This document shows positions 1 to 64,000 of a stretch of 64,000 nucleotides of DNA, one piece after another. The DNA comes from Bacteroidetes bacterium RIFCSPLOWO2_12_FULL_37_12. Lineage in GTDB: Bacteria; Bacteroidota; Bacteroidia; 2-12-FULL-37-12. The first letter of the stretch is position 1. Each line of letters opens with the position of its first letter. The translations under genes were made by a program, and so were the position numbers. The stretch lies in contig MEPC01000024.1 of the NCBI GenBank assembly GCA_001769655.1, positions 327,572 through 391,571 of the forward strand. The letters are read 5' to 3'. Below the pieces are notes generated by a model. That model was not told where the DNA came from, did no database searches, and saw only the letters and a list, made by a program, of their open reading frames with translations.

Positions 1-1
1 A

Positions 2-121
2 ATTTCCATCATGGTGGATGGTAAGATAAAAGCCCTCAATACTCCTTCGTTGTTGAAAAAATCTTTTGATACAGCTTCCATGGATGAGGTGTTTGTGAAA
101 TTAGCACGAGGGGGCGATTGA
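2..121 (+). CDS. ABC transporter ATP-binding protein, C-terminal end (partial)
   Basis: Only the last 39 codons are in the window; the gene runs off the left edge. The tail reads MVDGKIKALNTPSLLKKSF followed by SMDEVFVKLARGGD, the usual end of a DrrA-type ABC ATPase (a 'drug name, no homology to drug use' region after the H-loop, then the DVF-like end). Two ABC-2 permeases follow on the same strand, so it is probably their ATPase. A 344-bp gap, containing a GAGAAAGGG tract and a palindromic element, separates it from the first permease, which is unusual for such an operon. It may be the second nucleotide-binding unit of the exporter whose other parts lie at 32.6-36.2 kb. The TGA stop is the first three bases of the GAGAAAGGG tract. 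Confidence 0.75.
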   Translation: MSIMVDGKIKALNTPSLLKKSFDTASMDEVFVKLARGGD

Positions 122-160
122 GAAAGGGAGAAAGGGAGAAAGGGAGAAAGGGAGAAAGGT
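119..160. repeat. GAGAAAGGG simple repeat overlapping a stop codon
   Basis: About five tandem copies of an 8-9 bp unit (GAGAAAGG/GAGAAAGGG) begin at the TGA of the ABC ATPase fragment. The same unit occurs inside coding sequence at about 16931, 20593 and 25101, in the linkers of the TPR proteins. Confidence 0.85.
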
Positions 161-280
161 ATTTTTCTTAAAAACATCCGATTGTAAAAAAGGCATGCTA
201 TTTTTACAAAATTTGTATAAAAATTATATTTAACAACACTGCGCACAGCGGCGCTAAATTAAACAATATAACAAATTTTA

Positions 281-440
281 ATTTGGTAAGCCCAAAATGA
301 AAAAATAAAAATTTTGCCACTGATTACACGGATTAATGTTATAAAAAATCTTAAAATCGTGTTTAATCAGTGTAATCAGTGGCTAAATTTTTTTTTCTTG
401 TTCAATTAGTGGTTTAATTAATTTGGATACTGAACAGTAA
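281..440. repeat. Palindromic interspersed element, family 1, copy 1
   Basis: Inner inverted arms at 316-335 (GCCACTGATTACACGG...) and 364-383 (...GTGTAATCAGTGGC), with an outer right end ACTGAACAGT at 429-438. Similarity to the copy at 41213-41365 continues outside the arms on both sides, including the AATGAAAAAAT left flank and the GGTTTAATT stretch before the right end. The outer left end is degenerate here. This fills most of the 344-bp gap between ABC ATPase and permease; I see no gene in it. Confidence 0.8.
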
Positions 441-465
441 CGAATTATATTAATAAATTCTGTAA

Positions 466-1572
466 ATGAATCGTTTTTTCGGTTTTGTCCTTAAGGAAAT
501 TTATCATATCATCCGTGACCAGCGGACGCTTGTCATCCTTTTCGGGATGCCGGTGATACAAATATTTCTCTTCGGGTATGCGCTGACCAATGAAATAAAA
601 AATGCACGGATTGCCGTTTATGATCCCTCTAAAGATTATGTGACACAGGGAATTATTAACAAATTGGTTTCTTCCGGATATTTCATTCTTCAGCAATATT
701 TAGAGACACCAGCGGAAACAGACCACGTTTTCCGTAAAACAAAAACAAAGGAGGTCTTGATTTTTGAAAGTCAATTCAGTGAAAAACTTTTTAAAAACGG
801 AAAAGCATCCGTTCAGATTATCGGCGATGCCACTGACCCTAATGAAGCCAACGTATTAGCAAATTATACTTCCGCCATTTTGCAGGATTATCAGCAGGAA
901 TTGAATAAGACCTCTGCAAAACCTGTTTTGATTTTGCCGGAAGTTAAAATGTTATTCAACCCCGGTTTAAAAGGGGTCTATATGTTTATTCCCGGTTTAA
1001 TGGCACTCATTCTCATTCTTATTTCAGCATTGATGACTTCCATTTCCATTGCCCGTGAAAAAGAGTTGGGAACCATGGAAGTTTTACTTGCCTCCCCGTT
1101 AAACCCGCTTCAGATAATTCTTGGCAAAGTCCTGCCCTATTTGGTTCTATCGTTTGTTATCGCACTCATCATTCTCGGTCTGGGCATGACGGTCTTTGGG
1201 GTTCCGGTAAAAGGTAGTTTTGTACTGCTTCTCGGAGAATGTCTGTTATTTACGTTAATGTCACTCTCTCTTGGAATTTTAATTTCTACGGTGGCAAATT
1301 CCCAGCAAACCGCCATGATGATGTCCATGTTCGGGTTAATGCTTCCAACGGTTTTACTATCAGGGTTTGTGTTCCCCATCGAAAACATGCCGGTAATTCT
1401 TCAATGGCTGAGCGTTTTAAGTCCGGCGCGTTGGTTTATAGCCATTATAAAAGGCATCATGCACAAAGGGGTTGGAATCGAATTTCTCTGGAAAGAGACC
1501 GGTATTATTTTATTGATGACACTGTTTTTTATCTGGCAGAGTATCCGGAAATTTAAAATACGATTAGAATGA
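466..1572 (+). CDS. ABC-2 type transporter permease (first of a pair)
   Basis: A 368-residue inner-membrane subunit of an ABC exporter. One N-terminal membrane segment (about 20-42) is followed by a soluble region of about 130 residues and a C-terminal block of five or six membrane segments from about residue 170. The cytoplasmic motif REKELGTMEVLLASP near residue 197 is typical of the YbhS/YbhR and YhhJ group of ABC-2 permeases. Its stop overlaps the next start (ATGA at 1569-1572), so the two permeases are translationally coupled and probably form a heterodimer. The substrate is unknown; relatives export drugs or organic compounds together with HlyD and TolC partners. Confidence 0.88.
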   Translation: MNRFFGFVLKEIYHIIRDQRTLVILFGMPVIQIFLFGYALTNEIKNARIAVYDPSKDYVTQGIINKLVSSGYFILQQYLETPAETDHVFRKTKTKEVLIFESQFSEKLFKNGKASVQIIGDATDPNEANVLANYTSAILQDYQQELNKTSAKPVLILPEVKMLFNPGLKGVYMFIPGLMALILILISALMTSISIAREKELGTMEVLLASPLNPLQIILGKVLPYLVLSFVIALIILGLGMTVFGVPVKGSFVLLLGECLLFTLMSLSLGILISTVANSQQTAMMMSMFGLMLPTVLLSGFVFPIENMPVILQWLSVLSPARWFIAIIKGIMHKGVGIEFLWKETGIILLMTLFFIWQSIRKFKIRLE

Positions 1573-2696
1573 GAACCATCCTATACATATTACAAAAAGA
1601 ATTCATTCAAATCTTCCGCAACCGGATGATGTTACCAATTATTTTTGTGGCACCGGTCGTTCAACTGTTGATTCTTTCCAATGCGGCTACTTTTGAAATC
1701 AGAAAAGCAAACATGGTAGTGGTGGATAGTGATCACAGTATATTATCCCGCGAAATGGTTTCACATTTTAGTGGCACTACTTTTTTCAATATTCTGCGTT
1801 ATTGTGATTCTTATCCGCAAGCTGAAAAAGAACTAATAAAGAATAATGCAAAAATCATTTTATTGATTCCACGCGGGTTGGAGAAAAATTTTTTAACCCG
1901 GCAAAAACCGCAGGTTCAGTTTATCATTCATGCCGAAGATGGCGCGGCGGCAGGTGTTCTTTACAGTTATGCCGGCGGCATACTTGCCAATTTCAATAAA
2001 AGTAAAATGCAAAACCAGAGCGGTGCTTTACCGGTTGTTTCTGAATTACCAAAAACTATTGATATCCGCACATCCTATTGGTACAATCCGGAATTAAACT
2101 ACAAGACCTATATGATACCGGGTATTCTGGTGTTGTTGGTCACCATGATAGGAATTTTTCTTACAGGTATGAACATCGTGCGGGAAAAAGAAATAGGCAC
2201 CATAGAACAATTAAATGTGACCCCGATAAAAAAATATCAATTTATTATCGGCAAACTTCTGCCTTTCTGGTTGCTTGCACAGTTCATTCTTGCTTTTGGA
2301 TTGGGAGTAAGCAAATTAGTATTTCATATTCCCATTGCCGGCTCCGTCTGGTTGATTTTTGGTTTTGCGGCAGTGTATCTCTTGGTCGTTATAAGCATTG
2401 GATTATTTATTTCGACTATTACAGACACCCAACAGCAAGCCATGTTTTTCGCCTGGTTTTTCATGATGATATTTATGCTCCTTGGGGGCTTGTTTACATC
2501 CATAGAAAATATGCCGGAATGGGTGAAAAAAATAACGTGGTTCAACCCGATTGCTTATTTTATTGATGTCATGCGGAGAATCATGCTCAAGGGTGCCACT
2601 TTTGAAGAGATCCGCTTTCAATTCGGAATTATGGTTGTGTATGCCATTGGTATGATCGGGCTTTCTACGTGGAGATACAGGAAAGTGAGTGCGTGA
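1569..2696 (+). CDS. ABC-2 type transporter permease (second of a pair)
   Basis: A 375-residue paralogue of the upstream permease with the same plan: N-terminal membrane anchor, extracytoplasmic domain, then a membrane block carrying REKEIGTIEQLNVTP near residue 204. It overlaps the preceding gene by 4 bp (ATGA), a coupling common for obligate permease pairs. No HlyD, TolC or further ATPase gene follows; those functions lie 30 kb away at 32.6-36.2 kb, suggesting that one exporter operon was split. A TGGGCATTGGGTG repeat begins immediately after the TGA stop. Confidence 0.88.
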   Translation: MRTILYILQKEFIQIFRNRMMLPIIFVAPVVQLLILSNAATFEIRKANMVVVDSDHSILSREMVSHFSGTTFFNILRYCDSYPQAEKELIKNNAKIILLIPRGLEKNFLTRQKPQVQFIIHAEDGAAAGVLYSYAGGILANFNKSKMQNQSGALPVVSELPKTIDIRTSYWYNPELNYKTYMIPGILVLLVTMIGIFLTGMNIVREKEIGTIEQLNVTPIKKYQFIIGKLLPFWLLAQFILAFGLGVSKLVFHIPIAGSVWLIFGFAAVYLLVVISIGLFISTITDTQQQAMFFAWFFMMIFMLLGGLFTSIENMPEWVKKITWFNPIAYFIDVMRRIMLKGATFEEIRFQFGIMVVYAIGMIGLSTWRYRKVSA

Positions 2697-2966
2697 TGGG
2701 CATTGGGTGTTGGTTATTTCTAAGCTGTACGAGCCAGAACCAAAAAGAAAATAACGAATATCGAACAAGGAATAATGAATGTTGAAGTTTTGGTTACTTC
2801 GAAATTCATTATTCCATGCCTTCAACCGCACAATCTCGCTCAAAAGTCCACTGGACTTTTGCCGTGTTCATTATTCAATATTTTTCACAAACGAAGGTTT
2901 TGGTCATTCGTTATTTTTCGCCTACGTTTGTGTCCCCACAAACGTAGGTCAATTTCTAATTAATCC
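2697..2966. other. Intergenic region rich in short repeats
   Basis: No convincing gene in about 270 bp. It holds TGGGCATTGGG-like repeats, AATAATGAAT / ATTCATTATT inverted stretches, AAAGTCCACTGGACTTTT (a perfect palindrome near 2843-2860), half of a family-4 hairpin (CACAAACGAAGG near 2887) and one complete family-4 hairpin (2921-2948). Confidence 0.7.
2921..2948. repeat. Family-4 hairpin (CCTACGTTTGTG / CACAAACGTAGG)
   Basis: Perfect 12-bp arms with a 4-nt TCCC loop. Close relatives lie at 4309-4336, 5479-5506 and 50018-50040; the stem varies at compensating positions (CCTACG/CGTAGG versus CCTTCG/CGAAGG). Confidence 0.85.
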
Positions 2967-4271
2967 ATGAACTTCAAGACATCCGGTTGGTTTGAAAAAT
3001 ATATAAACTTCCGCACGGAAAATCCATTTCCGGACGAGCTTCCCGGCTCAGGGATTAAGTTGTTTCAGAAATCATCTTCAACCGATTCTGATTTTGAGCA
3101 AACCCTCTATAATTTTCTACAGCCCACAGGCATTTTGTATGGCTATCCGGTAGTCCTTCCGTTTACCGACACAGCGTACCCCGGATTAAAATACATGGAT
3201 TCGGGAGATAAGATGGTGTTGATTTTTCTTGAATCGCTTTTTGCTCCAATGTATGCGGTTGAAAGGAGAGTTAATCGCGAAAAATCACCCGGAGAAATTA
3301 TTAATGATTTAGTGCCACTGATTACTTCTTACTTTTATTCGCTCTACGGGAATGAAGCAGAAAAAAATGAGGAACCCACAAATTCAACTTCACTTTTGGA
3401 AACATATAAGAATTTTGAAAATATATTGACTTCTTATCTCTTGCATAATCCTGCTGGTATTCATCTGTCAGCAGGCAAAGGAGCGTTCATGTTTCTGGAT
3501 TTATATCTTTTTTTTCACGATTATTTTCATGGAAAAGCCATTCCGGTTAAAGAAAAAAGAATTTCAACTATCCTGACAAAAAAACAACGAATGGTTACCT
3601 CGTTATTGCGATTGATGATTCTCGCATCCCATGCGAGTCAAAGTTTGGAGAAAGAGGAATTCCGGTTGTTTGATTATTTTTTGACTGCCTCCGGTTTACC
3701 GGCTGACCTGATTACAAACTTTAAGGAAGAATTTAAAAAGGGAGTGGCTATTTCGTCTATTAAAACGGATGAGTATTCCTGGCTGTCAAGAAGATTTTTT
3801 CTTGAAATAAGTTTATTGTTTGTTTTTTCAGATAAAAACATCAGTCACAAAGAAAATGATTTTCTCGCAATTATTATTCAGAAACTGCAACTGGAACCGG
3901 AAGAAAAACAACAAAGTTTTCTTGCCTTAAACACTTTCTTAACTTTGCATGAGACACAATTACCTCATTCGGGTAAGATGGGTTATGTTGTGTCACAGGT
4001 AAAAGAAATGACTTCAAAAATTTTATTAAAAAACAAAGACCGGGTTAATACCGAAATCAGAGAAAGCCGGGAACTATACGGGCTATTAATGAAATCGAGA
4101 AATGAAAAATTAAGCGATGAAGAAAAGCACAAGGTAAAAGAACAACTACTTGATATTTTGAAATCCATTCCGACATTAGTTGCATTGGTGCTTCCGGGCG
4201 CATTTATTACTCTTCCATTATTACTTAAACTGCTCCCAAAAGAAATGTTTCCTTCGGCGTTCAGGGATTAA
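2967..4271 (+). CDS. LETM1-related protein
   Basis: A 434-residue protein, acidic to neutral and mostly alpha-helical. The last 80 residues resemble the LETM1 ribosome-binding-like domain: a charged helix (LSDEEKHKVKEQLLDILKSIP), then a hydrophobic segment TLVALVLPGAFITLPLLLKLLP and the MFPSAF ending seen in that family. The N-terminal 350 residues carry no motif I recognise. Bacteroidota encode proteins of this size and plan annotated as LETM1-related biofilm-associated proteins; I rely on the C-terminus for the call. It stands alone on its strand, and its TAA stop is directly followed by the ATTGGGCATTAG repeat. Function is uncertain. Confidence 0.65.
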   Translation: MNFKTSGWFEKYINFRTENPFPDELPGSGIKLFQKSSSTDSDFEQTLYNFLQPTGILYGYPVVLPFTDTAYPGLKYMDSGDKMVLIFLESLFAPMYAVERRVNREKSPGEIINDLVPLITSYFYSLYGNEAEKNEEPTNSTSLLETYKNFENILTSYLLHNPAGIHLSAGKGAFMFLDLYLFFHDYFHGKAIPVKEKRISTILTKKQRMVTSLLRLMILASHASQSLEKEEFRLFDYFLTASGLPADLITNFKEEFKKGVAISSIKTDEYSWLSRRFFLEISLLFVFSDKNISHKENDFLAIIIQKLQLEPEEKQQSFLALNTFLTLHETQLPHSGKMGYVVSQVKEMTSKILLKNKDRVNTEIRESRELYGLLMKSRNEKLSDEEKHKVKEQLLDILKSIPTLVALVLPGAFITLPLLLKLLPKEMFPSAFRD

Positions 4272-4308
4272 CATTGGGCATTAGTCATTGGGCATTAGTC
4301 ATTTACCG

Positions 4309-4336
4309 CCTTCGTTTGTGTCCTCACAAACGAAGG
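4309..4336. repeat. Family-4 hairpin containing the aminotransferase stop codon
   Basis: CCTTCGTTTGTG, loop TCCT, CACAAACGAAGG: perfect 12-bp arms. The minus-strand gene that follows ends inside it: its last residues Y-L-R-L and the TGA stop are encoded by the right arm. An identical 28-bp copy lies upstream of the same gene at 5479-5506. Confidence 0.9.
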
Positions 4337-5451
4337 TATTGGGCAACTACCTCTACAATATATTTCAACTGCTCCTCATCTAATTCCGTGTGCATGGGTA
4401 GTGACAGTATAGTGTCACACAATTTTTCTGTTGCAGGAAAATCTCCTTTCTTATATCCATATTGCTGATATGCTTTTTGCAGATGCAATGGAATTGGATA
4501 ATAAACAACAGTAGGAATTTTTTTATCAGAAAGATATTTGACAAGTTCATCACGCCGGCTTTTTACAGTAAGTGTGTATTGATGAAATCCATGACTTGAA
4601 TAGGCAGGGCGAAATGGTATGATGAGAGCGTCATTATTTTTAAATGCTGTATCATAATATTCAGCAACTTTATTACGTGCAGAAATATAATTATCAAGAT
4701 GCGCAAGTTTTATTCTTAATATAGCGGCTTGCATTGTATCCAACCGGGAATTTACACCAATTAAATCATGCACATATTTTTGTGATTGCCCATGATTAGA
4801 AGTCATTTTTAATCGTTTGGCAAGCGTTAAGTCATTGGTACATATCATTCCACCATCCCCGTAACATCCAAGATTCTTTGATGGAAAAAAAGACGAAGTT
4901 CCAATATGACCGATGGTTCCTGCTTTTTGTTTTCTGCCATTGTTGAAAATATAATCGGTTCCCAATGCCTGAGCAGTGTCTTCAATTACTGTGATATTAT
5001 TTTTTTTTGCAATTTCCATAATGGGTTCCAGGTGGGCGCACAATCCATAAAGATGAACGGCAATAAGTGCCTTGGTTTTCGGAGTGATTGCTTTTTCAAA
5101 TGCCTGGGACGAAAGCGTAAACGTATGTTCATCCACTTCCACAAAAACCGGTTTGTATCCCAGCAGGCAGATTGATTCTGCAGTGGCAACATACGTAAAG
5201 CTCGGGGTAATCACTTCATCTCCTGGTTTTAAACCCAGTGACATCAAAGCAATTTTTATGGCATCGGTGCCATTTCCACAGGGAATTACGTGTTTTACTT
5301 TGAGATAATTTTTCATTTCCTCCGTAAATTTTGCTACATCGGGACCATTGATGAACGCAGAACTTTGGAGCACGCCAAGCACAGCATTGTCTATCTGAGT
5401 TTTAATTTTTTCGTACTGGGTACGAAGGTCAACCATTTGGATTGGGGTCAT
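4324..5451 (-). CDS. DegT/DnrJ/EryC1/StrS family nucleotide-sugar aminotransferase
   Basis: A 375-residue PLP enzyme of the sugar aminotransferase family, which transfers an amino group from glutamate to a keto-sugar nucleotide for surface polysaccharide synthesis. Visible features: GNGTDAIKIAL (about 59-69) for cofactor phosphate binding, VIEDTAQALG (about 155-164) with the aspartate that contacts the PLP ring nitrogen, and FFPSKNLG with the Schiff-base lysine K192. The opening MTPIQMVDLRTQY is the family's usual start and supports 5451. The closest type is WbpE/WlbC-like, but the sugar cannot be fixed. No other polysaccharide genes adjoin it. It is bracketed by two identical hairpins. Confidence 0.87.
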   Translation of the reverse strand: MTPIQMVDLRTQYEKIKTQIDNAVLGVLQSSAFINGPDVAKFTEEMKNYLKVKHVIPCGNGTDAIKIALMSLGLKPGDEVITPSFTYVATAESICLLGYKPVFVEVDEHTFTLSSQAFEKAITPKTKALIAVHLYGLCAHLEPIMEIAKKNNITVIEDTAQALGTDYIFNNGRKQKAGTIGHIGTSSFFPSKNLGCYGDGGMICTNDLTLAKRLKMTSNHGQSQKYVHDLIGVNSRLDTMQAAILRIKLAHLDNYISARNKVAEYYDTAFKNNDALIIPFRPAYSSHGFHQYTLTVKSRRDELVKYLSDKKIPTVVYYPIPLHLQKAYQQYGYKKGDFPATEKLCDTILSLPMHTELDEEQLKYIVEVVAQYLRL

Positions 5452-5478
5452 TGGATATTGGTCATTGATTATTTATTG

Positions 5479-5506
5479 CCTTCGTTTGTGTCCTCACAAA
5501 CGAAGG
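5479..5506. repeat. Family-4 hairpin in the aminotransferase leader
   Basis: Identical in its 28 bp to the copy at 4309-4336 (12-bp arms, TCCT loop). It lies between the aminotransferase start at 5451 and a possible minus-strand -7 element TAAGTTTG (5538-5531), so it would form a stem in the 5' leader if that promoter is real. Confidence 0.85.
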
Positions 5507-5594
5507 AATTGGTTATTGGTTATTGAATTACAAACTTACGTGATAATTTCTAAACAAAAACAATGCATTAAGAAATATGCATCTCTACGAACAA

Positions 5595-6776
5595 TCATTC
5601 CTCTCCGCCTTCTCCTTCTTTGGCTTTTGATAGAATAAAAAACGGATTTTTAATTACAATTTTTGCATTATCTGCAATTTTTTCCAAGGGTTTTATTTCA
5701 ACATATCCCAAATCGGATATTCCTGTAATCACTTCCAACATATTAAATTTATAACCGTCTTTGTTTTCTTCATTTACACTAAAAATCCATTCCTTACCGT
5801 CTGCTTTTACAATGGCATCTATGGGAATAGCTGAACTTTTTTGTTCTCCGACATCAATGACTCCATTTACATAAATTCCGGGTATCAATTCGTGGTTTTC
5901 ATTTTTTATACTTGCGTGAACAATGAGTGCTTTGGTATCATTCTCAAATGATTTATTGATGCCGAAAATCTCTCCTTCAATCGTTTTAAAGTTATGTTCT
6001 TCCTGATGTTCGGGCTGATTGGAGAGAACGAAATTTACTTTCTGTCCTACTTTTACTTTGAATAAGTCCTTTTCATAAATCAACAAATCGCAATGAATTT
6101 TTGTGTTATCGGTGATTTCAAAGAGTGTTTTGTTAGGTTCGGCATACCCACCGATAGTGGCATGGATATGACCTACATATCCCATAATGGGGGAAGTCAA
6201 AGCAAAGGAAGAAGAAATATTTCCTTTGGAAAGTTCGGTGAAATTTACGGACAACATTTTCAACTGGCTTTCAAGCGAAGAAATTTTTCCTTTAGAAATA
6301 TTGAAATCGCTTTCGGCTTTCTGGAAAATCTTTCCAGTTCCGGAATTATGTTCCATTAATTCTTTTTGACGTACATATTCTTTCTCAACGAAAATAAAAT
6401 TATTTTTTTCGGTGAGATATGCTTCCTGCAACTTGATGAAATCGGGATGTTCCAGAACGGCAAGCGTTTGTCCATGTTTTACAAAAGTTCCTTCGAGAAC
6501 GGAGATTGATTTTACAACCGCACCGATGAACGTTGAAACACTGGCTTTATTTTGAGGAGGAACATCAAGGTAACCGCTCGCCCTTACTACACTGCGGAGA
6601 TTCTTTTTTTCTATTGTTCCCAAAGCAATACCCACTGAGTTGAATTGTTCGGCTGTTAGTTCAATCGTTTCAGATTTTTTCTCTTCGTTATGCTCCGGTT
6701 CTGAATTTTCTTTTTTGCTGTTGCAGAATGTGATTACTAAACCACAAATCATTACATATATGATTTTTGTTTTCAT
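5595..6776 (-). CDS. Heavy-metal efflux RND periplasmic adaptor (CzcB/CusB-like lipoprotein)
   Basis: A 393-residue membrane-fusion protein linking the inner-membrane RND pump to the outer-membrane channel. The N-terminus has a lipoprotein signal (LVITFC with Cys18), then an acidic linker. The biotinyl-lipoyl half-motif is seen around GAVVKSISVLEGTFVKHGQTLAVLEHPDF, followed by a coiled-coil hairpin (roughly 125-195), the second lipoyl half (SPIMGYVGHIHATIGGYAEP) and a beta-barrel domain. It is the last gene of the minus-strand metal-efflux cluster, 19 bp after crcB. Its metal specificity follows the pump, which looks like the divalent type. Confidence 0.88.
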   Translation of the reverse strand: MKTKIIYVMICGLVITFCNSKKENSEPEHNEEKKSETIELTAEQFNSVGIALGTIEKKNLRSVVRASGYLDVPPQNKASVSTFIGAVVKSISVLEGTFVKHGQTLAVLEHPDFIKLQEAYLTEKNNFIFVEKEYVRQKELMEHNSGTGKIFQKAESDFNISKGKISSLESQLKMLSVNFTELSKGNISSSFALTSPIMGYVGHIHATIGGYAEPNKTLFEITDNTKIHCDLLIYEKDLFKVKVGQKVNFVLSNQPEHQEEHNFKTIEGEIFGINKSFENDTKALIVHASIKNENHELIPGIYVNGVIDVGEQKSSAIPIDAIVKADGKEWIFSVNEENKDGYKFNMLEVITGISDLGYVEIKPLEKIADNAKIVIKNPFFILSKAKEGEGGEE

Positions 6777-6795
6777 TTTTTTATTATTAATTCAT

Positions 6796-7176
6796 TTAAA
6801 TAAGTTTAGAAACGGCTAATCCCCCAAACGTTGCAAAAAGACAAATTGTGATACTTAGAAAAATATCAACCACGGCGTAAGTTTGATTACCTTGTTGAAA
6901 TAATCGTATTGTTTGATCGGCAAAACCCGAAAAAGTGCTGAAGCCGCCACAAAAACCAACAACAAGCAAGAGTTTCATCAAATGATTCTCTGCTGTTATT
7001 CCATTTCTAATAAAAAGTGACGCAAAAAATCCTGACAAAAAGCAGGCGATTATATTGACTGATATTATTCCAAGAGGGAAATCATGCAGGTTTATTTTAT
7101 TAATGAACTTTGAAAGATAATAACGACTAATGCCGCCAAATCCACTTCCGATAAAAATTACAACTGCGTTTTTCAT
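6796..7176 (-). CDS. crcB: CrcB/Fluc-type fluoride channel
   Basis: A 126-residue four-helix membrane protein of the fluoride-exporting Fluc family, which acts as a dual-topology dimer. Recognisable are the N-terminal GSGFGGISRYYLS, the VNIIACFLSGFF helix corresponding to the VNxxGSFLLG motif (the usual glycine is alanine here), and GFCGGFSTFSGF, equivalent to the GxxGGxTTFSTF channel motif. It sits between RND pump and adaptor with 1 bp and 19 bp spacing, so it is almost certainly co-transcribed with metal efflux. No fluoride riboswitch is evident near it. Confidence 0.88.
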   Translation of the reverse strand: MKNAVVIFIGSGFGGISRYYLSKFINKINLHDFPLGIISVNIIACFLSGFFASLFIRNGITAENHLMKLLLVVGFCGGFSTFSGFADQTIRLFQQGNQTYAVVDIFLSITICLFATFGGLAVSKLI

Positions 7177-7177
7177 A

Positions 7178-10100
7178 TTATTTTCCGATTAAATAATTAA
7201 TGTTGATGATTGCTTGATTAAACTGATTTAATGAATTGAGATATTCTGATTTAATTGAAATTGCCTGAGTGATGCTCTGAATGTATTCTACATATCCTAT
7301 TTCACCATTGGAATACGCAAATTGCGATACTTTCAGTATTTCTTCGGATTGTTTCAGCCCTCTGGACTCATAAAAATTTACAATATCAGAAAATTTTTGA
7401 TATTCCTGCAACTGCTGTTTGAGACGTGTATTCAGATTATTCAGCGCAAGTTCATAATCGTTTTGTGCAATCTGTACTTGGATTTTTGCGGATTGAACCC
7501 TACCTTGCTGTCCCCAGAAGAAAACCGGAATTCCTACTCCGATTTGAAAGCCGAAAAATCCTTTTACATTATCAAGAGATTGGTTGAAATATCCCAATGA
7601 AAAATCAGGAAGGAATTTATTTTTCTCTAAGGATAACTGCGAAGCTGAAAGTAGGATTTTCTGGTGATAATATGCAAGCAAGGGGTTTTGATTGATTGAA
7701 GAGGTGTCGGAATTGATAAAAAGAGTTTGTTTTTCTGCATTCGTTATACTGATTTCCTGCTTAACATTCAACAAGTTTTGCAATTCCTGTCTGTTGATTT
7801 CAACATCTGCTTCCGTTTGCTTTTTATACGTTAGTATTTCCTGTACTTTGATTTGAGCGGAAAGTTTTTCAAGATAAGATGATTCACCTGTTTTGTATTT
7901 GAGTTCAGCTATATCGGAAAACTTTTTGTAAATGCTGTCATGGTAGTTTAGGAGTTTGAGTTTTTCCATTCCGAAAGAAAGTTGATAATAAGTGGATTTT
8001 ACATTGCGGATTAATTCGGCTTGCGTAAGAGCAAGATTTTTTTCACTCAATAAAACAGTTTGCTTTTGAACTTTGCTTTGCTGAATATAGACAGTAGGAA
8101 AATAAATATCCTGCGTAACTCCAACGTAAGTGTCTTTGTTTTCACTGTTATATTGTCCTTTCAGGACTGAAACATTTGTTTTTGGTAAATCAAAGCTTGT
8201 TTTTTTTAAAACATTCTGCTGTTGCACTTCGAGGGTAGCAGATTTTAGTTGGGGATTGTTCTTTAACGCAGTGTCAATGGCTTGCTGTAACGTGAATGAT
8301 GTTTTTTGCGCGGAAGAAAAATTCGGAACAGAAATAAGAAATAAAATTACTGCAACTGCAACTGATGGTTTTATCTTATTCTTACCTGAAAATAAAATGT
8401 AAAGTACCGGAAGAATCAAAAGCGTTAAAAAAGTTGCGGTTATTAAACCACCAATTACAACTGTTGCCAATGGTTTTTGAACTTCTGCTCCTGCACTGGT
8501 TGAAATTGCCATCGGTAAAAAACCAAACGAAGCAACACAAGCGGTAAGGATCACCGGTCGTAACCTTATTTTAGTTCCTTTTCGGACACGCTCATAAATA
8601 TCATCAATGCCTTCCTCTTTCAGGCGATTAAATTCTGCTATCAATACAATTCCGTTTAACACCGCCACTCCGAACAAAGCAATGAACCCAACGCCTGCGG
8701 AAATACTGAAAGGCATATCTCTTAACCATAAAGCGAACACGCCACCGATTGCTGAAAGTGGAATTGCTGTGTAAATTAAAACGGATTGCTTGAGCGACCC
8801 GAACGTGAAATATAATAGAATGAAAATAAGAAGCAAGGCAATAGGAACTGCAAGGGACAAACGCTTTTTCGCTTCAATGAGATTTTGAAATTGTCCTCCG
8901 TAAGATGTGAAATATCCTGCGGGAAGTTTTAATCCTTTATCTAATTTCTGTTGTATTTCTTCTACAACAGATTGCACATCTCTTTCTCTCACATTGAAGC
9001 CAATGGTAATTCTCCTTTTTCCGTCTTCACGGGAAACTTGCGTTGGACCCAACTTAAATTGCACATCAGCAATTTGCCCGATGGGAACTTGATTGCCCGA
9101 TGGAAGCGTAACATAAAGGTCTTTCACATCGTCAATTCCCTGCCGGAATTTATTCTCAAGACGAACAACTAAATCAAATCTTTTTTCTCCTTCAAAAACA
9201 ACTCCCGCAACTTTTCCAGCGAATGCTGTTTCTAAAACCTTGTTTACCTCCATAACAGTCAAACCGTATTGAGCAATTTTATCCCTATCATATTTCACCT
9301 GCACTTGCGGAAGACCTGTAATTTTTTCTACAAAAATATCCTGCACTCCTTTGATGTTCTGAATTAGTTTGGAAACTTTGTCTGCATTTTCGGATAGCAA
9401 ATCCAAGTCCTCTCCGAAAATTTTTATGGCTACATCCTGCCTTGCGCCAGTCATCATTTCATTGAAACGCATTTGGATTGGTTGTTGAAATCCAAATTCA
9501 ACCCCTGGGATTACTTCCAACGCTTTACTCATTTTTTCGGCAAGTTCTTCTCTGTTATCTGCACTTGTCCATTCTTCTTTATCTTTTAGTATTATCATCA
9601 TATCTCCGCTTTCAATGGGCATTGGATCTGTAGGAATTTCGGATGAACCCAATTTTCCGATTACTTCTTTTACTTCGGGAAATTTTCCTTTTATAATCCC
9701 TGCCGCCTGTTGCATTGTTTCAATGGTTTGTGATAATGAAGTACCTGACATCAGCCGTGTTTCCACTGCAAAGTCGCCTTCTTCAAGGGTGGGTATAAAT
9801 TCTCCTCCCATCTTATTGAATACAACTAATGAAAAAATAAACAAAACTACCGATATGGAAATGACAATTAATTTTCTATTCAAAGAAAATTCAAGAAACG
9901 GTTTATAGATTCGGTGAAAGAAATCCATGAGCTGGTCGGAAATATTTCTTTTATGCTCTGTTTTTTTGCTTAGGAACAATGCAGACATCATGGGAATATA
10001 GGTGAGAGAAAGAATTAGCGCTCCTATGATGGCAAAGGAGACGGTCTGTGCCATCGGTCTGAACATTTTTCCTTCTATACCCACTAATGCCAATATGGGA

Positions 10101-11494
10101 ATATATACTATCAGAATAATTATTTCTCCATAAGCCGCCGACTTTCTTATTCTTGCAGAGGCATGAAAAACTTCATCATCCATTTGCACTTGTGATAATC
10201 TTTTTATCCCTGTGTGATGGTGCTTGCTCATGCTGATTCTGTGCAGGATGCTTTCAACTATAATGACAGCTCCGTCAACCATTAAACCGAAGTCAATCGC
10301 GCCGAGTGACATTAAATTTCCTGACACACCGAATAAATTCATCATGGCAATGGCGAATAGCATCGAAAGAGGAATTACGGATGCAACTACTAATCCCGCT
10401 CTGAAATTTCCCAAAAGCAAAACGAGAATGAACACTACTATTAACCCGCCTTCTAAAAGATTTTTTTCTACGGTGCTGATGGCGTTGTTCACTAATTTGG
10501 CTCTGTCAATGAACGGTTCGATAACAATTCCTTCGGGCAATGTTTTTTCTATTTGTGCTATTCGTTTTTTCACGTCTTCAATTACCTGTGCGGAGTTTGC
10601 TCCTTTGAGCATTAAAACTAACCCTCCTGTTACTTCTCCTTCATCATTGCGTGTCATTGCTCCATAGCGAACGGCACTTCCGTATTGCACTTTCGCCACA
10701 TCACGAATGAGTAAAGGAATTCCCGCAGTATTTGTCCGCACCACAATTTTTTCAATGTCGGCAAGGGAAGTTACCAGACCAATTCCACGAATGAAATAGA
10801 CATTTGGTTTTTTCTCAATATATGCTCCTCCTGTGTTCTGATTATTTTTTTCAAGGGCTGAAAAAATCTCAGCTAGAGAAACATTCATACTGCGTAACTT
10901 ATCAGGATTTACGGCAACTTCATATTGTTTTAAATATCCTCCGAAACTGCTTACATCTGCAACACCTGCGGTTCCTAACAAATGTCTCCTGACAATCCAA
11001 TCCTGAATTGTCCGCAGGTCCATCGCAGAATATTTTTTCTCGAATCCCTTTTCAGTATGCAAAACATATTGGTAAATTTCTCCCAGGCCGGTCGTAACGG
11101 GTGCAAGTTCCGGACTTCCGAAACCATCGGGTATTTTTGTTTCAGCTTCTTTTAAGCGTTCGTTAACTAATTGTCTTGCCTTATAAATTTCAATATCATC
11201 TTTAAAGACAACCGTAATCACTGACAAACCAAAACGGGAAATGGAACGCAACTCAATAATATCAGGAATAGTTGTCAATGAAAATTCTATAGGAGAAGTA
11301 ATGAACTGTTCTACTTCCTGTGCGGAAAGTGTAGGAGCAACTGTTGTAACCTGCACCTGATTGTTAGTGATGTCGGGAACTGCGTCAATCGGAAGTTGCT
11401 TTATGGAATAACTTCCCCATACAATTAAAACAATCATGAAAAGCCCGATAATTATTTTGTTCCTTATGGAAAAGGAAATAAGTTTGTCTATCAT
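7178..11494 (-). CDS. CzcA-type heavy-metal RND efflux pump fused to a TolC-family outer-membrane domain
   Basis: A 1438-residue fusion. Residues 1 to about 1035 form a complete HME-RND proton/metal antiporter with 12 membrane helices and two periplasmic loops. TM4 carries DFGLMVDGAVIIVE near residue 400, the charged pattern of divalent-cation pumps (Co/Zn/Cd/Ni); the Cu/Ag pump CusA lacks these residues. A hydrophobic signal-like segment (PSVAVAVILFLISVPNFSSAQ) is followed by a TolC-type domain of about 376 residues with two coiled-coil halves. The start MIDKLISFSIRNK is the family's normal start; an upstream in-frame GTG at 11584 would only add residues from a GGTATAGGG repeat. Such fusions are known in Bacteroidota. 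How the TolC part reaches the outer membrane, by cleavage or not, is unknown. Confidence 0.9.
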   Translation of the reverse strand: MIDKLISFSIRNKIIIGLFMIVLIVWGSYSIKQLPIDAVPDITNNQVQVTTVAPTLSAQEVEQFITSPIEFSLTTIPDIIELRSISRFGLSVITVVFKDDIEIYKARQLVNERLKEAETKIPDGFGSPELAPVTTGLGEIYQYVLHTEKGFEKKYSAMDLRTIQDWIVRRHLLGTAGVADVSSFGGYLKQYEVAVNPDKLRSMNVSLAEIFSALEKNNQNTGGAYIEKKPNVYFIRGIGLVTSLADIEKIVVRTNTAGIPLLIRDVAKVQYGSAVRYGAMTRNDEGEVTGGLVLMLKGANSAQVIEDVKKRIAQIEKTLPEGIVIEPFIDRAKLVNNAISTVEKNLLEGGLIVVFILVLLLGNFRAGLVVASVIPLSMLFAIAMMNLFGVSGNLMSLGAIDFGLMVDGAVIIVESILHRISMSKHHHTGIKRLSQVQMDDEVFHASARIRKSAAYGEIIILIVYIPILALVGIEGKMFRPMAQTVSFAIIGALILSLTYIPMMSALFLSKKTEHKRNISDQLMDFFHRIYKPFLEFSLNRKLIVISISVVLFIFSLVVFNKMGGEFIPTLEEGDFAVETRLMSGTSLSQTIETMQQAAGIIKGKFPEVKEVIGKLGSSEIPTDPMPIESGDMMIILKDKEEWTSADNREELAEKMSKALEVIPGVEFGFQQPIQMRFNEMMTGARQDVAIKIFGEDLDLLSENADKVSKLIQNIKGVQDIFVEKITGLPQVQVKYDRDKIAQYGLTVMEVNKVLETAFAGKVAGVVFEGEKRFDLVVRLENKFRQGIDDVKDLYVTLPSGNQVPIGQIADVQFKLGPTQVSREDGKRRITIGFNVRERDVQSVVEEIQQKLDKGLKLPAGYFTSYGGQFQNLIEAKKRLSLAVPIALLLIFILLYFTFGSLKQSVLIYTAIPLSAIGGVFALWLRDMPFSISAGVGFIALFGVAVLNGIVLIAEFNRLKEEGIDDIYERVRKGTKIRLRPVILTACVASFGFLPMAISTSAGAEVQKPLATVVIGGLITATFLTLLILPVLYILFSGKNKIKPSVAVAVILFLISVPNFSSAQKTSFTLQQAIDTALKNNPQLKSATLEVQQQNVLKKTSFDLPKTNVSVLKGQYNSENKDTYVGVTQDIYFPTVYIQQSKVQKQTVLLSEKNLALTQAELIRNVKSTYYQLSFGMEKLKLLNYHDSIYKKFSDIAELKYKTGESSYLEKLSAQIKVQEILTYKKQTEADVEINRQELQNLLNVKQEISITNAEKQTLFINSDTSSINQNPLLAYYHQKILLSASQLSLEKNKFLPDFSLGYFNQSLDNVKGFFGFQIGVGIPVFFWGQQGRVQSAKIQVQIAQNDYELALNNLNTRLKQQLQEYQKFSDIVNFYESRGLKQSEEILKVSQFAYSNGEIGYVEYIQSITQAISIKSEYLNSLNQFNQAIININYLIGK

Positions 11495-11537
11495 GAACTG
11501 TGATTTAAGGTTTATGCTGAAAGTGAATGGAGTATGA

Positions 11538-11637
11538 GGTTTGAGGTATAAAGGTATAGGGTATAAGGTATAGGGTAGTAACACTTTATACCATTATACC
11601 TTAATACCTTTATACCCCTATACCTTTTTTCAAACTT
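11538..11637. repeat. GGTATAGGG palindromic array upstream of the RND pump
   Basis: A left block of GGTATAAAGG / GGTATAGGG units (about 11538-11575) faces a right block of their complements (CCATTATACC, CCTTTATACC, CCTATACC, up to about 11632), giving one long imperfect hairpin. It lies between the small Cys-rich gene and the pump and reads through in frame to the pump, hence the spurious longer start. Relatives are at 13163-13281 and 28361-28378. Confidence 0.8.
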
Positions 11638-11944
11638 TAGGTGGTTGCCAGATAGAAAATGAAATCTCGGAGAGAGAATTTTGGGGATAGGAAGAAATTT
11701 GTCCTGATGGTATTTGAACAAAAAAATTGTTGAACGATTTTGAAACTATGGTAACTCCTCCGCAACAGTTGCACATACATAGAGGGGAGCATAATTCGTT
11801 TGTGCTGTGTGTGTCTTGGCAGTCGTTGGTTTGATTGAATGCAGTTTGGGATTTGGGTTCATTTACACAATGATCGTTGTCGCTACAAGGAAGTATGGCA
11901 AGTGTGGAGAAGTAAATTAAAAAAATGAAACTAAAAATCTTCAT
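11630..11944 (-). CDS. Small secreted Cys-rich protein preceding metal efflux genes (DUF6660-like)
   Basis: A 104-residue protein with an N-terminal signal segment (MKIFSFIFLIYFSTLAILPCSD) and a central cluster NELCSPLCMCNCCGG, a candidate metal-binding site. It resembles small proteins with PCSD near the signal end and a CSPxCxCxCC cluster that precede CzcA-type pumps in Bacteroidota (DUF6660); I make that family link from memory. The methionine at 11944 begins the signal peptide, so I prefer it to the one at 11953. A TAACTTTG -7-like element (11958-11951) ends only 6 nt upstream. It heads the metal-efflux gene set and may sense or buffer the metal. Confidence 0.6.
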   Translation of the reverse strand: MKIFSFIFLIYFSTLAILPCSDNDHCVNEPKSQTAFNQTNDCQDTHSTNELCSPLCMCNCCGGVTIVSKSFNNFFVQIPSGQISSYPQNSLSEISFSIWQPPKV

Positions 11945-11950
11945 GGGTGG

Positions 11951-11958
11951 CAAAGTTA
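11951..11958 (-). promoter_or_regulatory. Candidate -7 element TAACTTTG for the metal-efflux genes
   Basis: Matches TAnnTTTG, the -7 motif of Bacteroidota promoters, on the minus strand, 6 nt before the preferred start at 11944. No TTTG is seen at the expected -33 spacing. If used, the transcript would be almost leaderless. Confidence 0.35.
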
Positions 11959-12097
11959 CATAAAAATTTTGATTCTTTTTATATTAGTTCCCTTCAGGGG
12001 TTAATTCTTTTTTTCAGGTGCTGGAAAGGATTTTTCTTTGCTTTTTTATTTTATCAGTAATAACAATTTGCCACGGCCTTTTACTATATAAAATCAG

Positions 12098-12377
12098 TTC
12101 CGTAGGAATGGTTCATATTGTAACAACGGACTTCAGTCCGTTGTTGAAACGTCTGATTTCAGACAATTGAGTTCCGTAGGAACGAATCATAAAAAAATAA
12201 ACGCTCTGAGAAGAGTATCTGGAGTTTTTTGAAGAAGTTTGAAGTGCCATATAAAGAGCGATACCTATTTGAGAATCTAATATGAATCGTGCCTAAGGCA
12301 CTTCTGGTTATAAAACGAACAGATTTGAAGGACGGACTAAAGTCCATCCTTACAAAATTAAATCGTGCCTACGGCAC
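12098..12377. repeat. Cluster of six or seven short palindromes with tiny loops
   Basis: Within a 496-bp gene-free stretch (11954-12449): TTCC-GTA-GGAA (12098-12108), AACAACGGACT-TC-AGTCCGTTGTT (12122-12145), GTCTGA-TT-TCAGAC (12151-12164), GTTCC-GTA-GGAAC (12171-12183), GTGCC-TAA-GGCAC (12289-12301), AAGGACGGACT-AA-AGTCCATCCTT (12328-12351) and GTGCC-TAC-GGCAC (12365-12377). All are compact stems with 2-3 nt loops; at least two stem types occur twice. I see no open reading frame with coding character here. Confidence 0.85.
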
Positions 12378-12449
12378 TTTTAAACTCTCATTGATGCTTT
12401 CCTACCATAGGTTTAGTTTGTATAAAATTTGGTTGGGACAATTTTCCCC

Positions 12450-13157
12450 CTACCCTCTCGCCTTCAATCCAATCACCTCCCTTGCCGTCAACATTCGCCA
12501 ACGACCTCTCGGTAGATTTTTATTCGTGATGCCTGCATATTCAATCCGTTCGAGTTGTTTAACCTCGAATCCAATCGTTTCAAACATTCTGCGGACAATC
12601 CGGTTGCGCCCTGAGTGCATGGTCACTTCCAACCAGAATAGCTGATGGTTTTGCACTAATTCCACGCTATCGGGTACAGCAAGTCCATCTTCGAGCATAA
12701 CCCCCTTGCTTAATTTTTGAATTTCCATATTTGACATCATGCGTTCAGGTGTCACTCGGTAAATCTTTTTAATTTTATTTGATGGATGTGCTAACTTCTG
12801 CGCCAACTCCCCATCGTTAGTTAACAGCAACACTCCAGTTGTGTTTCTATCCAAGCGTCCTATTGGATACAGCCGTTCCTTGCATGCGTCCTTTACAAAA
12901 TCCATCACTGTTTTTCTGCCTTCAGGATCATAGGTAGTAGTAATGCAATCTTTAGGTTTGTTCAATACAAGATAAACCCTTTTTTCTATACGGATATTTT
13001 TTCCTCTTACCAGAATTTCATCTTCCGGATTTACTTTTATACCAAGTTGATTGACGGTTTTTCCGTTTACTTTAACCAACCCGTTTTCAATCAGTTCATC
13101 CGCTTTACGCCTTGAACAAATACCGGCGTTTGAGATTAGTTTGTTTAGTCGAAGCAT
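12450..13157 (-). CDS. rluB: RluB-type 23S rRNA pseudouridine synthase
   Basis: A 235-residue enzyme of the RsuA/RluB/RluE/RluF family that isomerises a uridine in rRNA. An N-terminal S4 RNA-binding domain (LNKLISNAGICSRRKADELI, about 3-22 onward) precedes the catalytic domain with PIGRLDRNTTGVLLLTNDG, whose D103 is the nucleophile, and the late motif HSGRNRIVRRMF. The start at 13157 (MLRLNKL) is the natural one; a longer frame upstream translates only a GGTATAGGGG repeat (LYPYTHIPLYPYT). It follows scpB, a common neighbour. RluB versus RluF specificity is not certain. The TAG stop lies in a GAGAGGGTAGGGGG run. Confidence 0.88.
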   Translation of the reverse strand: MLRLNKLISNAGICSRRKADELIENGLVKVNGKTVNQLGIKVNPEDEILVRGKNIRIEKRVYLVLNKPKDCITTTYDPEGRKTVMDFVKDACKERLYPIGRLDRNTTGVLLLTNDGELAQKLAHPSNKIKKIYRVTPERMMSNMEIQKLSKGVMLEDGLAVPDSVELVQNHQLFWLEVTMHSGRNRIVRRMFETIGFEVKQLERIEYAGITNKNLPRGRWRMLTAREVIGLKARG

Positions 13158-13162
13158 GTGGG

Positions 13163-13281
13163 TGGTGGTATAGGGGTATAGGGGTATATGGGTATAGGGG
13201 TATAGAGGTATAAAGGTACAGGGGTACAGGGAGAACTTCAATTTTTCCTTATACCTTATACCCTTATACCTCTATACCCTA
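13163..13281. repeat. GGTATAGGGG palindromic array between scpB and rluB
   Basis: Tandem GGTATAGGG units (about 13163-13232) are followed, after a short spacer, by complementary CCTTATACC / CCTCTATACCC units (about 13248-13280). On the minus strand this is the 5' side of rluB, so the transcript should form a large imperfect stem covering the scpB-rluB junction. Confidence 0.8.
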
Positions 13282-13836
13282 ACTCTCTTCGCCAATTTTA
13301 TTTTCCGGTTTTACAATCTCCTTCAGGGTTGGTAAATCAGTCATGGAATTAATTCCGAAGTATTCCATGAATTTTTTGCTGGTTCCATAAAGAATAGGTT
13401 TTCCTACTCCTTCTCCCTTTCCTCTAATCTCAATCAGTTCCTTTTCGAGGAGTTTTTGAAGCGTATAATCACAATTCACTCCTCTTATTTTTTCAATTTC
13501 CGGTTTTGAAACAGGTTGTTTATAGGCAATAATGGAAAGTGTTTCGAGGGCAGAAATTGTCAAACGTTTGCTGGCTTTCTGGGCTAATAAAACGCCAATA
13601 GTATTTTGATAAGCCGGTTTGGTTAAAAACTGGTAGCCACCGGCAATTTTTACCAATGATAAGGATGTACCTTCATCCCCGTATTTTTCAATAAGTTCCT
13701 GTATTGAATTTGTAATTAACTCCTCGGCGATGGTTTGGTCATTAACACTTTCCAGACAACTCGAAATATCTTCTATGGAAAGGGGGCTTTCGGCGCAAAA
13801 AATAAGCGCTTCGATATGGTTTTTCAAATTTTCCAT
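13279..13836 (-). CDS. scpB: SMC-Scp complex subunit ScpB
   Basis: A 185-residue protein of the condensin-like complex that compacts and segregates chromosomes with SMC and the kleisin ScpA. It has the family's two winged-helix domains: MENLKNHIEALIFCAESPLS at the start, and in the second LETLSIIAYKQPVSKPEIEKI followed by RGVNCDYTLQKLLEKELIEIRG and PILYGTSKKFMEYFGI. Length and motifs are normal. It lies 2 bp downstream of the DksA-like gene and upstream of rluB, all on the minus strand, so the three are probably one operon. ScpA is not in the window. Confidence 0.93.
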   Translation of the reverse strand: MENLKNHIEALIFCAESPLSIEDISSCLESVNDQTIAEELITNSIQELIEKYGDEGTSLSLVKIAGGYQFLTKPAYQNTIGVLLAQKASKRLTISALETLSIIAYKQPVSKPEIEKIRGVNCDYTLQKLLEKELIEIRGKGEGVGKPILYGTSKKFMEYFGINSMTDLPTLKEIVKPENKIGEES

Positions 13837-13838
13837 AT

Positions 13839-14819
13839 CTACTCAATGGTTGCATCGGGCATAAAGTCCTGAGGTGGAAAATCAATTTCTGAAGTATGAG
13901 ATAATTGCCTCTGTTGTTGCATGGCTTTACCCTCAATGGAGTAATTGGTATGTGGAACGGCTTTCAAGCGCTCCTTGGGAATTAATTTTCCCGTGTAAAT
14001 ACATCTTCCATACGTGCCGTTTTTAATTCTTCCCATCGCACCTTCAAGATTTGAAATAAATTTTTGCATCCTGGCGGCTAATTGGTTCTGATTTTCTTTT
14101 TGAGCGGTTTCAGCCCCGTCTTCGAGCATTTTTGCGCTTACAGCCGTATCGTCGGTACCGGAGTCGGAGCGGCGGCTTAGTGAGTCCTTAATATTTTTCA
14201 ATTCTGTACGTGCATAATCCAATTTTTCCTGGATGATTGCTTCAAACTCTTTTAATTCTTCCGGGCTATAAACCTGCAGGTCCTCTGTGGGGGCAGGTTT
14301 TTTTCCATTGGTGCTTTGCGGCTTGATTTCAGCGGGTTTAACCATGTTATTTTTTGTTTCCACGCTCTGCTTAATTGTCTCAACAGGTTTGGATGTCTGA
14401 GTTTTCGCAGGAACTTGCGTTGTTTTTTCAACGGTACTGCTTTTGGCAATTACTGAAACCGGAGTTGGCTTCTCAACGGATTTTTTCTCTATATTTAACG
14501 GAAGAATTTTAGCGGTTATTTTTTCTTTTTGGGATACGGGCTGTTGTTTTGCTTTGATGACAATTGGCTTTTGTACTTTTTTAACAACAATCTTTTTCTT
14601 TACTTTGACCGGAGCCGTTAACTTTTTAGGTGTTTTTTTCCCTTTTGAAAGAACGATCTTCTTTTTTAAGGATTTCGTCACTTTCTTTTTGATACTCTTG
14701 GGTTTCAACGTTTTTTTAACAGTTTTTACCTTTTTAGTAAGACCTTTTTTCTTTGAATTTTGTTTTTTTGATGATTTGGAAATAGCTTTTGAGACCGATT
14801 TCTTTTTGTTCTTTTTCAT
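13839..14819 (-). CDS. DksA/TraR-like protein with a long lysine-rich N-terminus and degenerate zinc site
   Basis: A 326-residue protein in two parts. Residues 1 to about 190 are very rich in Lys, Ser, Thr and Pro, resembling histone H1-like or AlgP-like DNA-binding tails. Residues about 195-326 match the DksA/TraR fold: a coiled coil (ELKEFEAIIQEKLDYARTEL), the LEGAMGRIKNGTYGRC helix and IYTGKLIPKERLKAVPHTNYS. Only one of the four expected zinc cysteines remains (Cys273); the second pair is absent. It may act on RNA polymerase or bind DNA without zinc. A TAACTTTG -7-like element lies at 14955-14948. It is 2 bp upstream of scpB. Confidence 0.75.
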   Translation of the reverse strand: MKKNKKKSVSKAISKSSKKQNSKKKGLTKKVKTVKKTLKPKSIKKKVTKSLKKKIVLSKGKKTPKKLTAPVKVKKKIVVKKVQKPIVIKAKQQPVSQKEKITAKILPLNIEKKSVEKPTPVSVIAKSSTVEKTTQVPAKTQTSKPVETIKQSVETKNNMVKPAEIKPQSTNGKKPAPTEDLQVYSPEELKEFEAIIQEKLDYARTELKNIKDSLSRRSDSGTDDTAVSAKMLEDGAETAQKENQNQLAARMQKFISNLEGAMGRIKNGTYGRCIYTGKLIPKERLKAVPHTNYSIEGKAMQQQRQLSHTSEIDFPPQDFMPDATIE

Positions 14820-15164
14820 TTTTCTAATAGGTTAAAGTTTAAAATTTTCTATTAATATTATATGAATAACCGGATTATATTTTAATATTCAGATAAATTT
14901 CAATTTTAAAATTGCACCTGATATTGCAAATCCGGTTAAAAATCGTGCAAAGTTAATCAAATTTTATGATTTGAAAAAATTAATTAATATTACGAATTGA
15001 AAAAAAGCAAACTGGGCACGGAGACCTCACCCCAGCCCCTCTCCAAAAAAATGGAGAGGGGGGAGAGATACGATGTCATTCCTCCAAGACCTCACCCCAA
15101 CCCCTTTCCAAAATGGGCTGGGATAAGGTCATATAGAAATCAAAATTCACCGTAAGTTTGCCCC
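14820..15164. other. Intergenic region with two CCTCACCCC palindromes and candidate divergent promoter elements
   Basis: No gene seen. Contains GACCTCACCCCAGCCCCTCTCC with a matching GGAGAGGGG arm (stem arms 15036-15044 and 15053-15061), and a second imperfect copy at about 15088-15130 that starts GACCTCACCCC and ends GGGATAAGGTC. A minus-strand TAACTTTG (14955-14948) and a plus-strand TAAGTTTG (15153-15160) are possible -7 elements for the DksA-like gene and the first TPR gene. Confidence 0.7.
15153..15160 (+). promoter_or_regulatory. Candidate -7 element TAAGTTTG just before the first TPR gene
   Basis: Matches TAnnTTTG and ends only 4 nt before the ATG at 15165. No clear -33 TTTG at the right spacing. 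If it is functional the mRNA would be leaderless or nearly so. Confidence 0.3.
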
Positions 15165-18100
15165 ATGAAAAAACCTTTAATTATTTCTTGTTTTACATTT
15201 TACATTTTGCATTTTACATTCTACATTTTTTGTTTCCTGTTTTGCGTTTTAAATTCTTCCGCGCAACAATCCAACAATTCTGGCAAGCAAAGCCGAACTA
15301 CCGACTCCCTGCTTACTTTACTCAAAACCGACCGCCAAGACACCAACAAAGTAAATCACCTGAACGCTCTTGCTAATCTTTACATCTCTTCCGAACCCAA
15401 GCAGGCATTAAAATACGCTCAGCAGGCATTATCACTCGCAAAAAAAATTAATTGGAAAAAGGGGCTTGCTGATTCATATCAATCTATGGGCTATTATTAT
15501 TACACACAAGGCGATTATCCTAACACGCTTGACTATTGGCTGAAGGCACTGAGAACAAGTGAAGAACTCGGAGATAAAAACAGAATTGCAGCAAATATCG
15601 GCAACATCGGGGGTGTCTATTTGAATCAAGCCGATTACCCCAAAGCTCTTGAATATTTTTTAAAGACATTGAAAATAAAAGAAGAACGTAAAGATAAAAA
15701 AGGAATAGCAACTTGGCTCAGTAACATCGGGCTTGTCTATATTTGGCAAGCTGATTACTCCAAAGCACTTGACTTTTTTTTCAGGTCATTGAAAATTGAT
15801 GAAGAACTCAGAAATAAAAAAGGAATCGCAATCACTCTCGGTAACATTGGGCTTGTTTATTATTCTCAAACTGATTACTCCAAAACCCTGAATTATTATT
15901 TCAGGGCATTGACAATGGCAGAAGAACTTGGAGACAAGAATGGAGTTGCTCGGCATCTCGGTAATATCGGAGGTGTTTATGGTAGCCAAGACAATTATCC
16001 TAAAGCCCTTGAATATTTTTTCAGGGCATTGAAAATGGTTGAAGAACTTGGAAATAAAAATGAAATTGCAACTAATCTCGGCAATATCGGAATAATGTAT
16101 AAGAAACAATCTAAATACACAAATGCGCTTGATTATTATTTCAAAGCATTGAAGATGAAAGAAGAACTCCGAGATAAAAATGGAATTGCAAACACTCTTG
16201 GCAATATCGGTTCGCTTTATGCAAAAATGGGAGATGAGACGAAAGACGTGTTACAAAAGAAAAAATTATTTGCTGATTCAGAAAAATATTTACTGGATGC
16301 ATTAAAGATTGATAAAGAAATAGGCACCCAAAATAGTGAAAGGATAAAAGAAGAACTCCTCTCCAACCTCTACGAAAAATCCAACCGCCCCACCCTTGCA
16401 CTGGAACATTACAAAAAAGCAAGGGTACTAAAAGATACGATTTTCAACGAAGAAAAAAGCAAGGACATGGGAAAATTGGAAGCGAAGCACGAGTACGAAA
16501 TGACAGAACTAAAACGCAAGCAACAAGAGGAGGAAAATCAGCGGCAGGAGGCAGTGACAGTTGGCAGGAGGAACAAGCTCCAATATTCAGGGATAGTGAT
16601 TGGCTTAATGTTTTTATTTATAAGTATATTTTTGATTTCAAAAAAATTCAAAAAGGAAACGTCCATCTTCCAGACAGAAACGGTTCACGGAAACGAAAAA
16701 ACCTATCGCAGAAATGTAAAAATAATTGAAATTTCATTGTTCATTTCTTTTTTGATTTTCTTTGAATTTATATCCGTTTTATTGGATCCATTCAAAGAGC
16801 ATCTCACCGGCGGGGCGCCCTTGTGGAAACTTCTGATAAATGCTGTGGTTGCCGGCGCTATTTTTCCGATTCATAATATTTTAGAAAGAAAGTTGTCTCC
16901 GGCTTATACCGGCTTGCGAAAGAATGAAGATGAGAGGGAGAAAGGGGGAAAGGGAGAAAGTGGGAAAACCGCTCACTTTCTCACTCTTATTGCAAATCAT
17001 TTTAAATTTGGCACATTTATCTGCTTAGCCGTAGTTATGAATTTGAACTATGGTTTTGATTCTAAATCCCAATACGTAAATCCTAAATCTAAATTCGTAA
17101 ATCCTAAACTGGACTCTCTCAAAGCCGAACTGCAAAAACAATTGCACGATACTACGAGGATAATTACACTCAATAATCTCGGTTGGAAACTGAAGAATAG
17201 TAACCCCGATACTGCCATACTACTTAGCAGCCAGGCGCTCGCCCTCTGCGAAAATTTATCTTCGCATAATAACCAAACAGGTCTCACGCAAAGCTGCAAA
17301 GCTCGTAAAGAAAATAATTTATTATTTTCTACTTTGCGTTCTTGGCGCCTTAGCTTGACAAATTATTTTACCAAAGAATGTGAAGATACTTCCAAAAACG
17401 CACTAAAATCTAAAATCCAAAAGTTAAAATCCAACACCCTCAGCAACCTCGGGGTTTATTATCGTCTCAAAGGCGATTATCCTTTTGCGCTTGAATATTA
17501 TTTCAAGGCATTGAAGATAAATGAAGAATTCGGATATAAAAAAGGAATTGCAATCGTTCTCAGCAATATCGGAGCTGTCTTTTATGAGCAAGCCGATTAC
17601 CTCAAAGCCCTTGACTATTATTTCAAAGCATTGAAAATTGCGGAAGAACTCGGAGATAAAGATAGAATTGCCCAATGTCTCGGTAATACCGGTAATGTTT
17701 ATTTCAATCAAACCGATTACCCTAAAGCCCTTGATTATTATTTCAGGGCATTGAAAATGGCGGAAGAACTTGGAAATAAAAATAATATTGCCGCATGGAT
17801 CGGCAACATCGGAATTGTCTATAAAGAACAAAACGACTACACCAAAACCCTTGAGTATTATCACAGGGCATTGAAGATAAAAGAAGAACTCGGAGATAAA
17901 AATGGAATTGCAATTTGGCTCGGCAACATCGGAATTATCTATGTAGAGCAAAACGACTACCCAACGGCACTTGAGTATTATTCCAGGGCATTGAAGATGA
18001 AAGAAGAACTCGGAGATAAAAATGGAATTGCAAACAATCTCGGCAACATCGGCGTGCTTTATACTACAATGATAGGAGAAACAAAGGACGATAGGCAAAA

Positions 18101-18710
18101 GAAAAAAATATTTGCTGATGCAGAAAAGTATTTATTGGAAGCAATAAAAATTGACAAAGAAATAGGATCGCAGAATGAAGAAAGGCAATTTGAAGAATTC
18201 CTCTCCACCCTCTACGAAAAATCCAACCGCCCCACGTTTGCTTTGGAACATTTCAAAAAAGCAATGGCATTAAAAGATACGATTTTCAACGAAGAAAAAA
18301 GCAAGGACATCGGTAAATTGGAGGCGCGACACGAATTTGAGATAACGGAATTGAAACGCAAGCAACTGGAGATGGAAGAAAGTAGGAAGTTGGCAGTAGC
18401 TGTGGGCAGGAGGAATACACTTCAATATTCGGGTATTCTGATAGGTATAGTGGTTTTATTTAGTTTCGTACTTCTGATGGGAAGGTTCAAAATACCTGTG
18501 CGTTTTGCGGAAGGGCTTGTTTTTATTCTGTTCCTTATCTTTTTTGAGTTCCTGCTCGTACTTAGCGACCCCTATACGGATGTATGGACGGGCGGGGCAC
18601 CTGCATGGAAGCTATTAGTGAATGCAGTGTTTGCTGGCGTAATTTTTCCATTGCATGCTTTTTTTGAGAGAAAATTGAAGAACAGGTTGCTGAAATTGAG
18701 GAATAAATAA
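15165..18710 (+). CDS. Two-module TPR membrane protein (giant TPR family, gene 1)
   Basis: 1181 residues. Module 1: a hydrophobic signal (1-34) encoded by an ACATTTT repeat, six 40-residue TPR units of the form YPKALEYYFRALK..EELGDKNGIA..LGNIGIVY plus flanking TPRs, a coiled coil (GKLEAKHEYEMTELKRKQQE) and three membrane segments (about 475-490, 520-540, 556-573) around the motif DPFKEHLTGGAPLWKLLINAVVAG. A linker EREKGGKGESGK from a GAGAAAGGG repeat (about 590) and a fourth hydrophobic segment lead to module 2, which has five 40-residue units, coiled coil and three more membrane segments (to about 1165). Residues about 706-733 are a translated palindrome. No catalytic or DNA-binding domain is visible. 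Probably a protein-interaction scaffold with the TPRs facing the periplasm. Confidence 0.8.
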   Translation: MKKPLIISCFTFYILHFTFYIFCFLFCVLNSSAQQSNNSGKQSRTTDSLLTLLKTDRQDTNKVNHLNALANLYISSEPKQALKYAQQALSLAKKINWKKGLADSYQSMGYYYYTQGDYPNTLDYWLKALRTSEELGDKNRIAANIGNIGGVYLNQADYPKALEYFLKTLKIKEERKDKKGIATWLSNIGLVYIWQADYSKALDFFFRSLKIDEELRNKKGIAITLGNIGLVYYSQTDYSKTLNYYFRALTMAEELGDKNGVARHLGNIGGVYGSQDNYPKALEYFFRALKMVEELGNKNEIATNLGNIGIMYKKQSKYTNALDYYFKALKMKEELRDKNGIANTLGNIGSLYAKMGDETKDVLQKKKLFADSEKYLLDALKIDKEIGTQNSERIKEELLSNLYEKSNRPTLALEHYKKARVLKDTIFNEEKSKDMGKLEAKHEYEMTELKRKQQEEENQRQEAVTVGRRNKLQYSGIVIGLMFLFISIFLISKKFKKETSIFQTETVHGNEKTYRRNVKIIEISLFISFLIFFEFISVLLDPFKEHLTGGAPLWKLLINAVVAGAIFPIHNILERKLSPAYTGLRKNEDEREKGGKGESGKTAHFLTLIANHFKFGTFICLAVVMNLNYGFDSKSQYVNPKSKFVNPKLDSLKAELQKQLHDTTRIITLNNLGWKLKNSNPDTAILLSSQALALCENLSSHNNQTGLTQSCKARKENNLLFSTLRSWRLSLTNYFTKECEDTSKNALKSKIQKLKSNTLSNLGVYYRLKGDYPFALEYYFKALKINEEFGYKKGIAIVLSNIGAVFYEQADYLKALDYYFKALKIAEELGDKDRIAQCLGNTGNVYFNQTDYPKALDYYFRALKMAEELGNKNNIAAWIGNIGIVYKEQNDYTKTLEYYHRALKIKEELGDKNGIAIWLGNIGIIYVEQNDYPTALEYYSRALKMKEELGDKNGIANNLGNIGVLYTTMIGETKDDRQKKKIFADAEKYLLEAIKIDKEIGSQNEERQFEEFLSTLYEKSNRPTFALEHFKKAMALKDTIFNEEKSKDIGKLEARHEFEITELKRKQLEMEESRKLAVAVGRRNTLQYSGILIGIVVLFSFVLLMGRFKIPVRFAEGLVFILFLIFFEFLLVLSDPYTDVWTGGAPAWKLLVNAVFAGVIFPLHAFFERKLKNRLLKLRNK
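16931..16965. repeat. GAGAAAGGG repeat inside TPR gene 1
   Basis: In-frame copies of the GAGAAAGGG unit encode the EREKGGKGESGK linker between the two modules. The last unit pairs with CACTTTCTC at 16974-16982 (GAGAAAGTG at 16954-16962), making a 9-bp stem. Confidence 0.85.
17063..17112. repeat. TAAATC repeat inside TPR gene 1
   Basis: Repeated TAAATCCTAAATCTAAA units, translated as SKSQYVNPKSKFVNPK just before module 2. The same unit is in frame in TPR gene 2 (20688-20740) and between genes at 28379-28397. Confidence 0.8.
17279..17362. repeat. In-frame ACGCAAAG palindrome in TPR gene 1
   Basis: A left arm starting TCTCACGCAAAG and a right arm with ACTTTGCGTTCTTGGCGCC. This is a weakened version of the copy in TPR gene 2 (20908-20990). 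It is translated as a stretch beginning TGLTQSCKARKENN and ending SWRLSLTNYF, inside the second TPR domain. Confidence 0.85.
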
Positions 18711-18730
18711 TATGTAATCTCTCAACAGGG

Positions 18731-18855
18731 TAATAAAATACAAAATCATGGGGACACGGAGAACAAAAAAAAACACGGAGGCGATAATTCAAAATATATT
18801 TTCCTAATAGCTTTTCTCTGTGTAACTTCGTGTTCTCTGTGCCTCTGTGGTGAGT
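18731..18855. repeat. Family-2 interspersed element (GACACGGAG / CTCTGTG), copy 1
   Basis: Starts near TAATAAAATACAAAA, has a left arm GGGGACACGGAGAAC, an AATTCAAAATATAT centre and a right arm TCTCTGTGTAACTTCGTG then CCTCTGTGGTGAGTA. Alignable along its full length with 38047-38172. It occupies the gap between TPR genes 1 and 2. Confidence 0.85.
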
Positions 18856-18876
18856 ATTAACAATAATATTTAGTTA

Positions 18877-21800
18877 ATGATAAATATTTTTTACAAATTT
18901 TCCATTTTTTTCATCCTCTTTGGTCTTGCGAGCGGGAATTCGAGCCATGGGTCATCCCATATTGACTCTCTCCTCGCCCTACTAAAAAAAGACAAAGTCG
19001 ATTCCAACAAAGTAAATCACCTGAACGCCCTTTCTAATCAATACATCTCTTCTGAACCCAAACAAGCATTGAAATATACTCAGCAAGCATTATCGCTCGC
19101 AAAAAAAATTAATTGGAAAAATGGCATTGCTAATTCATTTCATATAGTTGGCTATTATTATTACACACAGGGCGATTACCCCAACACGCTTAATTACTGG
19201 CTGAAGTCATTAAAGACAAGAGAAGAACTTGTAGATAAAAAAGGCATTGCCACTTCTCTCGGCAACATCGGCAATGTCTATCATGCGCAAGCCGATTATC
19301 CCAAAGCCGTGAACTATTATTTGAGGGCATTGAAGATGGCGGAAGAACTCGGATTCAAACAATTGCAGGCAAACACTATCGGCAACATCGGAATTGTCTA
19401 TATCGCTCAAGCCAATTACCCCAAAGCCCTTGACTATTATTTCAGGGTATTGAAGTTAGTAGAAGAACTTGGAGATAAAAACGGAATGGCAGCGTGGCTC
19501 GGCAACATCGGAATTATCTATCATAATCAAGCCGATTACTCCAAAGCCCTGAACTATTTTTTCCAGGCATTGAAAATGGCGGAAGAACTCGGAGATAAAA
19601 ATAGAATTGCAAACGCCTTCGGCAACATCGGAAATGTCTATAATGAGCAAGCCGATTACCCCAAAGCCCTTGACTATTATTTCAGAGCAATGAAGATGAA
19701 AGAAGAACTCGGAGATAAAAATGGAATTGCAAACATCCTCGGTAATATCGGAAATATCTATAATGAACAAGCCGATTACTCCAAAGCCCTTGACTATTAT
19801 TTCAGAGTATTGAAGATGAAGGAGGAACTCGGAGATAAAAAAGGAATTGCAATCAATCTCGGCAACATCGGCTCTCTTTATACAACTAAGGGAGAAGAGA
19901 CGAAGGACGAGGGACAAAAGAAAAAACTATTTGCTGATGCAGAAAAGTATTTAACGGATGCATTGAAGATTGACAAAGAAATAGGAGCGCAGGATCATGA
20001 AAGGCAATTTGAAGAATCGCTTACCACCCTCTACGAAAAATCCAACCGTCCTACGCTTGCCCTGGAACATTACAAAAAAGCAAGGGCATTGAAAGATACG
20101 ATTTTCAACGAAGAAAAAAGCAAGGACATGGGAAAATTAGAAGCGAAACACGAGTACGAAATGACAGAACTAAAACGCAAGCAACAAGAGGAGGAAAATC
20201 AGCGGCAGGAAGCAGTGGCAGTTGGAAGGAGGAACAAGCTCCAGTATTCAGGGATAGTGATTGGCTTAATGTTTTTATTTATAAGTATATTTTTGATTTC
20301 AAAAAAATTCAAAAAAACAGCGTCCATCTTTGAGACGGATACGATTCACGGAAACGAAAAAATCTATCGTAGAAATGTAAAAATAATTGAAATTTCATTG
20401 TTTATTTCGTTTTTGATTTTCTTTGAATTTATATCCGTTTTATTGGACCCATTCAAAGAGCAACTTACCGGCGGCGCGCCCTTGTGGAAACTTCTGATAA
20501 ATGCTGTAGTAGCCGGCGCTATCTTCCCAATTCATAATATTTTAGAAAGAAAGTTATCCCCGTCTTATATTGGTTTGCAAAAGCACGGTGATGAAAGGGA
20601 GAAAGGGGGAAAGGGAGAAAGGGAGAAAGGGGGAATTGGAATAGTTATCGGCTTGACAATGGTTATGGTTTTGAACTATGGTTTTGATTCTAAATCCCAA
20701 ATTGTAAATCGTAAATCTAAAATCGTAAATCCTAAACTGGACTCTCTCAAAGCCGAATTGCAAAAACAATTGCACGATACTACGAGGATAATTACACTCA
20801 ATGATCTTGGCAGAGAATTAATGAACATCAACCCAGATACTGCCATTCTGCTTAGCAATCAGGCGCTCACCCTCTGCGAAAATTTATCTTCATATAACAA
20901 CCAAACAGGTCTCACGCAAAGACGCAAAACTCACAAAGAAAATAATTTATTAATTTCTATTTTGCGTTCTTGGCGCCTTTGCGTGACAAATTATTTTACC
21001 AAAGAATGTGAAGATACTACCGAAACCGCACTAAATTCTAAAATCCAAAAGTTAAAATCCAATACGCTCAGTAATCTCGGAGTTTACTATCATGTCAAAG
21101 GCGATTATCCGCTTGCTCTTGATTGTTATTTCAAAGCATTAACACTGGATAATGCACTCAAAAACAAAAGTGGTATAGCAAAGCGATTCGGTAACATCGG
21201 ACTTGTCTATTGGAATCAAGCCGACTACCCCAAAGCTCTTGATTATTATTTCAAAGCATTGAAAGTGGTAGAAGAACTCGGAGATAAAAACGGAATTGCG
21301 CGGCAGTTAGGTAACATTGGAATTGTCTATTATGATCAATCAGACCACTCCAAAGCACTTGACTATTATCTCAGGGCACTGAAGATGAAAGAAAAATTGG
21401 GCAATAAAAATGAAATTGCAAACACACTTGGCAATATCGGACTTGTCTATTGGCAGAAAGGCAACTACGCCAATGCCATTGATTATTACAAGAGGGCTTT
21501 GAAAATAGCTGAAGAACTCGGTGATAGAAATAGTGAAACAGCAATACTTGGAAACTTAGGTATTGTATATAAAGAACAAGGCGATTATCCAAAATCTCTT
21601 AACAATTATTTCAGAGCATTGAAGATTTCGGAAGAACGCGGAGATAAAAGAAGTTTTGCAATTAATACAGGGAATATAGGATGGATTTATACAATAATGA
21701 GTGGAGAGCAAGTTAATGAGCGACAGAAGAAAAAACTCATAGCAGATGCAGAAGAGTATTTACTGTCTGCGCTTAAAATTAATAAAGAATTAGGAGCCAT

Positions 21801-23310
21801 GGACAATGAAAGGAAGATAGAAGGACATCTCACCGAACTCTACGAAAAATCAAACCGCCCTTTGCTTGCCCTGGAACATTACAAAAAAGCAATGGCATTA
21901 AAAGATACGATATTCAACGAAGAAAAAAGCAAGGACATCGGTAAGTTGGAAGCGCGCCACGAATTTGAAATGACAGAACTGAAAAGAAAACACGGGGAGC
22001 AGGAAGAAAGTAGAAAGTTGGCGGTGGCAGTGGGTAGGAGGAATACACTTCAGTATTCGGGTATTCTAATAGGTATAGTGGTTTTATTTAGTTTCGTACT
22101 TCTGATGGGAAGGTTCAAGATACCTGTGCGTTTTGTGGAAGGGCTTGTTTTTATTTTGTTCCTTATCTTTTTTGAGTTTCTGCTCGTACTTAGCGAACCT
22201 TATACGGATGTATGGACGGGCGGGGCACCTGCATGGAAGTTATTAGTAAATACGGTGCTTGCCGGGGTGATATTTCCGTTGCACCATTTTTTAGAGAATT
22301 TGATAAAAAGGCGGATGATTGCTTCCCAGAAAAAGACCATTTCAAAATCAGATGAAGGAAAAAACACTATGAAAAATTTACTTTTTTTTGTAGTAATATC
22401 GGCTGTATTGGTATTGAACACCGGGTTTATTAATCCTGTGGATTCACTAAGGTCAGAACTTACAAAAAATCTTGCTGACACTACTAGGATAAACCTGCTC
22501 AACTCTCTCGGATGGGAACTAAAATATTCCAATCCCGATACTTCCATTATTTTATTTAATCAAGCGCTTGCCCTATCTGAAAAAATAAAATGGAAAAGAG
22601 GAATTGCAAATTCATTGCGAAGCATTGGTGTTTTTAACTTTTTGAAAAGTGACTACAATCAGGCATTAAAATATTATTTTTCCTCATTAAAAATAACCAA
22701 AAAAATAGATGACAAACATGGAACAACCACTACTCTTGGTAATATTGGTGTTGTTTATTGTAATATTAACGAGTACCCAAAAGCATTGGAATGTTATTAT
22801 GAAGCATTGAAGGTGTATAGGGAATTGAGTAACAATAATGGCGTTGCTAATATGCTCTGTAATATAGGAAAAGTCCATTCCTATCAGGGTGACTATCCAA
22901 AAACATTGAAGTACTATTTTGATGCATTAAAGATAGATAAAGAATTGGGCAACAAAAGTGGAATTGCAAGACACTACGGTAATATTGGGCTTGTATATTG
23001 GAATCAAAGCAATTATTCAAAAGCATTGGAATACTATTTTGAATCACTGAAATTAAAAAAAGAACTCGGAAATAAAAGAGAAATAGCAATTACTGCCGGC
23101 AACATCGGAATTGCATATCATGATTTGATGAACTATCCAAAAGCACTGGAATTTTATCTTGAAGCATTGAAAATAAAAAAAGAACTCGGTGATAGAAAAG
23201 AAATTGCAATTACAACAGGTAACATTGGAATTATTTATCATGAACAAGGGGATTATCAAAAGGCATTGGAATTCTATTTCAACGCGAAGACACTAAGAAA
23301 CACTAAGTAA
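18877..23310 (+). CDS. Three-module TPR membrane protein (giant TPR family, gene 2)
   Basis: 1477 residues, three fused modules. Signal peptide 1 to about 22. Module 1 has six 40-residue TPR units, a coiled coil and membrane segments at about 460, 504 and 538. The GAGAAAGGG-derived linker (about 573-587), a hydrophobic segment and a TAAATC-derived stretch lead to module 2 with five units, a translated palindrome (about 678-705) and membrane segments from about 1062 to 1140. Module 3 begins at an internal methionine (1165, base 22369) that opens a complete signal-peptide-like segment MKNLLFFVVISAVLVLN, then has five full units and a truncated sixth ending NAKTLRNTK, encoded by a palindromic repeat that also supplies the stop. 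Module 3 lacks the coiled coil and membrane block. Start chosen by similarity to gene 3 (TTAATGATAAA). Confidence 0.8.
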   Translation: MINIFYKFSIFFILFGLASGNSSHGSSHIDSLLALLKKDKVDSNKVNHLNALSNQYISSEPKQALKYTQQALSLAKKINWKNGIANSFHIVGYYYYTQGDYPNTLNYWLKSLKTREELVDKKGIATSLGNIGNVYHAQADYPKAVNYYLRALKMAEELGFKQLQANTIGNIGIVYIAQANYPKALDYYFRVLKLVEELGDKNGMAAWLGNIGIIYHNQADYSKALNYFFQALKMAEELGDKNRIANAFGNIGNVYNEQADYPKALDYYFRAMKMKEELGDKNGIANILGNIGNIYNEQADYSKALDYYFRVLKMKEELGDKKGIAINLGNIGSLYTTKGEETKDEGQKKKLFADAEKYLTDALKIDKEIGAQDHERQFEESLTTLYEKSNRPTLALEHYKKARALKDTIFNEEKSKDMGKLEAKHEYEMTELKRKQQEEENQRQEAVAVGRRNKLQYSGIVIGLMFLFISIFLISKKFKKTASIFETDTIHGNEKIYRRNVKIIEISLFISFLIFFEFISVLLDPFKEQLTGGAPLWKLLINAVVAGAIFPIHNILERKLSPSYIGLQKHGDEREKGGKGEREKGGIGIVIGLTMVMVLNYGFDSKSQIVNRKSKIVNPKLDSLKAELQKQLHDTTRIITLNDLGRELMNINPDTAILLSNQALTLCENLSSYNNQTGLTQRRKTHKENNLLISILRSWRLCVTNYFTKECEDTTETALNSKIQKLKSNTLSNLGVYYHVKGDYPLALDCYFKALTLDNALKNKSGIAKRFGNIGLVYWNQADYPKALDYYFKALKVVEELGDKNGIARQLGNIGIVYYDQSDHSKALDYYLRALKMKEKLGNKNEIANTLGNIGLVYWQKGNYANAIDYYKRALKIAEELGDRNSETAILGNLGIVYKEQGDYPKSLNNYFRALKISEERGDKRSFAINTGNIGWIYTIMSGEQVNERQKKKLIADAEEYLLSALKINKELGAMDNERKIEGHLTELYEKSNRPLLALEHYKKAMALKDTIFNEEKSKDIGKLEARHEFEMTELKRKHGEQEESRKLAVAVGRRNTLQYSGILIGIVVLFSFVLLMGRFKIPVRFVEGLVFILFLIFFEFLLVLSEPYTDVWTGGAPAWKLLVNTVLAGVIFPLHHFLENLIKRRMIASQKKTISKSDEGKNTMKNLLFFVVISAVLVLNTGFINPVDSLRSELTKNLADTTRINLLNSLGWELKYSNPDTSIILFNQALALSEKIKWKRGIANSLRSIGVFNFLKSDYNQALKYYFSSLKITKKIDDKHGTTTTLGNIGVVYCNINEYPKALECYYEALKVYRELSNNNGVANMLCNIGKVHSYQGDYPKTLKYYFDALKIDKELGNKSGIARHYGNIGLVYWNQSNYSKALEYYFESLKLKKELGNKREIAITAGNIGIAYHDLMNYPKALEFYLEALKIKKELGDRKEIAITTGNIGIIYHEQGDYQKALEFYFNAKTLRNTK
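20593..20636. repeat. GAGAAAGGG repeat inside TPR gene 2
   Basis: In-frame tandem units encode EREKGGKGEREKGG, the basic linker between modules 1 and 2. The unit count differs from genes 1 and 3, consistent with in-frame expansion or contraction. Confidence 0.85.
20688..20740. repeat. TAAATC repeat inside TPR gene 2
   Basis: TAAATC/TAAATCG units translated as SKSQIVNRKSKIVNPK; same position relative to the modules as in gene 1. Confidence 0.8.
20908..20990. repeat. In-frame ACGCAAAG palindrome in TPR gene 2
   Basis: Best-preserved copy: TCACGCAAAGACGCAAAA on the left and TTTTGCGTTCTTGGCGCC then TTTGCGTGA on the right; the outer 10 bp (TCACGCAAAG / CTTTGCGTGA) are a perfect inverted repeat. 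Translated as a stretch beginning TGLTQRRKTHKENN and ending SWRLCVTNYF, absent from module 3 of the same protein at the equivalent position. Confidence 0.88.
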
Positions 23311-23352
23311 ACTCTTTGTGTAACTTTGTTTCTTCGTGTCTTTGTGTTTAAA
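23282..23352. repeat. Palindromic element forming the 3' end of TPR gene 2
   Basis: Left arm GCGAAGACACTAAGAAACACTAAG, which encodes the last residues, with the TAA stop directly after it; right arm CTTTGTGTAACTTTGTTTC then TTCGTGTCTTTGTG. Same general design as family 2 but a different sequence. Confidence 0.8.
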
Positions 23353-23384
23353 AAACTGCATTATGCAAGATGTCTATTAAATTA

Positions 23385-26300
23385 ATGATAAACAAACGTA
23401 ACAAATTTTTTATTTTTTTCCTGCTTTTTTGTCTTGCGAGCGGGAATTCGAGCCATGGGTCACCCCATATTGACTCCCTCCTCACTCTTCTCAAAAAAGA
23501 CAAGCCCGATACCAACAAAGTAAATCACCTGAACGCTCTTGCTAATCTTTACATCTCTTCCGAACCCAAGCAGGCATTGAATTATGCTCAGCAGGCATTA
23601 TCACTCGCAAAAAAAATTAATTGGAAAAAAGGAATTGCTAATTCGTTTCATATTGTTGGCTATTATTATTATTCACAGGGCGATTATCCAAACACGATTG
23701 ACTACTGGCTGAAGGCATTAAAGACAAGAGAAGACCTCGGAGATAAAAATAATATTTCAGCCACTCTCGGAAACATCGGAATTGTCTATAGAGATCAAGC
23801 TGATTACTCCAAAGCCATTGACTATTCTTTCAGAGCATTGAAGATGAAAGAAGAACTCGGAGATAAAAAAGACATTGCAAATACTCTCAGCAACATCGGA
23901 ATTGTCTATTGGAATCAATCCAATTACCCCAAAGCCCTTAACAATTATTTTAGGGCATTGAAGATGGCAGAAGAACTCGGAGATAAAAAAGGAATTGCAA
24001 TCATTCTCGGCAACATCGGAATTGTCTATAGAGATCAAGCCCATTACCCCAAAGCACTTGTCTATTATTTCAGGGCATTGAAGATTGCTGAAGAACACGG
24101 ATACAAACAATTGCAGGCAATCACTCTCGGCAACATCGGACTTGTCTATAATGGGCAAAACGATTACCCCAAAGCCCTTGACTATTATTTCAGGGCATTG
24201 AAGATGGCGGAAGAACTCGGAAATAAAAATAATATTGCAGTATGGCTCGGCAACATCGGAATTGTCTATACAGATCAAGCCGACTACCCCAAAGCCCTTG
24301 ACTATTATTTCAGGGCATTGAAGATGAAAGAAGAACTCGGAGATAAAAATGGAATTGCAATCAATCTCGGCAACATCGGCGCGCTTTATACAACAATGGG
24401 ACAAGAGACAACGGACAAGGGGCAAAAGAAAAAATTATTTGCTGATGCAGAAAAGTATTTATTAGATGCATTAACTATTGACAAAGAAATAGGAGCACAG
24501 AATTATGAAAGGCAATTTGAAGAACTCCTCTCCACCCTCTACGAAAAATCCAACCGTCCTACGCTTGCCCTTGAACATTTCAAAAAAGCAAGGACATTGA
24601 AAGATACGATATTCAATGAAGAAAAAAGCAAGGACATCGGTAAATTAGAAGCGAAACACGATTACGAAATGACAGAACTAAAACGCAAGCAACAAGAGGA
24701 GGAAAATCAGCGGCAGGAGGCAGTGGCAGTTGGAAGGAGGAACAAGCTCCAGTATTCAGGAATAGTGATTGGCTTGATTTTCTTGTTTATAAGCATGTTT
24801 TTGATTTCAAAAAAATTCAAAAAAACAGCGTCCATCTTTGAGACGGATACGATTCACAGAAACGAAAAAAACTATCGTAGAAATGTAAAAATAATTGAAA
24901 TTACACTGTTCATTTCTTTTTTGATTTTCTTTGAATTTATATCCGTTTTATTGGACCCATTCAAAGAGCAACTCACCGGCGGGGCGCCCTTATGGAAACT
25001 TCTGATAAATGCTGTAGTTGCCGGCGCTATTTTTCCGATTCATAATCTTTTGGAAAGAAAGTTGTCACCGATTTATACCGGCTTGCGAAATATTGAAGAT
25101 GAAAGGGAGAAAGGGGGAAAGGGAGAAAGGGGGAAAGGGAGAATTGGAATAGTTTTCGGCTTAGCCATGGTTTTGAGTTTGAACTATGGTTTTGATACTA
25201 AAACTGACTCGCTCATCATCCTCCTCAAAAAAGACAAACCCGATTCTAACAAAGTAAGGCACTTAAACGCTCTTGTTTATCAATACATCTCTTCCGAACC
25301 CAAACAAGCACTGAAATACGCTCAGCAGGCATTATCAATCGCACAAAAACTAGAATGGAAAAAGGGGATTGGTGATTCTTTTCATTCTTTGGGCTATTAT
25401 TATTACACACAAGGCGAATATACTAAAACTCTTGACTACTGGCTGAAGGTATTGAAAACAAGCGAAGAACTCGGAGATAAAAATGGAATTGCACAGCATT
25501 TAGGCAACATCGGAAGTGTCTATATGGAGCAAGCCGATTACCCCAAAGCCCTTGAATATTATTTCAGAGCATTGAAGAAGGCAGAAGAACTTAGAGATAA
25601 AAATAAAATTGCTCCCGTCCTCGGCAACATCGGAATTGTCTATAAAGAGCAAGCCGATTACCCCAAAGCCCTTGAATATTATTTCAGGGCATTGAAGATG
25701 AAAGAAGAAATGAAAAATAAAAGGGAAATTGCTATCACCCTCGGTAATATCGGAAATGTCTATGTTGAACAAGCCGATTATCCAAAAGCCCTTGACTTTT
25801 ATTTCAAAGCATTGATGATAGCGGAAGAACTTCGAGATAAAAACGGGGTTGCCAGGCATCTCGGCAACATAGGAATTGTTTATGATGTGCTAGTTGATTT
25901 CCCCAAAGCACTGGACTATTATTTCAGGGCATTGAAGATTGAGGAAGAACTCGGAGATAAGAGAAGTGCGGCAATAAACCTCAGCAACATCGGCTCGCTT
26001 TATACAGCTATGGGAGAAGATACTAAAGGCGAGGGGCAAAAGAAAAAACTATTTGCTACTGCAGAAAAGTATTTGCTGGATGCATTGAACATTGACAAAG
26101 AAATAGGGACACTTGATGGAGAAATACAGGACGAAGAAGCCCTCACTGCTCTCTACGAAAAATCCAACCGCCCCGTGCTTGCCCTGGAACATTACAAAAA
26201 AGCAATGGCATTAAAAGATACGATTTTCAATGAGGAAAAAAGCAAGGACATCGGCAAATTGGAAGCGCGACACGAATTTGAAATGACGGAATTGAAACGC

Positions 26301-26672
26301 AAACAACAGGAGATGGAAGAAAGTAGGAAGTTAGTAGCGGCAGTAGGAAGAAGGAATATGCTCCAGTATTCAGAGATAGTACTCGGCTTATTGATTCTAT
26401 TTATAATCATTCTGATAATTGCAAAAAGATTCAAAAAAATCACAAACGAAAAAATGTTTCTGCAATACCAGAAAATCATGGAAGGAACTTTATTTGTTTC
26501 CTTTTTAATTTTCTTTGAATTCATCCTCGTGCTCATGGATCCCTACATAGAGCAGTTCACCGGCGGGATTCCTCTTTATAAACTTCTTATCAATGTTGCA
26601 GTGGCGGGAATCATTTTTCCTATTCATCAATTTCTGGAGGGTAGGGTTAAGGGGGGAGTTATTGGGCATTAG
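23385..26672 (+). CDS. Two-module TPR membrane protein (giant TPR family, gene 3)
   Basis: 1095 residues from the methionine at 23385, which aligns with the start of gene 2 (both in TTAATGATAAA); an in-frame ATG at 23370 adds five residues. Signal peptide, six 40-residue TPR units, coiled coil and three membrane segments (from about 467 to 565) are followed by the GAGAAAGGG-derived linker DEREKGGKGERGKGRIG, a hydrophobic segment (VFGLAMVLSLNYGF) and module 2, which repeats a whole module start (DSLIILLKKDKPDSNKV), five units, coiled coil and membrane block ending DPYIEQFTGGIPLYKLLINVAVAGIIFPIH in two parts. Unlike genes 1 and 2 it lacks the ACGCAAAG insertion. The TAG stop lies in an ATTGGGCATTAG repeat. 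No effector domain is visible. Confidence 0.8.
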   Translation: MINKRNKFFIFFLLFCLASGNSSHGSPHIDSLLTLLKKDKPDTNKVNHLNALANLYISSEPKQALNYAQQALSLAKKINWKKGIANSFHIVGYYYYSQGDYPNTIDYWLKALKTREDLGDKNNISATLGNIGIVYRDQADYSKAIDYSFRALKMKEELGDKKDIANTLSNIGIVYWNQSNYPKALNNYFRALKMAEELGDKKGIAIILGNIGIVYRDQAHYPKALVYYFRALKIAEEHGYKQLQAITLGNIGLVYNGQNDYPKALDYYFRALKMAEELGNKNNIAVWLGNIGIVYTDQADYPKALDYYFRALKMKEELGDKNGIAINLGNIGALYTTMGQETTDKGQKKKLFADAEKYLLDALTIDKEIGAQNYERQFEELLSTLYEKSNRPTLALEHFKKARTLKDTIFNEEKSKDIGKLEAKHDYEMTELKRKQQEEENQRQEAVAVGRRNKLQYSGIVIGLIFLFISMFLISKKFKKTASIFETDTIHRNEKNYRRNVKIIEITLFISFLIFFEFISVLLDPFKEQLTGGAPLWKLLINAVVAGAIFPIHNLLERKLSPIYTGLRNIEDEREKGGKGERGKGRIGIVFGLAMVLSLNYGFDTKTDSLIILLKKDKPDSNKVRHLNALVYQYISSEPKQALKYAQQALSIAQKLEWKKGIGDSFHSLGYYYYTQGEYTKTLDYWLKVLKTSEELGDKNGIAQHLGNIGSVYMEQADYPKALEYYFRALKKAEELRDKNKIAPVLGNIGIVYKEQADYPKALEYYFRALKMKEEMKNKREIAITLGNIGNVYVEQADYPKALDFYFKALMIAEELRDKNGVARHLGNIGIVYDVLVDFPKALDYYFRALKIEEELGDKRSAAINLSNIGSLYTAMGEDTKGEGQKKKLFATAEKYLLDALNIDKEIGTLDGEIQDEEALTALYEKSNRPVLALEHYKKAMALKDTIFNEEKSKDIGKLEARHEFEMTELKRKQQEMEESRKLVAAVGRRNMLQYSEIVLGLLILFIIILIIAKRFKKITNEKMFLQYQKIMEGTLFVSFLIFFEFILVLMDPYIEQFTGGIPLYKLLINVAVAGIIFPIHQFLEGRVKGGVIGH
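25101..25145. repeat. GAGAAAGGG repeat inside TPR gene 3
   Basis: In-frame GAGAAAGGG/GGGAAAGGG units, encoding EREKGGKGERGKGR between modules 1 and 2. Confidence 0.85.
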
Positions 26673-26732
26673 GCATTAAAAAACTGAGTACCTTTGGTAT
26701 AAATAACAAAACAACTCAGGGTTAAGAAAAAA

Positions 26733-26850
26733 AACATATAACACTAAACAAGAAATGAAAAAAGTATAAGTAGGAACGCTATACCAAGAACAATTACAAA
26801 AATTTGGATTGGGAACCCACTTAGTCATTTATTGTTAAGTGTTATATGTT
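26733..26850. repeat. Family-3 MITE-like element (AACATATAACACT), copy 1
   Basis: 118 bp with inverted ends AACATATAACACTAAACAAG and CTTAAGTGTTATATGTT-type right end (TTATTGTTAAGTGTTATATG). It aligns over its whole length with 35018-35133. The rest of the 295-bp gap before the VTC gene holds only the promoter below. Confidence 0.85.
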
Positions 26851-26918
26851 ATATGTTATTCATTATTTTTCGCAAACATGTTTCTAATGGGTTTACATTA
26901 ATTTTTGTCAGCTTCTCA

Positions 26919-26950
26919 TTTGGAAGGGGGAGATATTTGACTTACTTTTG
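26919..26950 (+). promoter_or_regulatory. Bacteroidota-type promoter for the VTC gene
   Basis: TTTG at 26919-26922, a 20-bp spacer, and TACTTTTG at 26943-26950. This fits the -33 TTTG / -7 TAnnTTTG consensus exactly and predicts a start of transcription near 26955, 13 nt before the ATG at 26968. Confidence 0.7.
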
Positions 26951-26967
26951 CAGAAACAACCCAACCA

Positions 26968-27741
26968 ATGGAATCACTCACTCAGTTGATATCGAATTAT
27001 ACCCCCATAGGGTTGGATGAAATGAAATCCGTTAAACTGATGAAACGGAAGGATACAAAATATGTATTACCGGATTGGCTGTTACCAAACATTCTGGAAA
27101 AAATTTATGACTCGTATAAAATTTTTGAAATTTCAGGTACCCGGATCAGCCGGTACGAAAACCTTTATTTTGATACGGAAGATTTTATGTTTTATCTGAA
27201 ACACCATCAGGGAAAATTAAATCGGCATAAGGTCAGATTCCGGAAATATGTTGACTCGGAACTTTGCTATTTTGAAATCAAATTCAAAAACAATAAGAGA
27301 ATGACATTTAAAAAAAGAATAAAAGGAGAAAAAATTGATACATCCATTAATGGGGAAAGAGAAAATTTTTTAACCGCTCAGACAGGAATGAATGCAAAAT
27401 CTCTGATTCCCCGTCTCTGGGCGAATTATTCACGGATTACTTTAGTCAATAAGTTTTCTCCCGAACGCCTCACGCTCGATCTTAATCTGAATTATCATCT
27501 TAACGGGATGGAAGCAACATTTCCCAACTTAGTCATAGCCGAAGTAAAACAAACAAAATACGACCGGATTTCCTCTCCATTCATGCGTATGATGAAAGAT
27601 ATCCGCATTCCCGAAAATTCAATCAGTAAATACTGTTTGGGATTAACTTCCATTTTCCAACAGTTGAAAAAAAATAATTTTAAAAATAAATTTTTAACGC
27701 TAAACAAAATTCTCCATGCTACTCCTCCAACAACTTGCTGA
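26968..27741 (+). CDS. VTC-domain polyphosphate polymerase
   Basis: A 257-residue protein with the VTC catalytic domain, a triphosphate-tunnel fold that polymerises inorganic polyphosphate from ATP. Tunnel-type motifs seen: MKRKDTKYVLP (about 25-36), RYENLYFDTED (about 61-71), HKVRFRKY, CYFEIKFKNNKRMTFKKRI with the basic residues expected to line the tunnel, and the late acidic-basic strand VIAEVKQTKYDR. It lacks the SPX domain of yeast Vtc proteins, as is usual in bacteria. It overlaps the DUF4956 gene by 26 bp, a conserved partnership. Confidence 0.87.
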   Translation: MESLTQLISNYTPIGLDEMKSVKLMKRKDTKYVLPDWLLPNILEKIYDSYKIFEISGTRISRYENLYFDTEDFMFYLKHHQGKLNRHKVRFRKYVDSELCYFEIKFKNNKRMTFKKRIKGEKIDTSINGERENFLTAQTGMNAKSLIPRLWANYSRITLVNKFSPERLTLDLNLNYHLNGMEATFPNLVIAEVKQTKYDRISSPFMRMMKDIRIPENSISKYCLGLTSIFQQLKKNNFKNKFLTLNKILHATPPTTC

Positions 27742-28336
27742 ACAAAACATACCGGCTGGTTTTGAACTACTGAACAAACTCCCACCGAAATTTTTTATCC
27801 GTCTTGGGATAAACCTTCTTTCGATGTTTGTATTAATCCGTTTTATTTATTTTCGGTTTCATAAGAAAAAGGAATTTGTATTCACTTTTGCTATTTTTAA
27901 TTTGATTATTTTTTTAATTACGTTTCTGTTAAACAAAGTAGAGATGTCACTCGGCGCCGCCTTTGGTCTGTTTGCGGTTTTTTCGATGCTCAGGTACCGC
28001 ACAGAAGGAATTACTATAAAAGACATGACCTATTTATTTCTTGCGATTGCCATTGGGTTAATTACAGCCATTATCAAAGGAGGATGGGATGAAATTATAG
28101 TTATCAATCTTATCATACTTACTTTTACCTATTTATTAGAAAGCAATTTTTTTATCCGTCAGGAGTACTCCAAAATTGTTCATTACGAAAGAATTGAACT
28201 CATGCCTCTCGAAAAAAGAGACGAACTGATTGCCGACCTTCAGAAACGCACTGGATTGAAAATTCACCGCGTTTCAATAACCCGTATTGACTTCCTGCGC
28301 GATTCTGTACTACTGACTGTTTATTATCATTTGTAG
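27716..28336 (+). CDS. DUF4956 membrane protein, partner of the VTC polymerase
   Basis: A 206-residue protein with an N-terminal membrane region of about four segments (LSMFVLIRFIYFRF, FAIFNLIIFLITFLL, MSLGAAFGLFAVFSML, LFLAIAIGLITAII, VINLIILTFTYLL) and a C-terminal cytoplasmic domain starting near residue 150. The stretch LGAAFGLFAVFSMLRYRTE is characteristic of DUF4956. Such proteins are commonly encoded beside bacterial VTC-domain polymerases, and here the genes overlap by 26 bp. The probable role is anchoring polyphosphate synthesis or translocation at the membrane; this is inference from context. Confidence 0.85.
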   Translation: MLLLQQLAEQNIPAGFELLNKLPPKFFIRLGINLLSMFVLIRFIYFRFHKKKEFVFTFAIFNLIIFLITFLLNKVEMSLGAAFGLFAVFSMLRYRTEGITIKDMTYLFLAIAIGLITAIIKGGWDEIIVINLIILTFTYLLESNFFIRQEYSKIVHYERIELMPLEKRDELIADLQKRTGLKIHRVSITRIDFLRDSVLLTVYYHL

Positions 28337-28360
28337 TTTTACGTTTTTACCAATTGTTTT

Positions 28361-28397
28361 AAGGGTATAGGGTATAAGTCCTAAATCGTAAATCGTA
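28361..28397. repeat. GGGTATAGGGTATAAG and TAAATCG repeats before nuoL
   Basis: One short GGTATAGGG-type run directly followed by CCTAAATCGTAAATCGTA. These are the intergenic forms of repeats that are coding in the TPR genes (TAAATC) or in spurious leader frames (GGTATAGGG). Confidence 0.75.
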
Positions 28398-28437
28398 TTT
28401 TTTTATTATTATTGTGGAAAAATTTCAGCGCTGAACA

Positions 28438-30765
28438 ATGCTCCCCGATTTTTTAGAAATAATAAAACCCCTCGCCGGCGATTCCATCACCACTATGGCG
28501 GCTATTATTCTGATCCTTCCTTTAGTAACGTTTGTAGTTCTGATCTTCGTAGGAAACAACCTGCCTCGTAAAGGGGATTGGTTTGCCACCGGAATCATGG
28601 GACTTTGCGCCCTCCTTTCCTTTATTGTATTTTTTAATGTCTGGGGAAATCAAGAAGAACATCACGTCCGGTTTGACTGGGTAAACCTTGGTTCTGGAAT
28701 CGGTTCCCTCCTCCCCCTAAAATTTACCCTCGGATTAATGGTTGACAGCATGAGCGCCATCATGCTCGTAGTGGTAACATTTATTTGCTTTCTCGTTCAT
28801 CTCTTTTCCATTGACTACATGCATGGTGAAGAACATTATAACCGGTATTTCGCTTACCTCGGTATTTTCACTTTCTCCATGCTCGGTATTGTTTTAGCCG
28901 ATAATCTTTTACTCACCTATATTTTCTGGGAACTCGTTGGTTTATCTTCTTATCTGCTCATTGGTTTCTGGTTTAAGAAAGAAGCCCCTATCCGTGCCAA
29001 CAAAAAAGCATTTCTGATTAACAGAATCGGTGACATTGGGATGTTTATCGGAATGTTGATTCTGTTTCTACAGTTCTCAACCCTTGATTTATCAGCATTA
29101 AAAATTCTAATGACCGAATCGACTTTTGAACAGGGAAAATGGATTATTACTCTCTCAAGTGGCGTGAAAGGTCAGGTTCCTGTTACCCATTCCTTAGATG
29201 CTTTCTGGTTAACTGTAGCGGGTATCTGCCTTTTTTGCGGTTGTGTGGGAAAATCAGCACAGTTTCCATTACAGGTCTGGTTGCCTGATGCCATGGAGGG
29301 TCCTACTCCGGTTTCCTCTCTCATTCACGCGGCAACCATGGTAGCCGCAGGTGTTTATATGGTAGGAAGAATATTTGCCCTTCTTTCAGTAGATGCACTA
29401 ACTGTGATTGCATTTATCGGAATGATCACTGCTTTTATGGCTGCATACTCGGCAATGACACAAACCGATTTGAAACGTGTGCTTGCCTTTTCCACCATCT
29501 CCCAACTTGGCTATATGGTCATGGGATTGGGAGTTGGGGCTTACGATGCCGCTTTATTCCACTTAGTCACACATGCGTTTTTCAAATGCCTTTTATTCCT
29601 TACCGCCGCCTCCGTGATTCATGCCATGCACCACGTCGAGCATGAACTCCACCATCATGGAAAGCACGTTCATTTCGATCCGCAGGATATGCGAATCATG
29701 GGCGGACTGAGAAAGAAAATGCCTGTCACTTTCTGGACTTATTTTGTAGGTACTATGGCGCTTGCCGGTATTCCCTTCTTCAGCGGTTTTCTTTCCAAAG
29801 ATGCTATTATTGTAGGCGGATGGGGCTGGGCGGATGAAATGTCAGGAAATGGCAGTAATATTTATTATTTAGTACCGGTCGTAGGATTTCTTACAGCGGC
29901 AATGACCGCCTTTTATATGGGAAGGCAAATGTTTATGACCTTCTTCGGTGATTTCCGGCTCGAAAAATTATCTGAAGATGCAAAAGGCGCTTTCGAACAT
30001 GTTCACGATGCCACATTCTGGATGAAACCCGCACTAGTGTGTCTTGCGCTCTTTACAATTGCCCCTGTCTTTGTGCCATCCTTAAATCCGGTTAATCTTA
30101 CCAACGGACATTCCAGTTGGTTCATGCACACAATTTCAATCCCCAAAGCAGTGACACCGGATAATAATTCATATATCTCAAAAGAAACACTGTCTGGAAT
30201 TTCAAAGGAACATCCTACCTCTCATGCCCCCGCAGTGACGCCCCGTCAGCTTTCCATTATTGAAAATGCCCATCACCGTCATCATGCCGGATTGGTTTTG
30301 TCATTGATCATTGGGATAGGAAGTATTTTACTTGCGTATGTATTTTATGGCTCCTATACTAAATTAGGACCCTTGTCAAAAGAAAAAATTCAATTGGTAC
30401 ATGCCCGCATCACTTCCGAAGAATCAATTCCTTATAAAATTTCTTACAATAAATGGTACATGGATGAGATTTACCATGTTGTATTTGTGCAACCCACTGT
30501 TTATTTTTCGGAATTTACAAGTTGGTTTGATGCAAAAGTAATTGACGGCGTTGTCAATTTAGTGGCACGGCTCAATGTGATTCTCGGAAATTTAAGCGGT
30601 TGGTTTGACCGTTGGGTGGTGGATGGCGCTGTAAATCTTTCGGCATACCTTTCGGGCAGGTTGGGCTCAGTGACACGAAGATTTCAGAACGGTGACATTC
30701 AGTCATATTTTATTTATATGCTGGCGGGCGTGTTGCTCGTATTTGTTTTTAAAGTGATTTGGTGA
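28438..30765 (+). CDS. nuoL: NADH-quinone oxidoreductase subunit L
   Basis: 775 residues: the antiporter-like proton-pumping subunit of respiratory complex I. Motifs: WELVGLSSYLLIGFWFKK near 164 with the conserved TM5 glutamate, LPDAMEGPTPVSSLIHAATM near 282, QTDLKRVLAFSTISQLGYM and the late GIPFFSGFLSKD. It is about 150 residues longer than E. coli NuoL (613). The extra length includes a His-rich cytoplasmic stretch near 398 (HHVEHELHHHGKH) and an enlarged C-terminus with a duplicated amphipathic pattern (SEFTSWFDAKVIDGVVNL / LSGWFDRWVVDGAVNL) before the last helix. nuoM follows after 42 bp. Confidence 0.93.
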   Translation: MLPDFLEIIKPLAGDSITTMAAIILILPLVTFVVLIFVGNNLPRKGDWFATGIMGLCALLSFIVFFNVWGNQEEHHVRFDWVNLGSGIGSLLPLKFTLGLMVDSMSAIMLVVVTFICFLVHLFSIDYMHGEEHYNRYFAYLGIFTFSMLGIVLADNLLLTYIFWELVGLSSYLLIGFWFKKEAPIRANKKAFLINRIGDIGMFIGMLILFLQFSTLDLSALKILMTESTFEQGKWIITLSSGVKGQVPVTHSLDAFWLTVAGICLFCGCVGKSAQFPLQVWLPDAMEGPTPVSSLIHAATMVAAGVYMVGRIFALLSVDALTVIAFIGMITAFMAAYSAMTQTDLKRVLAFSTISQLGYMVMGLGVGAYDAALFHLVTHAFFKCLLFLTAASVIHAMHHVEHELHHHGKHVHFDPQDMRIMGGLRKKMPVTFWTYFVGTMALAGIPFFSGFLSKDAIIVGGWGWADEMSGNGSNIYYLVPVVGFLTAAMTAFYMGRQMFMTFFGDFRLEKLSEDAKGAFEHVHDATFWMKPALVCLALFTIAPVFVPSLNPVNLTNGHSSWFMHTISIPKAVTPDNNSYISKETLSGISKEHPTSHAPAVTPRQLSIIENAHHRHHAGLVLSLIIGIGSILLAYVFYGSYTKLGPLSKEKIQLVHARITSEESIPYKISYNKWYMDEIYHVVFVQPTVYFSEFTSWFDAKVIDGVVNLVARLNVILGNLSGWFDRWVVDGAVNLSAYLSGRLGSVTRRFQNGDIQSYFIYMLAGVLLVFVFKVIW

Positions 30766-30807
30766 TTTATTTAAACTTTTTTCATTTTAACTTTTAACTT
30801 TTTTCCC

Positions 30808-32580
30808 ATGGGCATCCTCTCCTTCATCATCTTCACCCCTCTTGCAGGGGCACTGCTGGTTCTCATACTGTCCTCAGCACAAAGCAAATATTTTAAAATC
30901 ATCGCACTGGTAGCAACCATTTTGCAAATGATTTTCGGCATCATGCTTTTCAGCGATTTTAAGTATGGAACTCAATTGCTGAAAACTCCCGACGGCACTG
31001 AGACCGTTGCGTATGGAATCAATAATCCCGATACCTTCCAGTTTGTAGAAAAAGGCGATTGGATTTCCATCAATCTTGGAAATTACGGTATTCTGGATAT
31101 TGACTACTATCTTGCTGTGGATGGTCTTAGCATTACGATGATTCTTTTATCGGCGTTGGTGTTTTTTGTTTCTGTGATTGCTTCCTGGAAAATTGAAAAA
31201 AACCTGAAAGGATATTTCGCCTTATTCCTATTGCTTGACATGGCAGTGGTCGGTGTGTTCTGTGCACTCGATTTCTTTTTATTTTTTATGTTCTGGGAAA
31301 TCATGCTATTGCCTATGTACTTCCTGATTGGCATCTGGGGCGGACCACGAAGGGAATATGCATCTATAAAATTTTTCCTCTATACGTTGGTTGGTTCTGT
31401 TTTCATGCTGTTGGTAATGGTGGGATTATATTTTTCTGTTATAGATCCAGCTCTTACTGCCATTCAAGCAGGATTGGTTCAACCTGGCGCTGATATTAAT
31501 GCTATGAAAGCCGCTGTGCTGGAAGTTCAGAAATTGTTAGCCGAAGGAAAACTCTCTCCTGCAGTTCAGGTGCATAGTTTTAACATGCTCCACATGATGA
31601 ACACCTCTAACTTAGTACCTGGTTCCATCTTTGCCGTTGGTGGAGAAATATTCGGATACTCAGCACGACTCATTGCTTTTATGGCACTGTTTCTTGGATT
31701 TGCTATCAAGGTTCCCATGGTGCCTTTTCATACCTGGTTACCCGATGCACATGTGGAAGCGCCCACACCCATTTCTGTTATTCTTGCAGGGGTGTTATTA
31801 AAATTAGGAGGATATGGTATGATGAGAATCTGTTACGGAATATTTCCTGAAGGTGGCGTTTACTTTTGTTATTTTATCGGTTTGATGGGATTAATTTCCA
31901 TGGTCTATGGCGCATTTGTTTGTCTTGCACAAACGGACTTGAAAAAATTAATTGCGTATTCTTCCGTGTCACACATGGGTTATGTTTTATTGGGAATGGC
32001 ATCCTTAGAGACGGTGGGAATGAATGCCGCCATGTTCCAAATGTTTAACCACGGTACCATTTCAGCCATGCTTTTTTTGTTGGTGGGAGTTATTTACGAC
32101 AGAACACACGACCGTCAGATTCCTAACTACCGCGGACTTGCCACTCACATGCCGCAATACACTGCCATGGTGATGATTGCTTTTTTTGCATCATTAGGTC
32201 TGCCCGGTTTTTCCGGTTTCGTTTCCGAAGCATTTACGTTTGTCGGAGCATTTAATTCCACTTACATTCCTAAGTGGATGGCAATGGTAGGAACGATCAC
32301 GATTTTGCTTACCGCCGCATATTATCTCTGGACCTTGCAACGGATGTTTTTCGGAGAAGTATGGTTTAAAGGCGGCGACCACTGGAGACACGAACTTTCT
32401 GAAATTAACAGAAGAGAACTGACGGCGTTGATTCCACTTGCGGCAGTGACAGTATTCCTTGGCATTTTCCCAAGCGCCTGCTTGGACCTCATGTCCACTT
32501 CTATCGGATACATGACGCAGGCAACTATTGAAAATGGGCACAAATTGTTGGAGCAAGTGAGTCAGATGGCGGTGAAGTGA
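30808..32580 (+). CDS. nuoM: NADH-quinone oxidoreductase subunit M
   Basis: 590 residues, the second antiporter-like subunit of complex I. Motifs: FWEIMLLPMYFLIGIWGG near 161, LPDAHVEAPTPISVILAGVL near 311 with the conserved lysine in LLKLGGYG, and QTDLKKLIAYSSVSHMGYV. An insertion of about 70 residues (near 215-285, rich in Ala, Gln and Met) accounts for the length above E. coli NuoM (509). nuoN, normally next, is absent: a TolC gene follows 33 bp later. nuoA-K are not upstream either. Confidence 0.93.
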   Translation: MGILSFIIFTPLAGALLVLILSSAQSKYFKIIALVATILQMIFGIMLFSDFKYGTQLLKTPDGTETVAYGINNPDTFQFVEKGDWISINLGNYGILDIDYYLAVDGLSITMILLSALVFFVSVIASWKIEKNLKGYFALFLLLDMAVVGVFCALDFFLFFMFWEIMLLPMYFLIGIWGGPRREYASIKFFLYTLVGSVFMLLVMVGLYFSVIDPALTAIQAGLVQPGADINAMKAAVLEVQKLLAEGKLSPAVQVHSFNMLHMMNTSNLVPGSIFAVGGEIFGYSARLIAFMALFLGFAIKVPMVPFHTWLPDAHVEAPTPISVILAGVLLKLGGYGMMRICYGIFPEGGVYFCYFIGLMGLISMVYGAFVCLAQTDLKKLIAYSSVSHMGYVLLGMASLETVGMNAAMFQMFNHGTISAMLFLLVGVIYDRTHDRQIPNYRGLATHMPQYTAMVMIAFFASLGLPGFSGFVSEAFTFVGAFNSTYIPKWMAMVGTITILLTAAYYLWTLQRMFFGEVWFKGGDHWRHELSEINRRELTALIPLAAVTVFLGIFPSACLDLMSTSIGYMTQATIENGHKLLEQVSQMAVK

Positions 32581-32589
32581 AATATATCC

Positions 32590-32597
32590 TATTTTTG
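32590..32597 (+). promoter_or_regulatory. Candidate -7 element TATTTTTG before the TolC gene
   Basis: Matches TAnnTTTG in the 33-bp gap between nuoM and the TolC gene, 16 nt before the ATG. No -33 TTTG at the normal spacing, so support is partial. Confidence 0.3.
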
Positions 32598-32613
32598 CAC
32601 CTCAAATTCCGCT

Positions 32614-33867
32614 ATGCCCCCCCTTCTTTTAATCTTTTCTGTATTTGCCTTCTCCTCCACCGACACGCTCACTCTGGAGCAGTGCACAAGAGAAGCCGTA
32701 GAAAAATATCCCTTAAATGCACAGGCAAGAATTTTTCAACAAGTGTATGAAAATAAAACCGGCAATCTGAAAACTGCGCATTATCCGCAGATTTCATTGC
32801 AGGCAACCGGAAGCTATCAATCCGATGCATTGAAAATTAATCTACCCATTCCCGGATTCAAATTAGATGATTTTCCAAAGGAACGTATCCAAAGTTATCT
32901 GGAAGTAATACAAACCGTTTATAACGGGGGAATGATTTCCGGTGCTGTTAAAATGGAAGACAAACAATTTGAATTAGATAAAAAAAATCTGGAAATTGAA
33001 TTAAGAAAAATAAAAGCACAAGTGACACAAATTTATTTTGCCTGTCTCTTACTCAACATTAAACAACAAGTGTTGGAGCTTACCCTGATAGAATTAAATG
33101 AACGCATACGAAATCTGCAATCGGGCATGAATGCGGGAGTGGTTCTTGAAACGGCATTAAATCAACTGAAAGCAGAAAAAATCCGTGCCGAACAGAAAAT
33201 CATTGAAACAAAATCAGAAATGAAAAACATTCAGGTTGTGATGGGAATATTTTTAAATAGAAAATTAACGGATAATGTCTTTTGGAAAATTCCTGACTCA
33301 GAGAAACTTTCTGAAGAAAACTCCAGACGACCGGAATTATTTTTACTCGAATTGCAAATCCAAAAAATTTCAACTTCGATGGAGTTAATCCGGGCAAAGC
33401 GCAGACCTAAACTTAGTTTGTTTGCACAAGGCGGGTACGGCATGCCGGCTCCCTTAAATTTTTTTAATACCGAAGGCGACAAATATTTTATCACGGGCTT
33501 TAAATTTATATGGAACGTCTTTGACTGGGGAAATTTCAACAGGGAGAAAAAAATTCTTTCCCTTCAGCAGGATCTTGTAAATACACAGAAAGAGGTATTG
33601 GAGAAAAACATTTCCATGCAATTAGCAAAAGATGAAGAAGAAATCCAGAAGTACAAACAATTGCTTGTAAAAGATGAGGAATTAATAAATTTATTGGCTG
33701 GGAATTTAAAACAAATAGGCGCACAAATGGAAAACGGCGTCATTACTCCCACTGATTATTTGACTGCACTGAATAATGAACAACAGGCACGCCTGAACCG
33801 CGAGGTTCACCGCTTACTGCTAATACAAGCACACGAAAATTTACGCATGGATCGGGGTGGATTGTAG
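32614..33867 (+). CDS. TolC-family outer-membrane efflux protein
   Basis: 417 residues with a short signal peptide (MPPLLLIFSVFAFSS) and the outer-membrane factor fold: two related halves, each beginning with a segment such as TLEQCTREAVEKYPLNAQAR or RPELFLLELQIQKISTSMEL and followed by a beta-hairpin part (YPQISLQATGSYQS; RPKLSLFAQGGYGMP) and long coiled coils. It is the first of three genes (TolC, HlyD adaptor, ABC ATPase) forming the front of a tripartite ABC exporter. The permeases are not downstream; the pair at 466-2696 fits. The TAG stop touches a GAAACAC...GTGTTTC palindrome. Confidence 0.87.
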   Translation: MPPLLLIFSVFAFSSTDTLTLEQCTREAVEKYPLNAQARIFQQVYENKTGNLKTAHYPQISLQATGSYQSDALKINLPIPGFKLDDFPKERIQSYLEVIQTVYNGGMISGAVKMEDKQFELDKKNLEIELRKIKAQVTQIYFACLLLNIKQQVLELTLIELNERIRNLQSGMNAGVVLETALNQLKAEKIRAEQKIIETKSEMKNIQVVMGIFLNRKLTDNVFWKIPDSEKLSEENSRRPELFLLELQIQKISTSMELIRAKRRPKLSLFAQGGYGMPAPLNFFNTEGDKYFITGFKFIWNVFDWGNFNREKKILSLQQDLVNTQKEVLEKNISMQLAKDEEEIQKYKQLLVKDEELINLLAGNLKQIGAQMENGVITPTDYLTALNNEQQARLNREVHRLLLIQAHENLRMDRGGL

Positions 33868-33888
33868 AAACACGGTGCACTGTGTTTC
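33867..33888. terminator. Palindrome GAAACAC-GGTGCACT-GTGTTTC after the TolC gene
   Basis: 7-bp arms (33867-33873 and 33882-33888), beginning at the last base of the stop codon. It has no T-run directly after it, so it may be an interspersed palindrome rather than a true terminator. Confidence 0.4.
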
Positions 33889-34032
33889 TCAGGTGAGGCA
33901 TTTTACATTTTTTATTTTGTGTTTAGTGTTAAATGTTTTTTTTACACGAGTTGTTTTATTTTGTAATAATTTTTCACTATTGTCTAACTAAAATATAAAT
34001 TTGTAGCACATTTGTGAAAATTAATTTTTTAA

Positions 34033-34073
34033 GCCCTGAAAGGGCGTACTATAATAACATAGGGCAAAGCCCT
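34033..34073. repeat. Two short palindromes GCCCT-GAA-AGGGC and AGGGC-AAA-GCCCT
   Basis: 5-bp arms with 3-nt loops at 34033-34045 and 34061-34073, in the gap before the HlyD gene. Same style as the cluster at 12098-12377, and one stem is the inverse of the other. Confidence 0.75.
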
Positions 34074-34099
34074 ACGGAAAACCAAATCAAAAAAAAATC

Positions 34100-34969
34100 A
34101 TGAAATACATTTTTATTTTCACGCTACTTTTTATTTCTTGCGAAAATTCCAACCATCATTCCGATGCGTATGGAAATTTTGAAGCCCGTGAAATCACAGT
34201 TTCTTCCGAATCATCGGGAAAAATACTGTCTTTCATCGCAGAAGAAGGCGCTACACTTGATTCCGGCGCTATGGTGGCACAAATTGATACCATCCCACTA
34301 ACGTTAAAACGAAAACAATTAGATGCCGCCAGAATGATCGTGTCATCAAAAACAAAAAATGTAGTGGCACAAATGAATGTGCTGAAAGAACAATTGAAAA
34401 ATATGAACCGCGAAAAAGAAAGAGTTGAAAAACTTTTGAAAGACGGAGCCGCTACCACCAAACAAATGGATGATATATCAGGAAACATTCAGGTTTTGAA
34501 CAAACAAATAGAATCCATTGAAGTTCAAAATGCTCCCGTATTGGGAGAATTAAAAAGTGTGGAATCACAAATTGAACAATTGCAAGATCAAATCATGCGT
34601 TGTAAAATAAGAAATCCAAAAAAGGGAGTGGTGCTTTCCCGTTTTACCGAGCAGGGTGAATTGGCTATGCCCGGTAAACCCTTGTATAAATTAGCCGGCA
34701 TGGGGGAAATGTTTTTGCGTGTGTATGTGAGCGGAAATCAGTTGCCCAACATCAAAATTGGTCAAACTGTTTCTGTGATGGTGGACGAATCCAGAACCAC
34801 CAACAAAACACTTTCCGGTAAAGTGACATGGATTTCTTCCCAATCAGAATTTACTCCAAAGATTATTCAAACCAAAGAAGAGCGTGTGAATTTAGTGTAT
34901 GCCGTAAAAATTTCTGTTATCAACGACGGCTCTCTTAAAATCGGTATGCCGGGAGAAGTAAATTTCTAA
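34100..34969 (+). CDS. HlyD-family periplasmic adaptor lipoprotein
   Basis: 289 residues. Lipoprotein signal with Cys14 (FTLLFISCENS). A split biotinyl-lipoyl domain (GKILSFIAEEGATLDSGAMV and NPKKGVVLSRFTEQGELAMP) flanks a coiled-coil hairpin of about 100 residues (about 70-175), and a beta-barrel domain ends in DGSLKIGMPGEVNF. This is the YhiI/YbhG-type adaptor used with YbhF-like ABC exporters. It lies between the TolC and ABC ATPase genes on the same strand, separated from each by more than 200 bp that hold repeats (two short palindromes before it, a family-3 element after it). Confidence 0.87.
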   Translation: MKYIFIFTLLFISCENSNHHSDAYGNFEAREITVSSESSGKILSFIAEEGATLDSGAMVAQIDTIPLTLKRKQLDAARMIVSSKTKNVVAQMNVLKEQLKNMNREKERVEKLLKDGAATTKQMDDISGNIQVLNKQIESIEVQNAPVLGELKSVESQIEQLQDQIMRCKIRNPKKGVVLSRFTEQGELAMPGKPLYKLAGMGEMFLRVYVSGNQLPNIKIGQTVSVMVDESRTTNKTLSGKVTWISSQSEFTPKIIQTKEERVNLVYAVKISVINDGSLKIGMPGEVNF

Positions 34970-35017
34970 GGATAAATTGTTTATTTTAAACCAAACCAAT
35001 TCAAGTTTTATTAAAAA

Positions 35018-35133
35018 AACATATAACACTAAACAAGAAATGAAAAATGTATAAATAGAATGCAATACAAAAACTATCATAAATATTTGAATAGTAACCC
35101 TAATTAGTAATTTATTGTTAAGTGTTATATGTT
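35018..35133. repeat. Family-3 MITE-like element (AACATATAACACT), copy 2
   Basis: 116 bp with the same inverted ends as copy 1 (26733-26850) and alignable internal sequence; similarity continues into ATTCATTATTTTT on the right. It sits between the HlyD and ATPase genes of one probable operon, so it probably inserted there. Nothing else is recognisable in this 269-bp gap. Confidence 0.85.
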
Positions 35134-35238
35134 ATTCATTATTTTTTAGCAACTTAGCGAAGCGATCTCATGAACTCTTAAAAAAAATAAACATAGTGTG
35201 AATAAATCTGTTTAAGACCTGTGTATATTGATTAAAAA

Positions 35239-36153
35239 ATGCCCCCTCTCTCCACTCATTCTCTCACAAAAAATTACGGCGCTCAACCTGCCATTTCTGC
35301 AATATCTCTGGATGTAAACGAAGGAGAACTCTTCGGTTTAATTGGTCCTGACGGTTCCGGAAAAACCACCCTGATGCGTATTCTTGCGACGTTACTCCTT
35401 CCGGATAGTGGCACTGCAAAAATTCTTGGCATGGATGTGGTCAATGATTTTAAAAAAGTAAGACGTGAAATTGGCTATATGCCCGGGCGGTTTTCCCTGT
35501 ATCAGGATTTGAGTATAGAAGAGAATCTGACCTTTTTTGCTACTATTTTTGGTACTACGGTCCGTGAAAATCAAGATATCATCCATGATATTTACATTCA
35601 GATCGAACCATTTAAAAACCGGCGAGCTGGAAAACTTTCCGGTGGAATGAAACAAAAACTTGCGCTCTGTTGCGCATTGATACACAAACCCAGAGTTTTA
35701 ATTCTCGATGAACCAACTACAGGAGTGGACCCTGTGTCACGCAGAGAGTTCTGGGATATCCTCGGTAGATTAAAAAAAACAGGAATGACTATTCTGGTTT
35801 CCACTCCGTATATGGATGAAGCGAGCCGTTGCGACAGAGTGGCACTCATGCAGTCAGGAAAAATACTTACCACCGATGCTCCTTCGTTGATTACCAAAAA
35901 TTTCAAACATAAAATATTTGCAATCCGCGCCGATAACATGTACCGGTTATTGAACGAATTACGCACATGGGAAACCCGTCATGCGGTTCATGCTTTTGGT
36001 GAAGTAGCGCATTATATTGATAAGAATGAAAATACGAGTGACAGTGACATTAAAGAAAAATTGCGGAAAGCCGGATTCACAAACGTGGAAGTTATTGAAA
36101 CAAAACCTACCATTGAGGATTGTTTTATGGGGTTGATGAAAGCCACGAATTAA
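35239..36153 (+). CDS. ABC transporter ATP-binding protein (YbhF first-domain type)
   Basis: 304 residues. Walker A GPDGSGKTT (about 36-44), signature LSGGMKQK (about 133), Walker B VLILDEPTTGVDP (about 153-165) and a C-terminal extension. The H-loop reads VSTPYMDEAS: the switch histidine (normally STHYMDEA) is proline, suggesting a degenerate ATPase site that would need a second ATPase. The ATPase remnant at the left edge, followed by two permeases, is a good candidate. It follows TolC and HlyD genes. The TAA stop lies within a CACGAATTAACACCAATT repeat, and the AraC gene begins 24 bp later. Confidence 0.87.
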   Translation: MPPLSTHSLTKNYGAQPAISAISLDVNEGELFGLIGPDGSGKTTLMRILATLLLPDSGTAKILGMDVVNDFKKVRREIGYMPGRFSLYQDLSIEENLTFFATIFGTTVRENQDIIHDIYIQIEPFKNRRAGKLSGGMKQKLALCCALIHKPRVLILDEPTTGVDPVSRREFWDILGRLKKTGMTILVSTPYMDEASRCDRVALMQSGKILTTDAPSLITKNFKHKIFAIRADNMYRLLNELRTWETRHAVHAFGEVAHYIDKNENTSDSDIKEKLRKAGFTNVEVIETKPTIEDCFMGLMKATN

Positions 36154-36177
36154 CACCAATTAACACAAATAAACACG

Positions 36178-37299
36178 ATGGTTTCCATCCTCAACATCTT
36201 CACCATTATAAATCTTACATTACTCGGAGGCATTTTGTTTTTTGGGAAAAAAGCAAATCTCGCTAATAAAATTCTGGGAATTGTAATCATTATCCCAGCC
36301 ACTACATTTACAGTAAACTATTTTATCTATACGGGATTTATAAAAGAGCACCCCTGGTTGGTTTTTATTAACATGAATATGCTTTGGGCTCCTATGGTAT
36401 TGTGGTATGTATTATTAACGTTAGGACACACTATTAAAATAACATGGTTACATGCTCTTCACTTAATTCCATTTTTGTTTTTAATTTTAGCTAATTTATA
36501 TTTAGTGTCCCATGATAAGAAATATATCTCAGAATTTTTTAATAATGTTTTCAATGGAAAATTTCCATTGGCTATAATATTAGCAAATGCTTTATTATTA
36601 ATACAGGCGTTCTCCTATTTAACATATGCTTATTATAAAATAAACAAAGAAATACGTATTTATTCATCGGAATCAAAATCAGAACATCCTTATCCATCTC
36701 AATTCAAGTGGGTAAAATTTTTTATACTTATCATAATTTCGTTGAATGTAATGGCGATGATCCTTTACTCAATCTTTCCATCGGATGATGTGGGCTACAT
36801 TTATAATCCGCTCTTGTATGATATTGTTTTTTACATGGTCATAGGAGGGTCTGTCGTAAACTCCAATTTTTTATCGGTAATAGAATTAAAAAAATTTCTT
36901 TCTGATGGTTCTCAAATCAGAATCAACCCGTTTACAAAAATAGATACACAAGAAGTCCTTTTCAGGATAAAGGAGGTAATGGAAAAAGAAAAACCCTTTC
37001 TGAATCCGGAGTTCACCCTTAATGACTTGTCCGTGAAATTGAATCAATCGGCTCATCTTGTTTCCTACTGCATCAATCAGATTTCCGGTAAAAATTTCTC
37101 TGATTTTATAAATCAATACCGGATTGAACATTCCATTAACATGCTCAAAGACCCTTCCGCCTCCGGTTTTTCCATGGATGGAGTCGGACTGGAATGTGGG
37201 TTTGGCTCACCGGCATCTTTCTACCGTTCTTTTAAAAAAATCACCGGATTTACTCCTTCTCAACTACTGAAGCTGAAAGAACAGCAAAAACAACCCTGA
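36178..37299 (+). CDS. Membrane-bound AraC-family transcriptional regulator
   Basis: 373 residues. The N-terminal 230 residues form about seven membrane helices (from IFTIINLTLLGGILFF to LLYDIVFYMVIGGSVV). The C-terminus holds an AraC-type double helix-turn-helix (about 258-365): EKPFLNPEFTLNDLSVKLNQ, SAHLVSYCINQISGKNFSDFINQYRIEHSINML and ECGFGSPASFYRSFKKITGFTPSQL. It is likely a membrane sensor acting directly on DNA. It starts 24 bp after the ABC ATPase gene, so it may be co-transcribed with or regulate that exporter. A perfect palindrome follows the stop. Confidence 0.85.
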   Translation: MVSILNIFTIINLTLLGGILFFGKKANLANKILGIVIIIPATTFTVNYFIYTGFIKEHPWLVFINMNMLWAPMVLWYVLLTLGHTIKITWLHALHLIPFLFLILANLYLVSHDKKYISEFFNNVFNGKFPLAIILANALLLIQAFSYLTYAYYKINKEIRIYSSESKSEHPYPSQFKWVKFFILIIISLNVMAMILYSIFPSDDVGYIYNPLLYDIVFYMVIGGSVVNSNFLSVIELKKFLSDGSQIRINPFTKIDTQEVLFRIKEVMEKEKPFLNPEFTLNDLSVKLNQSAHLVSYCINQISGKNFSDFINQYRIEHSINMLKDPSASGFSMDGVGLECGFGSPASFYRSFKKITGFTPSQLLKLKEQQKQP

Positions 37300-37302
37300 T
37301 TT

Positions 37303-37326
37303 ACTCTCAAATTATAATTTGAGAGT
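37303..37326. terminator. Perfect 24-bp palindrome after the first AraC gene
   Basis: ACTCTCAAATTA joined to TAATTTGAGAGT, then TATTT. Probably a bidirectional terminator. A related palindrome (CTCTCATTTTATAAAATGAGAG core) follows the second AraC gene at 37899-37924. Confidence 0.6.
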
Positions 37327-37343
37327 ATTTAGAAGCTGGTTTA

Positions 37344-37375
37344 TTTGTGTTCCTTTCAGTTTGCCTTTAACTTTG
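37344..37375 (+). promoter_or_regulatory. Bacteroidota-type promoter for the second AraC gene
   Basis: TTTG at 37344-37347, exactly 20 bp, then TAACTTTG at 37368-37375; predicted transcription start near 37380, giving a leader of about 75 nt before the ATG at 37454. Confidence 0.65.
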
Positions 37376-37453
37376 CAACCTCAAAATTTAATTTCTTTTT
37401 TTGTCAGGGTCTGATTTAACTAAAGACCTTTACCCTGTCCCTTTGAAATAAAA

Positions 37454-37897
37454 ATGAAGAATAAAATAAAATCCCCTGAAACATTGCATTATCCAGATAC
37501 TGTTAATACTCAAAAAAAAGGTAGTGCATATCAGAATGTATGTGCAGAAGATATTCTTAAACAGGTAAGGGGTCTTATTGAAAAAGAGAAGTCATATCTC
37601 AATGCCGGTTTTTCACTGATTGATTTATCCAAACGCTTGAATCTTCCCACGCATCTCATTTCTTATTGTATAAACAAGGGCACAAAAAAAAGTTTTCCTG
37701 ATTTAATAAATCAATACCGGGTCGGGCAAGCTATAAATATGTTGACCTGCCCCGATTATTCAGATATGTCGGTAGAAGGAATTGGTTCTGAGTGTGGGTT
37801 TGGTTCTCCGGCTTCTTTTTACAGGTCATTCAAAAAAATAACTGGATTTACTCCAACAAAATTTATTCTTAAGCACGAAAAGGGTAAAGGAAACTAA
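37454..37897 (+). CDS. Short AraC-family DNA-binding protein lacking the membrane domain
   Basis: 147 residues. Residues about 30-140 are a close paralogue of the DNA-binding end of the preceding gene: EKEKSYLNAGFSLIDLSKRLN, THLISYCINKGTKKSFPDLINQYRVGQAINML and ECGFGSPASFYRSFKKITGFTP. The first 30 residues (KIKSPETLHYPDTVNTQKKG) resemble nothing known to me. It looks like a partial duplication that kept the DNA-binding domain and its trailing palindrome but lost the membrane sensor. It has its own promoter and could compete with its neighbour for operators. Confidence 0.82.
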   Translation: MKNKIKSPETLHYPDTVNTQKKGSAYQNVCAEDILKQVRGLIEKEKSYLNAGFSLIDLSKRLNLPTHLISYCINKGTKKSFPDLINQYRVGQAINMLTCPDYSDMSVEGIGSECGFGSPASFYRSFKKITGFTPTKFILKHEKGKGN

Positions 37898-37898
37898 T

Positions 37899-37924
37899 TG
37901 CTCTCATTTTATAAAATGAGAGCA
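37899..37924. terminator. Perfect 26-bp palindrome after the second AraC gene
   Basis: TGCTCTCATTTTA joined to TAAAATGAGAGCA, starting 2 bp after the stop codon. Homologous in position and core to 37303-37326. Confidence 0.6.
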
Positions 37925-38046
37925 CATGCCGGCATTTTATCATAAGAAAACTGATTTGATGCACTTAACTTCGCAATGTTTTTTTTTGGGCAAAGTGAGT
38001 TCGTCCCCGGTATTTATGAAATAATAATTATTTGAGTGACCCGGCA

Positions 38047-38172
38047 GAATAAAATACAAAACCACGGAGACACTGAGTACACAAAGAAGCACAGAGATGT
38101 TTATTCAAAATATATATTTCCATGTTTATTCTCTGTGTAACTCCCTGTTCTCCGTGCCTCTGTGGTGAGTAG
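38047..38172. repeat. Family-2 interspersed element, copy 2
   Basis: Aligns from AATAAAATACAAAA to CCTCTGTGGTGAGTAGTAAC with copy 1 (18731-18855); left arm CCACGGAGACACTGAG, right arm CTCCGTGCCTCTGTGG. It fills most of the 386-bp gap before the next gene; no gene seen there. Confidence 0.85.
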
Positions 38173-38283
38173 TAACATTATATTTTAGACCCGGTAAAAT
38201 AAAAAATGGAGTCCAGAGACCATTCTTAAAAACGGCGTGTCACTGAAAAACGAAACGAGTAAGAAATTAAACTAATAAAAATC

Positions 38284-40089
38284 ATGAAAACTGAAATTAA
38301 CAACCAAAATAGATGGAAATCCTACCTCAATCTTATATTGCTTTCCTGCATTATATCATTTTTGAATGGTATATCAACTTATGCACAAGATTTTCAATGG
38401 TTCAGAGGTGCCTCTACGGCAGATTATAATTTTTATAACTCGGCTATTGATAACACCGGTAATACGTACCTGTTGGGACAATATCAATCCTCTTTAACAT
38501 TAGATACATTAAAAAAATATGCACCAGGTGGTGGGGACAGTTATTGTGTTGCAAGGGTAAATTCAGCAGGAGAAGGTGCGTATATTAAAAACATTACTAT
38601 TGAAGATATTTCTTTTGACTATGATTTTCAAAATCAAATGATAGCAGGAGATAATGGAGACGTATATGTATCATTTAGCCAGCATAGTTTTACTATTGAT
38701 AATGACACTATAATCGCAGATACCACAAACGCAAAAATACTATTTGCTAAATTTGATTCCAATTTTAATTTGTTGTGGAAAAAACAAGCAATCCCTGTAA
38801 GCGGTACCGGTATTACAATGCTTGTTTGTAAGAATATATCCATTGACCCCAACGGTGCTATCTGGGTTCTAACGTATGGCTCCAGCTACATGCAGGTAAA
38901 AATAGATACGGCTTCCTTCCTTGAAACCGGTTATAGAATGTTCAAATTTGCATCGGATGGAACCTTGCTGAACCACTTTTCTGTTCCCGGCTCAAATGGT
39001 TCTATTTATTCTATGACCGTGGACTCAAAACAAAACCCGGTTTTAATTGGTAAATTCACAGGAGTTGCAAATCAATCATACAATAATATTGATTTTGGAA
39101 ACGGAATACTTATTACACATACATCGCTTACTACTTCCCAGTATGATATTTTTATTGTAAAATATAATCCTTCAGGTGTGGCACAATGGGCTTCATTTAT
39201 GAATGCGGCTTATCAAAACAATGCAACAACTCCTGTTACCATTACAGGTGTTTATACTGACAATAATAATTCAGCTTGGGTAGCAGGTTATTATAATAAT
39301 AAAGCATATTTCTATACAGATACTCTTTCAAGATATGCACCAGACGGATATGCTCGTCGCCCCTTCCTTTTGAAATATAACAGCAGTGGTAATTATTTAG
39401 GTTACAGAACCACTGTGATGAACGATTCCACCAGAGATGATTTTTCTATTAGTACAATTTCTTTTGATTCTGATAATGAAATGTACATGTTTGGCATTTA
39501 CGGCTCCAAGGGATTTCTGTTTGCAGATTCACTTTTCCCAAGTGCCGGATCCTCTACAACCGATGACAGAGTTGTATTAAGAATGGATACAGGTTTTGTT
39601 TGCAAATGGTGGAAATATCTCCAAAAAGCTGAGGATAATAATGCAGGGGTAAATTTAAAAATTATCAACAATGATGAAATGATAATTACGTCCCACACCG
39701 ACGGTACAAATATAAAAGTCGGAGAGCTGGATCCTACTAATTATTTTCTGTTTAAAGAGGACAGCATTGCTACAGGAAAAACATCCGGCACCCCATACAT
39801 TGTAAATTTTTCAAAAAAGTCAATGGCAACTTCTTTACTTCACCAAATAGATTTATTTTCAATGAAAGAAATATTTCCAAATCCTGCTACGAACAGGATT
39901 TCATTAAGAAATTTTTCAAATACAACAAGTACAGTGGTAATATATGATATAAACAGCAGGGTACTAATGAACCAAAAAGAATTGAAAAACACAGAATCAA
40001 TTGACATTTCAGGATTAAAGAAAGGTATGTACTTCCTTAGAGTTTCTTCGGGTAAAAAAGTGGAAACCGCTAAGTTTATAATTCAATAA
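38284..40089 (+). CDS. Secreted protein with T9SS type A sorting domain (SBBP-like)
   Basis: 601 residues with an N-terminal signal (LILLSCIISFLNGISTYAQ) and a T9SS type A C-terminal domain starting EIFPNPATNRISLRNF and ending GMYFLRVSSGKKVETAKFII. The body consists of beta-propeller-like strands with repeated patterns such as SAIDNTGNTYLLGQYQSS, TVDSKQNPVLIGKFTG and SFDSDNEMYMFGIYGS, similar to SBBP/NHL-type repeat proteins of Bacteroidota. It should cross the outer membrane by T9SS and be attached or released. Its ligand or activity is unknown. It leads a run of five co-directed secreted-protein genes. Confidence 0.8.
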   Translation: MKTEINNQNRWKSYLNLILLSCIISFLNGISTYAQDFQWFRGASTADYNFYNSAIDNTGNTYLLGQYQSSLTLDTLKKYAPGGGDSYCVARVNSAGEGAYIKNITIEDISFDYDFQNQMIAGDNGDVYVSFSQHSFTIDNDTIIADTTNAKILFAKFDSNFNLLWKKQAIPVSGTGITMLVCKNISIDPNGAIWVLTYGSSYMQVKIDTASFLETGYRMFKFASDGTLLNHFSVPGSNGSIYSMTVDSKQNPVLIGKFTGVANQSYNNIDFGNGILITHTSLTTSQYDIFIVKYNPSGVAQWASFMNAAYQNNATTPVTITGVYTDNNNSAWVAGYYNNKAYFYTDTLSRYAPDGYARRPFLLKYNSSGNYLGYRTTVMNDSTRDDFSISTISFDSDNEMYMFGIYGSKGFLFADSLFPSAGSSTTDDRVVLRMDTGFVCKWWKYLQKAEDNNAGVNLKIINNDEMIITSHTDGTNIKVGELDPTNYFLFKEDSIATGKTSGTPYIVNFSKKSMATSLLHQIDLFSMKEIFPNPATNRISLRNFSNTTSTVVIYDINSRVLMNQKELKNTESIDISGLKKGMYFLRVSSGKKVETAKFIIQ

Positions 40090-40115
40090 TATAACAACTA
40101 AATTTTTAAAAAATC

Positions 40116-41123
40116 ATGAAAGCATTTATTTTAATTATTTGTTGCTTGTTTTTAAGCACATTTATTCATTCACAAACCTGTAAAGATGTCCCCTTAACAA
40201 AAGGGCAGAAATTTAAGGTTGAAATGAACACCTACCCTATTCCCATTCAGGTTTTTGGAGCCGCGCTTTATACTATGAAAAAGAAAGAAAAAAACGCAAA
40301 GATTGACGAGCTTAAAGCGAATGTTCTTTCAGGAAAAACTGCTTCAACAAAAACGACCATGGAATCTTCAGTCACAAATGTAACTGTAAATGGAAATCAA
40401 ACGGAATATGAATTAACGACATTGATTTCCGGAGTAGAATATAAAAGTTACATTGCTTGCAATAGTGATTCTTTTATTATTTTCAGAGGAAAGGGCTTTC
40501 AACCGACAGTTTATAATAAAGATACTATTGGGTTTTCCATTTTGGGAGCACAAATTATTCCTAACAATCTAAAGGTTGGAGATAATGTTCCTGGTTACTC
40601 TGATTTAGGGCAAACGTATCCTGCAACAGAGAATAGAAAGGTCAGTCATGTTTTTCGTGAATCAGATCCTGGACTAATGGGTTCTTATACTACGTACTAC
40701 GGAAAAGTAACCTCTAATGTAGCGGTTACCTCCACTGCTAAATTTATTAAATTGTATCAGGGGGGAACCGTCTTGGGAGAAGAAGATTTTACTATATCTG
40801 GAAAAACATATAAGAGTTATTTGATTGGCTCCGAAGTTTGGACAAAATTTAGAAATGACATTGATGTAGCAGTTGAAGAACAAACGTATTTTAATAACCC
40901 TGCATTATCTAAAAAAATAAATAAAAATTTTCAGAAAGCTTACGATAAAGGTGGGAAACGGTCAGAAAGTTTAATTAATGAAATGACCGGTGCAAACGAA
41001 CAAGGTTATACTGTTTCCTATAAAGAAGAATGGATAGTACCCGGGCTGGGTGCAGTAAAAACAATTAACTATGACCAATACGGCTGTATTCAACTAATTA
41101 TTACACTCACAGCCATAGAGTAA
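40116..41123 (+). CDS. Hypothetical secreted protein
   Basis: 335 residues beginning with a clear signal peptide (MKAFILIICCLFLSTFIHSQ). The mature part is predicted to be mostly beta-strand, with TMESSVTNVTVNGNQTEYELTTLISG and GKTYKSYLIGSEVWTKF as typical pieces. No T9SS sorting domain, lipobox or known motif is visible. It lies 26 bp after the T9SS cargo gene and may be co-transcribed with it. I do not recognise the family. Confidence 0.7.
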   Translation: MKAFILIICCLFLSTFIHSQTCKDVPLTKGQKFKVEMNTYPIPIQVFGAALYTMKKKEKNAKIDELKANVLSGKTASTKTTMESSVTNVTVNGNQTEYELTTLISGVEYKSYIACNSDSFIIFRGKGFQPTVYNKDTIGFSILGAQIIPNNLKVGDNVPGYSDLGQTYPATENRKVSHVFRESDPGLMGSYTTYYGKVTSNVAVTSTAKFIKLYQGGTVLGEEDFTISGKTYKSYLIGSEVWTKFRNDIDVAVEEQTYFNNPALSKKINKNFQKAYDKGGKRSESLINEMTGANEQGYTVSYKEEWIVPGLGAVKTINYDQYGCIQLIITLTAIE

Positions 41124-41212
41124 ATATTTGTAATAATGATAATGTGGATTACACAATCAACCGATGTGACTTTAGATTTTGCTATACGCTTATTTTATTA
41201 TAATATTTTGTG

Positions 41213-41365
41213 ACTGTTCAGTCCAAGATGAAAAAATACAATTTAGCCACAGATTGCACTGATTAATGTGACATAAAATCTAAAAACCATTTTTAATCCG
41301 TGTAATCAGTGGCTAAAATTTTTTTTTATTCAATTCATGGTTTAATTGCGTGGGTACTGAACAGT
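41213..41365. repeat. Palindromic interspersed element, family 1, copy 2 (most complete)
   Basis: 153 bp with perfect 10-bp outer ends ACTGTTCAGT (41213-41222) and ACTGAACAGT (41356-41365) and inner arms at 41246-41265 (GCCACAGATTGCACTGATTA) and 41294-41313 (TAATCCGTGTAATCAGTGGC). Nested inverted repeats without coding capacity, as in MITEs. It fills the 288-bp gap before the next gene. Confidence 0.85.
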
Positions 41366-41411
41366 ATCAATATTTTTTAATAATAATCAATTAACTTAAT
41401 TTTTAAAAATC

Positions 41412-42404
41412 ATGAAAAGCACAATTTTAACCATAATAGTTACTGCATTCTTTGCATTGACTACGTTTGCACAAAAACCTACCGAGTTTGCTGAAAAAAC
41501 GGCTGTCATTAAAAAAATTGACCCTTGGCTGGATTTTCCTGCTGAAGGAAGAAATTCTAAAAGCGGTGGCGGTTACAGCGCTAATGTTGACTTGCTTAAT
41601 CCTAAGCCAAAAAAAGTAGCGTTGGTTAGTTTCTATTTGTATGACCCCGCCAGCAGTAAGACAAGTAAAAGTTCTTATTCTGTATCTGCAGAGTGTTGGG
41701 CAACTACTCCCGAAAAAGGGCAGGAACAGGTAGATGCTTTTTACGCAAAAAGTATTGAGGTTTTAAAATCAGAATTCAAATCCTACGGGATGGATTTGCT
41801 TACCCCTCAGGAATTTCTTGACACCGATGAGAGAGCTGAGTTTTACTACGGATTCAATCAGGAAAGTGCAAAAAAGGAAAAAACTGAAAGATCTCAAATG
41901 GCTGTAAAAGCAAATCTAGATACGTATGAGAAAGCCGTTGTAGTTGAAGCAAGCGCCTCTACATTAAAAGCAAGTCCCAAAGGATATCGTGCATTTTTTG
42001 TAGCCAATGAAAATTTATCCAAATCTGCCGCTACTAATTTTATGAATGCAGGAATTATGGGAGCCAACCGGAAAATGAGTTCCAGTTTAGGATATGAATT
42101 GTGCAAAGGACTTGGAGTTGATGCCGTAGTAGTTTGCTATATTGTTTCAAGAAAAACAGACAGGAAAAAAGAAATTTACGCCATAAATGCAGTGAATCTA
42201 TACATGTTTGGTCCAAATCCAAAAATGGAAAGTGAAGAGGATAAAAACCGTGGACAGTTCTATTGCGGTCAAAGATTTTTCTGTAGCGGTTTGCCGGAGT
42301 ACGAAAACGAAAAAGACGGAACAAAAGGATATGACCATATTGAAAACGTGATGAAAGTCCTCGCCGGGAAACTATGCAATTATGTAATAAATAAGGAGAA
42401 GTAG
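41412..42404 (+). CDS. Hypothetical secreted protein
   Basis: 330 residues with a signal peptide (MKSTILTIIVTAFFALTTFAQ). The mature protein is mixed alpha/beta; segments include KKVALVSFYLYDPASSKTSKSSY, read here as two adjacent strands, and DAVVVCYIVSRKTDRKKEIYAINAVNLYMFGPNP as a late hydrophobic strand pair. Five cysteines are spread through the protein (one near 95, the rest in the C-terminal third). No known motif or sorting domain. It follows a family-1 element and precedes the BNR-like cargo gene by 57 bp. Function unknown. Confidence 0.7.
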   Translation: MKSTILTIIVTAFFALTTFAQKPTEFAEKTAVIKKIDPWLDFPAEGRNSKSGGGYSANVDLLNPKPKKVALVSFYLYDPASSKTSKSSYSVSAECWATTPEKGQEQVDAFYAKSIEVLKSEFKSYGMDLLTPQEFLDTDERAEFYYGFNQESAKKEKTERSQMAVKANLDTYEKAVVVEASASTLKASPKGYRAFFVANENLSKSAATNFMNAGIMGANRKMSSSLGYELCKGLGVDAVVVCYIVSRKTDRKKEIYAINAVNLYMFGPNPKMESEEDKNRGQFYCGQRFFCSGLPEYENEKDGTKGYDHIENVMKVLAGKLCNYVINKEK

Positions 42405-42461
42405 CCGGCACCTGAATAAAGTTGGATTCAATCAAATAATAAACTTTATAATAATAAAATC

Positions 42462-44504
42462 ATGAAAACAAAAATTTCTTTATTAACGGCTTTACTCGCC
42501 ATAATTGGCTTGAGTAATATTGCAAATGCCCAGTGGACGTGGTTAAACCCAACTCCGCAAGGAAATGATTTTAATTCTGTTTATTTCGCCGATGCAACTA
42601 CTGGATATGCCGCTGGCTTATTTGGTACAATTCTTAAAACTACTAATGGTGGCACAAGTTGGACAATTTTAAACAGCGGAACTACGCAAGAATTAAAATC
42701 TGTTTGTTTTGTTAACGCAAATACGGGGTTCGTTATTTCTACAGATGTAATTCTGAAAACTGCGGATGGTGGAAGCACATGGACGCAGGTAAGCAATAGT
42801 GGTGGAAATTCCATTTTCTTTGTTGACGCAAATACCGGCTTTGTGGCGGGCATGAACGGAAGTATTCGTAAAACTGTAAATGGTGGCACTACGTGGACAT
42901 TTTTAAATACTGGCGCCTCTCCTTCTAATAGTTTTCATTCAATCTATTTCATTGATGCGAATACCGGTTATGCCACCGGTGATAATGGAATGATATACAA
43001 AACTACGGATGGTGGAAGCAATTGGGTGTTTCAAACCAGTGGGGTCCAGACAAAATTACTTTCAATTTCGTTTACTGATGCAAATACAGGTTGGGCAGTA
43101 GGTTGGGATGGTGTAATTCGTAATACAACAGATGGCGGTACAACATGGACAAAGCAGACCAGTTCAATAACAACAACCTTGACTTCTGTGTTTTTTAAGG
43201 GTGCTAATACAGGTTATATTACAGGTGAATACGGAAAAGTATATAAAACTATAGACGGTGGAAGCAACTGGACATCACAAACCAGTGGGACAACCGTTAG
43301 TTTAAAATCAGTTTATTTCACCGATGCTAATACTGGCTTTTTGGTTGGTGGCAGTGGGGTAATTCGTAAAACTACGGATGGGGGCACTAACTGGACTGGG
43401 AATTCTATCATTTCAACCAGTGAATTAAAGTCAATTTATTTCACGAATGTTAATACTGGTTATATTGTCGGAGGTTCCAAGCTTCTTAAAACCACGAATG
43501 CCGGTATTAACTGGACAGAAATTTCTATGGGGATGCTTCCTGCAACCAATTCTGTTTTTTTCGCTGATGCCACTACTGGTTTTGCGGTTGGAAATAGCGG
43601 GATACTTCTTAAATCAACTGATGGAGGAGATACCTGGTCGGGAGTATCAAGCGGAACATCTAATCATTTGTTTTCAGTTTATTTTACTAGTGCTAATGTC
43701 GGTTACGTTGTAGGAGATTGGAACACAGTTCTTAAAACTATTGATGGGGGCGTTACGTGGACGAAACAAACAACTGTAATCCAAAGAACTTTAAACTCCG
43801 TTTATTTCACCGATGCTAATAACGGTTATGCGACTGGTAAAAATATTGTCCTTAAAACCACTGACGCAGGAACTACATGGACTGAAAAAACGGTCGGTAG
43901 CACTTCTGTCGGTTTTAATTCAATTTATTTCACAGATGCGAATACAGGTTACGTTGCGGGGTATACTAATAATAAAGGAGTAATTTATAAAACAACAGAT
44001 GGTGGCACTAATTGGTCCGAGCAAACCAGCGGGTCATCAAAGGTTTTAAAATCAATTTTTTTTAAGGTCGCAAATAACGGTTATATCGTGGGTGATGAAG
44101 GAACAATTCTTAAAACTGCAGATGGTGGGACTAATTGGGAAATTCAAACGCAATTTACTAAAAATCATTTCAATTCAATTGTTTTTACCTCTGATGCAGG
44201 TTATATTGTTGGAGCAGGCGGTACGATTTTAAAGATGGGTGGGATTCCTCAAAGCATTTTATCTGATTTTATCTCTGATAAAAGATTGAATTTTTATCCT
44301 AACCCTTCAAACGATGCAATTTATTTTCCATTAGAAAAAAATTCTTCCATCAGGATATATAACTTCAACGGACAATTAATAAAAGAAACAGCTTTAAATA
44401 CCAATGCATCTAAAATCAATATTTCTGATTTGAAAAAAGGAATTTATTTGGTTGTTATTTCAGCTGACAATGAAATTAGATATTCCAAGTTCATCAAAGA
44501 ATAA
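42462..44504 (+). CDS. YCF48/BNR-repeat protein with T9SS type A sorting domain
   Basis: 680 residues: signal peptide (to about IANAQ, residue 23), then about 14 repeats of roughly 45 residues of the form LKSVYFTDANTGYVVG...ILKTTDGGTNWT, the pattern of YCF48/BNR beta-propeller blades. Fourteen blades suggest two seven-bladed propellers. The T9SS type A domain starts RLNFYPNPSNDAIYFP and ends GIYLVVISADNEIRYSKFI. A surface or secreted protein, probably for binding; the family name comes from photosystem II assembly factors, but that role is not implied here. The next gene starts 4 bp later. Confidence 0.87.
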   Translation: MKTKISLLTALLAIIGLSNIANAQWTWLNPTPQGNDFNSVYFADATTGYAAGLFGTILKTTNGGTSWTILNSGTTQELKSVCFVNANTGFVISTDVILKTADGGSTWTQVSNSGGNSIFFVDANTGFVAGMNGSIRKTVNGGTTWTFLNTGASPSNSFHSIYFIDANTGYATGDNGMIYKTTDGGSNWVFQTSGVQTKLLSISFTDANTGWAVGWDGVIRNTTDGGTTWTKQTSSITTTLTSVFFKGANTGYITGEYGKVYKTIDGGSNWTSQTSGTTVSLKSVYFTDANTGFLVGGSGVIRKTTDGGTNWTGNSIISTSELKSIYFTNVNTGYIVGGSKLLKTTNAGINWTEISMGMLPATNSVFFADATTGFAVGNSGILLKSTDGGDTWSGVSSGTSNHLFSVYFTSANVGYVVGDWNTVLKTIDGGVTWTKQTTVIQRTLNSVYFTDANNGYATGKNIVLKTTDAGTTWTEKTVGSTSVGFNSIYFTDANTGYVAGYTNNKGVIYKTTDGGTNWSEQTSGSSKVLKSIFFKVANNGYIVGDEGTILKTADGGTNWEIQTQFTKNHFNSIVFTSDAGYIVGAGGTILKMGGIPQSILSDFISDKRLNFYPNPSNDAIYFPLEKNSSIRIYNFNGQLIKETALNTNASKINISDLKKGIYLVVISADNEIRYSKFIKE

Positions 44505-44508
44505 TAGT

Positions 44509-45303
44509 ATGCACAAACTTCTGAAAATCATTGTTCCGTTAATTTTTTTATCAGGAACCATTTCTTCCCATTCTCAATCGCTTGATGATTTCTATTCAAA
44601 AGGTCATTGGGAACTTTTCACGCCTGTTTCCGGTTATTCAACCAAACTGCAAAATGGCGACAGTGCCTACCCCTATCAGAGTTATTGGGGTATAATCAAT
44701 ATAGGTGGTTTTATTCGAAAGTCAAAACCCTTAGGAATTTCTTTTGCTTTTAGCAATAGAGAAATAGGAGACCTCATGTATGTATTAATGACTCTTGTAC
44801 TTAAACCCGCCGCAATTTCTTTCAATATTGGTTCCTCCGACAACTTTCCTAAAATAAATAATTGGTTTCTTTCCGATTTTCTTATCCCTAATTTTCGTTT
44901 CGGCTTAAATGTTTTTTGTAAGGAAAATGAGGGTTTAGTAGTTAATGCAGGTATCAATCATAGTTACAATATTGCCAGCGGCAATGGGCAACTCAGCCAG
45001 TCAAGTGAGTGGCTATCTATCGGTCCTAATTTCTATGTTGACCAGGTTATAATGCCCTGGCTGGCTGTTCATGTGGAAACAAGTCCCCTGTTTGTTTATG
45101 CCGGAGGATATAAAGGCGGACCGGGAAAAGAAGTAAAAGAAAAACCATCTGTTTGGGAAAACAGAATAGAACTTTTCACTACTTATGGATTTTTTATGGG
45201 AGTTGAGTTTATTAAATTCTCTAATATGTTGGATATTCCATCCCAAACCTATTTTAAAATAAGGAGGTATGACTTTAGATTGGGTTTCCGGACAACGTTT
45301 TAG
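44509..45303 (+). CDS. Outer-membrane beta-barrel-like hypothetical protein
   Basis: 264 residues from MHKLLKIIVPLIFLSGTISSHSQ, a signal peptide; the in-frame start at 44452 lies within the preceding gene and is unlikely. The mature protein alternates amphipathic beta strands with aromatic ends (YWGIINIGGFIRKS, PNFRFGLNVFCKENEGLVVNAGI in two strands, AVHVETSPLFVYAGGYKGGPG) and finishes RRYDFRLGFRTTF, a C-terminal phenylalanine typical of outer-membrane barrels. The 4-bp gap from the BNR-repeat gene suggests joint expression. It may anchor or partner that protein; this is inference. Confidence 0.65.
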   Translation: MHKLLKIIVPLIFLSGTISSHSQSLDDFYSKGHWELFTPVSGYSTKLQNGDSAYPYQSYWGIINIGGFIRKSKPLGISFAFSNREIGDLMYVLMTLVLKPAAISFNIGSSDNFPKINNWFLSDFLIPNFRFGLNVFCKENEGLVVNAGINHSYNIASGNGQLSQSSEWLSIGPNFYVDQVIMPWLAVHVETSPLFVYAGGYKGGPGKEVKEKPSVWENRIELFTTYGFFMGVEFIKFSNMLDIPSQTYFKIRRYDFRLGFRTTF

Positions 45304-45318
45304 GGTTTAACAGGCATC

Positions 45319-45978
45319 TCACCTCAGATTATCATACCACCGCGTCTTAAACAAAATCATCCCGGCGATCATTCCCCCCAAATGCCCCTCGTGGGATAAT
45401 CCGATTCTGAATAAGCCAAAAATTCCTAATACCGACACCACAAAAAATCCCCACAAAACGGTGGATGCCCTGAATTTTATAGGAAGAAAAATTATTTGTA
45501 AGGGCGCATCCGGCATAAACAGTGCAAGGGCGGCAAAAACACCCATAATAGCGCCAGATGCGCCAACTACAGGGTGAACATATTGTGTACAATCAGTTGG
45601 CTGAAAGCTGATGCCGCAGGGTGCCATGCAGAAATTAAAATAATTTATTTGGAAGTATCCAACCAGCATCACCATCAGCGCACTTCCAAATCCCGATACC
45701 AGATATAAAGCGGCGAAACGGTTTGTGCCCACTACCGATTCCAGAAAACTACCCAAAGAATAAAAGGCAAACATGTTCAACGCAATGTGAACGAAGTTGG
45801 CATGCATGAACATACTGCTGAGAATCTGAAAGGGTCTGAAGCAATGACTCTGAAAATAATATAAAGGAAGCAGTTCCGAAATTTCGTAAGGAACAAGATA
45901 TCTTCCCAATATAAAAAAAATAAAATTCAGTATGATGATAATTTTTGTAACAGGAGGAATTTGGGAAAGGGGGAGCAT
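45319..45978 (-). CDS. Rhomboid family intramembrane serine protease
   Basis: 219 residues with six membrane helices. The catalytic serine is S141 in GASGAIMG and the histidine H199 in HEGHLGG (H196 also present). MHANFVHIALNMFAFYSLG (about 58-76) supplies the conserved HxxxN helix. An unusual loop of about 35 residues with three cysteines (FNFCMAPCGISFQPTDC, about 114-130) precedes the serine motif. Substrates are unknown; rhomboids cut membrane-spanning proteins within the bilayer. It is convergent with the secreted-protein run and upstream of nothing obvious. Confidence 0.88.
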   Translation of the reverse strand: MLPLSQIPPVTKIIIILNFIFFILGRYLVPYEISELLPLYYFQSHCFRPFQILSSMFMHANFVHIALNMFAFYSLGSFLESVVGTNRFAALYLVSGFGSALMVMLVGYFQINYFNFCMAPCGISFQPTDCTQYVHPVVGASGAIMGVFAALALFMPDAPLQIIFLPIKFRASTVLWGFFVVSVLGIFGLFRIGLSHEGHLGGMIAGMILFKTRWYDNLR

Positions 45979-46004
45979 ATGAGCGTAGGGCAGAGGTGTT
46001 TAAT

Positions 46005-46379
46005 TTATTTTGATTTTAATTTTTTAACTTCTTCTTTTATTTCTGTAATAATGTTTTTTAAATCTTTATAGTCAATGTTTGCAAACTCTGATTTGTCATA
46101 AATAGATGCTAAATTTACAATTATTTCCTCTTGACTATCTTTTAGTATTTCAATTATTACAAAAGTAATAATTCTTGCTCCACCGCTTTTGCCCTTTCCC
46201 TTGCTCTTAATAGCTAATCTGATTTTGTAACAATTTTTACCGATGGGTGTTCCTTCAAAAGGATTTTTTAAAAGAGTTTCCTTGAGTGTTATAAGTTCTG
46301 ATTTTAGAGAAGGGAATTTTTTTAATAGCGGCTTAGCTTCTCTCTGAAAATTTCCGGAAATGATTATACTAATGTTCAT
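46005..46379 (-). CDS. RelE/ParE-type toxin of a type II toxin-antitoxin pair
   Basis: 124 residues. The motif LKKFPSLKSELITLKETLLKNP, then IGKNCYKIRLAIKSKGKGKSGGARIITF, is typical of a RelE/ParE-like toxin subgroup with the conserved GKSGGAR core. Toxins of the RelE branch cleave mRNA on the ribosome while ParE types target gyrase; the sequence does not tell which. It overlaps the upstream antitoxin gene by 11 bp (46369-46379), the usual coupling. Confidence 0.82.
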   Translation of the reverse strand: MNISIIISGNFQREAKPLLKKFPSLKSELITLKETLLKNPFEGTPIGKNCYKIRLAIKSKGKGKSGGARIITFVIIEILKDSQEEIIVNLASIYDKSEFANIDYKDLKNIITEIKEEVKKLKSK

Positions 46380-46587
46380 TTAAAAAATCACTTAAAGTAA
46401 CTGCCTTCCTTTTTCCACTTTTTATTTCCTGCATTTCAATAAAAGCGTCTTTTAATCCAGCTTTTAACTTAGTGTATTGAAGAAGTTTTAAGTACTCTTT
46501 TTCAAAAGCCAGCCATTCCTTGATAGAAATAACTACGGCAGTTGGTTTTCCTTTTTCATTGGAGATATATTGTAAATTTGGTTTCAT
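46369..46587 (-). CDS. Antitoxin of a type II toxin-antitoxin pair (Phd/YefM-like)
   Basis: 72 residues. MKPNLQYISNEKGKPTAVVISIKEWLAFEKEY has the beta-strand/Ser-Ile-x-Glu-Trp pattern of Phd/YefM or related antitoxins, followed by a helical, charged C-terminus that would wrap the toxin. It comes first in the operon and overlaps the RelE-like gene by 11 bp. A minus-strand TATATTTG at 46604-46597 ends 9 nt upstream and may be its -7 element, implying a very short leader. Confidence 0.78.
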   Translation of the reverse strand: MKPNLQYISNEKGKPTAVVISIKEWLAFEKEYLKLLQYTKLKAGLKDAFIEMQEIKSGKRKAVTLSDFLNEH

Positions 46588-46633
46588 TTTTATTTACAAA
46601 TATAGTAATTTGATACAACTCTTTGTACCCCAC

Positions 46634-48451
46634 TCACTTTTTCTTCAAAAACCTTCCATTCAATTCCTGTGCCGTCATCATCACAAAAGTAGGAATCCCA
46701 TCGGGCGTATAGCTTTTCACCTCACAGGAAAATAATTTCTCGATTAAACCTTTCATTTCCGCCGGGTCTAATTTTTTTCCAGGTTTGATGGTTGCTTTTT
46801 TTGCCATAATACGTAGCAAAAACTCGCGACGGTTTTGTGAGTAACTACTGCGGTTTTGTTTTATGCCTTCGAGCAATTGATGGAAGAAATTGTCTAATTC
46901 CTCGAATGTCACTTCTTCGGGAACTGCATGAAGCACAATCGTATCTTTTCCAAGTTGATTAAAATCAAATCCCATAGCGAAAATATCTTCCGCGGATTCC
47001 ATGAGTAACATTACATCAGCCGGATTTAGTTGAAGGGTTTGCGGAAACAATAACTGTTTACCGGTACCACTTTTAGTTGATGCTGATTTTCTGTACTTCT
47101 CATATACTATCCGTTCACTGGCGTAAGTTTGATTAATTACTATCAGCTCTTGTTCCTGAGGCCATAAAATGAATTGATTAAATAATTGTACAGGTTCATT
47201 TTTATGTTCGTTCTTTTCATTGGTTGCACGCAACTCTGAATCACTAAAAAGTTTATTCTCTTTCGGTAATTGAGTGCCACCGGAAAATTGATTCCATGCT
47301 CCGGAAATGTTTTGAGTAAATCCTGTTTGGTCTTTTGCAGGATAATTTTTTGAATATTCGGGAATAGAAAAAGTTTGAGGTGACACTGTGCCAGTTTGAT
47401 AGGATTGATTTTCCACCAAACCGGTTTTTGATACAACAGGAATTTCTAATTGAGGAATCAAGCTGGCATTTCCTAATACTCTTTTCAGGATGTTTAACAC
47501 GATGGAATAAACCAATCGCTCATCTTCAAATTTTATTTCTGTTTTGGCAGGATGAACATTCACATCAATCCGTGCAGGATCTACATTCAATTTAAGCATA
47601 TAAAACGGAAATGTACCCGGAGGAATAAGCGATTCATAAGCGCTGATAATGGCGTGCTGTATGTAAGGATGTTTTACAATTCTTTCATTTACAAATAAAA
47701 ATTGCTCCCCTCTGGTTTTTTTCAAAAAGTCAGGACGGGAAATAAAACCTTCCAGTGAAAGGTATTCACTGTGTTCCTGAAAAGGTATAAGATTTTCCAA
47801 ATATCCCTTCCCGAACAAATCGGAAATCCTTTTACCCGGAGTGCTTGCAGGCAGGTCATAAACCTGTTCCTCCTCGTTGAATAACTGGAAGGAAATATCA
47901 TTACGGCAAAGAGCGATTCGGATAAATTCATCCATAATATGACGTGTTTCAATGGCATCTGTTTTCAGAAAATTTCTCCGTGCCGGTACATTGAAGAACA
48001 AATTTTTTACGATGATTCTTGTTCCTGCGGGAAAAGAACCGGGTTCTTGAATTTTAACATCCGATGCTTCCAGACAAATGCGGGTTCCAAGTTCATCCTC
48101 GTGTTTCCGAGTTTTCATTTCCACTTGTGCCACTGCGGCTATGGAGGCGAGCGCTTCTCCTCGAAATCCCATCGTTTGCAACGAAAAAAGGTCTTCGCTT
48201 TTATTAATCTTTGAGGTTGCATGACGTTCAAAGCTCATGCGGGCATCGGTAACAGACATACCTGAACCATCGTCAATGATATCAATAAGTGTTTTACCTC
48301 CATCCCGGAAAATCAGCGTAATGTTTTTTGCGTGGGCATCTAATGAATTTTCAATTAATTCTTTCACTACGGAGGCAGGTCGCTGAACGACTTCGCCGGC
48401 GGCAATTTGATTGGCAACGTTATCCGGGAGCAGATGTATCAGGTTGGGCAT
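46634..48451 (-). CDS. mutL: DNA mismatch repair protein MutL
   Basis: 605 residues. The N-terminal GHKL ATPase is intact: ELIENSLDAH (31-40), DDGSGM (60-65), GFRGEALASI (95-104), then DVNVHPAKTEI. The C-terminal dimerisation/endonuclease domain is present, but the metal motif DQHA-x2-E-x4-E reads NQTYASERIVYE (440-451), with Asp, His and Ala replaced, and the CPxH-type site appears as SYTPDG. Nuclease activity is therefore doubtful; the ATPase and matchmaker role remains likely. It is followed by a toxin-antitoxin pair 46 bp downstream. Confidence 0.94.
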   Translation of the reverse strand: MPNLIHLLPDNVANQIAAGEVVQRPASVVKELIENSLDAHAKNITLIFRDGGKTLIDIIDDGSGMSVTDARMSFERHATSKINKSEDLFSLQTMGFRGEALASIAAVAQVEMKTRKHEDELGTRICLEASDVKIQEPGSFPAGTRIIVKNLFFNVPARRNFLKTDAIETRHIMDEFIRIALCRNDISFQLFNEEEQVYDLPASTPGKRISDLFGKGYLENLIPFQEHSEYLSLEGFISRPDFLKKTRGEQFLFVNERIVKHPYIQHAIISAYESLIPPGTFPFYMLKLNVDPARIDVNVHPAKTEIKFEDERLVYSIVLNILKRVLGNASLIPQLEIPVVSKTGLVENQSYQTGTVSPQTFSIPEYSKNYPAKDQTGFTQNISGAWNQFSGGTQLPKENKLFSDSELRATNEKNEHKNEPVQLFNQFILWPQEQELIVINQTYASERIVYEKYRKSASTKSGTGKQLLFPQTLQLNPADVMLLMESAEDIFAMGFDFNQLGKDTIVLHAVPEEVTFEELDNFFHQLLEGIKQNRSSYSQNRREFLLRIMAKKATIKPGKKLDPAEMKGLIEKLFSCEVKSYTPDGIPTFVMMTAQELNGRFLKKK

Positions 48452-48509
48452 GGGTTAGTTTATGGATGTTCTTACTAAATAAAATTGGTTACTGAATAGT
48501 AAAACGTTT

Positions 48510-49958
48510 CTAATAATACGTCAATCTCAAATTCTTCGATATATATCCTGCCAGCCGCACCACCTGCCGCGTGTATCCGAATTCATTATCATACCATACA
48601 TACAATACAACGTTTCGCTTATTGGAGTCAATCAAGGTGGCGGCACTGTCCACTACACAAGCATGCGTGTTTCCGATAATGTCACTCGATACAAGTTCAT
48701 TGGATACGGCATATTCAATTTGTTCACATAAAGAACCGGAAAGTGACTCGGCTTTTAAAATGCCGTTTAGCTCTTCAATGGTTGTTTCTTTTTTAAGACG
48801 CATGTGCAAAATAGCCAGTGACACATTTGGAGTAGGAACCCTGACAGCATTTCCAGTGAATTTTCCTGCTAAATCGGGTATCACTTTAGCGACTGCTTTA
48901 GCGGCGCCGGTTTCTGTAATAACCATATTCAACGCCGCAGAACGACCTCTGCGATATTTTTTGTGATAGTTGTCAAGGAGATTCTGGTCGTTAGTGTAGG
49001 AATGAACGGTTTCAATATGTCCATGGTCAATGGTGTAATAATCATTTACCACTTTCAAAACAGGCGCAATGGCATTCGTAGTACAAGAAGCGGCGGAGAA
49101 TATTTTTTCTTCCGGATTATGTATCGTTTGATTTACTCCATATACTATGTTGGGAATATCTCCTTTTCCCGGAGCAGTTAGAACCACCTGGCTGATTCCG
49201 GTTGACTTTAAATGTCTGCTTAATCCATCTCTGTCGCGATATACTCCTGTATTATCAATTAGCAAAGCATCTTTTATTCCGTACGTTGTATAATCAATTC
49301 CATCGGGTGTTGATGAATATATAATTTGTACAATATGACCATTCACCCTCATGGCTTTCAGTTCGTTATCCACCGTAATGGTTCCTTTGAAAGGTCCATG
49401 TACAGAATCAGCTCGTAGTAATTCAGCTCGTTTTATAATATCATCGGGATTTTTTGTTTCCCTGACAACAATGGCTTTCAATAACAACTGGTCACCCCTT
49501 CCCGCTCTTGCAAATAATATTCTTGCGGCGAGACGACCTACCCTGCCAAAGCCAAAAAGCACTACATCTTTTGGTTTCTGAAAACTTTTATCTTTTCCAA
49601 CCAGATTGGCTAATTTGGTTTTCACAAAATCTGCCTTCGAACTGAACATTGCCTCTTCCTTTTCCCACTCGAATGTCAATTTCCCAATATCTATAACCGT
49701 GGGTGGAAGATCCAGCTTTGCTATTTCCTGAGTGATGGCAAGGGTTTTATCAACGGTGACATCATTTTTAACAATCTGGCGTGCATACAAGTGATGATTT
49801 AATATCTCACTTGGACTGGAGTCAATGATTGTTTTTCGGAAAATGACCAATTCCAATGATTTATTGAACCATAACTGCTGGGCCAATGCGAGCAATTCAA
49901 TGGCGTGATTTTGTTTGCTGATCCATAGGGTAAACTCGTTCTTAAATTTGGTTTGCAT
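48510..49958 (-). CDS. gap: Glyceraldehyde-3-phosphate dehydrogenase, long form
   Basis: 482 residues, about 145 more than the standard enzyme. Residues about 1-125 are a helical extension; the NAD-binding site GFGRVGR is at 136-142 and the catalytic cysteine C292 lies in ASCTTNAIAP, with the late WYDNEFGYTRQVVRL motif. It oxidises glyceraldehyde 3-phosphate to 1,3-bisphosphoglycerate. Long forms with this extension exist in Bacteroidota and some Proteobacteria. It lies downstream of recA on the same strand, with a family-4 hairpin between them. Confidence 0.9.
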   Translation of the reverse strand: MQTKFKNEFTLWISKQNHAIELLALAQQLWFNKSLELVIFRKTIIDSSPSEILNHHLYARQIVKNDVTVDKTLAITQEIAKLDLPPTVIDIGKLTFEWEKEEAMFSSKADFVKTKLANLVGKDKSFQKPKDVVLFGFGRVGRLAARILFARAGRGDQLLLKAIVVRETKNPDDIIKRAELLRADSVHGPFKGTITVDNELKAMRVNGHIVQIIYSSTPDGIDYTTYGIKDALLIDNTGVYRDRDGLSRHLKSTGISQVVLTAPGKGDIPNIVYGVNQTIHNPEEKIFSAASCTTNAIAPVLKVVNDYYTIDHGHIETVHSYTNDQNLLDNYHKKYRRGRSAALNMVITETGAAKAVAKVIPDLAGKFTGNAVRVPTPNVSLAILHMRLKKETTIEELNGILKAESLSGSLCEQIEYAVSNELVSSDIIGNTHACVVDSAATLIDSNKRNVVLYVWYDNEFGYTRQVVRLAGYISKNLRLTYY

Positions 49959-50017
49959 GGAAATTAAAAGAGTTTTTCATTTTTTTATTTTCCTCCGAAC
50001 CCTTCACCACCCTCGCC

Positions 50018-50040
50018 ACCGTTTGTGTCCCACAAACGGT
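50018..50040. repeat. Family-4 hairpin between recA and gap
   Basis: ACCGTTTGTG, loop TCC, CACAAACGGT: perfect 10-bp arms, 7 bp after the recA stop on the minus strand. Could act as the recA terminator, though no T-run follows directly. Confidence 0.8.
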
Positions 50041-50047
50041 AACGTCC

Positions 50048-51076
50048 TCACTCCACCTCTGCCTTCTCCTTCTTCATCACACCATTCCCACCAGCCAATG
50101 TTTCCCTGATTTTCGTTTCGATTTCCTGTGCGAGTTCCTGATTGTCAGACAACAACGTTTTTACAGCATCTCTCCCCTGAGCAAGTTTTTCCCCTTTGTA
50201 ACTGAACCACGAACCGGATTTCTGAATGATATTCATGTCAACACCCATGTCAACAATTTCTCCCAGTTTAGAAACGCCCTCGCCATACATAATATCAAAC
50301 TCAACTACTTTAAATGGAGGCGCTAGTTTATTTTTCACCACTTTCACTTTCGTGCGATTACCCATGATATCGTTTCCTTCTTTGATGGGAGCAAGTTTTC
50401 GTATGTCAAGACGGATAGATGCATAAAATTTCAGTGCATTACCTCCGGTTGTTGTTTCCGGGTTGCCAAACATGATACCGATTTTTTCCCTCAATTGGTT
50501 AATGAAAATACAGCAACATTGCGTTTTACTGATGCAGGCAGTAAGTTTTCGCAATGCCTGCGACATAAGCCGTGCCTGAAGTCCCATTTTACTCTCTCCC
50601 ATTTCCCCTTCAATTTCTGCCTTGGGAACCAATGCGGCAACTGAATCAATGACTATAATGTCTATTGCGCCCGAACGGATAAGGTGTTCGGTAATTTCAA
50701 GCGCTTCTTCACCGTTTGCCGGTTGTGAGATTAGCAGATTTTCGGTATCAATGCCCAATTTCTCCGCATACGTTTTATCGAAGGCATGTTCCGCATCAAT
50801 AAAAGCGGCGATTCCGCCTTTCTTCTGCGATTCGGCAATGGTATGCATGGCGAGCGTTGTTTTACCGGACGATTCAGGCCCATAAATTTCCACCACTCTG
50901 CCTCGTGGTAAGCCGCCGATACCAAACGCCACATCAAGACCGATGGAGCCGGTGGATATACTTGGTACAATTTCTATGGCGTTGTCGCTGAGTCGCATGA
51001 CGACGCCTTTTCCATAAGATTTTTCAAGCTTATCAACCGTTAGTTGAAGGGCTTTTAATTTTTCGTTTTGAGCCAT
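50048..51076 (-). CDS. recA: Recombinase RecA
   Basis: 342 residues, full length. Walker [11 protein letters not shown] (66-75), the [21 protein letters not shown] region with Walker B and loop L1, and [29 protein letters not shown] with loop L2. The C-terminus is acidic as usual. It carries out strand exchange in recombination and SOS signalling. A minus-strand TACTTTTG (51169-51162) is a candidate -7 element, and an 8-bp inverted repeat CACGAATT/AATTCGTG lies in the leader. Confidence 0.97.
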
Positions 51077-51130
51077 TTGTTTAAGTGTTAAGGTAGTGTT
51101 GAATTGATTAACTATGTAGACACGAATCTC

Positions 51131-51169
51131 ACGAATTTAATATTCCGAATTCGTGCACCGCAAAAGTAT
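51131..51169 (-). promoter_or_regulatory. Candidate recA promoter region with inverted repeat
   Basis: Minus-strand TACTTTTG at 51169-51162; the nearest TTTG (51197-51194) is 24 bp away, longer than the normal 19-20. Just downstream lies CACGAATT (51131-51138) with AATTCGTG (51149-51156). The inverted repeat could be an operator, but it also resembles common CACGAATT interspersed repeats. Confidence 0.35.
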
Positions 51170-51271
51170 AGAAATTTCCCGTAGAAAAAATGTCAAAAAT
51201 CACTATTGTGGATAACTTTTGCATAAATACAGGGTATTCGTGGGTAAAGCGGTAATATTTTCATGATGCGC

Positions 51272-51391
51272 TCAATTCAAAAACAACATCCTGAAATACT
51301 GTTTACCGTTTGCGTTCAACATCAGAACAAATGTTCCTTTCATCCCCTCTAATTCTTTTGAGTCAATTCTGTAAACATTACTTGAAAAAAT
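51272..51391 (-). pseudogene. Possible remnant of a T9SS sorting domain
   Basis: A minus-strand frame between recA and kdsB reads SNVYRIDSKELEGMKGTF, then VLMLNANGKQYFRMLFLN and a stop. The spacing (hydrophobic-x-I-D, G/M-x-F/Y-x-L-x-L, then a basic-hydrophobic end) fits the last 35 residues of a T9SS type A domain. No upstream part of such a gene remains; the kdsB start abuts it. Could be chance. Confidence 0.3.
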
Positions 51392-51397
51392 TTCATG

Positions 51398-51405
51398 TAA
51401 GTTTG
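51398..51405 (+). promoter_or_regulatory. Candidate -7 element TAAGTTTG for kdsB
   Basis: TAnnTTTG match ending 23 nt before the kdsB ATG; no TTTG at the normal -33 spacing. Confidence 0.35.
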
Positions 51406-51428
51406 CAGAATATTTCGTCACATTCCAA

Positions 51429-52178
51429 ATGTCCGCATCATCCATTCTCGGCATCATCCCCGCCCGCTACAACTCCTCCCGCTTTCCAGGAAAACCCCTG
51501 GCAATGATAGAAAATAAATCCATGATTCAGCGGGTTTATGAACAGGCAAAAAAATCTAAATCACTGAGCGAAGTTCTGGTGGCTACGGATGATACTAGAA
51601 TTTATGAACATGTGCAGAACTTCGGCGGGATGGTGGAGATGACATCTACTGATATTACTAACGGAACACAGCGATGTTACGAAGCATATCAGAAACTCGG
51701 TATCCATTATGATATTATTATTAATATTCAGGGCGATGAACCTTTTATTCAACCTGAACAAATTGGGTTGCTGACAGAATTATTTTTTGAAAATGAAGTA
51801 ACCATCGCCACTCTTTGCAAAAAAATTTCTAAACATGAAGAACTTATTAATTCAAACACAGTCAAGGTAGTTCGTGACCTCCGTGATTTTGCAATTTATT
51901 TTTCAAGAAGTCCGGTTCCTTATTACAGAAATAAACCCGAAAACGAATGGTTGAATGTTCATTCCTATTACAAACACATTGGAATTTATGGCTACCGTAC
52001 CGATGCACTTGCCCGTGTGACGAAACTAAAACCATCTCCTCTTGAGTTAGCTGAGTCCTTAGAGCAAATGCGGTGGTTGGAGAACGGATTTAAAATAAAA
52101 ACGGGAGAAACAGAATTTGACAGCAGAGGAATTGACAATCCGGAGGATATTTTCGAAAATCTAATCAAGGGAAAATGA
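51429..52178 (+). CDS. kdsB: 3-deoxy-manno-octulosonate cytidylyltransferase
   Basis: 249 residues, normal length. Activates Kdo with CTP to give CMP-Kdo for lipid A-core synthesis in the cytoplasm. Motifs: GIIPARYNSSRFPGKPLA (8-25) for nucleotide binding, VATDD (about 50-54), NIQGDEPFI, and FSRSPVPYYR followed by HIGIYGYR. It is the only plus-strand gene between recA and glmS and shows that the organism makes Kdo-containing lipopolysaccharide; LptC lies 7 kb further on. Confidence 0.95.
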   Translation: MSASSILGIIPARYNSSRFPGKPLAMIENKSMIQRVYEQAKKSKSLSEVLVATDDTRIYEHVQNFGGMVEMTSTDITNGTQRCYEAYQKLGIHYDIIINIQGDEPFIQPEQIGLLTELFFENEVTIATLCKKISKHEELINSNTVKVVRDLRDFAIYFSRSPVPYYRNKPENEWLNVHSYYKHIGIYGYRTDALARVTKLKPSPLELAESLEQMRWLENGFKIKTGETEFDSRGIDNPEDIFENLIKGK

Positions 52179-52308
52179 GAAACCGGGAAAACGAGAATAT
52201 TTTTGCTCAGCAAATACAAGTCCCGAAGAGACGATAGATTATAACAATATGACGTAAGCCCATTGAGAAAACGATATCTAATATCCAACATCCAAATCTG
52301 TCATTCCC

Positions 52309-54144
52309 TCACTCCACCGTTACCGACTTTGCCAGATTCCGCGGTTGGTCCACATTACATCCCCTCAAAATAGCTATATGATAAGCGAGTAACTGTAACG
52401 GAATGATGGATAACATGGGACTGAAAACCTCTTCAGTTTCCGGAACTTCAAGTGTGTAATCAGCGAGGTTTCGCATCGTAGTGTCATCTTCTTTCGTTAC
52501 CGCAATGATGATTCCTTTCCGTGCTTTAACTTCTTCAGTATTGCTGACCACTTTCTCATAAGTTGACTTATTGGCGGCAATCACTACTACGGGCATGTGT
52601 TCGTCAATCAATGCAATGGGACCATGTTTCATTTCTGCGGCGGGATATCCTTCGGCATGTATGTATGAAATCTCTTTTAATTTAAGAGCGCCTTCCAGTG
52701 CCACCGGAAATTGGTACCCTCTGCCGAGGTAGAGAAAATTTTTGGAATCTTTAAATCGTTTTGCTATTTTTTTGATTTCATCATTGGAGGCGAGACATTT
52801 TTCCACTAAGGAAGGGATTTGTTCTAAAGCAATCAATAAGCGTTTAAAATCTCTTTTCCCCAGCGTGCCTCGTTTTTCAGCCAGTGAGAGCGCCACTAAG
52901 GCAAGCACAGTCAATTGAGCAGTAAATGCTTTGGTGGACGCAACTCCGATTTCAGGTCCTGCATGGGTATATGCGCCTGCATGACAGGTACGGGCAATGG
53001 CGGAACCAACCACATTACAAATTCCAAAAACATTCGCACCTTTTGACTTGGCAAGTTCAACGGCGGCAAGGGTGTCGGCTGTTTCACCGGATTGTGAAAT
53101 TGCTATTACCATGTCGTCAGCGCCGATAATAGGATTACGGTAACGAAATTCGGAGGCATATTCCACCTCCACCGGTATGCGCGCAAAATCCTCTATTAAC
53201 CGCTCGCCGATTAAGGATGCGTGCCACGAAGTGCCACAAGCTACAAAAATAATGCGCCGAAGATTTTTCAAACGATGTTCCATCTCATTAAGTCCTCCCA
53301 ACACCAAGCGGTTTTCTGAAGTATTAAATCTTCCTCTCATGCTATCCATGATGGAACGGGGTTGTTCATAAATTTCTTTAAGCATGAAATGTTCATAGCC
53401 GCCTTTTTCCAAGCGCTCGAGGTCAACTTCCAATTTTTGAATATACGGGGTTTTAATCAGGTTTTTAATTGTTTTTATGATGAGTTTTCCTTTTTTTATG
53501 ATGACCATTTCCCCGTCATTAAGGTAAATTACTTTTTTGGTGTATTCCACAAAGGGGGTAACATCGGAAGAAATAAAATATTCATCTTTTCCTACCCCAA
53601 CCACCAAAGGACTTGCCGTCTTAGCGGCTATCAGCACATCCGGGTCATCCTTTGATAAAACAACAATCGCATAAGCGCCTATTACCTCATTTAAGGCAAT
53701 GCGCACGGCTTCATCAATGCCCACTTTTTCATTTTGTTTTATATCCTGGATAAGGTGAATAAGTACCTCTGTATCGGTATTGCTCAAAAATTTATAACCC
53801 CGTTGAAGCAATCCTTCCTTCAGGGTATAATAGTTTTCAATAATTCCGTTGTGAATGATGGCAAGATCTTTTGTTTCGGATAAATGCGGATGCGCATTGA
53901 CATCATTGGGTGCGCCGTGCGTAGCCCAGCGGGTATGACCCATCCCCATCGTCCCATTGAGATCTTTCTTTTTCAGATAATGCTCCAAGTCCTTTACTTT
54001 ACCTGATTTTTTATAGGATTTCAGATCGCCGTCCAATAGCGCAATTCCCGCACTATCGTAACCACGATACTCAAGCCGTTTTAACCCATTGATAAGAATG
54101 GGATATGCTTGTTTTTTTCCGATATAACCTACGATGCCGCACAT
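52309..54144 (-). CDS. glmS: Glutamine-fructose-6-phosphate aminotransferase (isomerizing)
   Basis: 611 residues. The N-terminal glutaminase begins MCGIVGYIG, with Cys2 as nucleophile after Met removal, and includes GMGHTRWATHG. Two SIS domains follow (ACGTSWHASLIGERLIEDFA; SQSGETADTLAAVELAKSKG; YLGRGYQFPVALEGALKLKE), and it ends with PRNLAKSVTVE, the conserved C-terminal tail. It makes glucosamine 6-phosphate, the first step to UDP-GlcNAc for peptidoglycan and lipid A. No glmS ribozyme is expected outside Firmicutes and none is seen upstream. Confidence 0.96.
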   Translation of the reverse strand: MCGIVGYIGKKQAYPILINGLKRLEYRGYDSAGIALLDGDLKSYKKSGKVKDLEHYLKKKDLNGTMGMGHTRWATHGAPNDVNAHPHLSETKDLAIIHNGIIENYYTLKEGLLQRGYKFLSNTDTEVLIHLIQDIKQNEKVGIDEAVRIALNEVIGAYAIVVLSKDDPDVLIAAKTASPLVVGVGKDEYFISSDVTPFVEYTKKVIYLNDGEMVIIKKGKLIIKTIKNLIKTPYIQKLEVDLERLEKGGYEHFMLKEIYEQPRSIMDSMRGRFNTSENRLVLGGLNEMEHRLKNLRRIIFVACGTSWHASLIGERLIEDFARIPVEVEYASEFRYRNPIIGADDMVIAISQSGETADTLAAVELAKSKGANVFGICNVVGSAIARTCHAGAYTHAGPEIGVASTKAFTAQLTVLALVALSLAEKRGTLGKRDFKRLLIALEQIPSLVEKCLASNDEIKKIAKRFKDSKNFLYLGRGYQFPVALEGALKLKEISYIHAEGYPAAEMKHGPIALIDEHMPVVVIAANKSTYEKVVSNTEEVKARKGIIIAVTKEDDTTMRNLADYTLEVPETEEVFSPMLSIIPLQLLAYHIAILRGCNVDQPRNLAKSVTVE

Positions 54145-54186
54145 AAGTAATTTCTAATTTCTAGAATTCAATATCTAATATCCAAT

Positions 54187-55800
54187 TTACAACTTCAACC
54201 ACCTTCCCGATTGCAACAACTTCCCTTTTCTATCTGTGATGCGATAAAAAAAGATTCCTCCCTGCAATGAAGCGGATGAAATTAAAATGTCACTTTCCGA
54301 AAACGATTTATAAAAAATTTTCTGCCCGCAGTTATCATACAGCGAGAAAATTTTTGTGCCTCCAGTTGCTTTTTCTTTCTCAATCAGATGAAAGTCACCG
54401 GAGGATGGATTAGGCGAGATGGTCCAATAGATTTTTTTACCATGACACATTTCTTCAAAACCAATATTATACAGTGTCACAGAACGGCACGCAGTGTCAG
54501 AAGTAAGCGAATTATTTACAGTAACACAAACCTGATAGATGCCCGGTCCATCAAAAGGGTGTTTAAGGACTTGTTTTGTCGTTTTGAGTATCCCCGAAGA
54601 ATCGCCGAAATCCCACCACCAAGTAGTGAGTGACGGAATAATGTTTTGTGATTGATCGATAAATTCAACAATATACCCATTCACTTTATAAGTAAACGCG
54701 GCTTTGGTCGGTGGCATAGATACGGTAATATAATCCATTTTTTTTAGTGTGTCACCACCATTTTGATTTGTTATGATGAGTGTCACTGCAAAAATTCCGG
54801 TATCCGAATAAATATGATATGGGTTTTGGTCAGTATCAGTGGCACCATCCCCGAAATCCCAATACCATGATTCGGGGTCTCCCAGTGAAAGGTCTTTAAA
54901 CGCAAGCGTGTCACCTACAAATGTAGTATTACTGCTAACTGTAAAATTTGCCACGGGACCGGCAATGGGTGCGGGCTTGGTAAATAAATATCCGGCTGAT
55001 TGTATAGTGCCGGAAGTATCCATCGTCAGATTTACGAGTGAATATCCAATCTCTTTTGCCCAATAACGATAGTGGACTGCCACCGTTTGTGTGTCAAGAA
55101 AAGGAAACCAGTAATTTATGTAGGGAGGAATAACCACTTGTGCCATAATGGAATCATGATTTGTTTCGATTGATTTTTCACGGATACTTGGAAAAGAACC
55201 TAATGGAGTGACCGTGGTACCATATCCGTCAAAAATCACTTCTTTTGTAATTTTTCTGATAAATCTCACGCTGTCAACTTTTATATCCTGACCATTATAT
55301 GGAATGGTAGTACCGAGATACACATTAAACTGAACTGCCGATACATCTTTATAATAAGTTTGATAGGTGGAGGGGAATTGAAGATAGGTTTGAACAGGCG
55401 AAAGTGGTGCAGAAGAAGTAATATTATAGTCAGAACTTAAAGAGCCACCTATTCCAATCGCATCTATTGAAGATGACGATGTTTTTAAATAATAATACAA
55501 TGAGCCATATTCCTGTACCACCTTATTGGCTTCAGGAAAACTTGCGCCAAAAGGGGTTTCTTCGGGATGAAGAATCTTTACCGTATCAATCACGGTATTT
55601 TGCAACGCAGAAAAATCCCATGTAACATCTTCTCCACTATCGCCGGGTGTAAGTGAATCCAGCGTAGCTGTGTCAAGCGCCGATATCAGAAAAGTACCAG
55701 CCGGTGCAAGGTCATCCTGGGTTATTCTTATTTGCGAATACCCATGGAAACAAGCAGAATAAAAATATCCTGCAACGAGTAAGGTAAATAGTTTCTTCAT
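54187..55800 (-). CDS. Secreted PKD-domain protein with T9SS-like C-terminal domain
   Basis: 537 residues with a signal peptide (MKKLFTLLVAGYFYSACFHGYSQ). The first 280 residues are beta-rich and unassigned. Two PKD domains follow: ANFTVSSNTTFVGDTLAFKD...WYWDFGDGATD and AAFTYKVNGYIVEFIDQSQ...WWWDFGDSSG. The C-terminus (TISPNPSSGDFHLI to GGIFFYRITDRKGKLLQSGRWLKL) is a T9SS type A sorting domain. A cell-surface or secreted protein of unknown ligand. It lies downstream of ppiD on the same strand. Confidence 0.85.
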   Translation of the reverse strand: MKKLFTLLVAGYFYSACFHGYSQIRITQDDLAPAGTFLISALDTATLDSLTPGDSGEDVTWDFSALQNTVIDTVKILHPEETPFGASFPEANKVVQEYGSLYYYLKTSSSSIDAIGIGGSLSSDYNITSSAPLSPVQTYLQFPSTYQTYYKDVSAVQFNVYLGTTIPYNGQDIKVDSVRFIRKITKEVIFDGYGTTVTPLGSFPSIREKSIETNHDSIMAQVVIPPYINYWFPFLDTQTVAVHYRYWAKEIGYSLVNLTMDTSGTIQSAGYLFTKPAPIAGPVANFTVSSNTTFVGDTLAFKDLSLGDPESWYWDFGDGATDTDQNPYHIYSDTGIFAVTLIITNQNGGDTLKKMDYITVSMPPTKAAFTYKVNGYIVEFIDQSQNIIPSLTTWWWDFGDSSGILKTTKQVLKHPFDGPGIYQVCVTVNNSLTSDTACRSVTLYNIGFEEMCHGKKIYWTISPNPSSGDFHLIEKEKATGGTKIFSLYDNCGQKIFYKSFSESDILISSASLQGGIFFYRITDRKGKLLQSGRWLKL

Positions 55801-55895
55801 GATTTTTTTGGTTTAAGAAAACGAAAGGTATGTAAAATTATTGAGAAAAACAAATTACGACATGGCGTTAAACATCTAACATCCAACATCAATTC

Positions 55896-58019
55896 TCAAT
55901 AAAACCTGCTCCGCTCATCTTTTACATCAGCCAATTCTTTTACCGCATCAAATATTCCATTGAGCGATTGACTTTGATAGGTAGAAATATAGGTCTTCTT
56001 ATCTACAGGTATTTTGGAATCCTTGTTTTCGGTCTTTGATTTTACATCAATGATTAAAACACCCTGCTTGGCGGCAAACGCATTTATTCTTTTCCCGTTT
56101 TGCGTTCCGAATATTTTACCGCAAGCCATGTAATCAACTCCAACGGTCTCCAGATAACAGGTTTGAAAACTTATGTTTTCAGCTTGTTTTACAATGGCAC
56201 CGGAAAATTTTGCGTTATAGTTGCTCATAATTTGTTCTAAAGGAGAAGTAAGATTTCCTATGGAATTCAGTTGTTCAATTAGTTTAACCCCTTTAAGTTC
56301 TTTACGAACCTCCGATTCCAATTCACCTCTTATTTCATCTATTGGTTTAAAACCTTCATGGGTTTCTTTTGACAGTGCCGCCATCACAAATGAATTATCC
56401 ATTTCAAAAACTTCCGACACATCCCCCGTACTTGCTTTAAAAGCCCAGCGAAGGATCTGACGGCTTCCGGTCAACCCTCTGATTCCTGCGTCATTTGCGC
56501 GGATATTGTCTGCATTTAAAATCTGAACTTTATCTTTTTCCGCCTGGTTCCTGAAATCAGTAATGCTTTTTATTTGTCCCGAAAAATTATCTGCTATTTT
56601 GAAAATATTATCAATGGTTTGGTCGCTTGGCTGTATTTCTTTCTGAATGCTTCCTACAAGATATTTATTATTGGTTTTTAATTCGGTTAATTTAATGATA
56701 TGATAGCCGAATCTTGTCTTTATGGGCTGAGCAATCAAGCCCGTTTTAGTAGCTTTGAAAACTGCATCGTTAAATTCAGTTACCATCGCTCCTTCCTTAA
56801 ACCAGCCCAGATCTCCTCCGCGAGTTGCAGTGCCATCACTTCCATGTTCTCTGGCAAGAGTTTCGAAGTCCTTTCCTGATTTAATTTCATTCAATACCTT
56901 GTTGCATTTTTTCAACACGCTGTCTGTCTGTTCTTTTTTTGCATTTTCATCAAGACGGAATAAGATATGAGATGCTTTGGCTGAAAATAAAGAGTCCTTT
57001 TTTACATCCATCAATTTGTGAATTTTAAAATAGTTTCCTTCCCGGAAGGGCTGGGTTAGGACATTTTTCTCAAGAGGAACAATTGCCCGCAGATTTTCAG
57101 GTATGTCACCGATTCCGTAGTAGTTGGTGTCCATCGGCAAATCGGAATTGTTCCGTATAAAAAGTGAATCATCGGTTGCTGTTCTAAAACTTTCAACTAA
57201 ACTCTCAATTTCTTTTTTAACGGAAAGTGTATCCTCGAGTGTGGGAATTATTTTAAATTGTACATACTCAATATTCCTGTTTTCTTCTACCTTGTAATTA
57301 TTTTTATTTTTCTCATAATAATTTTTAATGTTCTGATCTGTAATTTTTACAACAGAGTCAGGCATGGAAGAATAAGGAATGTAAAGCAATCCTGCCGATG
57401 CTTTCTGGGATTTCATGTTTTCCTGTGACGTTGCCTCCGAATTTGAAACGTAGGACGAAAAAGAAATTAAACCCGAATATTTATTCATCAATCTTTCCTC
57501 CTTAATTCCCTGTTCAAAGCGAAGCCATTCGTTTTTGCTTTCTTCGGGTAACTGGTCAAAACTCTGAAGATACCTTTGAACTAATGAAGGGTCAAATTGC
57601 TTGGTGGTTGTGTTTTTAAAGGCAGGCGCATTATAAAGCCCGGGATGTATATTTTGTCCGTAAATCATATCCTGATGTTCTTCATCGGGAACAGAAATGC
57701 CTAATTCATCAAATTGTTTTTTAAAGGCATTACTTTCAATGAGCTGTTTCCATGCTTGTTCCTGAAGAGATTGCATGGTATTTTCATCAGGAGAAGTACC
57801 GGTCCGGTTTGTATAAGTTTGAACGATCTCGTCAAGGGTAAACTGGTATTCTGTAATAGAAATATCATTTCCTGCGATAGAACCGACGTTTCGTTTTGAT
57901 CCTCCGGCTAAGGAAGAAGGGTCGTCAACTGAAAACAGCACAAGCATGGCAAGCATAGCGATGACCATGATGGTGAGTATCAAACCGGATTTACTGCGGA
58001 TAGTGTTAATAAGAGCCAT
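55896..58019 (-). CDS. PpiD/SurA-type periplasmic peptidyl-prolyl isomerase
   Basis: 707 residues. One N-terminal membrane anchor (SGLILTIMVIAMLAMLVLFSV, about 11-31) and a SurA-N-like helical chaperone region, then a parvulin domain (about 343-450: KASHILFRLDE, DFETLAREHGSDGTATRGGDLGWFKEGAMV, TRFGYHIIKL) and a large C-terminal part ending in RSRFY. PpiD-type proteins help outer-membrane and secreted proteins leave the Sec translocon and fold. It belongs to the Bacteroidota set LptC, CBS-hemolysin, PpiD, all on the minus strand. Confidence 0.9.
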   Translation of the reverse strand: MALINTIRSKSGLILTIMVIAMLAMLVLFSVDDPSSLAGGSKRNVGSIAGNDISITEYQFTLDEIVQTYTNRTGTSPDENTMQSLQEQAWKQLIESNAFKKQFDELGISVPDEEHQDMIYGQNIHPGLYNAPAFKNTTTKQFDPSLVQRYLQSFDQLPEESKNEWLRFEQGIKEERLMNKYSGLISFSSYVSNSEATSQENMKSQKASAGLLYIPYSSMPDSVVKITDQNIKNYYEKNKNNYKVEENRNIEYVQFKIIPTLEDTLSVKKEIESLVESFRTATDDSLFIRNNSDLPMDTNYYGIGDIPENLRAIVPLEKNVLTQPFREGNYFKIHKLMDVKKDSLFSAKASHILFRLDENAKKEQTDSVLKKCNKVLNEIKSGKDFETLAREHGSDGTATRGGDLGWFKEGAMVTEFNDAVFKATKTGLIAQPIKTRFGYHIIKLTELKTNNKYLVGSIQKEIQPSDQTIDNIFKIADNFSGQIKSITDFRNQAEKDKVQILNADNIRANDAGIRGLTGSRQILRWAFKASTGDVSEVFEMDNSFVMAALSKETHEGFKPIDEIRGELESEVRKELKGVKLIEQLNSIGNLTSPLEQIMSNYNAKFSGAIVKQAENISFQTCYLETVGVDYMACGKIFGTQNGKRINAFAAKQGVLIIDVKSKTENKDSKIPVDKKTYISTYQSQSLNGIFDAVKELADVKDERSRFY

Positions 58020-58068
58020 GTGTGTATGGGGGAAAGGAGGCGCAAATTAACTATAAAGTTTTTGCATT

Positions 58069-59349
58069 TCAAACCCCGCCGGGGTTCAGCAGAGTCATTT
58101 TCACTTTTTCTATCCTTGTTTCGGAAACATTCAGCACCTCAAAGAGGTAGGGATAAATTTCGATTTTCTCTTTCTCGTCCGGTATATTTTCATGTACAGA
58201 AATTATATAGCCGCCCAATGTTTCGTAATCATTTCCTTCCGGGATATTAAACTTATACCGTTCGTTCAGATAATCAATTTCAATTTTTGCCGAGAAAATA
58301 AACGTGTGATCGTCAATTTTCTGTTCGAGAATTTCAGTTTTTTCATCGTGTTCGTCCTCAATGTCACCGAAAATTTCTTCAATAATGTCTTCCAAGGTAA
58401 CTAAACCGGCAGTTCCGCCATATTCATCCACCACTACCGCAATGTTTTTTTGCTCCTGAATAAACTGATTGAGCAGTTCGTGCGCAAAAAATGTTTCAGG
58501 AATTATAATGACCGGATAGAGTATTTGCTGAATGTTTTTTGGATTCTTAAACAGTTCAATAGAGCGTGTAAACCCAACTACGTGGTCTATTGTTCCCCTG
58601 TAGATAAGTATTCTGCTATGATGCGTGTTTTGCACCAGGACTTTTAATTCGTCAATGGGATCATCAAGAGAAACGGCTGAAATTTCGATTCTTGGAACCA
58701 TACATTCTTTGACACGGATATTTTTGAAATTCAGCGCATTTTGAAATACACGGGGTTCAAGTTCCAGATTTTTAATACGCTGGTTTTGCAGGTTATCACG
58801 AAGAAACAAGTCAAGATCAGGAGCGCCGAATTGTAATTTCTCTTCTTCGAATTTAATGTTGAAAATTTTTGACATAAAGGTTTTCGATAACAGTGAGAGG
58901 ATGAATACCGCCGGGTAAAATAAAATGAAAAACAAAAACATGGGAAATGCAAGCATGGTGAGAAATTTCTCCGGATTTATCCGGAATATTGATTTAGGAA
59001 GAAATTCAGCGGTTATGAGAACTACGGCGGTTGCAAGCACTGTTTGCAGAATAAGAAGGAAGTATGGGTTATTTAGAAAATCGGGTAAAATGGCTGTGAG
59101 AAACGGTTCCAGAAAACGGGCGGCAAAAACCCCGTAAATCACCAATGAGACCGTATTTCCGATTAAGATGGTACCTAAATATCTTGGAGGAGAGAGCAGT
59201 AAAAAATGAATAATTCTTGCCCAGGTATGCCCTTTTTTTCTTTTGAGTTCAATTTTAAATTTACTGACAGTAAGAAAAGCGATCTCTATCCCTGAAAAAA
59301 AAGCAGAGAAGAGCATGGAGATGAGTATGCCGTAGATTTCCGGTTGCAT
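58069..59349 (-). CDS. CBS-domain hemolysin / CorC-CNNM family membrane protein
   Basis: 426 residues. An N-terminal DUF21 region with about four membrane segments (MLFSAFFSGIEIAFLTVSKF; TILIGNTVSLVIYGVFAARF; LILQTVLATAVVLITAEFLPKSIFR; FPMFLFFILFYPAVFIL), then a CBS pair (VPRIEISAVSLDDPIDEL to VTLEDIIEEIFGDIEDEHD) and a CorC_HlyC C-terminal domain. Relatives transport Mg2+ or related cations; in some Bacteroidota a related protein is GldE. It lies 16 bp after lptC and 49 bp before ppiD. Confidence 0.88.
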   Translation of the reverse strand: MQPEIYGILISMLFSAFFSGIEIAFLTVSKFKIELKRKKGHTWARIIHFLLLSPPRYLGTILIGNTVSLVIYGVFAARFLEPFLTAILPDFLNNPYFLLILQTVLATAVVLITAEFLPKSIFRINPEKFLTMLAFPMFLFFILFYPAVFILSLLSKTFMSKIFNIKFEEEKLQFGAPDLDLFLRDNLQNQRIKNLELEPRVFQNALNFKNIRVKECMVPRIEISAVSLDDPIDELKVLVQNTHHSRILIYRGTIDHVVGFTRSIELFKNPKNIQQILYPVIIIPETFFAHELLNQFIQEQKNIAVVVDEYGGTAGLVTLEDIIEEIFGDIEDEHDEKTEILEQKIDDHTFIFSAKIEIDYLNERYKFNIPEGNDYETLGGYIISVHENIPDEKEKIEIYPYLFEVLNVSETRIEKVKMTLLNPGGV

Positions 59350-59365
59350 GAATGGAGCTATTGGA

Positions 59366-59890
59366 TTAATCAGAAATAAACTTTCCGCTTGGTTTTAAAA
59401 TCTTGTAACGGGATAAGGATTCATCCGATTCAAATCCCAATCCCATTAACGTATCTCGCGGAGTTTCAATTTTTATAAATTTATCGGAAGTAATTTTCCG
59501 TGTGGTGGGATTCCAGAAAAGTTCCTCCGTATAAAAACGTTGATTTTCCATGTCAATGATAAATACATTCCCCCGAACCATGTATAGGTCGTCCTTTCCT
59601 TTATAGGAACCATACGCCGCAGTTAATGTAGAAGTTTTTTCTCCCTGAGCATTAAAAAATTCAAGTTTAATTCCTTTTGGAAACTCCCTGTTTTTATCGG
59701 CAAAGTCAAGTTGAAGAGGAGCCGTTAACCGGGTTCTTACAATTGCCGAATCAGAGTAAAGTATCAATGATTTTGTCAACGTTGTCAGCGGACCGTTATA
59801 GATTTTGGGAATATTACTTTCCTTAGCGGAAGGGTCACACGAAACAAAAACAGTCAGAGAAACAAGGAGGTAGTTTAAAAGTGATTTCAA
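59366..59890 (-). CDS. lptC: LPS export protein LptC (lipoprotein form)
   Basis: 174 residues with a lipoprotein signal (SLTVFVSC, Cys18) and an LptC/OstA-like beta-jellyroll: GPLTTLTKSLILYSDSAIVRTRL, FFNAQGEKTSTLTAAYGSY, DDLYMVRGNVFIIDMENQRFYTEELFWNP. In Bacteroidota LptC homologues are short and lipidated. It passes LPS from the inner-membrane ABC transporter to the LptA bridge. It heads the LptC, CBS-hemolysin, PpiD gene set. A family-1 element lies directly upstream. Confidence 0.83.
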   Translation of the reverse strand: MKSLLNYLLVSLTVFVSCDPSAKESNIPKIYNGPLTTLTKSLILYSDSAIVRTRLTAPLQLDFADKNREFPKGIKLEFFNAQGEKTSTLTAAYGSYKGKDDLYMVRGNVFIIDMENQRFYTEELFWNPTTRKITSDKFIKIETPRDTLMGLGFESDESLSRYKILKPSGKFISD

Positions 59891-59907
59891 ATGATGTTTG
59901 AAATTAG

Positions 59908-60036
59908 TTACTATTCAGAAGTAAGAAAAATTCAGCCACAGATTACACGGATTATTTCTTTATAAAACTAATTTTTTTTACTTCGTTTTTTAATCCGTGT
60001 AATCAGTGGCAAAGAAATAATCAAACCGAACAGTAA
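59908..60036. repeat. Palindromic interspersed element, family 1, copy 3
   Basis: Outer ends TTACTATTCAG (59908-59918) and CCGAACAGTAA (60026-60036); inner arms GCCACAGATTACACGGATTA (59935-59954) and TAATCCGTGTAATCAGTGGC (59991-60010). Lies between lptC and the GldJ-like gene. Confidence 0.85.
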
Positions 60037-60046
60037 TGAAATTAGT

Positions 60047-61234
60047 TTATTTCTCCAAAGCGCCACCTGCCCGAATCATTGCACACCGGAATCCGATGTA
60101 GGCAGTAGATGAATCCTGCGATAAAAATCTGCGATTGCCGGGAGAAAGCCAATAGGCAATGTCTTTCCACGAACCGCCTTTATAAACCCGTACCTTGTCG
60201 TTAATCAGTGATTGATATCCTGCATAATCGTAACCGCCTGCCTCATCTTCCACCCCCTCTTCCCCAGGATTTCCTCTGAATGAATTTAGGTCATCAAAAT
60301 CCTGAAAAGACAAGGGTCTGTAAACATCGTAAACCCATTCAGCAACGTTACCTGCCATATTATAAAGTCCATAATCATTAGGCCAATAGGAAAATACTTC
60401 TTCTGTTACAAATGCACCATCATTCAGTTTACCAGCCACGCCACCGTAGTCACCTAATCCTCTTTTAAAGTTAGCATTTATCAAACCAAGATTTTTATCG
60501 GTTCTGTTACGAACGGTATGTCCGTCCCATGGATAGATTCTGCGGTTGTTTTGGTTTTCATCCCCAGGCAAACCGGTACCAATAAGCGCTTGAGCGGCAT
60601 ACTCCCATTCTGCTTCGGTAGGAAGACGATAATTTGGTAATTTAAGTCCATTTGTAATGGTTGCTTCCTGATCTCCATCCCCCATGGTTTCATTTACTTT
60701 GTTCGAGCGCCATTTGCAGTAGTCAGTTGCCTGTAGCCAAGAAACGCCCACGACCGGAAAATACCTGAATCCGGGATAACGCAGGTACCATTCAACGTAA
60801 GGGTCATTAAAAGCAAGCGCAGAATGCCAAACGGTGGTATCAGGAAGTGCGGCAAGAAAAAATTCTTCACTTGAGTCCTTTTGAACCCAATGCAAATATT
60901 CGAGATAATGGATATTAGCCACTTCCGAAATGTCCATATAAAAGGAAGCAACCGTTAACGTTCTTTCCATATTATCATGGTCCCAGGTAATATCCTGCTC
61001 AGAAGAGCCGACTACGGTTCTGCCACCCTCAATAAAAGTTAAATTAGGTCCGGTGGGTTGCCCGCTAAAATCAACTACAGAATATCCGCCATTTTTTTCA
61101 TCGTTATATGCCCAGCCGGTGGTTAAGCTTTTCCTGCCTGGGTTTAAACTATCAGGGTTTTTGCCGGCACAGGATGCAAAAATTACTAAAAGGATAATAT
61201 AGTAACTATGCAAAAAAGATTTTTGTTTAGTCAT
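60047..61234 (-). CDS. gldJ: GldJ-like gliding/T9SS lipoprotein (SUMF1 domain)
   Basis: 395 residues with a lipoprotein signal (LLVIFASC, Cys22) and a formylglycine-generating-enzyme-type (SUMF1) domain: GGRTVVGSSEQDITWDHDN, VVGVSWLQATDYCKWRSN, YRLPTEAEWEYAAQA, YNMAGNVAEWVYDVY and KGGSWKD...GFRCAMI. The catalytic cysteines of true formylglycine enzymes are not evident, as in GldJ and GldK. Closeness to porU and a PorP/SprF gene favours GldJ; it is shorter than the F. johnsoniae protein. A good promoter (TTTG-N19-TACTTTTG) precedes it. Confidence 0.78.
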   Translation of the reverse strand: MTKQKSFLHSYYIILLVIFASCAGKNPDSLNPGRKSLTTGWAYNDEKNGGYSVVDFSGQPTGPNLTFIEGGRTVVGSSEQDITWDHDNMERTLTVASFYMDISEVANIHYLEYLHWVQKDSSEEFFLAALPDTTVWHSALAFNDPYVEWYLRYPGFRYFPVVGVSWLQATDYCKWRSNKVNETMGDGDQEATITNGLKLPNYRLPTEAEWEYAAQALIGTGLPGDENQNNRRIYPWDGHTVRNRTDKNLGLINANFKRGLGDYGGVAGKLNDGAFVTEEVFSYWPNDYGLYNMAGNVAEWVYDVYRPLSFQDFDDLNSFRGNPGEEGVEDEAGGYDYAGYQSLINDKVRVYKGGSWKDIAYWLSPGNRRFLSQDSSTAYIGFRCAMIRAGGALEK

Positions 61235-61295
61235 GAGTTGAAAGTTTTTTATAGATTTATGATACGACCTATACAGGTCATTGACTAATAAACTG

Positions 61296-61326
61296 CAAAA
61301 GTAAAAAATTATTGTGAAAAAACAAA
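61296..61326 (-). promoter_or_regulatory. Bacteroidota-type promoter for the GldJ-like gene
   Basis: On the minus strand: TTTG at 61326-61323, a 19-bp spacer, TACTTTTG at 61303-61296. Predicted transcription start near 61291, about 57 nt before the ATG at 61234. Confidence 0.65.
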
Positions 61327-61353
61327 AATTCAGTTAAAAAAAACAATCCAGCG

Positions 61354-62313
61354 TTACTTCCCGAAGCTCGGGCAGGATAATCTTCTGTATTTTCTGAGAG
61401 GGATCCTGGGAGGAAATTCAATGCTAAAGGAGAGTTCGTGGGAACTTGCACCGGCTAACCTTAAATCAGAAGTAGTAAGATCATAACTATATCCTATAGT
61501 GATATTATCTTTTTTTATACCCAATAAAAGGATTAACGCATCCTGATTTCTCCAATAGATACCGAGCATGATGGGTTCATAAAGCAGGTACATCCCCAAA
61601 TCAAATTGGTCAAATATTTCCTGATGACGCCATAGGATTGCGGGAGCCAAACTCATTTTTTTATTGATAGGCAAACTTCCCCCTCCCTGCAAGGACCATT
61701 TTCTGGGTAAATTACTTGCTCCTTTCAAAAGGGACTGGCCTGGTTCGTTCAAATGATGTACGGTAAATCCCAAATAATATAATTTTTGAAAATAGAGTAA
61801 GCCACTGGAAAAATCGGGATAACTGACAGAACCCTTTGGAAATCTTTCCTGGGTGAATCTGGTTACTCCTCTCTGCGGGTCAATCTGGTCGGGCATGGTT
61901 AACCGGAAAAAATCAATGGTTTTAAAGGCATACGTGAACTCTAATCCTGCTATGAGAGATGATTTCCGGTTGATATTGTATTGGTAGGAATAAATTCCTG
62001 ATACCTCGGTGGAACGAAGGTTTCCATCACCTGCCTGATCTGTGGTTACCAACAGACCAGCCCCACCGCTTATCATTGGAACAAATTGGTCATAAGATAC
62101 GGCATAGCTTTCAAACGTACCTGTGATAGCAGGCCATTGATTCCTATAATTCATAATTATTCTCGGACCTCCCGTTACTCCTGTTCCCGCCAGAGCAGGA
62201 TTAAGGTATAAGGGTGCGGCATAAAACTGAGAATACTGGGGATCTTGCCCAAAAAGTGGTTTTTGAAAAACCAGTAAAAGAAAAATTACAATGGAGAGTA
62301 GAGGTTTTTTCAT
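61354..62313 (-). CDS. PorP/SprF family type IX secretion outer-membrane protein
   Basis: 319 residues with a signal peptide (MKKPLLSIVIFLLLVFQKPLFGQ) and the family's opening DPQYSQFYAAPLYLNPALAG, followed by YRNQWPAITGTFESYAVSYDQ and a beta-barrel body ending in FSIEFPPRIPLRKYRRLSCPSFGK, which contains the usual late R-rich tail. PorP/SprF proteins tether the T9SS ring to adhesins or cargo at the outer membrane. It lies between the GldJ-like gene and divergent porU. Confidence 0.9.
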   Translation of the reverse strand: MKKPLLSIVIFLLLVFQKPLFGQDPQYSQFYAAPLYLNPALAGTGVTGGPRIIMNYRNQWPAITGTFESYAVSYDQFVPMISGGAGLLVTTDQAGDGNLRSTEVSGIYSYQYNINRKSSLIAGLEFTYAFKTIDFFRLTMPDQIDPQRGVTRFTQERFPKGSVSYPDFSSGLLYFQKLYYLGFTVHHLNEPGQSLLKGASNLPRKWSLQGGGSLPINKKMSLAPAILWRHQEIFDQFDLGMYLLYEPIMLGIYWRNQDALILLLGIKKDNITIGYSYDLTTSDLRLAGASSHELSFSIEFPPRIPLRKYRRLSCPSFGK

Positions 62314-62440
62314 GTTGGTTGGGTTTAGTTGATTATAATTAAAAATTACTAATGACTAATAACTAATGACTAACATATAGCAACAAATTTTTCAATTATC
62401 CGATTAAACGGAATCCTTCCAAATACGCTATATTTGTACA

Positions 62441-62472
62441 CAAAAGTAGGAATAAATAATTGAATATGCAAA
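62441..62472 (-). promoter_or_regulatory. Bacteroidota-type promoter for the PorP/SprF gene, opposite the porU -7 element
   Basis: Minus strand: TTTG at 62472-62469, exactly 20 bp, TACTTTTG at 62448-62441. On the plus strand TATATTTG at 62429-62436 could be the -7 element of porU (ATG at 62474), so the two promoters would overlap head to head; the plus one lacks a clear TTTG. Confidence 0.6.
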
Positions 62473-62473
62473 C

Positions 62474-64000
62474 ATGGGCAAAAAAATAATAAAAATTTCA
62501 TCCCGTTTCTTGTTTTTTACCATTTTTTCAGGGGTAGCGCTTTTTGCCTTAGGACAGGATCACAAGACAATAAAAATCACGCTATCCTGGGAAAAACCTC
62601 ATATTTCTGTCCGTTCAGACGGGGCACAGAGAACATGGCTGTATTTTAAAAACGCCTTTCCGTCAGAGGAATTTACTACCCTTCCTATGTATGGAACTTC
62701 CTTCTCCGGTAAGGAAATACTTAAGGCGGAACTTTCCGATGAAACCTATCAGGATTTTCCCGAACAAGACCTTATTCCTGCTGACTTTCAATACACTAAA
62801 CCCGAAATTAAAATAGTAAATGGGAAGGCATCAAGAAAAACAATCAGCGGGGTATCTTTTATTCCTATTATAAGACAAAGTGGAGACAGCCGTGCAGTAC
62901 GACTTGTTTCCTTTACCTTGACCATTTATTTTACAGAAGACAGAACCCGGAAAACGATGGTAAAGTCCTATAAAGACCATTCGGAATTTGCCTCAGGGAA
63001 ATGGTATAAACTGGGAACTTTATCCAGTGGGATGTACAAAGTTACTTTTAATGACTTAGTGAACCTGGGGGTTGATGTTACATCCACTCCTTCTTCCCGT
63101 TACAAGATTTTTGGAATAAATGGTGGGATGCTACCTCAGGAAAACAGCGCTTTCCGCTACGATGATATTTTTGAATGTGCCATTTCTGTAAAAGATGGTG
63201 GAAATGATAAAGTTGAACCGGGAGAATATCTTTTGTTTTATGCAGATGCCCCTTTTTCATACATTCCGGATTTTTCAAAAAAAATATTCACTCTCCAACC
63301 CAATACCTATTCCGACAGTTTGTTTTATTTTTTAACTCCCGATGGGGGAAAAGGAAAACGAATATCTCCCACCCTTTTGACTAACGATCAACCCACCAGA
63401 GTATTCAATAAATTCAATGCGGTTCTTTCCAGAAATGATGATAAATACAATCTGATTAAATCGGGAAGGGATTGGTTCGGAGAAAATTTCGATTTTGTGA
63501 CCGAACGAAGCTATGCCTTTGACCTGAAAGGAATTTCAGCAGGGCAAACCTGTAAAGTGACCGGCAGAGTCATTGGACGTTCTGATATGCAAAGTAATTT
63601 TGAAATGCAGTTAAACGGCGCTCCGTTAGGTCTGCTTCCGTGTAATGCCGTTAAATTGAACGATTACGATGGAACGTATGCTACCTCCGCACTGAATACA
63701 TTTTCTTTCAATTCTTCCAACCTCTCCTCAACGCTTGCGACCATTACGTTCCGGTACGACAAACCACTTTCTACTTCAAACGGCTGGGTGGATTATACCG
63801 TAATCAATTACATAAGAAATCTTCAACTAAATACTCCACAGATGGAATTTGCAACTCTCGACAATATCGGAAAGGATTCGGTATCTGAATATAATTTGAG
63901 TGGAATGAACGAAAGAACAACGGTATGGGATGTAACAAATGTCATGGAGCCAACCTCTGTAACTATTCCTTTATCAGACGGAAAAGGTATGTTCCGAATA
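62474..64000 (+). CDS. porU: Type IX secretion system sortase PorU, N-terminal part (partial)
   Basis: 509 codons, open to the right edge. Signal peptide MGKKIIKISSRFLFFTIFSG...ALG, then an N-terminal beta-rich propeptide/C25-like region with LSSGMYKVTFNDLVNLGVD, KIFGINGGMLPQEN, VEPGEYLLFYA and SGRDWFGENFDF, hallmarks of PorU. PorU is the gingipain-like (C25) peptidase at the cell surface that removes T9SS sorting domains and links cargo to anionic LPS. The catalytic Cys/His region lies beyond the window. The ATG eight bases earlier (62466) is in another frame and soon stops. Confidence 0.88.
   Translation, partial: MGKKIIKISSRFLFFTIFSGVALFALGQDHKTIKITLSWEKPHISVRSDGAQRTWLYFKNAFPSEEFTTLPMYGTSFSGKEILKAELSDETYQDFPEQDLIPADFQYTKPEIKIVNGKASRKTISGVSFIPIIRQSGDSRAVRLVSFTLTIYFTEDRTRKTMVKSYKDHSEFASGKWYKLGTLSSGMYKVTFNDLVNLGVDVTSTPSSRYKIFGINGGMLPQENSAFRYDDIFECAISVKDGGNDKVEPGEYLLFYADAPFSYIPDFSKKIFTLQPNTYSDSLFYFLTPDGGKGKRISPTLLTNDQPTRVFNKFNAVLSRNDDKYNLIKSGRDWFGENFDFVTERSYAFDLKGISAGQTCKVTGRVIGRSDMQSNFEMQLNGAPLGLLPCNAVKLNDYDGTYATSALNTFSFNSSNLSSTLATITFRYDKPLSTSNGWVDYTVINYIRNLQLNTPQMEFATLDNIGKDSVSEYNLSGMNERTTVWDVTNVMEPTSVTIPLSDGKGMFRI

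Follow-up and report, generated by a model that had tools for sequence, protein, structure and literature searches.

The two palindromes that lie within the reading frames of neighbouring TPR genes in Bacteroidetes bacterium RIFCSPLOWO2_12_FULL_37_12 are probably a single relic from a family of mobile palindromic repeats, tolerated as a passenger loop and duplicated together with the gene that carries it. Both were found in a window of 64,000 nt (GCA_001769655.1, MEPC01000024.1:327,572-391,571, forward strand), and the features discussed below are collected in Table 1. A preliminary description had placed the two palindromes in frame, which agrees with the uninterrupted ORFs that run through them. 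A further palindrome, at 23277..23352, is the point at which module 3 of gene 2 terminates, without a membrane domain.

Table 1. Features of the TPR gene array and its palindromes (window coordinates).
Feature	Position	Strand	Description
Gene 1	15165..18710	+	two-module TPR/transmembrane protein, 1181 aa; ORF uninterrupted; palindrome in module 2
Gene 1 module 2, N-terminal part	17112..17861	+	paralogous region; module alignment
In-frame palindromic element copy 1	17279..17362	+	gene 1 module 2; hairpin partly decayed; translated GLTQSCKARKENNLLFSTLRSWRLSLTN
Intergenic palindrome, another arm family	18745..18855	.	GACACGGAGAACA... TGTTCTCTGTGCC; gene 1/gene 2 spacer; fold z -5.2
Gene 2	18877..23310	+	three-module TPR protein, 1477 aa; ORF uninterrupted; palindrome in module 2; 3' end inside another palindrome
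Gene 2 module 2, N-terminal part	20740..21489	+	stretch aligned and folded
Predicted disordered loop with palindrome	20896..21015	+	TPR1-TPR2 of module 2; model residues 53-92; AlphaFold2 and alignment
In-frame palindromic element copy 2	20908..20990	+	gene 2 module 2; translated GLTQRRKTHKENNLLISILRSWRLCVTN
Gene 2 module 3, N-terminal part	22441..23130	+	same position, insert absent (module alignment)
Palindrome	23277..23352	.	CGCGAAGACACTAAG... CTTCGTGTCTTTGTG; inverted repeat; fold z -6.4; holds gene 2 last codons and stop
Gene 3	23370..26672	+	two-module paralog without insert

Copy 2 is the better preserved of the pair. A repeat search placed its arms at 20912-20937 and 20961-20986 (26 nt, 77% complementary), and a direct reading confirmed the earlier statement that its outer 10 bp, TCACGCAAAG/CTTTGCGTGA, pair perfectly. 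Its hairpin score of 19.5 is the maximum of gene 2, the remainder of which does not exceed 10.5, while the best hairpin among 30 codon shuffles of the same gene scored 14.5. Copy 1 likewise provides the maximum of gene 1 (14.5, against 11.0 or less for the remainder), and its weaker pairing, also claimed previously, is evident both in this score and in a folding z-score of -2.3 versus -3.8 for copy 2. Taken alone, copy 1 does not surpass the highest-scoring codon shuffle of gene 2 and could pass for an inverted repeat that arose by chance in a TPR loop of ancient origin. However, copy 2 lies above all shuffles and its sequence matches dozens of intergenic copies, so that chance is refuted and its probability is close to nil.

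The palindrome codes for 28 residues, in line with the previous estimate of about 28 residues, or 45-50 with flanks. Relative to five other modules of the window, gene 2 module 2 is longer by 51 residues at the insert site (27+24 gap columns), and the part of this excess that extends beyond the palindrome is non-palindromic loop. The module alignment bears out the claim that module 3 of gene 2 and both modules of gene 3 lack the insert. The second half of the insert (AAATCTAAAATCCAAAAG) was considered as a repeat in its own right and rejected, as the two copies in the window are the only ones. Because copies 1 and 2 occupy the same site in paralogous genes and are 88% identical within flanks that are themselves 86% and 91% identical, we infer that they represent a single insertion event, with gene duplication coming afterwards; separate insertions were rejected on the same grounds.

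A structural model, one of the checks suggested previously, was built for gene 2 module 2 with AlphaFold2. Residues 53-92 have a pLDDT below 50, and the TPR helices beyond the loop exceed 90. The palindrome peptide is thus predicted to form an unstructured, low-pLDDT loop that joins TPR1 to TPR2. At this same site, unrelated loops of about 10-20 residues are found in other paralogs of the genome. When 40 relatives of the same class were searched for insert-bearing orthologs, seven gave weak TPR matches (best E 1e-7) that span TPR parts and do not clearly include the insert.

The preliminary description had further proposed that the protein sequence of the insert, rather than its hairpin, is now maintained. 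The codon changes argue otherwise. Within the insert, copies 1 and 2 differ by 8 nonsynonymous and 0 synonymous codon changes (dN 0.134, dS 0.056), against 12 nonsynonymous and 14 synonymous changes in the adjacent flanks (dN/dS 0.13-0.24; Fisher p=0.011), a comparison that for the insert rests on nine differences and hence on few. Maintenance of the peptide sequence is therefore not supported, and as part of the preferred explanation as a whole we regard the peptide as probably a passenger linker and not a conserved functional sequence. Since the total divergence of the insert (12%) is below the flank dS of 0.27-0.51, gene conversion or some DNA-level constraint may have acted on it.

The palindrome belongs to a large family in this genome. 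We obtained 71 blastn matches to it and 141 matches to its arm pattern, versus 34 for the reversed pattern. A census of the stretches around these matches, which covered about 100 of the 141 pattern matches and misses weak copies, gave 40 complete palindromes, 39 of which lie outside long ORFs; the long-ORF share is thus 1/40, plus the decayed paralogous copy of the same element. These counts uphold both the expectation that such palindromes normally lie between genes and the anticipated presence of further copies in the genome. Complete intergenic copies are 143-167 bp long, carry the 12-bp inverted repeat GTAACTACTCAG at their termini and are flanked by target duplications of 8 bp. The repeat was present at both ends of 13/40 copies (at most 2 mismatches; control 0/3378) and at one end or more of 29/40. 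With up to 3 mismatches allowed, 18 intergenic copies are bounded by it, and 15 of these 18 show a target duplication matching at 7-8 of 8 positions (shifted-position control, 0). In total, 29 terminal-repeat pairs with a duplication were found (control 0). These terminal repeats and target duplications demonstrate mobility and mark the intergenic copies as a MITE-like family.

The window copies are bare cores consisting of arms and a different AT centre. They have neither terminal inverted repeats nor a target-site duplication, and GTAACTACTCAG was not found in the whole window at up to 1 mismatch. This counts against our explanation, as does the fact that no transposase for GTAACTACTCAG was found. 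An 8-bp duplication and GTAA ends are features of IS66-derived MITEs, but IS66 was rejected as the transposase for the terminal repeat, since PF03050 is absent from the organism's own genome; it was detected in 4/22 other genomes, 3 of them above the cut-off. A pair of terminal repeats spanning 2.9 kb (C22:3662-6580) encloses an 816-aa ORF that was not recognised as a transposase, and the pair is possibly a chance or composite one.

We propose that a core copy would have entered the long TPR1-TPR2 loop in the common ancestor of both module-2 copies, either inserting there or recombining in from another copy, and that gene duplication would then have copied the palindrome along. The palindrome may have been tolerated within the ORF because the loop could absorb about 50 residues with the TPR helices untouched, because stop codons hardly occur in the 8-nt ACGCAAAG arm units, and because length and centre happened to preserve the frame. 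Of 80 arms, 59 are open in 5 of 6 frames.

A different reading would take the element to be a protein-coding palindrome of the Rickettsia type, in which the element is itself disposed to spread into ORFs and the peptide is now selected. The in-frame position and the nearly stop-free arms fit this, and further in-frame arms occur in other ORFs, namely C38:111232, C33:121227 and C30:15173 ('VSRKGAKAQR', paralogous TPR proteins), the RHS-like C32:42119 ('LTQRRKDAKG') and C24:23685. However, nearly all complete copies avoid long ORFs, 10/40 have no open frame at all, and the codon changes within the insert are exclusively nonsynonymous, so we consider this reading improbable. The likeness to Rickettsia palindromic elements drawn in the preliminary description thus stands for an interspersed palindrome read in frame and fails for a propensity to lie in ORFs.

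It is also unlikely, though slightly less so, that the palindromes became coding by read-through, where tandem TPR genes fused and the N-terminal region of module 2 is rebuilt spacer DNA. In each of five TPR-family ORFs, an in-frame palindrome from one of three other arm families lies 37-47 residues ahead of module 2, which is the position expected of a former spacer. These junction palindromes are related to copies elsewhere (one matches 37 bp of the GxxExxY element of C22, described below, at 95% identity), and their translations are predicted to be membrane helices (KD19 1.76-2.71 for the three tested); additionally, at this module junction genes 1-3 of the window carry GGGAGAAAG and AAATCCTAAATC in iterated form. 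The window palindrome, in contrast, lies about 56 residues into module 2, after a normal first TPR and off the junction. Among the in-frame copies, the window loop can be set apart as a tolerated passenger from the junction helices, which are possibly useful. Hairpins in TPR ORFs numbered 7 real versus 1.0 per shuffle at scores of at least 17.5 and 20 versus 5.5 at scores of at least 15, real hairpins being mixed with chance ones between 13.5 and 17.

Palindromes with other arms join this family in a wider set, and some members of that set enclose a GxxExxY gene. In the organism's own genome these genes score well above the curated cut-off (TIGR04256 / PF13366 PDDEXK_3, PD-(D/E)XK). Palindrome arms flank 44/76 GxxExxY loci on both sides in many phyla (control 1/1225), an inverted repeat above the 99th control percentile is present at 57/76, and all 40 of 40 arm-rich genomes have the gene (p=2.8e-9), in a genome sample that is phylogenetically clustered. 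When copies with and without the gene are aligned, they correspond to one insertion. One GxxExxY gene lies in C22:3018-3605, a 588-bp element that is bounded by the terminal repeat of the intergenic copies and by a perfect duplication of 8 bp, AAAATTGC, and has this gene as its longest ORF. D and E-x-K are invariant in four aligned copies, and fold family suggests that the protein is a nuclease. It would take part in palindrome spread, perhaps as the mobiliser itself, cutting palindromes or replication hairpins that repair then spreads. It would then be the PD-(D/E)XK equivalent of REP/RAYT or a homing endonuclease, with the in-frame copies as by-products. This reading concerns the mechanism of spread and is compatible with a tolerated, duplicated relic; we hold it possible but somewhat doubtful, since the clean 8-bp duplications resemble those that a DDE transposase would leave when using the terminal repeat, 4/5 GxxExxY loci of the own genome showed no such repeat, and GxxExxY could be a passenger, or defence or toxin-antitoxin-like cargo. 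There is nearly an even chance of the broader proposition that GxxExxY is the encoded partner of very widespread palindromic mobile elements (iterated CGCAAAG/CACGAAG/CGCAGAT-type arms), gene-less palindromes being non-autonomous derivatives. In this genome such palindromes would have become in-frame parts of a single TPR-membrane family on repeated occasions, contributing loops, a stop codon and junction hydrophobic helices. The link offers a candidate helper protein for a very common, apparently unstudied repeat class, whose mobility thereby becomes directly testable.

In-frame palindromes have been discussed mainly in intracellular bacteria such as Rickettsia and Wolbachia. Rickettsia palindromic elements (RPEs) comprise several families of interspersed palindromes, some of which lie in frame and encode roughly 20-50 residues (PMC10969869, PMC3733652). 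The present family is similarly interspersed, with tens of copies and some read in frame. It probably differs from RPEs in sequence, and it differs in its almost entirely intergenic complete copies, in the terminal repeats and 8-bp target duplications of the intergenic ones, in its tie to GxxExxY genes and in the concentration of in-frame copies in one modular protein family; where a large share of copies in frame in unrelated ORFs would be expected of RPEs, the share inside long ORFs is here 1/40. REPs are short, mostly intergenic palindromes, some inside ORFs, with a helper gene flanked by repeats (PMC3733652). The present palindromes are also short, mostly intergenic and flank a helper-like gene, but their arms are iterated 8-nt units, the core ends TCACGCAAAG/CTTTGCGTGA have no GTAG or CGTC tetranucleotide at the stem foot, and the helper-like gene encodes a PD-(D/E)XK protein where RAYT is a Y1 tyrosine transposase. 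Like bacterial MITEs (Nezha, RUP, ERIC; 70-300 bp), the intergenic copies are non-coding with terminal inverted repeats and target duplications; unlike them, a single type of terminal repeat bounds palindromic interiors of many kinds, and GxxExxY is present in one copy of 588 bp.

The literature searched contained no in-frame MITEs in Bacteroidetes, no mobile-element role for GxxExxY and, as the preliminary description had supposed, no in-frame palindromes in Bacteroidota, though there are reports of CGTC-type REPs in Bacteroidetes and of intragenic REPs in several phyla (PMC3733652). That literature appears to describe neither the element nor its link to GxxExxY nor its repeated occurrence in one protein family, whereas in-frame palindromes as such are already known from Rickettsia RPEs and intragenic REPs.

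The second modules of gene 1 and gene 2, two of three tandem paralogs encoding TPR-membrane proteins, each contain a ACGCAAAG inverted repeat in frame. The arms in gene 2 lie at 20912-20937 and 20961-20986, and its hairpin scores 19.5, against a maximum of 10.5 in the rest of the gene and 14.5 for the top of 30 codon shuffles. The gene 1 palindrome scores 14.5, the highest within that gene, and RNA folding gave z values of -3.8 (gene 2) and -2.3 (gene 1). The in-frame palindromes noted in the preliminary description are confirmed. Both copies consist of the core alone, without terminal repeats. The best account is that they are a relic of a mobile palindrome tolerated in a TPR loop, for which we infer the mode of entry.

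Genes, palindromes and GxxExxY loci (C numbers denote contigs of the same genome; other positions are in the window)
Feature	Position	Description
Gene 1	15165-18710 (+)	Two TPR modules and membrane segments
Gene 2	18877-23310 (+)	Three TPR modules, with membrane segments
Gene 3	23370-26672 (+)	Two TPR modules and membrane segments
Copy 1	17279-17362	In-frame palindrome, gene 1
Copy 2	20908-20990	In-frame palindrome, gene 2
Junction palindrome	C38:109663; 111491-111574	GCCACGAAAACACTAAAACAC arms, score 28
Junction palindrome	C19:126812; 128558-128630	CCCGCAGATTGCGCAGATTAACGCAGAT arms
Junction palindrome	C16:111967; 113842-113906	CCCGCAGATTGCGCAGATTAACGCAGAT arms
Junction palindrome	C33:119259; 120870-120995	AAACACGAAGAACACGAAG arms
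Junction palindrome	C38:149204; 150230-150320	AAACACGAAGAACACGAAG arms
GxxExxY loci	C24:23731-24081, C22:3185-3535, C32:20214-20555, C19:160985-161326, C23:69021-69773	PDDEXK_3
Palindromes	300-399, 41232-41327, 59935-60010	GCCACAGATTACACGGATT type
Palindromes	26733-26850, 35015-35136	AACATATAACACTAAACAAG type
Palindrome	38061-38166	CACGGAGACACTGAG type

A blastn search of the organism's own genome (3.94 Mb, 43 contigs) returned 71 matches to the palindrome, and the arm pattern TCACGCAAAGNNGCAAAG, with at most 3 mismatches, gave 141 matches compared with 34 for the reversed pattern. Stretches fetched around these places held 40 complete palindromes among the matches listed. Of these, 39 lie outside long ORFs; the remaining one is the gene 2 copy, of which the gene 1 copy is a decayed sister. 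The likeness to Rickettsia palindromic elements drawn earlier is fair as an analogy but fails as membership, because the family in this genome is overwhelmingly intergenic. Single arms inside ORFs were found in three paralogous TPR-membrane proteins ('VSRKGAKAQR'), one RHS-like protein and one GxxExxY protein. The arm in the RHS-like protein, which resembles RHS/YD-repeat proteins, is a triple ACGCAAAG arm translated in frame (LTQRRKDAKG; C32:42119-42144).

Copies between genes are mobile elements. Inverted GTAACTACTCAG repeats with at most 3 mismatches delimit 18 complete palindromes (143-167 bp in total), and 8-bp direct duplications (7-8 identities) occur at 15 of the 18, with none at shifted positions. 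In the fetched sequence as a whole, 8-bp duplications of this kind accompany 29 terminal-repeat pairs, compared with 0 in the shifted control. The interiors vary (ACGCAAAG arms, GCCACTGATTACACGGATT arms, AACACTAAACATAAAACAC arms and others) within one terminal repeat, which thus carries exchangeable palindromes.

The inserts of genes 1 and 2 occupy an identical codon site with 88% identity (flanks 86% and 91%) and, as judged from sequence, are one event. The suggestion that the protein sequence is maintained in place of the hairpin proved unsupported, since the nine differences (5/2/2 by codon position) produce 8 nonsynonymous and 0 synonymous codon changes, compared with 12:14 in the adjacent flanks (Fisher p = 0.011), where dN/dS is 0.13-0.24. 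Total insert divergence is low relative to dS of the flanks, and so gene conversion or DNA-level constraint may have acted on the insert. In an AlphaFold2 model built from the seven window modules, residues 53-92 have pLDDT <50 between TPR helices >90. Furthermore, unrelated loops occupy the same site in other paralogs, indicating that the site is permissive. The insert is probably tolerated, not maintained.

TPR-membrane modules form a very large paralogous family on many contigs of this genome. One C-terminal domain gives 81 matches, and ORFs often contain two modules. In a set of 40 ORFs of this family (108 kb), seven hairpins reach a score of at least 17.5, where a codon shuffle yields 1.0; a score of at least 20 is reached by three hairpins and by none in the shuffles. 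Five palindromes (scores 17-28) lie in frame 37-47 residues ahead of the second module and encode the linker, plus a predicted membrane helix in the three tested (KD19 1.76-2.71). At this junction, genes 1-3 of the window carry iterated repeats of other kinds. Fusion of tandem genes through palindrome-rich spacers is plausible. Gene 2 terminates within a palindrome (23277-23352) that provides its stop codon, so that module 3 has no membrane domain. Iterated GGGAGAAAG and AAATCCTAAATC repeats form in-frame module linkers (EREKGGKGEREKGG, NPKSKFVNPK) at 16936-16995, 17064-17110, 20590-20640 and 20690-20735, and in gene 1 TTTTACATTTTACA repeats make up the signal-like segment at the N terminus (FTFYILHFTFYIFCF, 15165-15260).

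The GxxExxY protein carrying an in-frame arm matches TIGR04256 (E 3.6e-37) and also PF13366 (PDDEXK_3), a PD-(D/E)XK nuclease-like family. Of the five GxxExxY loci in this genome, four are enclosed by inverted arms, each from a different interspersed palindrome family; the remaining locus adjoins iterated direct repeats. On C24, the gene-bearing copy aligns with a nearby gene-less palindrome, the gene forming an insert that separates the 5' arm from the central stem. The element at C22:3018-3605 spans 588 bp and has the same terminal repeats as the intergenic family (GTTACTACTCAG) and a perfect 8-bp duplication (AAAATTGC); the longest ORF in it is GxxExxY. Over 37 bp, the arm of this element shares 95% identity with a TPR-gene junction palindrome on C38.

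Named GTDB genomes spanning many phyla supplied 80 GxxExxY loci, with 76 testable genes. For 57 of the 76, the flanking inverted repeat exceeded the 99th percentile of 1767 control positions, and 44 of the 76 had CGCAAAG-type arms on both sides, compared with 1 of 1225 controls. Arms occur in 15 of the 16 named GxxExxY genomes searched (up to 202, compared with 2 in the control). Within 198 same-class genomes, GxxExxY is found in 129 overall and in all 40 with a net arm count of at least 8 (p = 2.8e-9, uncorrected for phylogeny). We know of no description of a link between GxxExxY and palindromes, and none was found in the papers searched; we infer a role for GxxExxY.

Additionally, palindromes similar to the window's GCCACAGATTACACGGATT and AACATATAACACTAAACAAG types form the interiors of elements bounded by terminal repeats at other places in this genome. 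A pseudouridine-synthase-like ORF (12450-13241, minus strand) has a GGGTATAGGGGTATA palindrome (13174-13279) at its start; the true start of this ORF is probably an internal ATG (MLRLNKLIS).
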